Part shown: in pieces, positions 1 to 22,548 of the stretch | Position numbering within the stretch: the stretch's first letter is position 1 | Layout: every line of letters starts with the position of its first letter | Source: a virus | DNA: 22,548 bases | Direction: 5' to 3' (one strand) | Virus record (IMG/VR): IMGVR_UViG_3300018030_000012 | Span: 1-22,548 of that record | Notes under the pieces: model-generated | Told to the model about the DNA's origin: nothing | The model's database searches: none | What the model saw: the letters and a program-made list of their open reading frames with translations, nothing else | Program-made: the position numbers and the translations under genes

Positions 1-681
1 CCCGCTAAACCGGCGCAAAAAATTCTGATGAACCCAATCGCCCAACCCGGTGACTTCCGCTACATGGACCCGCCGAATCTGCCTCCGTACATCGGAGAGT
101 TTCTCCGGTATCTCGTCGAGACGATCAAGAAACGTTCTGGATCATTGGACATCTCCGGCATCGCCAAGAAAAAGCAAGTGCCGGGAGGTGAAGCCATCGA
201 ACAGATGAGGGAGACGTTGAGCGGTCCATTCCAATTGGAAAGCCGCTACCTTGAGATCGCATTAGAAGAAGCTGGGTCACAGATGGTATCGAACGTCTTC
301 CAGTACGCCACTTTAAGCGGACGTATGAGAGTGCTGGGGGCAGACGGGATGACGCCGGAAGACTTCGATTACGACGCTGGGACCATGGTTCCTTCCTCGG
401 CACCGAAGGAGGATTTCTGGCGGGCATTCAGTATGAAGATCGCTCCTGGATCGACTCACGGAACGAGTAGAATGCAGAAGGAGGTGAGGGCGGCCACGTA
501 TTTCAAGATGGGCGCTCTGTCACTTCACGGTCTTTATCGGCAAGCGGAATTCCCGGAGAACGCAGACCTTGTCATACAGGAAATGCAGAAAGAACACGAG
601 GCGGGTATTGGTGGAGGGCCGAAGGGTGCAGGAAGAACGCCGCGTCAAACGAGAAGTCAGCGACAGGGCTCACCCGTATAG
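1..681 (+). CDS. Portal protein, C-terminal part (5' end outside window)
   Basis: The frame is open from the first base and ends with TAG at 679-681, so the gene starts upstream of the window. The visible 227 residues resemble the C-terminal part of podovirus-type portal proteins, the dodecameric ring through which DNA is packaged. Visible signs are a helical stretch with alternating acidic and basic residues, a segment 'MTPEDFDYDAG' followed by 'MVPSS', then 'IAPGSTHGTSRMQKE' and a hydrophobic helix. Portals of this group typically have a 'D.GNMVP' segment and a 'PGS.H....R.....Y' segment near their ends. The tail is Gly/Arg/Gln-rich and probably disordered. Position just before small head genes, scaffold and capsid fits the usual gene order. 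The family call is from motif resemblance only; the N-terminal part is not available. Confidence 0.72.
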   Translation, partial: PAKPAQKILMNPIAQPGDFRYMDPPNLPPYIGEFLRYLVETIKKRSGSLDISGIAKKKQVPGGEAIEQMRETLSGPFQLESRYLEIALEEAGSQMVSNVFQYATLSGRMRVLGADGMTPEDFDYDAGTMVPSSAPKEDFWRAFSMKIAPGSTHGTSRMQKEVRAATYFKMGALSLHGLYRQAEFPENADLVIQEMQKEHEAGIGGGPKGAGRTPRQTRSQRQGSPV

Positions 682-703
682 CGCCTGGACCCCGTTCACC
701 TTG

Positions 704-829
704 ATGTCTCTCTACCTTCACGTACAAAGAGGGGGTTGGGGGTACATGGTTGTGGTACGCGATCTTGGTCAGTGGAAGCATCCGAACGGAGAGCGCGGTG
801 GCACGATGCTCGAACTATCGCTGAGTTGA
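704..829 (+). CDS. Small hypothetical protein (41 aa), doubtful
   Basis: A 41-residue frame starts at ATG 704, 22 bases after the portal stop, and ends with TGA at 827-829. The peptide begins 'MSLYLHVQRGGWGYMVVV' and reads like a short beta-rich phage protein, but I recognise no family. The same frame is open back to 569 inside the portal gene; that part looks like an arginine-rich shadow, so the internal ATG is preferred. No clear SD precedes it. Its stop codon overlaps a perfect 16-bp palindrome. It may be a real small gene or simply an open frame. Confidence 0.33.
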   Translation: MSLYLHVQRGGWGYMVVVRDLGQWKHPNGERGGTMLELSLS

Positions 830-844
830 GTCCCACGTGGGACT
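829..844. repeat. Perfect 16-bp palindrome, copy 1 of the GTCC(C/A)ACGT motif
   Basis: AGTCCCACGTGGGACT is a perfect inverted repeat lying between the 3' ends of a rightward and a leftward frame. It is the most symmetrical member of a motif that recurs at 7021, 16075, 19149, 20047 and 21615. As RNA it could form a 6-bp stem with an ACGU loop, but no T-tract follows, so a protein-binding site is as likely as a terminator. Confidence 0.6.
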
Positions 845-851
845 ACCGCCA

Positions 852-1091
852 TCACTCGTATCCCTCCAAGAGAATCCTTTGAACCTGGAGGTAGTGCTCG
901 TACTTGACGATCACTACCAATGGCTTGTTGGTGATCTGGTCCTGAACAACTATTGGTCGTCTTAGTTGGCGCAGCGCCTTAGCATTTAGAAGCCTCAGTT
1001 TGCTAGTTCCGATGTACTCAAGATTAGGGTCTACGAATGGGAAGTGAGGAATCTCGGAAGTCCATAGTTTCAAGTCTTTAGGGGTAGCCAC
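852..1091 (-). CDS. Phd/YefM-like small protein (orphan antitoxin or regulator)
   Basis: This leftward gene encodes 79 residues from a GTG at 1089-1091. Residues about 30-72 ('SKLRLLNAKALRQL' then 'PIVVQDQITNKPLVVIVKYEHYL') match the pattern of Phd/YefM-type proteins: a helix, a 'PIVI' strand, a turn with '.NKPL.V', then '.YE.YL'. Family members are antitoxins that bind DNA and repress their own promoter, and similar stand-alone proteins occur in phages. No toxin gene lies next to it, so it is an orphan by context. A sigma70-like promoter (1099-1127) places transcription start one base before GTG, with only a weak TTGGA upstream, so it is probably translated without a leader. The palindrome TGTCTAGACA covers the -35 box and could be its operator. 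DNA binding and antitoxin activity are inferred. Confidence 0.6.
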   Translation of the reverse strand: MATPKDLKLWTSEIPHFPFVDPNLEYIGTSKLRLLNAKALRQLRRPIVVQDQITNKPLVVIVKYEHYLQVQRILLEGYE

Positions 1092-1131
1092 TGATCCAAG
1101 AATAGCCAGAAAGTGAGCAACTGTCTAGACA
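1092..1131 (-). promoter_or_regulatory. Promoter of the Phd-like gene with overlapping palindromic operator
   Basis: Read leftward, TAGACA (1127-1122), a 17-nt spacer and TATTCT (1104-1099) form a sigma70-type promoter. The expected start is A1092, one base before the GTG codon. The perfect 10-bp palindrome TGTCTAGACA (1122-1131) includes the whole -35 box, as expected for a repressor site. The -10 box is only a partial match. Confidence 0.5.
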
Positions 1132-1220
1132 CGTTGGGAAGCATCCCCTTTCATTGACTTGTAGTACGTTTATTACAGCCTCAGGTTCCGTTTGAGGACT
1201 TTTACGAAGGGAGGCCCACC

Positions 1221-1265
1221 ATGGCACGTCGGGGAAAGAAAGGCCGCAAGCACGGTCGCAAGTAA
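1221..1265 (+). CDS. 14-aa Lys/Arg-rich micropeptide
   Basis: ATG at 1221 is preceded by AGGGAGG with a 6-base gap, one of the better ribosome-binding sites in the window. The frame encodes MARRGKKGRKHGRK and stops with TAA at 1263-1265. Nine of the 14 residues are Lys or Arg. It resembles the start of two other basic proteins here (1358-1420 and 22203-22421), all beginning MAR. A nucleic-acid or packaging-related role is a guess from charge. The strong SD is the main reason to call so short a gene. Confidence 0.5.
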   Translation: MARRGKKGRKHGRK

Positions 1266-1284
1266 CCCAACACGCCTCCCGCTG

Positions 1285-1331
1285 GGGTGGCCCGGTGGCG
1301 TGCCTAAGTCAAGAAAATAGGCCACCCTTTA
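1285..1331 (+). terminator. Possible intrinsic terminator
   Basis: GGGTGGCC (1285-1292) pairs perfectly with GGCCACCC (1320-1327), an 8-bp stem followed by TTTATT. The 27-nt loop is long and the T-tract imperfect, so termination may be weak. It lies between the two micropeptide genes. Confidence 0.4.
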
Positions 1332-1357
1332 TTCCAGCATGACCACGGAAAAAATTT

Positions 1358-1420
1358 ATGGCCAGAAAGAAGGGCAGGAAGAAGGCATCGCGCCGTAACA
1401 AGCGCGTGTACCGGAGATAG
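1358..1420 (+). CDS. 20-aa Lys/Arg-rich micropeptide
   Basis: ATG at 1358 opens a 20-codon frame, MARKKGRKKASRRNKRVYRR, ending with TAG at 1418-1420. Twelve of 20 residues are Lys or Arg. The upstream SD is weak (an A-rich stretch after CACGGA). The stop lies 3 bases before the next ATG and the next gene's GGAG site lies inside this frame, which suggests coupled translation. It is similar in style to the 14-aa peptide upstream and to the N terminus of the 72-aa basic protein at 22203. Function unknown. Confidence 0.5.
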   Translation: MARKKGRKKASRRNKRVYRR

Positions 1421-1423
1421 TCT

Positions 1424-1732
1424 ATGAAATACCCTCAAAACTTTCACGCAACTTCGAGCAAGGAGAAGTTAGCCCAAGGCCCGAAAGATATGCCGGATCG
1501 AGGCGGTCCCAAACCGAACGCCCATATCACGGCAACCCAGGTTTCCCTCAGCCGTAAACCGAATCCAGTCGCCGCCTTCGGCGATAGGCAGAGTCATGGC
1601 GAGCACTCGCACGACGGGGCCACGCTTGTCAATTTGTCGAGGAAGGCAAGCAGCCCATACGACAAGGACGGGATGAGCGAGACAACTATGCAGCACTCGT
1701 TCGAAGGGAAGAATCGGACCAAGAAGGCGTAA
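1424..1732 (+). CDS. Hypothetical phage protein (102 aa)
   Basis: ATG at 1424 follows GGAG at a good distance, and the stop TAA directly abuts the next ATG. The 102 residues are polar, rich in Ser, Lys, His and Pro, with no hydrophobic core segment or signal. Two related short segments, 'VSLSRKPNPVAAFG' and 'VNLSRKASSPYDKDG', suggest a small internal duplication. I recognise no family. Position between portal and scaffold and tight packing suggest a minor head-associated or assembly protein, but this is context only. Confidence 0.6.
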   Translation: MKYPQNFHATSSKEKLAQGPKDMPDRGGPKPNAHITATQVSLSRKPNPVAAFGDRQSHGEHSHDGATLVNLSRKASSPYDKDGMSETTMQHSFEGKNRTKKA

Positions 1733-2101
1733 ATGGCCACGGGCACCACACCTCCGCTGCCTCCTGACATTATCCAGCAACAGCAGGCCCCTCCAGAGCA
1801 GCAGCAATCGGTATTCTCAGCGCAAGGCGTCAATCAGCCCCAGGATGGGATGCAGGTCGTGCAACAGGTGATGGGGCAGATTCAAAAGCTCGACCAGTGG
1901 GTGGGTGAGACGAAAACCCTATTGGAATCCTTCGACCCCTCATTGGTTCCACTGTTCAAACCGATCGCCGAAGCGGGCATGAAACTCGCCGAAGAGATCC
2001 AGAAGAAAGCACAGCGGAGCGGAATGGCCAAGGGTAGCCCGGTAGTGCCGCCGCAACCGCCGTCTAACCCATCAGCCGGACCTCCCAGTCCGGTGATGTA
2101 A
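1733..2101 (+). CDS. Hypothetical head-region protein, Pro/Gln-rich ends (122 aa)
   Basis: This gene starts directly after the previous stop (TAA then ATG), so translation is probably coupled. It has three parts: a Pro/Gln-rich disordered N terminus (about residues 1-45, with runs of Q), a helical middle (about 46-95, 'VVQQVMGQIQKLDQWVGETKTLLESF' type heptads), and a Pro/Ser-rich tail. The helical centre could oligomerise. Small proteins of this build are common between portal and scaffold genes of environmental phages, where their role is usually unassigned. I do not recognise a named family. Confidence 0.6.
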   Translation: MATGTTPPLPPDIIQQQQAPPEQQQSVFSAQGVNQPQDGMQVVQQVMGQIQKLDQWVGETKTLLESFDPSLVPLFKPIAEAGMKLAEEIQKKAQRSGMAKGSPVVPPQPPSNPSAGPPSPVM

Positions 2102-2113
2102 GAGAGAATAAAG

Positions 2114-3037
2114 ATGCCCTTTGAGAACCTATTAGCCGCGATCGCCGATGACGGCGAACGCAACAGTCTCAAGGCCATCTCCGAGAAGTATCCTGCCGTG
2201 AAACGATATGCCGAACTTGGGGAGCAAGTGGAACCATTACTTCCCAGGGTCAAAGCACTTCAATACGAAACTCTGCCTCCGGTAGTCGAGGAGTTGGAGA
2301 AATGGCGGCACTTCAAGGAAACAGATTGGCCTATGTGGGAACAAGAACACAGCCGCGTTCGGACATCACTAGCCGAAGCCACCGCAGAGGTGGAGAAGTT
2401 GCGGGCGCGTGGAGAACTTGATATGACCGCCGAAGACGTAAAGAAGTTGATCGATGAATCGCTGACCGCGAAGGGCGTGGTGGATGTGAACACGCTGACC
2501 TCGAAGCTGACGGAATTTCGGGACAAGGAAATCCGCCCCGAACTGAACTCGACTATCAACGGTTGGGGCAATCGCTTCCAGGAGGTCTACCAGAAATTGA
2601 CGCCGAAATTCGGGGCGCACGAGAAGACCTTCGGAGAGGCCTTGGATGCGCCCGCCGTCTTCGAGCACATGAAGAAGTTGGCCGAAGCTAAGAAAACATC
2701 GATGGCGAACATCGACCCAGACGAAGCCTACAACGACTTCTACAAGGATAAGTTCGCAGCACGCGATACGGCGACCCGTGAAGCGGAGAAGAAGGCGGCT
2801 CGCGAAGAAGGCATTGCGGAGGGCCGCAAGCAAGCAGCGGCGTTGAGCGGGCACAGTCCGACGATTGTGGACGGCGGCGGTGGCGGAAGGAAGCTGGGAC
2901 CTTTGCAGCGGCGCCAACTGGAACGGTTGAAGCCCAAGGAAGGCGACGCCATTGAAGCGCCTTTAGGTAAAGGGATCATCTCGCAGCAGTACGTCCAGAA
3001 GAAGTTAGAGAAGGAAATGAGCGGGAGCGCAGTATAG
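2114..3037 (+). CDS. Scaffold-like capsid assembly protein
   Basis: The 307-residue product is almost wholly helical and highly charged, with coiled-coil stretches at about 65-105 and 210-240. It has a Gly-rich hinge ('DGGGGGR', about 252-260) and a basic C-terminal segment (about 258-305). Internal scaffolds of tailed phages have this build: long helices and a positively charged C-terminal end that binds the capsid protein. Its place directly before the major capsid gene, apart from the inserted endonuclease gene, supports the role. A weak AGAGAG site precedes ATG 2114. No protease motif is visible. The assignment is from architecture and gene order. Confidence 0.62.
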   Translation: MPFENLLAAIADDGERNSLKAISEKYPAVKRYAELGEQVEPLLPRVKALQYETLPPVVEELEKWRHFKETDWPMWEQEHSRVRTSLAEATAEVEKLRARGELDMTAEDVKKLIDESLTAKGVVDVNTLTSKLTEFRDKEIRPELNSTINGWGNRFQEVYQKLTPKFGAHEKTFGEALDAPAVFEHMKKLAEAKKTSMANIDPDEAYNDFYKDKFAARDTATREAEKKAAREEGIAEGRKQAAALSGHSPTIVDGGGGGRKLGPLQRRQLERLKPKEGDAIEAPLGKGIISQQYVQKKLEKEMSGSAV

Positions 3038-3044
3038 CGCTCCC
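3023..3044. terminator. Hairpin across the scaffold stop codon, between convergent genes
   Basis: GGGAGCGC (3023-3030) and GCGCTCCC (3037-3044) form a perfect 8-bp stem with loop AGTATA, placed over the scaffold stop at 3035-3037. It sits between a rightward and a leftward gene and could work in both directions. Neither side has a T-tract, so it may instead be an mRNA-stabilising hairpin. Confidence 0.4.
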
Positions 3045-3060
3045 GAAAGGCAAGATGAGG

Positions 3061-3768
3061 CTAGGAAACAGCGGCGATCTTTCGGTGACTCGCAAGGTAA
3101 GCGATTGCCTTGACGAGCAAGGCCGGGTCGTCCAAAAACCCACCGAGGCCTGTATTGCACTTCTCGCAAAGGAGTGCTCGGTGAGTGCCGGGGAAATTGT
3201 GATTGTGATCGACGGCCAGCCTCTCGTTCTTCGGTCCTCCGCTGGGCGGCTTACCGCAAATGGCGCACAGACCGTTCTGCGCAGTCTCAAGGGACTTTCG
3301 TCCTTCTGGACTGAGGCCGTAGAGTTTGTATTCCATACGTTCTCTACGGGACATGTGATTCTTCGGCGTGTGATACCAAGTCGTAGATCTCGCGCAGGCG
3401 CACTTCTTGCAGATGTTGCTTCTTCCGCCCGGAGATCTGCAATGAGCCGAAAAGTCATCTATCGACAGGATGGATTGGCAGATAGTACAGACCTTCTGTC
3501 CTTCGAGGATCGTGATATTCGGGCAGGTTGCGAAATGTCTCTGAAGAAGCAACTGCACGGTCTTGTGTCCGCAGTAGTTGCAAGACACAGGCATTCCCGG
3601 ACCTTTCTTTGGGGCCTCTTTTATCGTCTTCGGCAGGTTCTTAGGGTTAAGCTCGCACCGTTTTCGGTGCGGCCATATTTCTCTGGCGGAATGTTGTTCT
3701 CCGCAGTGAGGACAGGCCTTGTACACGCGAGTACTCAGTCTGATCTTTGTTTGCTGGGGTTGTTCCAT
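3061..3768 (-). CDS. Free-standing HNH / recombination endonuclease VII-type homing endonuclease
   Basis: This leftward gene encodes 235 residues from ATG at 3766-3768. The C-terminal half carries the endonuclease VII-type His-Me (HNH) site: C168-x2-C171, D187-H188-N189-H190, then L199-L-C201-x2-C204-N205. The cysteines should bind structural zinc, and the DH/N residues should bind the catalytic metal and the scissile phosphate. The N-terminal part has two fingers of identical spacing, C-x2-C-x11-H-x3-C (C19-C38 and C63-C82), and a third Cys pair set (C94-x2-C97, C120-x2-C123), probably for DNA recognition. It lies antisense between scaffold and the intron-split capsid gene, not inside either intron. 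Its promoter starts transcription at the ATG. Family members cut DNA and often mobilise themselves or a neighbouring intron. A 7-codon longer TTG start is rejected because it falls inside the -10 box. Confidence 0.85.
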   Translation of the reverse strand: MEQPQQTKIRLSTRVYKACPHCGEQHSAREIWPHRKRCELNPKNLPKTIKEAPKKGPGMPVSCNYCGHKTVQLLLQRHFATCPNITILEGQKVCTICQSILSIDDFSAHCRSPGGRSNICKKCACARSTTWYHTPKNHMSRRERMEYKLYGLSPEGRKSLETAQNGLCAICGKPPSGGPKNERLAVDHNHNFPGTHRALLCEKCNTGLGGFLDDPALLVKAIAYLASHRKIAAVS

Positions 3769-3803
3769 ACGTTTAGTGTACGCCAACCCCTACTCAATGT
3801 CAA
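3769..3803 (-). promoter_or_regulatory. Strong sigma70-type promoter giving a leaderless HNH mRNA
   Basis: Read leftward, a perfect TTGACA (3803-3798), exactly 17 nt of spacer and TACACT (3780-3775) lie upstream of the HNH gene. Six bases (3774-3769) separate the -10 box from ATG, so the expected +1 is the A of the start codon. No SD is possible in such a transcript. The promoter lies in the gap just before the capsid SD. Confidence 0.7.
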
Positions 3804-3823
3804 TGAAATAGGAGGTACGTAGA

Positions 3824-5293
3824 ATGGCCTTGCAGCTAACGGAGCTGGACGCCTTAGACATAGGGCCTTAGCCGAGAGATCGGTTATGCAAACCTCGTGA
3901 ATTGCTGGGACACCTAAACCCGAATTGGCGGGCAAGGCAATCAGCAGCCAAGCCGACGAGAGTCGGAAGGTTCAACGATCATCCCGAGAGGGAGTAGGGC
4001 CAAGCGGCCCGAAGCGCGAGGCGACCCGAAGCGGGCCGATGAGATGATCTGCTCTGCTGGGAAACTTGCAGAAGGCCGGGAATAGCGAACCCGGTCGCAA
4101 CATCAAGGATGTGTACGATTACATCGTAGAGAAGACAACGGATTAACTGATAGTCCCTTGGCGGTGAAAGCCGCCTCGAAAACCGCGTGAATTGCTGGGA
4201 AGCCCTTCGGGGTAATCAGCAGCGAAGCCCAGAAATGGGAACGTTCAACGGCCATCCCTTCGGGGAGTACGGGCAAGTGCTCGGAAGCGCGCGGCACCCT
4301 TCGGGGTGATGATATGGTCTGGTCTCACATGAAAGTGTGAGAAGGCCGGGAATAGCGAACCCGGTCGCAACACGAACGATCATCTACGGTGCAGATCCTG
4401 CATTTACTAGGCTCAGTCAGCAGAGAGCAGAACGATTCGCGGGCAACAGCCGCGTAAGGAGGCCCGTGATTGTTGGGGAACTCCTCGGCGATTTTATGGG
4501 CAAGGGCGAAACGATGGACATCAACTTCGTTACGACCGACGCGGCGATCACGGTGGACCTGAAGGTAGCGTGGGTAAACATCACGCTATACGGATGGGAC
4601 GCGATGAACGACGATGGCCAAGAGGCGATTTTCAATCAGGTAGAGATGAAGTTCCTCAACGCCTCATTGAAGATGGCGAAGATCCTGGCCGTCAATATGT
4701 ACCAGAACGGGCAGGGTGCGCGGGCTAAATACCTGAACGGATTTGATGAGTGGATCGACGACGGAACAAATTACTCCCAAGTCGGCGGCCAGAACCGAAC
4801 CGATATCAATGGTTTGACGACTGGCACCGTTGGCGGGCTGAATGCCTATCAGGCCACGGTGACCACGTTCACCTTGGCACAACTCAACACGGCCTATGGA
4901 AACGCCTGTTGGGGCTCGGATCACCCGGACCTGATAGTGGTCACACAGAACGGCTGGAACTTGATCTGGCAGGGCACGCAGCCTGCAATGCGGTATGAGA
5001 ATAAAGACAACGATCTGGCCAACGTGGGATTCCAGAACTTCAGGTTCAATGCCGCCGATGTGGTCATTTCGCGGTATCTTCCTTCGGGTAGCTCGCCGAT
5101 CGGCAAGATGTTCGGATTGAACACGGCCTACGTGGAGTGGTACTTCTCCCAGGTAGACCTGTTTCAATTCGGGTTTACCGGATTCAAGGGCGTGAACAAC
5201 TCGATCGATGTGAGCGGCCAGTTCCTTAGCGGCTCAAATCTAATGGTGCCAAGCCCCCGGACCTGTTTCAAACTCGCCTCGACGCTTTTCTGA
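3824..5293 (+). CDS. Major capsid protein gene split by two group I introns: join(3824..3854,4109..4143,4379..5293)
   Basis: The gene starts at ATG 3824, 7 bases after GGAGGT (3811-3816). Unspliced it stops at TAG 3869-3871. Removing 3855-4108 and 4144-4378 gives 31+35+915 nt, one frame of 326 aa ending at TGA 5291-5293. The joined N terminus reads MALQLTELDA-YVYDYIVEKTTD-IIYGADPAFTRL. This fits tailed-phage capsid proteins, which often begin 'MA.TL.ELDA...' and continue '..D.I....PL...L'. The body has usual capsid features: 'GETMDINFVTTDAAITVDLKVAWVN' type strands, a long helix (about 'VEMKFLNASLKMAKILAVNMYQ'), 'PDLIVVTQNGW', 'GFQNFRFNAADVVISR', 'FGLNTAYVEW' and a C-terminal 'PR...KL'. Gene order after scaffold agrees. 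It should form the icosahedral shell in the host cytoplasm. Splice sites come from P1/P10 pairing and frame, not from RNA data. Confidence 0.85.
3855..4108 (+). ncRNA. Group I intron 1 (254 nt, IA-like) in the capsid gene
   Basis: Helices found by eye: P1 GCCTTA/TAGGGC (3851-3856/3861-3866) with the splice-site U3854 opposite G3863; P2 3872-3883; P3 CCTCGTG/CGCGAGG (3893-3899/4015-4021); P4 TGCTG/CAGCA (3903-3907/3942-3946); P5a CCCG/CGGG (3919-3922/3929-3932); P6 CCGAC-gaga-GTCGG (3953-3966); P7 GATCAT/ATGATC (3977-3982/4044-4049); P7.1 3983-3992; P7.2 GGGCC/GGCCC (3997-4010); P8 CCCG/CGGG (4025-4035); P9 4053-4072; and a further hairpin GGCCGGG/CCCGGTC (4074-4096). P10 is ACAT (3858-3861) with exon bases ATGT (4109-4112). 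The 3' end is G4108. P7.1/P7.2 between P7 and P3' is typical of subgroup IA. No ORF is inside. It should self-splice using a guanosine cofactor. Confidence 0.9.
4109..4143 (+). other. 35-nt microexon (exon 2) of the capsid gene
   Basis: This stretch supplies two bases of a split Tyr codon and 11 full codons (VYDYIVEKTTD). Its boundaries follow from P10 pairing at the left (ATGT) and P1 pairing at the right (GGAT|TA with U4143 opposite G4153). Skipping it would join exon 1 to exon 3 in the wrong phase and give a stop after about ten codons, so both splicing events are needed for capsid protein. Confidence 0.8.
4144..4378 (+). ncRNA. Group I intron 2 (235 nt, IA-like) in the capsid gene
   Basis: The fold matches intron 1 helix for helix: P1 GGATTA/TAGTCC (4140-4145/4151-4156) with U4143 opposite G4153; P2 GGCGG/CCGCC (4160-4175); P3 CCGCGTG/CGCGCGG (4183-4189/4288-4294); P4 TGCTG/CAGCA (4193-4197/4217-4221); P5 CCC-ttcg-GGG (4203-4212); P6 CCCA-gaaa-TGGG (4228-4239); P7 GGCCAT/ATGGTC (4250-4255/4314-4319); P7.1 CCC-ttcg-GGG (4256-4265); P7.2 CGGGC/GCTCG (4270-4283); P8 CACCC-ttcg-GGGTG (4295-4308); P9 TCTCACA/TGTGAGA (4323-4342); and the same GGCCGGG/CCCGGTC hairpin (4344-4366). 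P10 is TGAT (4148-4151) with ATCA (4379-4382). The 3' end is G4378. P3 and P7 bases differ from intron 1 but still pair. Three UUCG loops cap stems. No ORF inside. Confidence 0.9.
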
Positions 5294-5344
5294 GTGTTTT
5301 CAATGAGTTGCGTGGCAGAGGAAAAAGAAGTGAGGATCATGTAA

Positions 5345-5869
5345 ATGACACAACAAGGATTAGCAGGCAATCTCGGCGGCACAATCCAGTTTTGGAGTTT
5401 CCAGTTCACCTATCTGGACCTCCAGACTACGAGCACCAGCTCCGGCGTGGCGTACACGTTCAATCTCTACAACACGCTGAGCGGGCCGCCGTATAACACG
5501 AGCACTGCGATGACGTTCCCGCAGGGCAGTTTTCTGCTCTACATGCGGGTCAAGCACTCGACATCGTTCACCGGCGGTTCGCTCACTGGGATGACGGTCA
5601 GTGTAGGGAAGTCGGGCGGGACAACCAACTTCTTCACTCAGCCGTTCAATGTGTTCCAGGCGGTGGCCGACACGACCATCCAGGAGACGTTCGCACAGCC
5701 GATGGGTCAGTTGTCGGCGGTCACCCCCCAGGTGACCTTTACGCCAACAGGTGACACCTTGGCTCACTGCACGGCTGGCGTGTTGAATATCGACGTCGCC
5801 ATGTTCCGTGTGACGACTCCGTCACAGTACGTTGCCAACAACATCGTGCTCAATTCGAGCGTGCTCTAA
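5345..5869 (+). CDS. Beta-rich virion protein (174 aa), possible capsid decoration or head protein
   Basis: ATG 5345 abuts the stop of a 13-codon frame (5303-5344) that itself carries GAGGATC, so the start may be reached by coupling. The product is rich in Thr, Ser, Gly, Phe and Val, with alternating hydrophobic strands ('IQFWSFQFTYLDL', 'GSFLLYMRVKH', 'VLNIDVAMFRV') and few charged residues. This is typical of small beta-sandwich virion proteins. It lies directly after the capsid gene, where decoration or head-stabilising proteins are often found. I do not recognise a named family, and the role is inferred from build and position. Confidence 0.6.
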   Translation: MTQQGLAGNLGGTIQFWSFQFTYLDLQTTSTSSGVAYTFNLYNTLSGPPYNTSTAMTFPQGSFLLYMRVKHSTSFTGGSLTGMTVSVGKSGGTTNFFTQPFNVFQAVADTTIQETFAQPMGQLSAVTPQVTFTPTGDTLAHCTAGVLNIDVAMFRVTTPSQYVANNIVLNSSVL

Positions 5870-5878
5870 GGAGGATTC

Positions 5879-6427
5879 ATGCCGTCTTTCATTGCGACTC
5901 CGGCTTATCTTCCCAGCGAACAGCAGATGTTCTACGCCAATACGCTGCCTACGGCTTCGTCGGACGTGACCGGGATGAACCTCAAACTCGGGGACCTGAT
6001 CTGGATCACGTCCGCCTCCGCTGGCCAGCCGCTTATTTACAAGTTGGTGAGCGCTCCCAGCACGACCTACCCTGGCGGGGCTTGGCAGAAGATAGCTGCG
6101 TGGGTGTCCAAGCCTACCTCGGTTTCGGCGGCGTACACCGTCAACGGAGCCACCGACGATTATGTCGTCATGACTGGAACCAGCGCGTTTGCAGTAACGC
6201 TGTGCGATGCCACGGTTTTCGTCGGCAAGTCCATCACGATCGCTAGAGTGGGTGCTGGCAACGGAACTGTGGTCTGCCAGTCGGGGCAGAATCTCGGGAA
6301 CGCCCACACCACGATCACCTTCCACTCGGACGAATCGGCAGTCACGCTGCTGTCGGACGGAACGCAGTGGCAAGTGGAAGATGCCAGCACCAGTACTAGC
6401 TCAAGCCCGGCCCCGACGAGCAGTTAA
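5879..6427 (+). CDS. Beta-helix-like virion protein (182 aa)
   Basis: A strong AGGAGGA site precedes ATG 5879. Residues about 1-75 include 'LKLGDLIWITSASAGQPLIYKLVSAP'. Residues about 78-170 follow a pattern common in phage fibre and head-fibre domains: 'AAYTVNGATDDYVVMTG', 'AVTLCDATVFVGKSITIARV', 'GTVVCQSGQNL', 'ESAVTLLSDGTQWQVED'. In that pattern a zero-value strand is followed by 'G..ITI..v', a 'tI.....l' turn and a final 'vtl.SDGT.W.v' strand. The C-terminal Ser/Thr/Pro tail looks disordered. It is probably a surface-exposed virion protein; the receptor-binding possibility is inference. Confidence 0.6.
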   Translation: MPSFIATPAYLPSEQQMFYANTLPTASSDVTGMNLKLGDLIWITSASAGQPLIYKLVSAPSTTYPGGAWQKIAAWVSKPTSVSAAYTVNGATDDYVVMTGTSAFAVTLCDATVFVGKSITIARVGAGNGTVVCQSGQNLGNAHTTITFHSDESAVTLLSDGTQWQVEDASTSTSSSPAPTSS

Positions 6428-6446
6428 TGGAGGTCAAGAGAGGATT

Positions 6447-6905
6447 ATGATTACCAACGTTTATCAAAGCGGATCGCAGTTCAACCCGGCTGGAGCATAC
6501 AACCCAGTCACTCCGTCGCAGGTCTCGTACACAATCGCATGGCAGGGGCAATTGACGGGAAGCTCCCCGGCTGGATCGTCCTACCAGACCTCAATCACCA
6601 ATCACATCTTTACCGCCGATGCGCCGTGTCAAGTGGTGGCGGTGACGGAGCGCCACAGCGTTCTGGGTTCGACCGCCGGTATGCTGGTTCACGCGGTTGG
6701 CTCAACGCCACTCGGGTCTTCGGCGAACGTGTTGGCTTCCACCATATCTCACTTCTCGGCGGTGGACGTTTATCAGCAGGGCACGCTGTTCAACTCGACC
6801 GTATTGACTGTATTGGCGGTCGGTGACGGCCTCGGCTGGCGCTGGTCAATTCCCGGTGCGTTGCCTCCGGTAGGCGGCGTCACGGTCACGCTTGAATACA
6901 TCTAA
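6447..6905 (+). CDS. Beta-rich virion protein (152 aa)
   Basis: The chosen ATG at 6447 follows AGAGGA; the frame is open further upstream, but that part overlaps the previous gene and looks like its shadow. The product begins MITNVYQSGSQFNPAGAYNP and contains two strand-rich segments, about 'HIFTADAPCQVVAVTERHSVLG' and 'NSTVLTVLAVGDGLGWRWSIPG', ending 'GGVTVTLEYI'. Proteins of this shape, ending in a short 'v.vtl.y' strand, are common after capsid genes in environmental phages. They are thought to be head or baseplate accessories. It is the last gene before a strong terminator. Confidence 0.6.
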   Translation: MITNVYQSGSQFNPAGAYNPVTPSQVSYTIAWQGQLTGSSPAGSSYQTSITNHIFTADAPCQVVAVTERHSVLGSTAGMLVHAVGSTPLGSSANVLASTISHFSAVDVYQQGTLFNSTVLTVLAVGDGLGWRWSIPGALPPVGGVTVTLEYI

Positions 6906-6927
6906 CAGGCTCTCACGGCAGAGGGAA

Positions 6928-6976
6928 AGCGCCGCGTCTGTCGGGTCAATGATCCGATGGGCGCGGCGTTATTTTT
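6928..6976 (+). terminator. Strong intrinsic terminator closing the head-gene operon
   Basis: AGCGCCGCG (6928-6936) pairs with CGCGGCGTT (6962-6970) over 9 bp, with an inner TCGG/CCGA stem (6941-6944/6954-6957), followed by TTATTTTT (6969-6976). It starts 23 bases after the stop of the 6447 gene. Confidence 0.85.
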
Positions 6977-6984
6977 GGTATTGC

Positions 6985-7034
6985 TTGACCGTGATTGTGC
7001 AAGGCAATACCATTAAATTAGTCCAACGTTGGAC
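6985..7034 (+). promoter_or_regulatory. Promoter of the fibre operon with palindrome at the start site
   Basis: TTGACC (6985-6990), a 17-nt spacer and TACCAT (7008-7013) form a sigma70-like promoter with expected +1 near 7020. The perfect palindrome GTCCAACGTTGGAC (7021-7034) begins right at that point, a position from which a bound protein would block initiation or early elongation. The leader then carries AGGAAGG (7041-7047) before ATG 7052. Confidence 0.6.
7021..7034. repeat. Palindromic motif copy 2 (GTCCAACGTTGGAC)
   Basis: A perfect 14-bp inverted repeat in the leader of the fibre operon. It differs from copy 1 by a symmetrical pair of changes (C to A and G to T at the inner position), so dyad symmetry is kept. 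Confidence 0.6.
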
Positions 7035-7051
7035 GGCTTAGGAAGGGCAGT

Positions 7052-7408
7052 ATGGGTTATTGTCCGGCACCTCGCGTCAACCCCCTCAACGGGATTTCGA
7101 TAACGCAAGGGCCTATTTCTACGACAGCCAGCGCCCCGAGTCAAACCACGGTTGGACTTGGGGCCGCGACAGTCCTACCAGCCAACCCAGCCCGACTGAG
7201 TTTCATGCTCCAGAACTTAGGGACAACCGTGATCTACATCGGGCTAGGGGCAAATCCTACATCGAGCGCATTTCATATATCACTCCCTGCTGGCGGAACC
7301 GTTGGAGACGGTAGTAGCCGAATCTACCAGGATGCGTGCTGGAAGGGATCGATTGCTGCGGTCAGTAGTGCCATCGGTGGCCTTCTCTCGGTAACGGAGT
7401 TTACGTAA
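7052..7408 (+). CDS. Small beta-rich virion-type protein (118 aa)
   Basis: ATG 7052 has a good SD (AGGAAGG). After a Thr/Ser/Ala-rich N terminus the core reads 'VLPANPARLSFMLQNLGTTV', 'YIGLGANPTS', 'ISLPAGGTVGDGS', 'WKGSIAAVSSAIGGLLSVTEF'. This follows a recurring phage pattern of 'anp.R..l.lqN.gt..vylGlg..pts....l.aGg......y.G.i.ais......l.vtE.', a short beta-sandwich often found beside tail and fibre genes. First gene of the operon behind the 6985 promoter. The exact role is unknown. Confidence 0.65.
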   Translation: MGYCPAPRVNPLNGISITQGPISTTASAPSQTTVGLGAATVLPANPARLSFMLQNLGTTVIYIGLGANPTSSAFHISLPAGGTVGDGSSRIYQDACWKGSIAAVSSAIGGLLSVTEFT

Positions 7409-7540
7409 ATGTGGCAGGTAGATGTCATTATGGCTTGCGCGATCTTGATTGCGTTAGAGCCGATTGGCCGGTGGACTCGGGCGATACGTAATTACGCCGA
7501 CCGCCGCCGTATCCACAAGAGGCATCTAGATAGCCTATGA
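7409..7540 (+). CDS. 43-aa membrane-anchored small protein
   Basis: The frame starts at ATG 7409 directly after the preceding TAA and ends in an ATGA overlap with the next gene. Residues about 4-17 (VDVIMACAILIALE) form one hydrophobic segment, and the rest is strongly basic ('RAIRNYADRRRIHKRH'). It would sit in the inner membrane with a cytoplasmic basic tail. Pinholins and other lysis helpers can be this small, but no endolysin lies nearby, so a lysis role is only one possibility. Translation should be coupled to its neighbours. Confidence 0.5.
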   Translation: MWQVDVIMACAILIALEPIGRWTRAIRNYADRRRIHKRHLDSL

Positions 7541-7851
7541 GAACGCTTATCCTCCTGCTCGCCTCGCTGGTGGCATTCTCCGATGAGAAGCCAGCCCCCG
7601 TGACGGACGCGCAAAAAGTGGAAGTGCTACAACTTACTAGGAAGGCTTACGTAGCCCTCCAGCGTGTCATGACGGACAGGAATCAAATCCTCCAAGCCCA
7701 GATAGACCAAAAGGAAGCCGAAAAAGAACTGAAGGAGCTTAACGAAAAGATTGAGGTTTGGCGAAAACAAGTACGTGAACTCTGCCGCGCCGATGAAAAG
7801 CACTGGGACATTAACGACGACTTCGAATGGATTGAAAGGAAACAGAAATGA
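7537..7851 (+). CDS. Secreted coiled-coil protein (104 aa), paralogue of the 14438 gene
   Basis: The start overlaps the upstream stop (ATGA) and the end overlaps the next start (ATGA), so it is translationally coupled on both sides. A signal peptide (MRTLILLLASLVAFS, cleavage near residue 15) precedes a charged coiled coil (about 30-85, 'QIDQKEAEKELKELNEKIEVWRKQ') with one Cys after it. The segment 'PVTDAQKVEVLQL' parallels 'KIPDAEKVKLQDA' in the gene at 14438, which has the same layout. It is probably exported to the periplasm. The build recalls spanin-type proteins (signal or anchor plus periplasmic coiled coil), but similar small proteins also occur in Acidobacteriota genomes, so the function is open. 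Confidence 0.62.
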   Translation: MRTLILLLASLVAFSDEKPAPVTDAQKVEVLQLTRKAYVALQRVMTDRNQILQAQIDQKEAEKELKELNEKIEVWRKQVRELCRADEKHWDINDDFEWIERKQK

Positions 7852-8462
7852 GAAAATTATTCGCGGCACTCACTCTCTGTGCCGGTGTCTCCTTGGCGCA
7901 GCAACCCGTAACTGGATCTGGGACGGCGGGCACTGCTGCGCCTGGAGTAATCACCGTGCAAGGCATCTCCAGTATGATTCCCGTGAGCGTCAATTTATCA
8001 CAAGAAGGAGGCTCTTCAATTACAGCCACTCCTACCGCTTATGGGTCGGCCCCGTCAGGTAATGTCATCGGGGTGAATGCCTACGTGACGAATGCCCTGT
8101 CGGTTTCACCGACTACTCCCAGCACCTCGGCCACGTATGCTTTCACTATGTATCACCATACCTACACGGGAACGGCCTTAAACATTAAGGGCAGTGCCGG
8201 GAACCTCTACGGATTTTCCGCAAGCAACTATGGCACCGTGACGTGTTTCCTTCAGTTTTATAACAACTCTGGCGTGCCGAGCATTGGAACGGGAGTAGTG
8301 GATTCCTATATGGTACAGGCTGGACTTGGGCTTACCATTGCGCCTGGACAGCTTGCGCTGGAGAATTTTACTAGCGGCATTGGCTTTGCGGCGGCTACTG
8401 CGGATGCTGGGTCAACCACAACTGGTTGCACTACAATGTCTTTGACGGCGTACTACCAGTAA
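7848..8462 (+). CDS. Exported beta-rich fibre-associated protein (204 aa)
   Basis: ATG 7848 overlaps the previous stop. A signal peptide MRKLFAALTLCAGVSLA is followed by QQPVTGSGT. The body is Ser/Thr/Gly-rich. Its second half carries a common phage virion pattern: 'LYGFSASNYGTVTCFLQFYNNSG' then 'GLTIAPGQLALENFTSGIGFAAATADAGSTTT' and a last strand 'MSLTAYY', as in small beta-sandwich proteins of the kind '..i.v.N.......l.lyd.......p..tipi.pG......g..f..G...a.t'. Such domains sit on the virion surface. The signal peptide on a virion-type domain is unusual. No enzyme motif is visible. Confidence 0.6.
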   Translation: MRKLFAALTLCAGVSLAQQPVTGSGTAGTAAPGVITVQGISSMIPVSVNLSQEGGSSITATPTAYGSAPSGNVIGVNAYVTNALSVSPTTPSTSATYAFTMYHHTYTGTALNIKGSAGNLYGFSASNYGTVTCFLQFYNNSGVPSIGTGVVDSYMVQAGLGLTIAPGQLALENFTSGIGFAAATADAGSTTTGCTTMSLTAYYQ

Positions 8463-8463
8463 T

Positions 8464-11400
8464 ATGAGGAAGTTCCTGCCTATCCTCGTATTGTGCTTGC
8501 CAGCGTTGGCGCAACAGCCAATCTCGACGGTCGGCGTGCCATACAATGAACTATTCACGCTGGCACCTAGCGGCACAATCTATGGATCTGCGGGGACCGC
8601 AAGTGCGGTCACCTACACCATCTTTGGCACCACTGTGAGCACGTCGGCCCCATACATAACAACTCCCGGCGTGTTAGCCCAAGGCCAACTGCCGACATCT
8701 ACCGGGAGCGCTCTTTATACGGGCACATCCACCGTGAACACCTATATAACTTCAATCGAGTTGGTAAATGCGAGTGGTTCTTCAGTGTCATCTGTCACGC
8801 TCTACGTAAATGGCACAACCGCCGCATACGAGATTCTAGCGCCAATGACGATGGCTGCGAACACCTCGGCGATTATGAGCACGGCAGCGGGCTGGCAATT
8901 TCATGATGTGAACGGGGATCTATTAACGACCTCGGCAATAAACGGGACCGTCACTAGTGTAAGCTTTACGGGCGGATTGATCTCGGTTGGTTCAGCAACG
9001 ACCACTCCTGCGTTGACTGTAGCAGGCAACAACGGAGGTATCCCTTATTTCAGCAGTGCATCTTCCTGGGCTAGTTCAGCGGCATTAACTCAATACGGGG
9101 TGTTATTTGGTGGTGGTGCTGGGTCATCTCCCACAGCTAGTGCACAGGGGGCATCTAACATGCCGCTAATAGGCCAAGGCGCGGCGAATCCGGTCTTTTC
9201 TTCGATCGCGTATCCAACTGCAATGACCGCAGGGGGACTCGTTTATGGGTCGAGCGCTACAGCACTCGCCAACTTAGCCACTACGGCCTATGGGGTTCTT
9301 GGGGCTGGAGCGACGAACCCTACTTGGATTGCTACCAGCGGAACCAGCGGAGTTCCTTTAGTCTCTGGCGGGTCTTCAACGACCCCTTCTTTTGGTACGG
9401 CTCTTGTCGCTGGTGGAGGTACGGGAGCGACATCCCTGACGGCCTATGCGCCTCTGTTCGGAGGCACGACTTCGACTGGGGCAGTGCAATCAGGCACGGC
9501 GGGCACGGCTAACCAGATGTTGGCGAGTGGCGGATCTTCAGCGGTTGGTTCATATAAAAGCTGGGCTGACTTGGATTCAACAGAGTACGCTGCGGGTGGC
9601 GGGACCGCTCAGGCGCAAACCGTGACGTTGGCTCCGCCAGCTACATTAATGGTCGCTGGATTAACGGTGATGTGGAAGGCTACGGCAGCTAATACCGCCG
9701 CCGCTCCCACCTTAACGGTCAACGGCCTTAGCTCTCCGACGATTACCAAGTGCGGGCAGAGCGCTTTGGTTGCCAACGATATATTGACAACCGCTGTCGC
9801 CATTGCCACTTATGATGGAACTTACTGGGAACTATTAAACCCGCAGACTGGGATTTGTGGCACTGGATCAAGCTTGACATCGGTTGGTACGATTAGCTCT
9901 GGAGTATGGAATGGGACAGCGCTTACGGCTTCCTACGTTCCAGCCATCGCATCACTCACGAATTACCCCTTAACGACGACCGGGGACTTATTTGTTGGTG
10001 GTTCGTCGGGAGCGGCGGCAAGGCTTGCAGCAGGAGCGCTAAATATGCCGTTGGTCGGCCAAGGGGCATCTGCAACTCCGGCGTACTCTACGGTTTCTCA
10101 CCCAAGCTCCTGTACGCAGGGCGGCATTCTTTACGGATCGACCTCGACAGCTATATCTTGCGGAAGTCTCCTCACGCAATACGGGGTGGTGCTTGCCGGA
10201 GCTTCTGGGTCATCCCCGGTGTCCACGGCACAGGGGGCATCTAATATGCCTCTCATTGGACAGGGAGCGGCGAATCCAATCTTCTCAACCATTGCCTACC
10301 CAACGTCAATGACCGCAGGATATCTTGTATATGGATCATCCCCAACAGCACTTGCCGGGTTAGCAACGACCGCGTATAGTGCGTTGATGTCTGGTGCAAC
10401 AAATCCAACATGGGTAACTCCCACAGGTAATGGACAATGTTTGATGTCTGGTGCAACTAGCTATGGGACTACTACCCCATCTTTCCAGACCTGTCCATCG
10501 GGAGGTAGTCCAGGCTGGAGTTCTATTGGAAATCCAACTGGCAATCTATCGCTTACAATGGCGGCCGACACTACCACTCTTACCTACAATTCTACGACTG
10601 GATCTGCTATAGATTTATTTGAGTTGACGGATACGGCCAGTAACACAGGTACTGGTAATATCTTTCGAGTTAGTACGGCGTCTGGATCAGCGGCACACCC
10701 CGTCCGGTTCGACAGCAACGGTAACGGGGTACAAATGAGTTCCGCTGGTGCGTTGGCAGTGATTGGTACTGGAGCGATTGCGGCTACTACGGTTACTGGA
10801 TTGTCTATCGCAAGTGGCGGCGGTATAACAGAGACAGGAGCCTATACCGCTACGTTTGCGTTGGGTGGTACAGCAACCTTTACCATGCCAACGACTTCTC
10901 AAACTATTCCTGGTATCGGGCAAGCAAATACCTGGAGTACCGCACAGACTTTCTCCCCTACGTCTAACCAGTTGATATTTGGTGCTGGTTCTAATCTGAC
11001 CACTTTGTCGTTCCCCACTAGTTCTGGAGCAGTGACTGTTACTGCTCCTAACGTTACAAGTACTCTTGCCACGCTGGGAGCTAATACGTTTACTGCTGCT
11101 CAGACTATTACGGCTGCTACAAACCAGTTAGTGTTGGGCACGACTAACACTACTACGCTAAACTTTGCCGCTCCTGCTAGCAGTATTACTGTAATAGGTC
11201 CAATCGTTGCTAGTGGATTGGTGTATGCTACTAGCCAACCTAGTGCTGGAATAGCGACCTTTGCCGGTTCGACTTACGCGGTTGGTAGTGAAGCGAATGT
11301 GACCATCGCTCAGGGTGGCACGAACGCCACCTCCGCTGCGGCGGGAACTGTTCCCAACGCTTCCAGCACCTCCGCATCCTCCTGGACGGCGGCTGTAACT

Positions 11401-12537
11401 CTGGGCGTGGACAACAGCGTGGGCGGCACTCTCCAACTGGCTAACCCCAGTGCCGCCTTCCACACAATCCTAGCTAGCGCGGCAACAGCCAACTACACTT
11501 TCACCCTGCCGCCCACCGGGGGCACAAATGGGTACTCCCTCACCACCAATGGATCAGGCACAACCTCATGGTCGAACATTCTCACTAACCCGATGAACAC
11601 CCTCGGAGATTTGATTTATGAGAACTCTACTCCAGCGCCCACCCGTCTGGCGGGCAACACCACCAGTACTAAAAACTTCCTAGTCCAGACGGGCAACGGG
11701 ACGGTCAGTGCAGCGCCAGTATGGGGAACCATTGCCTCCGGTGATCTACCTGCAATCACGCTCGATAAGTCAACATCTGGCTTGGCCAACCCCACCGCCG
11801 ACGCTACCTTCACGTATCCTATTACTTCCAGTTCTGGGTTGACACTAGCAGGAACAGCTCCAGCCAGCGCAGGCGGCAACGGTACGACAGCCACAACCCT
11901 CTTCAATATCAGTGGCGTGGCGGGCGGTGCTACCTCGTCAACTGGGACCAACACTGGAGGCGTTGGTAGTTCTCCGGCCATCGCAGGCGGTACAGGAGGT
12001 GCAGCGACCGGCTCGGGCACCACCTCCACAGTGGGAGGTGCTGGTGGGACAATCACTATCACCTCGGGCACTGGCGGGGCAGGCGGGGCGGGTAATGATT
12101 CTGGTGGCGCGGGAGGGAATATCGCGTTGGTCACTGGAGCGGGCGGTGCCAAGAGTGGCTCGGGAACGGCAGGAGTATCTGGAGCCGCTACCCTCGCCCT
12201 TGCAGGTGGTACTGCGTACAACATTCCCCAAACTATTGCCACGGGTACGACTGCATCATCCTCGACTGGATCATTGAATAGTCTAGGGGCGATTACTAGC
12301 ACAAGTTGTGCTACTTTGACCATCTCGGCATCTGGAGTGGCCTCAACTGATGTTATCTCGTTCACCCCGAATGCGGCGTGGGGAGCGGTCACCGGATTCA
12401 CTCCAGCTACTACGGGTGGCTTAGCAATCACTGCTTATCCAACGACAAACAACGTGAACTTCCAAGTCTGCAACTGGTCCACTGGATCTTTAACCGTGGC
12501 AAGCGGGGCTGAGGTAAACTGGAGGGTGGAGCGATGA
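8464..12537 (+). CDS. Giant repetitive tail fibre-like protein (1357 aa) with signal peptide
   Basis: ATG 8464 begins 1 base after the preceding stop. A signal-like N terminus (MRKFLPILVLCLPALA, then QQPIS) precedes a very Gly/Ser/Thr/Ala-rich chain. Repeats of the type 'GG.vYGSSATALANL', 'GATNPTW' and 'AQGASNMPLIGQGAANP' fill residues about 200-660. Two 80-residue units (209-288 and 571-650) are roughly 62/80 identical. Later come 'IAQGGTNATSAAAG' with 'NPMNTLGDLIYENSTPAPTRLAGN' (about 945-1075), both typical of phage side-fibre proteins. A Gly-rich stretch (about 1150-1240) and a strand-rich C-terminal domain end it. It is likely trimeric and host-contacting. No collagen repeat, peptidase or chaperone signature is seen. 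The next gene starts inside its stop (ATGA). Tail fibre function is from pattern. Confidence 0.75.
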   Translation: MRKFLPILVLCLPALAQQPISTVGVPYNELFTLAPSGTIYGSAGTASAVTYTIFGTTVSTSAPYITTPGVLAQGQLPTSTGSALYTGTSTVNTYITSIELVNASGSSVSSVTLYVNGTTAAYEILAPMTMAANTSAIMSTAAGWQFHDVNGDLLTTSAINGTVTSVSFTGGLISVGSATTTPALTVAGNNGGIPYFSSASSWASSAALTQYGVLFGGGAGSSPTASAQGASNMPLIGQGAANPVFSSIAYPTAMTAGGLVYGSSATALANLATTAYGVLGAGATNPTWIATSGTSGVPLVSGGSSTTPSFGTALVAGGGTGATSLTAYAPLFGGTTSTGAVQSGTAGTANQMLASGGSSAVGSYKSWADLDSTEYAAGGGTAQAQTVTLAPPATLMVAGLTVMWKATAANTAAAPTLTVNGLSSPTITKCGQSALVANDILTTAVAIATYDGTYWELLNPQTGICGTGSSLTSVGTISSGVWNGTALTASYVPAIASLTNYPLTTTGDLFVGGSSGAAARLAAGALNMPLVGQGASATPAYSTVSHPSSCTQGGILYGSTSTAISCGSLLTQYGVVLAGASGSSPVSTAQGASNMPLIGQGAANPIFSTIAYPTSMTAGYLVYGSSPTALAGLATTAYSALMSGATNPTWVTPTGNGQCLMSGATSYGTTTPSFQTCPSGGSPGWSSIGNPTGNLSLTMAADTTTLTYNSTTGSAIDLFELTDTASNTGTGNIFRVSTASGSAAHPVRFDSNGNGVQMSSAGALAVIGTGAIAATTVTGLSIASGGGITETGAYTATFALGGTATFTMPTTSQTIPGIGQANTWSTAQTFSPTSNQLIFGAGSNLTTLSFPTSSGAVTVTAPNVTSTLATLGANTFTAAQTITAATNQLVLGTTNTTTLNFAAPASSITVIGPIVASGLVYATSQPSAGIATFAGSTYAVGSEANVTIAQGGTNATSAAAGTVPNASSTSASSWTAAVTLGVDNSVGGTLQLANPSAAFHTILASAATANYTFTLPPTGGTNGYSLTTNGSGTTSWSNILTNPMNTLGDLIYENSTPAPTRLAGNTTSTKNFLVQTGNGTVSAAPVWGTIASGDLPAITLDKSTSGLANPTADATFTYPITSSSGLTLAGTAPASAGGNGTTATTLFNISGVAGGATSSTGTNTGGVGSSPAIAGGTGGAATGSGTTSTVGGAGGTITITSGTGGAGGAGNDSGGAGGNIALVTGAGGAKSGSGTAGVSGAATLALAGGTAYNIPQTIATGTTASSSTGSLNSLGAITSTSCATLTISASGVASTDVISFTPNAAWGAVTGFTPATTGGLAITAYPTTNNVNFQVCNWSTGSLTVASGAEVNWRVER
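9088..9327 (+). repeat. 80-residue fibre repeat, unit 1
   Basis: This unit encodes TQYGVLFGGG... to ...GATNPTW. It matches the segment 10174-10413 at about 62 of 80 residues by eye, with equal length and no gaps. The DNA has diverged more than the protein, mostly at third positions, so the duplication is old and selected. Confidence 0.75.
10174..10413 (+). repeat. 80-residue fibre repeat, unit 2
   Basis: Second copy of the unit at 9088-9327, shifted by 1086 bases. The best-conserved stretch is AQGASNMPLIGQGAANP; the most variable positions are the first ten residues. Confidence 0.75.
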
Positions 12538-14135
12538 TTTTACTTTCTCTTGTTCTCCTCTCGCTGTCCTGGCATCAGATTCCAATGCCGGGTCCAGGGA
12601 CGATGGGCTCCCATGCTTCAGGTGGTACTCCGTCGTTGACCCAATTTTTCGGCAAGAATGTAATCACGCGTTCAACAACCACTGGTATGAACGCTCCTAT
12701 TTTTACGCTAGACCCGACCGCTTGGCCCAACGGCGTGACCACCGGCTCCCTCGTAATCGTCTCGGGGGAATGGCCCAACAATCCCACTACCGGCAATGGA
12801 TATGTCCAAACGTGCGCGTCACCCTGCACGCCAACTCTGACGGACAATGGCAACAGCGGAAGCGGGAATACGTGGAACTCAACTTTCACGGTCGGTTCAG
12901 GTTGCAAGGACGCTGGGATTGCGATTCCAAATGGAGCAGATCATAACATCTACTACGCGATGAATTTTGTCCCCCCTGCAACCACCACCCCAACACAAGT
13001 AACCGTGACGTGGGGGCATAAAACAGGAGATTTTTATTTCGGCCTTGGAAGTTTCTATAATATTGCTACGACGGGTGCCCTGCGAACTAGTTCCTGCAAG
13101 ACTGCTGTAGTTCCAACCAATAACACGGCTCCGAACATTTCCGGCACAGGGATCACCGTGGTGGTGGGCGATCTTGTCTATATCGAAGTGGATGATGAGA
13201 GCGAAAACAACACGATACAGCAGGGCAACGCCTGGGGCGCGATCACGATACCCTCCGGCTGCACTCTATTGGATGAGAATACATTTGCCGGTCATCTGGA
13301 GATGTATTGCATAGCCACGGCGACGAGCTTTACTCCCGCGGTCACAATCTCTCAAACAACCCATGATTCATTCACTATCATGGCTGCTGCGTTCAAGCCC
13401 GGTTCGGGAGGGTCGGCCCCGACTGGATCTGGGGCACAGGTGCTCGCATCCTCGCAGAATATGTCTAATGTGGCGGCTACATATGTGCAAAACATTCCGT
13501 GTCCCACAAATACAACCATGGTGGTTGTCACCGACGATGCTTCTTACGTGACAAGTGTCTCGGATAGTCTCAGTAATAATTTTTCCAGCGTGTCAAATGG
13601 TGGTGGAAGTGGGACGGTCTGGTACCACAGCGTCACGATCTCAAACCCCAATACCTATACGATTAGTGCCGTCAGCGCTGGCGGAGGCAACGACCTTCTG
13701 ACTTATTACTGCACCACAGCTACCTCTCTCGACACGGCAGCAACGGCTGGCTCTGGCAGTACTCAAATCACATCCTCATCTGTCTTTAAGGACACGACAG
13801 CGGGCAGCACTCCATCCACGGGTGCCTCGATATCCGGGGTGCCACTGATAACTCCAGGCGAAACCAATGATTTATTGATTGGTACTGGCACAATGGGAAC
13901 GGGGCCTGTTCTGTCTGTCTCAGGTCCGACCGGTGTAGTGGACGATTTCCCGTGCCCAACCGCCATCAACGCTTGTTCCGTCACGACTGCCGGGGTTTGC
14001 GGCGGTGATTCGAGTGGACTCACAAATGGCGATGTCGGCCTCCACTTCTTTGACACAGCGCAGACACAACTAAGCTTCAATTTTGTTGTCAATCCGAGTC
14101 AATCGCTAGGTATGCTGATTACGGCGTTTCACTAA
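12534..14135 (+). CDS. Exported beta-rich fibre or adhesin-like protein (533 aa)
   Basis: ATG overlaps the stop of the giant fibre gene (ATGA). A hydrophobic N terminus MILLSLVLLSLSW may act as a signal. Two domains of similar build follow: about 40-285 ('GSLVIVSGEWPNN', 'CTPTLTDNGNSGSGNTWNS', 'TQVTVTWGHKTGDFYFGLGSFYNI', 'HDSFTIMAAAFKPG') and about 290-533 ('TTMVVVTDDASYVTSVSDSLSNNFSS', 'TYTISAVSAGGGNDLLTYYCTTA', 'LISPG'-like and 'LGMLITAFH'). Each reads '..vvv.......vtDs.gN.w......g....vt......d.....y'. Similar domains occur in exported Acidobacteriota proteins and in fibre loci. Several paired Cys residues could form disulphides after export. It probably works with the fibre in surface binding; this is inference. 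Confidence 0.6.
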   Translation: MILLSLVLLSLSWHQIPMPGPGTMGSHASGGTPSLTQFFGKNVITRSTTTGMNAPIFTLDPTAWPNGVTTGSLVIVSGEWPNNPTTGNGYVQTCASPCTPTLTDNGNSGSGNTWNSTFTVGSGCKDAGIAIPNGADHNIYYAMNFVPPATTTPTQVTVTWGHKTGDFYFGLGSFYNIATTGALRTSSCKTAVVPTNNTAPNISGTGITVVVGDLVYIEVDDESENNTIQQGNAWGAITIPSGCTLLDENTFAGHLEMYCIATATSFTPAVTISQTTHDSFTIMAAAFKPGSGGSAPTGSGAQVLASSQNMSNVAATYVQNIPCPTNTTMVVVTDDASYVTSVSDSLSNNFSSVSNGGGSGTVWYHSVTISNPNTYTISAVSAGGGNDLLTYYCTTATSLDTAATAGSGSTQITSSSVFKDTTAGSTPSTGASISGVPLITPGETNDLLIGTGTMGTGPVLSVSGPTGVVDDFPCPTAINACSVTTAGVCGGDSSGLTNGDVGLHFFDTAQTQLSFNFVVNPSQSLGMLITAFH

Positions 14136-14157
14136 GACAGAACTAGGCTTTTCTGTC
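14136..14157 (+). other. Hairpin after the fibre operon
   Basis: GACAGAA (14136-14142) and TTCTGTC (14151-14157) form a 7-bp stem with an 8-nt loop right after the stop of the 12534 gene. A GC-rich stretch rather than a T-tract follows, so termination is uncertain. On the leftward strand it overlaps the end of the possible antisense ORF. Confidence 0.35.
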
Positions 14158-14268
14158 GGGTCCGGGGGCGGGTTGGCGGATTGCAAGAAGGCGGGCGTCC
14201 CCCTCAATTTCCTCGGCAGTTACGCTGACGCACACGCGGAATAATTGGTCACCGATTCGCAGCAGCAC
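14143..14268 (-). CDS. Possible small leftward gene (41 aa)
   Basis: A leftward frame from GTG 14266-14268 to TAG 14143-14145 encodes a protein-like sequence: VLLRIGDQLFRVCVSV, then TAEEIEGDARLLAIRQP and a Pro-rich end. The composition (alternating hydrophobics, then an acidic turn and a helix) looks more natural than the other frames here. GGTGAG lies about 6 bases upstream of the GTG as a candidate SD. The frame is open for 14 more codons upstream without a better start. It lies in the 302-bp gap between the fibre operon and the 14438 gene. No family is recognised. Confidence 0.35.
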   Translation of the reverse strand: MLLRIGDQLFRVCVSVTAEEIEGDARLLAIRQPAPGPDRKA

Positions 14269-14401
14269 GTACTGCTCACCCGGCGCATCCGGCGGTGGCC
14301 ACCGCGATCCGCCATAAGGTTATCGAGTGATTGAGCCGGGAAGCGCCTGCTACTGGTTGCCGCAGTACACGCTTGATCTGGGATATGCCGGAGAAAGTCT
14401 C

Positions 14402-14437
14402 TTGACTCTACCAACGTAAATCCCTATACTCAGAGTC
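14402..14437 (+). promoter_or_regulatory. Sigma70-type promoter giving a leaderless mRNA for the 14438 gene
   Basis: TTGACT (14402-14407), a 17-nt spacer and TATACT (14425-14430) match sigma70 consensus at 5 of 6 in each box. Seven bases separate the -10 box from ATG 14438, so transcription should start at or one base before the A of the codon. No SD is present. The rest of the gap (14269-14401) shows no feature I can support. Confidence 0.7.
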
Positions 14438-14776
14438 ATGAAAACGGTCCTTCTCTCTCTGCTGGCTTCCCTCGCTTTTGCTCAATCCCAAGAACAGCCC
14501 AAGATTCCCGATGCGGAAAAAGTGAAGCTTCAGGACGCCAAGATCACTTTATTGACCATCGAGAACCAGATGGCGCAAATCCAGATTCAGTTCAACGGCC
14601 TGTACAAGCAACACGAAGTGGCGCAATCGGCCTTCGATCAAGCGGCGACCGCTGCACGGAAAGCGGCTAAATGCGAGAACTGCACGCTGACCGACAAGTT
14701 GGAGTTGGTCAGGCCACCCGAAGCTCCCAAGGGGGTTGTGAAACCTCTCACTACGCCGAATCAAATGGAGAAGTAG
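14438..14776 (+). CDS. Secreted coiled-coil protein (112 aa), paralogue of the 7537 gene
   Basis: ATG 14438 lies 7 bases after a good -10 box. A signal peptide MKTVLLSLLASLAFA (cleavage before QSQEQP) is followed by 'KIPDAEKVKLQDAK', a helical Gln/Ala-rich coiled coil (about 35-85) and a C-E-N-C pair near residues 80-83, then a Pro-rich tail. Layout and the 'DA.KV' segment agree with the 7537 gene, so the two look like diverged copies on either side of the fibre genes. The Cys pair could bind metal or form a disulphide after export. It may have its own transcript. Function unknown; host-like secreted protein and spanin-like part are both possible. Confidence 0.65.
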   Translation: MKTVLLSLLASLAFAQSQEQPKIPDAEKVKLQDAKITLLTIENQMAQIQIQFNGLYKQHEVAQSAFDQAATAARKAAKCENCTLTDKLELVRPPEAPKGVVKPLTTPNQMEK

Positions 14777-14818
14777 TCCCACGAGTGCTTATTCTCGGGG
14801 CACACAGGAGGAAATTAG

Positions 14819-15106
14819 ATGCCATACCCGTGTTCACCAGTTTTGTTGCGTCACCCGTCGATGGCAGACGCCAAGATGTACAACGAGACAGTCATCGCCA
14901 AGGACCAACCTGAGTACTTGCCCCTTCCGTCGATCATCAGTTCTAGGCCAGATGGGGTAGTGACCACCCGGTGGAGGTTCACATGGAAAGAACGTTTCGA
15001 TGTTCTATTTTCCGGCAACCTCTGGCTTCAGCAGATGACTTTCCACCAGAAACTCCAGCCCGTCAAAATGATAACCGTGCAGCCGACCGCTGCGGAGTAC
15101 CTTTAG
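14819..15106 (+). CDS. Conserved-type small phage protein (95 aa)
   Basis: A strong AGGAGG site, 7 bases from ATG 14819, precedes this gene, and its TAG abuts the next ATG. The C-terminal half, 'RPDGVVTTRWRFTWKERFDVLFSGNLWLQQMTF' followed by 'LQPVKMITVQP', matches a pattern often seen in phage hypothetical proteins: 'dg.v...W.lsw.ERl.vLf.G.lWl..lTF...lqP'. These small proteins usually sit among fibre or glycosylation genes and have no assigned function. The aromatic-rich core suggests a compact fold. It is probably soluble. Confidence 0.65.
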   Translation: MPYPCSPVLLRHPSMADAKMYNETVIAKDQPEYLPLPSIISSRPDGVVTTRWRFTWKERFDVLFSGNLWLQQMTFHQKLQPVKMITVQPTAAEYL

Positions 15107-17314
15107 ATGCAGGTAACGATCATCAGCCCCGTCACTTTCGAGCCTTGGGATATGCGCAACCCTGAGGACCCCGGAATAGGCGGTTCGGAGACCGCCGTTG
15201 TGGAGGTTTCTAGGCGCTTGGCGAGGCGCGGGCACGAGGTGGTGGTCTACGCCCCCCTGCGGCAGGATACGCCCCCTGAGTGGCTAGGGACGCGCTGGCT
15301 ACCCCTTTCTGAGGCCGATTACACCCGGCCTGGATGGTGGTTCGTGTCTCGGTGCCCAGAGGTCCTCGATAATTTCCCCCTTGAGCATCCCGGACAGGTC
15401 TTGTCATTGGTTAGCCAAGATGTGTTCTACCCCCACCTTACCGAGGAACGGTGGGAGAAATTAGACCGCTTTATCGCTCTCTGCCCGACTCATGCCAGTT
15501 TCACGATGAAAGAGTACCCCAAATACGCCAAGAAGGTGTGCCAGGGGTTCAATGGCATCCGAAACGACTTGATACGGGAGATCGAGGCCGAAGGCGTGCC
15601 CACGAGAAATCCAAGGAAGATCATCTTTGCCAGTTCTCCTGATCGCGGACTCCTCCCCCTGTTGAAGATCTTCCGTAAAGCGCGTCAGTGGGTGCATGAC
15701 CTTGAATTGGTCATTGCCTACGGGTTCGACAACATGGAGAAGATCATCGCCTCGAACCCGCCGACCAATCAGTGGAAGCTGATTTACGATGAGGCCATGC
15801 GGGAGATGAAACAACCGGGGGTCACTCATCTGGGCAGGATCGGGCAGAAGCGGCTATACCAGGAGAAATTGTCCTGTGGGATGTCGGCTCACCCGACGCT
15901 GTTTACGGAAACGGGGTTTATTTCTGGTATCGAAGAAATGGCGCTGGGTGCCATCCCGATCATTTCCCCAACATGGGCAGCGGGAGACTATTGCCTTCAT
16001 GGAATCTGGATCTTTGGTGATCCAGAAGATCCGTTAACGCAGGCCCGGTATGTTGGGGAGATTTACAAGCTGGCGTCCAACGTGGGACTGCAAGAGCAGA
16101 TCCGCGCCGACATGATGCCGTGGGCAAGATCTACCTTCAACTGGGAGCGGTACATCGACTTCATCGAGACATGGATGTATGGTGTCGAGGATCACAAAAA
16201 CACCGGCGCACAGTTCATCTTTGCGCTCAAGCACTCTAAGGGTCAGGGGAAGATTCTGAATGTAGGGTGTTGCGACGATGGCGGAGAAATGCGGAAGATC
16301 GGTGCCGTTAATCTTGACAAGTACGAGTTCGACAAGCACCTTTGTAAACCCAACGCAGCGGACATCATTTCAGACGCCCGCGACCTCCCCCGACCGTTTC
16401 AGCGGCATTCGTTCGATGTTGTGGCCGCGACAGAGATTCTGGAGCACTTTCCCACGGACGCGGTTCCCAAGCAACTCTTGAAGTTCAAGGAACTGCTGAA
16501 ACCCGGTGGCAGGATTGTCTTCACTGTTCCGAATGACACGCGGCATCCGAATCCAGACGACTCCATAGCACCATCGGGATATGGTGAGCACCATCACTGT
16601 CCTCCTGAAGTGATCGACTCGTGGCTGAGGGAAGCGCATTTGAAGGCAATTGTCCGATACCCAATCGAGTATGGATTTGACCCAGTATGTGGGGAAGGGG
16701 TGGTAGCAGTGGACGACAGACCGAAGTACTCTGTAGTGTTTGTGGATTACGATCCAGAAGGTAAAGTCAGGGAGATGTCGGCCCGAAGCCTTGGGTTAAT
16801 CAAACAGAACTCCCCCGAAGGGATCGAGATCATCGTTGCCGATCAGAAAGGAGAGGCCACCGCCATCAATTTAGCCTTCGAAAAAGCGCAAGGGCAGTTT
16901 ATTTTCATCGTGTGCAATGACGTTATGATCGAAGATCCCGATTGGCTGGAGACAATGGCAGTCCCAGAAACGGTTACTTCGTGGGCACCTGAGACCTTCG
17001 TATTGACTGGCCAGATGAAGCTGGAAACCTCGCTGTGGTGCATCCCGAGAAACGTCTACGAGGCTGTCGGCGGATACGTTTATGACGAGGAGTTCAACGG
17101 AGGATACGGATTTCTCGATGACGATTTTCTGGCGCGAGCCAGAATCGCCGGGTTTACAATCGCCGTTAAACCCGTTAGAGCCCAACACCTTCAAGGCCAA
17201 ACCTTCCGCTCGTATTATGACCAAGAAGAGTTTCGTCGAAGGTACGACCGGAACATGGAGATCTTCAAGAAGAAGTGGGATCACGCCAAGCCTCCCGGAG
17301 GATGGCTGAGATGA
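15107..17314 (+). CDS. Three-domain glycosyltransferase (GT4) - SAM methyltransferase - GT2 fusion (735 aa)
   Basis: Three enzyme-like units lie in one chain. Residues 1-360 are GT-B/GT4-like: 'IISPVTFEPWD', the acceptor-side GGSET loop at 25-29, a segment 'KIIFASSPDRGLLPLLKIF' (about 170-190) and the donor-side 'ETGFISGIEEMALGAIPIIS'. Residues about 380-535 are a class I SAM methyltransferase: 'ILNVGCCDDGG' (motif I, 383-393), 'FDVVAATEILEHF' (436-448) and 'LKPGGRIVFTVP'. Residues about 545-735 are a GT-A/GT2-like unit: 'ADQKGEATAINLAFEKA', 'ND' at 604-605 in the DxD position, 'GGY', and 'GFLDDDFLARARIAGF' (about 668-683). Such enzymes build and methylate glycans on phage or host surfaces. 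ATG 15107 abuts the previous stop. The next gene overlaps by ATGA. Sugar and target cannot be told from sequence. Confidence 0.8.
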   Translation: MQVTIISPVTFEPWDMRNPEDPGIGGSETAVVEVSRRLARRGHEVVVYAPLRQDTPPEWLGTRWLPLSEADYTRPGWWFVSRCPEVLDNFPLEHPGQVLSLVSQDVFYPHLTEERWEKLDRFIALCPTHASFTMKEYPKYAKKVCQGFNGIRNDLIREIEAEGVPTRNPRKIIFASSPDRGLLPLLKIFRKARQWVHDLELVIAYGFDNMEKIIASNPPTNQWKLIYDEAMREMKQPGVTHLGRIGQKRLYQEKLSCGMSAHPTLFTETGFISGIEEMALGAIPIISPTWAAGDYCLHGIWIFGDPEDPLTQARYVGEIYKLASNVGLQEQIRADMMPWARSTFNWERYIDFIETWMYGVEDHKNTGAQFIFALKHSKGQGKILNVGCCDDGGEMRKIGAVNLDKYEFDKHLCKPNAADIISDARDLPRPFQRHSFDVVAATEILEHFPTDAVPKQLLKFKELLKPGGRIVFTVPNDTRHPNPDDSIAPSGYGEHHHCPPEVIDSWLREAHLKAIVRYPIEYGFDPVCGEGVVAVDDRPKYSVVFVDYDPEGKVREMSARSLGLIKQNSPEGIEIIVADQKGEATAINLAFEKAQGQFIFIVCNDVMIEDPDWLETMAVPETVTSWAPETFVLTGQMKLETSLWCIPRNVYEAVGGYVYDEEFNGGYGFLDDDFLARARIAGFTIAVKPVRAQHLQGQTFRSYYDQEEFRRRYDRNMEIFKKKWDHAKPPGGWLR
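16075..16088. repeat. Palindromic motif copy inside the glycosyltransferase fusion gene (GTCCAACGTGGGAC)
   Basis: This copy has one symmetrical-position mismatch (A opposite G) and lies in codons for SNVG. It is the only near-complete copy well inside a gene; a weaker match (12 of 14) lies in the capsid gene at 5017-5030. Chance cannot be excluded for coding copies. Confidence 0.4.
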
Positions 17315-17772
17315 TTTATATATTTGACATTGACGGTACCCTCGCGGATTTATCGCATCGCCTTCACCTAATCACTCGCAAGCCAGACCACACACCAAAC
17401 GCGGCAGATTGGCGCGCTTTCTTCGCGGCTTGTCCCAACGATAAGCCAATAGATGAAGTGATCCGAGTCGCCAGGATTCTATGGGATGCCGGATACGGAA
17501 TAGTCCTCATATCGGGGCGAAGCGACGAAGTGGAGGCCGCGACTACTTCATGGCTTGTGAAGCACGATGTCCAGTTTAGCGGCCTGTACATGCGCAAGCA
17601 AGGGGACCACCGAGAAGATTCCGTTGTGAAATCGGAGTTGCTCGACCAACTCATTAAAGACAGGCCAGGAGGAGTTGAAATCGGTGGAGTCTTTGAGGAT
17701 CGTAAGCAAGTAGTGGACATGTACCGCGCTCGTGGCCTACGGGTCTTTCAAGTTGCGGACGGTAATTTCTAA
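17311..17772 (+). CDS. HAD-family polynucleotide 3'-phosphatase-like protein (153 aa)
   Basis: The chosen ATG 17311 overlaps the upstream stop (ATGA) and begins MIYIFDIDGTLAD. HAD motifs are complete: nucleophile D6 and acid/base D8 in DIDGT, motif II S68-G-R, K107 as the motif III lysine, and E129-D130 as motif IV. Residues 90-153 ('LYMRKQGDHREDSVVKSELL', 'FEDRKQVVDMYRARGLRVFQVADGNF') closely follow the C-terminal phosphatase domain of T4 polynucleotide kinase/phosphatase, which ends '.DDR.QVV.MWR..G....QVA.GDF'. There is no kinase (P-loop) domain. The likely reaction is removal of 3'-phosphate from nucleic acid ends; nucleotide or sugar phosphate is possible. It lies inside a glycosyltransferase operon. 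Confidence 0.75.
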   Translation: MIYIFDIDGTLADLSHRLHLITRKPDHTPNAADWRAFFAACPNDKPIDEVIRVARILWDAGYGIVLISGRSDEVEAATTSWLVKHDVQFSGLYMRKQGDHREDSVVKSELLDQLIKDRPGGVEIGGVFEDRKQVVDMYRARGLRVFQVADGNF

Positions 17773-18440
17773 TGACGCCTCTGGTCAGTGTTCTCAGCCC
17801 CACAATTAGGGGGCTTCAGGCCCTTCGGCCCATCGAGCAATCCCTGAAGGATCAGACGTGCCAAGATTTTGAATGGCTGGTGGAGATCGACAGCGGAAAA
17901 GAGCATCGGCTCAACGCCGCATTCAACTCGATGCTCCGTAGGGCGCGCGGGAAACTGGTGGTGGTAGCTGAGGACTGGCTCTGGTTTGAGCGCGACGGAC
18001 TTCAGAAGTTTGTTGAGGCATTCAGATCCATGTCGGGGTACTTCTTCACCGCCCCTGTCCCGAAGGCTCCTGGGTATTGGGAGATGAACGGGAAGATGTT
18101 CTACAAGACACCCTTAGTCAAAGAGTGGAGATCTGAAAATCGCGGTGAACCGCATTGGATGAACTGGGAGGCCGATTGGGCAGCGGCACCACTGAAGGCA
18201 TTGAAGGACATCGGCGGGTTCGATGAGCGCATGGACCAGAAATGGGCTTGCGACAATCAAAGCGTCGCGTTTCGGGCGAGCAAGCGGGGGTGGAAATTCT
18301 GGAATCTGATCGACAACCCCGCCGTGGCTTTAAACCATGATGCGTTTTGGGAGCACCCCTTCCGTCATCTGTATGACCCGGAGTGGTCCAAACAACAGAT
18401 TGAACGATTTGAGCACGAAGACCTGCCGCCACTGGAGTGA
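17772..18440 (+). CDS. GT2-like glycosyltransferase (222 aa)
   Basis: The start overlaps the HAD stop (TAATG). The N terminus 'LVSVLSPTIRGLQALRPIEQSLKDQTCQDFEWLVEID' is the usual GT2 nucleotide-binding start (SV..PT...... L..SL..Q....FEWLV..D). 'VVVAEDWLWF' (about 63-72) takes the DxD position but shows only E67-D68. 'GGFDERMDQKWACDNQSVAFRASKRGW' (148-174) resembles the GT2 acceptor-side region. The chain is short for the family and lacks membrane segments, so it is cytoplasmic. It probably adds a sugar to the same glycan as the fusion protein upstream. Donor and acceptor are not predictable. Confidence 0.75.
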   Translation: MTPLVSVLSPTIRGLQALRPIEQSLKDQTCQDFEWLVEIDSGKEHRLNAAFNSMLRRARGKLVVVAEDWLWFERDGLQKFVEAFRSMSGYFFTAPVPKAPGYWEMNGKMFYKTPLVKEWRSENRGEPHWMNWEADWAAAPLKALKDIGGFDERMDQKWACDNQSVAFRASKRGWKFWNLIDNPAVALNHDAFWEHPFRHLYDPEWSKQQIERFEHEDLPPLE

Positions 18441-18443
18441 ACC

Positions 18444-19145
18444 ATGCTGCTGATGAATAAGCCGATTGGGACCCTTGGGATCATGGGATCCGTTCCCTCG
18501 GTGCCGTGGGAGTTCTGCTGGTCCCTTGCCCAAATGATACAGTTCGACTCCGAGTTCCTTTGTAAGCCCGGTGAGTATGTTCACTTGATGGCCCCGAGCA
18601 CTTCTTACCATTCCTCCGCGAGAAATCAGCTTGTGAAGGGGATGATGGGAGACTGGCTGCTGATGTTGGATACCGATCATGCTTTTGACCCCGACATCGC
18701 GGTTCGTATGATTCAGTTGATGAAGAAGTGCGATGTGGAAGTGCTTTCGGCCCTCTATAGGTACAAGGTCTACCCTCACCTCCCAGTGGCCTTTCATTGG
18801 AACGAAGAAACCCAAGGCTTCGTGACCATCGCGGAACTGGACTGGAACGCCATGCTCCAGCAAGTATCGTGTGTGGGGGCCGGATGCCTGTTGGTAAAAC
18901 GCCGGGTATTCGACCGGATTCAGAACGAATTAGGGGAACAGCCGTTCGACATCATCGGCCAATGGTCCGAGGACTTCTCGCTCTTTATACGCCTGCGGAG
19001 GTTGGGGATCAAGACCTACATCTCTCCCCTAATCGAGAGTTACCATTTGCGAACCCACAAGGTCACGAATGCAGACTACGATCGAAGCGCCGTGCAGACG
19101 ATGCCGATCCCCACAGGTGGGGAGATGGTGATCGGAAAGAGATAG
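18444..19145 (+). CDS. GT2-like glycosyltransferase with DTD motif (233 aa)
   Basis: ATG 18444 lies 3 bases after the previous stop. 'SSARNQLVKGMMGDWLLMLDTDHAFDPD' (57-84) carries the D76-T-D78 metal/nucleotide-sugar motif and the helix before it. 'VGAGCLLVKRRVFD' (about 144-157) and 'WSEDFSLFIRLRRLGIKTYISP' (174-195) are the usual later GT2 features, with E176-D177 in the catalytic-base region. The final His-containing 'SYHLRTHK' segment is also common. No membrane segment. Members with this build occur in many phages, often next to other transferases. Probable cytoplasmic GT-A enzyme; substrate unknown. Confidence 0.78.
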   Translation: MLLMNKPIGTLGIMGSVPSVPWEFCWSLAQMIQFDSEFLCKPGEYVHLMAPSTSYHSSARNQLVKGMMGDWLLMLDTDHAFDPDIAVRMIQLMKKCDVEVLSALYRYKVYPHLPVAFHWNEETQGFVTIAELDWNAMLQQVSCVGAGCLLVKRRVFDRIQNELGEQPFDIIGQWSEDFSLFIRLRRLGIKTYISPLIESYHLRTHKVTNADYDRSAVQTMPIPTGGEMVIGKR

Positions 19146-19148
19146 GGG

Positions 19149-19162
19149 GTCCCACGTTGGAC
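19149..19162. repeat. Palindromic motif copy (GTCCCACGTTGGAC), overlapping a start codon
   Basis: This copy has one central mismatch (C opposite T). It covers the end of the SD and the TTG start of the next gene, so a bound factor or RNA fold here would affect translation or transcription of that gene. Confidence 0.55.
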
Positions 19163-19522
19163 TGGAAATTCGAGTGCCCAAAAGGATGGGAGGTCATCCA
19201 GAAGTGGGGAGACGGCTATGCCGTTCGCGAGAAAGATGGCGGGTTACGGGTCCTGGTGGACTGCGAAGAGAAAGAGGATGGTCGCCAATGGCTACATGTG
19301 TCTTATTCTCGCAAGTCTTGGACACCAAACCACGATGACACCGTGAAGATCAAGAACGCTTTTATAGGCAGTGACCTCTATGCTTACGCGGTCTTCCCGC
19401 CAGAGGAGAATTACGTCAACATCCATGCGCACTGTTTGCATTTGTGGGCAATGATGGAAGGAGACGGAAAGGTCTTGCCGGAGTTCAGTGGGGTTATCCC
19501 GGGCATCGGCAGGAGCATCTAA
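19157..19522 (+). CDS. DUF7694-like phage protein (121 aa), TTG start
   Basis: The best start is TTG 19157, 6 bases after AGGGGGT; the frame is open upstream, but that overlaps the transferase gene. The product reads 'GWEVIQKWGDGYAVREKDGGLRVLVDCEEKEDGRQWLHVSYSRK', then 'PNHDDTVKIKNAFIGSDLYAYAVFPPEENYVNIHAHCLHLW' and a Gly/Pro-rich end. 'W.HVS.SR......W.d...vK..FiG....AyqV.Pp...YvNi....lHLW' is a recurrent pattern in phage small proteins listed as DUF7694, as far as I recall. No function is known. A copy of the palindromic motif overlaps the start. Confidence 0.68.
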   Translation: MDWKFECPKGWEVIQKWGDGYAVREKDGGLRVLVDCEEKEDGRQWLHVSYSRKSWTPNHDDTVKIKNAFIGSDLYAYAVFPPEENYVNIHAHCLHLWAMMEGDGKVLPEFSGVIPGIGRSI

Positions 19523-19541
19523 AAAACAAAGGAGAAACAAT

Positions 19542-19823
19542 ATGTCTTGGGGAGTAAGCAGTGTTGGCAGACCAATTCCGGTAGCTGCCAAACTCGCCAC
19601 GCAGTTCGCCAAGAACCCGTGTGTCGAGCCAGAAGAAACAGTCAGACAGGCGGCGGCGGCGCTGATCGCGGCGTGTCTTGCAGCGCAAGATCCAAGTTCC
19701 GCCGTCGCTGTGACGGCGGGAGGTTACCAGAGCGCTATCTACGGAGCAGGTGGCAAAGCGACTGGGACGTTTCAGAACGCCTTGAACGTCAAAATTGAAC
19801 CACTCTACGGCTTCGTGGAGTAG
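19542..19823 (+). CDS. Small Ala-rich hypothetical protein (93 aa)
   Basis: ATG 19542 is preceded by AAAGGAG and an A-rich gap, a strong site; the longer frame upstream is not used. The product begins MSWGVSSVGRPIPVAAKLATQFAK, has an Ala-rich helix (about 34-50, 'TVRQAAAALIAACLAAQ') and a Gly-rich strand segment near the end. Small proteins of this sort, with an 'A..aa..l........v.v...G' layout, are frequent near neck genes in environmental phages. I recognise no named family. Confidence 0.6.
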   Translation: MSWGVSSVGRPIPVAAKLATQFAKNPCVEPEETVRQAAAALIAACLAAQDPSSAVAVTAGGYQSAIYGAGGKATGTFQNALNVKIEPLYGFVE

Positions 19824-19927
19824 TCTTCAAGGGGTACGCGCGTTTGGCAGGGGATAATATGGCTTGCAGGAGAAGGCAGTATTGTCGTCACGAAAGGAAC
19901 TGCTGGATTATCCTTGGAGGTTTAGCG

Positions 19928-20047
19928 ATGTGGTGTTACGTGTGTGGAGCATGGCGGAGATTAAAGGACCGCTCACCTGATGGACCATGGCATAAGCCTT
20001 CTGGAGACAGGAAAGTAAACCCAGCGATGTTCGACAAAGGCTTATAG
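19928..20047 (+). CDS. 39-aa CxxC protein
   Basis: ATG 19928 follows GGAGG at 7 bases and encodes MWCYVCGAWRRLKD..., ending at TAG 20045-20047. C3-x2-C6 could be half of a zinc-binding site, but no second pair follows. An alternative start at 19859 with AGGGG upstream would add 23 residues including three more Cys. The strong SD favours 19928. A palindromic motif copy begins on the last base of the stop codon. Confidence 0.5.
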   Translation: MWCYVCGAWRRLKDRSPDGPWHKPSGDRKVNPAMFDKGL

Positions 20048-20060
20048 TCCCACGTTGGGC
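20047..20060. repeat. Palindromic motif copy (GTCCCACGTTGGGC)
   Basis: This copy overlaps a stop codon and lies 4 bases upstream of a weak promoter-like sequence (20064-20092). It differs from the consensus at one outer base, and its symmetry is shifted to CCCA-CGT-TGGG. Confidence 0.5.
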
Positions 20061-20063
20061 CCC

Positions 20064-20092
20064 TTCATTTCCCTGTAAATTAGTGATACGCT
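20064..20092 (+). promoter_or_regulatory. Possible extended -10 promoter for the neck-gene cluster
   Basis: TGATACGCT (20084-20092) fits an extended -10 box (TGnTACGCT), with TTCATT 17 bases upstream as a poor -35. ATG 20110 has its own SD (AGGAG). It is placed just after a palindromic motif copy, as at 7021, but the match is weak. Confidence 0.33.
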
Positions 20093-20109
20093 TCGCTTAG
20101 GAGTATTCA

Positions 20110-20394
20110 ATGGACGGGCTGGTCATCGGACGGATCGTTTACTATTGCATTCAAGAACAGGACCTCAGGCCGGACCAGAAACATCATGCCGGAGAAGTAG
20201 TCGCGGCCATGGTGGTATCCGTGGTCCAAGACACAGGAACGGTCAACCTGAGCGTCTTCCCCGACTGGTCCAACAACGGGTTCTACAGCTACGCGAGCGC
20301 CACCCCGCAACCTCTTGGGCTGGTTTGGAAAACTTCAGTTCAGTATTCCGAATCCCCCGAACCGGGGAAGTGGTTTTGGCCCCCAAGGAAGTAA
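20110..20394 (+). CDS. Small conserved-type phage protein (94 aa)
   Basis: AGGAG lies 7 bases before ATG 20110. The product reads MDGLVIGRIVYYCIQEQD, then 'HAGEVVAAMVVSVVQDTGTVNLSVFPDWSNNGFYSYASATP' and ends 'PGKWFWPPRK'. The pattern 'G..VhYv........aA.Vv.v.....V.L.vf.d........v......GtWhWP' is common in phage genomes close to neck and fibre genes. It suggests a small beta-barrel with a Trp/Pro-rich C-terminal tail. Function unknown. The stop lies 3 bases before the next ATG. Confidence 0.65.
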   Translation: MDGLVIGRIVYYCIQEQDLRPDQKHHAGEVVAAMVVSVVQDTGTVNLSVFPDWSNNGFYSYASATPQPLGLVWKTSVQYSESPEPGKWFWPPRK

Positions 20395-20397
20395 CCG

Positions 20398-21576
20398 ATG
20401 TCGGGAATCTCGCTATGGGATGCGCAGGGCCAAGTCAGGGAAATCTGTCCCCGTCCAGAAACGCTAGTCAAGAATCTCATCAATCGCAGAATCTCCAATG
20501 TAGTTGATGCGCATAACTGGTCGGACCTGATGCGTATGGGGATCATGGTGGTCCCCGCCCAGTATAACGACGGAGGGACTCTGACTCTCACCTCAGGCTC
20601 TAATCAAGTTGTGGGGGTTGGGACGAACTGGCCAGTAAACGACGCTGTGAATACGGTCTTGGCGACTCCGATCACCGACTCACCGGGGTACGTGGAAATT
20701 CAACCAGGTTCGCTTACCGGGATTAACCAGGGCATGTATCTCCTGCTGGATCAGGGAACTCCCGCGAGCACCGAAGTAATTAGTGTCCAGAGCATCAGGG
20801 GAAATAAATTCACGGCGTATTGCCAATATCCTCACGCAACTGGCGTGACGTTGCAGGCATCGAGTTTGGCGGGGCTTCAGTTGAACACTGGAACATACGT
20901 GCCGACCGTTCAAGCAGTGACTTCAAGTACAACGCTTCAAACGGACATGCCGTATGGTGGGGTTCCACAGACGGGGATCACGTACTACATTTTCATGCTT
21001 TACGCTAAGCCTATACCTGCCGGATCAACGATCCCGAGTTCAACGGCCAGACGAATGTTGTACGCTTACGATGCGATCGCGGGGAACGTGGTCGGGATAG
21101 GGAAGACTAGCGACTGGCTAGCATTCCAAGATCCTCAACTACAGCAGGGCGGAAACCCGGAGGAACTGATAAGTATGCCTCCAGACCCAGGTGGTTGTAT
21201 GCAGTGGGCCATCTGGCCGATACAAACCGGCGCATACGGTATCGGGGTTGTGTACGAAGACGGGTGGCCTACTCTAAAACAGCCAAATGACATGCTCCCT
21301 CCGTTTCTTAACCCGCAAATCTTTATCGCCGGAGCCGTGGCTGATTGTCTTCGGACTCGTGTCATCCCCAACGACAGATCAAAGGACCCTTTTAATGATC
21401 CGCAGGGAGCGATGTATTGGGAAAAAGAATTCGAGCGCCTGATGGAAAATGCGATCCAGAGCGATCAGGGTCGTTATCTTACTGACCTTCAGGATTACAG
21501 ATTACAGATGAATCAATTCGCTCCGACGTGGAACTGGTATGTCAATCATGCAGCCTATCAACCGGGTGCGTACTAG
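20398..21576 (+). CDS. Neck / head-tail connector-type virion protein (392 aa)
   Basis: ATG 20398 sits 3 bases after the previous stop. The N-terminal helical part (about 1-50, 'LVKNLINRRISNVVDAHNWSDLMRMG') is followed by a strand domain typical of phage neck proteins: 'GTLTLTSGSNQVVGVGTNWPVNDAVN', 'PGYVEIQPGSL' and 'FTAYCQYPHATGVTLQ' (about 60-150). Neck proteins commonly have 'INRaYr.i.d...W.....G.vsvt.gs..vtG.GT.W'. The second half has 'RRMLYAYDAIAGNVVGIGKTSDWLAFQDPQ' and a charged C-terminal helix 'AMYWEKEFERLMENAIQSDQGRYL'. It probably forms part of the ring between portal and tail. Precise class (adaptor versus tubular protein) cannot be told. Confidence 0.62.
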   Translation: MSGISLWDAQGQVREICPRPETLVKNLINRRISNVVDAHNWSDLMRMGIMVVPAQYNDGGTLTLTSGSNQVVGVGTNWPVNDAVNTVLATPITDSPGYVEIQPGSLTGINQGMYLLLDQGTPASTEVISVQSIRGNKFTAYCQYPHATGVTLQASSLAGLQLNTGTYVPTVQAVTSSTTLQTDMPYGGVPQTGITYYIFMLYAKPIPAGSTIPSSTARRMLYAYDAIAGNVVGIGKTSDWLAFQDPQLQQGGNPEELISMPPDPGGCMQWAIWPIQTGAYGIGVVYEDGWPTLKQPNDMLPPFLNPQIFIAGAVADCLRTRVIPNDRSKDPFNDPQGAMYWEKEFERLMENAIQSDQGRYLTDLQDYRLQMNQFAPTWNWYVNHAAYQPGAY

Positions 21577-21614
21577 GAGCCGTGTCGTGCGTTTCGGTAC
21601 AATCAAGTTAGGAG

Positions 21615-21628
21615 GTTCAACGTGGGAC
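21615..21628. repeat. Palindromic motif copy overlapping a GTG start (GTTCAACGTGGGAC)
   Basis: This copy begins on the last base of the SD (AGGAGG, 21610-21615) and contains the GTG start of the next gene, the same relation to a start codon as the copy at 19149. Confidence 0.5.
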
Positions 21629-21885
21629 GAAGCGCGGAGTGTAAATCGGAAACGGTTGCCGAGAACGAAAAGTACCGCTACATCCGTACCGACAGTCGGG
21701 CCATGTCCCAATTGGTGGCTATGCCTAATCGCCGAGGGATAAAGAGAATCCCCTATGTAAATGGAGTCGCTTCGGAAAGCATCGGGACGATAGCCAATCG
21801 ACTGGCAGCATTTATGGCTAAGCACTACATGGCCGACGAAGCCGTTTACGTCTTGCGTGCGCTGGGGACATCGGAAAGAGGATAA
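21622..21885 (+). CDS. Hypothetical protein (87 aa), GTG start
   Basis: GTG 21622 follows AGGAGG at 6 bases, a clear start. The product begins MGRSAECKSETVAENEKYRY, is basic in the middle ('NRRGIKRIPYVNG') and ends in a helical segment 'GTIANRLAAFMAKHYMADEAVYVLRALG'. It is soluble and no domain is recognised. The gene lies between the neck-type protein and two further small genes. It ends 5 bases before the next ATG. Confidence 0.6.
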   Translation: MGRSAECKSETVAENEKYRYIRTDSRAMSQLVAMPNRRGIKRIPYVNGVASESIGTIANRLAAFMAKHYMADEAVYVLRALGTSERG

Positions 21886-21890
21886 CCATT

Positions 21891-22169
21891 ATGGGACAAG
21901 CAAATTTCGAACGGCACATCAGCCATCTGACGCCGCTTTACGGCAAGAATCTGAAAGGACCAGACCAGGCGGCGATGCAAGCCAAGCAACGGATCGAGGA
22001 CCGAGACAAGGTGATATTCAACGGCCCTGCTCAACTTGGCCATTGGACTCCGCCTACCGACGCCGAAATCAAGCAACGCAAACATGACTGGAAGGCTATC
22101 GGCGTCATGGCAAAACGAAAGACTCGCGGCGGAGGGACCTTTAGGAGCGGCGATTCGGTCTGTGATTGA
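21891..22169 (+). CDS. Hypothetical protein (92 aa)
   Basis: ATG 21891 lies 5 bases after the previous stop, with AGAGGA overlapping that gene's end as the SD. The product is polar and charged: 'HISHLTPLYGKNLKGPDQAAMQAKQRIEDRDKVIF', 'HWTPPTDAEIKQRKHDWK', then a Gly/Arg-rich end. A mostly helical, possibly nucleic-acid-associated protein is suggested by charge only. No family recognised. Confidence 0.58.
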   Translation: MGQANFERHISHLTPLYGKNLKGPDQAAMQAKQRIEDRDKVIFNGPAQLGHWTPPTDAEIKQRKHDWKAIGVMAKRKTRGGGTFRSGDSVCD

Positions 22170-22202
22170 CTCTCTGAACTGCCGTGAGATCAGGGAGGAA
22201 GC

Positions 22203-22421
22203 ATGGCACGCAAGAGCAAGAAGCGCGGCAAGTGGATGCAGGCAGCCCGCGAATCCATGGAGAAACGCGGAACCGTTGGGAGCTTTGGTAAGGCGACTCG
22301 TTCCAAGATCGCGGCAGCGAAACGCAAGGGTGGGCTAGCAAAGCGTAAGGCTGTTATGGCCGAGAACTTCAAGCGGGCGGCGCAGCACCGGAAAAGGAAG
22401 CGCGGCGCAACAAGGCGGTGA
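22203..22421 (+). CDS. Highly basic small protein (72 aa)
   Basis: ATG 22203 follows GGGAGG closely. The product starts MARKSKKRGKW and is rich in Lys, Arg and Ala over its length ('IAAAKRKGGLAKRKAVM', 'RAAQHRKRKRGATRR'), with only two acidic residues near the middle and one at 'MAENF'. The MARK start repeats the style of the 14- and 20-aa peptides at 1221 and 1358. A histone-like or DNA-condensing role is suggested by charge but not shown. It may also be packaged with the genome. Confidence 0.62.
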   Translation: MARKSKKRGKWMQAARESMEKRGTVGSFGKATRSKIAAAKRKGGLAKRKAVMAENFKRAAQHRKRKRGATRR

Positions 22422-22427
22422 GCCTAC

Positions 22428-22548
22428 GTGAGCCAGTCAAATTCAGGTTGGGAAGTGTGGGTTGTGGAAAACGAAAACCACATTGTTCCCGTCGATGACT
22501 GGATGGTTCATGCTCGCTCAAGACATTGCCAATGCCTGCCGTTCGTAG
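22428..22548 (+). CDS. Small conserved-type phage protein, 5' part (runs off window)
   Basis: GTG 22428, 6 bases after the previous stop, opens a frame that reaches the window end (40 codons seen). 'WEVWVVENENHIVPVDDWMVHARSRHCQCLPFV' matches a pattern I know from many phage small proteins: '.h.lP.dDl..H..s..C.C.P', in which a His and two Cys are kept, perhaps for metal binding. AAGGCGG upstream may serve as SD, at long distance. Function unknown; the 3' end is outside the window. Confidence 0.6.
   Translation, partial: MSQSNSGWEVWVVENENHIVPVDDWMVHARSRHCQCLPFV

Follow-up and report, generated by a model that had tools for sequence, protein, structure and literature searches.

Collaborative homing has been described in print (PMC6083498; PMC10448857; PMC3984707), and the free-standing enzyme F-CphI, encoded beside an intron-bearing psbA gene, is reported to cut only the intronless allele of that gene (PMC6083498). 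Introns are also known from phage capsid genes: splicing of the capsid transcript of LittleE was demonstrated by RT-PCR and protein sequencing, and the same paper mentions a capsid-gene intron in Tuc2009 (PMC3706429). Closely spaced group I introns are documented as well, as in the Coxiella 23S rRNA gene, where two of them surround a 34-nt exon, and engineered tandem introns have been described in which exon skipping is suppressed by differing splice-site elements (PMC10136302). Two introns occur in the terminase gene of the phage Moonbeam (PMC4299906), phages rich in introns are known (PMC12363816), and the endonuclease of an intron can be detrimental to a phage that shares its host cell (PMC11620839).

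The locus presented here lies in a window of 22,548 bases, the whole stretch of DNA that was analyzed, from the IMG/VR virus record IMGVR_UViG_3300018030_000012. All parts of its major capsid gene are on the plus strand. A Shine-Dalgarno-like AGGAGGT, recognized by reading the sequence (3810-3816), precedes a first exon of 31 nt (3824-3854), delimited by the frame and by relatives. It is followed by an ORF-less group I intron of 254 nt (intron 1, 3855-4108; identified by Rfam RF00028, P1 and covariation), a second exon of 35 nt (4109-4143) delimited by alignment to intronless relatives (e.g., L007-L009 and L013-L015), a second ORF-less group I intron of 235 nt (intron 2, 4144-4378; Rfam RF00028 and covariation) and a third exon of 915 nt (4379-5293) that matches the major head protein family PHROG 9953. 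A sequence-only reading of this DNA had already proposed two ORF-less group I introns of these lengths at these positions and an unspliced capsid frame that stops after 15 codons, and its coordinates proved correct. The in-frame stop of intron 1 lies at 3869, and an in-frame TAA forms the first bases of intron 2. If intron 2 were kept, the capsid frame would end after 22 codons, and skipping of exon 2 would shift it; no long frame was found inside either insertion.

Joining the three exons (31 + 35 + 915 nt) yields the single open frame of 326 aa that had been expected from splicing at these sites. The predicted spliced protein matches PHROG 9953 from profile position 22 onwards (E 1.7e-17), while the match of the unspliced ORF begins only at profile position 73 (E 6.9e-17). 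Six phage records matched the capsid in a tblastn search, none of them covering more than 80% of the query, and the five annotated matches are capsid, head or virion structural proteins with 23-25% identity over 59-63% of the query. A structure prediction for the capsid, made with 18 aligned rows that lacked the first 53 residues, reached a mean pLDDT of 38 and was set aside. Five further viral records (L003, L004, L005, L006, and L017) share the 2501 nt around the insertions at 100% identity, and the insertions are therefore not the error of one assembly. The exact 51-nt spliced junction, looked for as evidence of splicing at the RNA level, had no match in the viral contig collection, and 52 pattern matches in the genome contig collection, searched for a host or prophage, included no confirmed relative. 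Elsewhere in the window, a frame of 735 aa (15107-17314) combines Pfam matches that exceed their cut-offs, to glycosyltransferase 4-like and methyltransferase families, with a sub-threshold match to glycosyltransferase 2, and weak glycosyltransferase 2 matches occur at 17772-18440 (under cut-off) and 18444-19145 (just over it). No tandem repeats were found in the window.

As the sequence-only reading had anticipated, the group I covariance model recognizes both elements. In a cmscan search with Rfam RF00028 (gathering cut-off 50 bits), intron 1 scored 51.8 bits (E 1e-10) and intron 2 82.2 bits (E 8.2e-20); both matches extend over the full 253 positions of the model, and no other Rfam family exceeded its cut-off in the window. 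We analyzed covariation in a set of seven related introns with their flanks, using a structure of 71 pairs in which P7 is treated as a pseudoknot. Overall 95.7% of the 489 cells are paired, both sides have changed at 37 of the 71 pairs, and on each of five measures the observed covariation value was reached by none of 500 shuffles. Controls with slid partners gave 32-43% paired cells, a comparison that flatters the structure since it was derived from the same alignment, whose seven related rows are a small sample and in which the L016 row is misaligned at P1. The structure proposed by RNAalifold itself comprises 66 pairs, 35 of them with changes on both sides. The helices P1, P3, and P7 are formed as had been claimed and covary over the seven introns, P3 with 98.0% of cells paired and three pairs changed on both sides, and P7 with 97.6% and two such pairs.

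The splice sites fit this fold. All seven distinct introns (235-258 nt) are preceded by U and end on G, which includes the two 3' ends for which a terminal G had been noted. In each, P1 carries a U-G pair at the 5' splice site, and the guide sequence fits four exon bases that end with the U of this pair; the exon bases so paired vary between introns (GCCU, GGAU, GCGU, CGAU). The case for P10 is weak and does not rise above chance: the 4-bp pairings that had been claimed exist, the best pairings being 5 bp for intron 1 and 4 bp for intron 2, but shuffled 3' exons do as well in 21% and 15% of 500 trials, respectively, and the five related introns have P10 pairings of 2-4 bp. In group I introns of subgroup IA, the segment that separates P7 from the 3' strand of P3 folds into two additional hairpins (P7.1/P7.2). 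Two hairpins are found at alignment columns 150-161 and 166-179, with 100% of cells paired, and the layout of both introns appears IA-like. The minimum free energy structure of the 577-nt region makes parts of the two introns pair with each other (z -4.3), which decides nothing because pseudoknots lie outside that model. That one or both introns have lost the ability to splice, in a defective phage or as a decaying insertion, would suit the score of intron 1, which is barely over the Rfam cut-off of 50 bits; given that core helices and P7 are intact and covarying, that the exons stay in frame through both junctions and that the region is identical in the window and five other records, we regard this as very improbable.

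Relatives of the capsid gene provide a natural series of insertion states. A protein scan of the viral contig collection retrieved 17 capsid loci, among which the five records identical to the window carry both introns, L010-L012 carry one at the site of intron 2, L016 carries one farther downstream, and L007-L009, L013-L015, L018, and L019 have none. The intronless L007-type capsid is 89% identical to the predicted spliced product and aligns without a gap across both junctions, an alignment that had been named as a check on the predicted splice sites. The L007 type reads MALQLTELDAYVYDHIVDKTTDIIYGADP where the joined exons of the window read MALQLTELDAYVYDYIVEKTTDIIYGADP (the first residue of L007, encoded by GTG, is read as M), so that no residue is gained or lost at either junction. 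It is extremely improbable that the insertions are something other than introns, i.e., segments skipped by translational bypassing or artefacts of assembly, as this is contradicted by the Rfam matches and covariation as well as by the five further identical records and the series of zero, one and two insertions, and we found no point in its support.

A profile scan extended the set to 32 capsid loci, and a wider scan, of which the best 80 of 102 stretches were used, to 79 loci including these 32. They form 49 clusters at 95% identity and 50 units once L204 and L206, which differ by an insertion, are parted. The capsids of these two are at least 95% identical, and L206 with its ORF-bearing insertion and L204 without it make a natural plus/minus pair. 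Among the 50 units from the best 80 of 102 stretches, six have introns over the Rfam cut-off (the window, L040, L048, L050, L051, and L064). Five intron sites are known in the coding sequence, at nt 27 (L050), nt 31 (intron 1 of the window), nt 57 (L064, if its frame is taken to begin at ACG), nt 66 (intron 2 of the window, L011, and L051) and nt 155 (L016), all within the first 155 of 981 nt. If sites were evenly spread the chance of this would be ~1e-4, a crude figure because the introns share descent. The L050 intron also uses GGAU, the bases found where intron 2 sits, but lies elsewhere in the gene. Two peculiarities of these relatives may be mentioned: in L064 (2587-2604) no ATG, GTG or TTG is found at the expected capsid start, which has ACG or ATA behind GGAGG, and in L050 six tRNA genes (5605-6652) lie ~1.8 kb downstream of the capsid gene. 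In four more distant units (L196, L206, L229, and L232) the capsid frame is interrupted further in, by an insertion with an internal ORF. LAGLIDADG_1 is matched by the ORFs of L196, L232, and L229, with scores that pass the Pfam cut-off in the first two and fall short of it in the third, and no Pfam match was found for that of L206. The Rfam group I scores of these insertions are all under the cut-off (L232, 40.5 bits; L206, 28.0; L229, 27.9), and that of L196 had no Rfam group I match.

The two introns of the window share a peculiarity absent from the sequence-only reading. A stretch of 33 nt comprising the last hairpin and 3' tail is identical in intron 1 (4070-4102, plus strand) and intron 2 (4340-4372, plus strand), and ends in each 6 nt short of the 3' splice site. 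Simple duplication of one intron was considered as the origin of the pair and rejected, because outside the last 31 alignment columns the two agree at 132 of 219 columns and each is nearer to an intron of a relative than to the other, which for intron 2 is the one that occupies its site in L011 (79%) and for intron 1 the one of L050 (74%). The trees of the seven introns have no starred branch. As read from these comparisons, the pair would stem from two separate acquisitions followed by an exchange of tails, and the identical 33-nt tails may be a gene-conversion patch. We also considered whether exon sequence flanking intron 2 had been co-converted. Codons 21-30 are 97% alike between the window and L011, and codons 81-100 are 97-100% alike; since the latter match as well as the former, there is no clear signal of co-conversion.

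A gene that the sequence-only reading had not remarked on lies immediately upstream. It encodes a free-standing endonuclease VII-type protein of 235 aa (3061-3768, minus strand; PF02945, E 4.4e-18; PHROG 2633, E 2.8e-30), starts at a conserved ATG at 3768 (the longest ORF starts from a TTG at 3786), and is antisense to the capsid gene, 55 bp upstream of its start. The spacer between scaffold and capsid genes measures 786 nt in the window versus ~50 nt, without the enzyme gene, in the L007 type. Two C2HC zinc-finger-like motifs lie N-terminal to a nuclease motif, CAIC...DHNH...R...CEKCN, in the last third of the protein. The motif of DHHRN homing endonucleases, as defined in PMC6083498 (CxxC, DHxH, R, CxxC, N), is thus present at the C-terminus of this putative homing enzyme. 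By sequence profile the nearest solved structures are Hpy99I (E 9.4e-16) and then T4 endonuclease VII (2.4e-9). The predicted structure of the enzyme has a mean pLDDT of 75, and its only PDB matches at E <0.001 are the two chains of Hpy99I, a resemblance that is partial (TM 0.18-0.22, rmsd 15). Hpy99I and F-CphI were placed in an endonuclease clade with a mostly C-terminal motif, apart from resolvases (PMC6083498). In our tree of 12 enzymes the branches are very long and none is starred.

The position of the motif and the rank of Hpy99I ahead of T4 endonuclease VII bear on an alternative in which the introns self-splice and the enzyme gene is an unrelated neighbour, either a homing gene with its own target or a phage Holliday junction resolvase, the introns having moved by a lost endonuclease or by reverse splicing. 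Both features speak against it, as does the lack of any PF02945 match in a related record of 95 kb (G025) and in one of 16 kb with an 89% identical capsid (G005), although these records may be fragments. The PF02945 domain was searched across 15 whole records, themselves possibly fragments, of which eight bear introns. Seven of the eight have one match, so that a resolvase role of this sole copy is possible there, and G028 has two, one under cut-off. The intronless G011, G009, and G019 have three or four each (two of G019's under cut-off), and the other four records have none. The unrelated-neighbour alternative is also suited by the GGAU of L050 at another place, as expected of movement driven by the guide sequence, and by enzyme genes beside capsid genes without ORF-less introns, which were found in four of 44 units (L045, L053, L223, and L231; best 80 of 102 stretches). 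On the whole we consider it unlikely. In L045, the full enzyme gene upstream of the intronless capsid gene is accompanied by a second, shorter endonuclease VII-like stretch (the two at 1775-2050 and 2054-2692, minus strand), perhaps the remnant of an earlier copy.

Counted by a nuclease-domain profile (a regular expression flags the same loci), the enzyme gene lies directly upstream of the capsid gene in 10 of the 50 units from the best 80 of 102 stretches, i.e., in all six units with ORF-less introns versus the four mentioned above, an association with a Fisher p of 1.3e-5 that is uncorrected for kinship. L205 and L225, with a copy ~1.7 kb further up, were not counted as adjacent. Independent support for the association is thin, because all six units with ORF-less introns fall inside one 10-row clade (SH-aLRT 100, no bootstrap). 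Two independent pairs are available on starred branches and three on all branches, and on average the enzyme gene follows the introns in 1.7 of two pairs, in none of which does it run counter to them (sign test p 0.5-1). The capsid relatives L007-L009 have neither introns nor the enzyme gene. The four units with ORF-bearing insertions have no adjacent endonuclease VII-type gene, and in each of the ten interrupted units (best 80 of 102 stretches) one finds either an insertion with an inner ORF or an ORF-less one with an outer enzyme gene, which is what collaborative homing predicts and yet is not proof of it.

We propose that these are self-splicing group I introns mobilized by collaborative homing via the upstream endonuclease VII-type gene, which we judge probable, this gene being likely the key to the movement of introns that have no ORF of their own. 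The capsid mRNA would carry two related, separately acquired ORF-less introns, the internal guide sequence of each pairing with the last four exon bases, and external GTP would cut each intron, after which the exons would be ligated. Both introns would consequently have to leave before any capsid protein is made. The stops at or just after the 5' splice sites would keep ribosomes out of the ribozymes. The enzyme would cleave intron-free and enzyme-free capsid alleles near codons 9-52, and repair from this genome would copy the enzyme gene and the introns together; once copied, the introns would interrupt the target of the enzyme, as in collaborative homing. Collaborative homing is favoured because Rfam matches, covariation, guide fit, the series of intron numbers and the adjacency of the enzyme gene in six of six units agree with it, and because Hpy99I ranks first, the nuclease motif is C-terminal and five sites fall in the first 155 nt. 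It is weakened by the confinement to one clade, the four intronless units that bear the enzyme gene, the partial structural match to Hpy99I, and the four distant units whose ORF-bearing insertions have no such neighbour.

More tentatively, one free-standing enzyme might serve the whole set of ORF-less introns, the stretch it would recognize at the capsid N-terminus being an insertion hot spot where introns settle wherever their guide fits (five sites so far); the second intron might then lock the genome twice, both against the enzyme and against losing its protection, and the exchange of the 33-nt tail a side effect of crowding. We judge this extension less likely than not. If collaborative homing holds here, synthesis of the shell protein would have to wait until two ribozymes had done their work within a single short leader, and a single DNA-cutting enzyme would both mobilize two introns together and be excluded by them. 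The relatives with zero, one or two introns at five nearby sites, with or without the enzyme gene, offer a ready set for studying the origin of collaborative homing, which has been called unclear (PMC10448857).

Putative intron arrays were also encountered in capsid genes of other viruses. Among the viral contigs, a pattern scan found the core motif of the window introns (GTGAATTGCTGG...GGNAATCAGCAGCNAAG) in at least 119 stretches, and Rfam was applied to six of these loci. A major capsid gene on the minus strand of the 279-kb record L131 (IMGVR_UViG_3300044846_005229; 1-5451), with a relative in Synechococcus phage S-CBWM1, appears to be split by at least eight group I introns. Its short colinear exons cover residues 11-31, 32-50, 55-64, 66-94, 95-106, 107-121, 122-289, and 290-299, and the region has 11 Rfam group I matches over cut-off, eight between exons and three upstream of the first mapped exon; over its full length the record gives 17 at E 0.001, not all of which pass the cut-off. 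One gap between exons contains a homing endonuclease ORF (PHROG 655). In or near the major capsid genes of L148, L133, L146, L115, and L111 we found 9, 4, 6, 6, and 1 group I matches over cut-off, respectively. It seems that arrays of introns have repeatedly targeted capsid genes.

Each part of the locus is thus of a known kind. The arrangement of two ORF-less introns so close together in a capsid gene had been called unusual, and this holds for the combination, for which we found no report: among the open-licence PMC papers covered, none was found to describe a phage capsid gene that has two ORF-less introns and a free-standing endonuclease beside it. It does not hold for the parts, as tandem introns with a tiny exon and capsid-gene introns are published in the accounts of PMC10136302 and PMC3706429. 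With no description found, we regard the combination in a capsid gene as a new variant. With its 35-nt exon, the pair belongs with tandem group I introns that enclose a short internal exon. It resembles introns 2 and 3 of Twort Orf142, similar group I introns that flank an exon of 23 nt; exon skipping is reported there, whereas here it would shift the frame and the guide sequences differ (PMC10136302). LittleE, a Cluster J mycobacteriophage, likewise has a probable group I intron in its major capsid gene and intronless relatives, but in the form of a single insertion of ~819 bp with an internal endonuclease-like ORF (PMC3706429). The terminase intron of ICP1 has an endonuclease gene (T5orf172) beside rather than within it, as here, and differs in enzyme family, in the gene concerned and in being single (PMC10448857). 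With collaborative homing the locus shares ORF-less introns adjacent to a free-standing endonuclease gene and the existence of intronless relatives without that gene (L007-L009). The psbA intron of cyanophage S-PM2 and F-CphI, as described in PMC6083498, combine a group I intron in a phage gene with an adjacent free-standing endonuclease, and both enzymes have the endonuclease VII catalytic motif at the C-terminus; the present locus differs from that system in that the host gene encodes the capsid, two introns accompany one enzyme, related introns occupy five sites, and cleavage by the enzyme is inferred.
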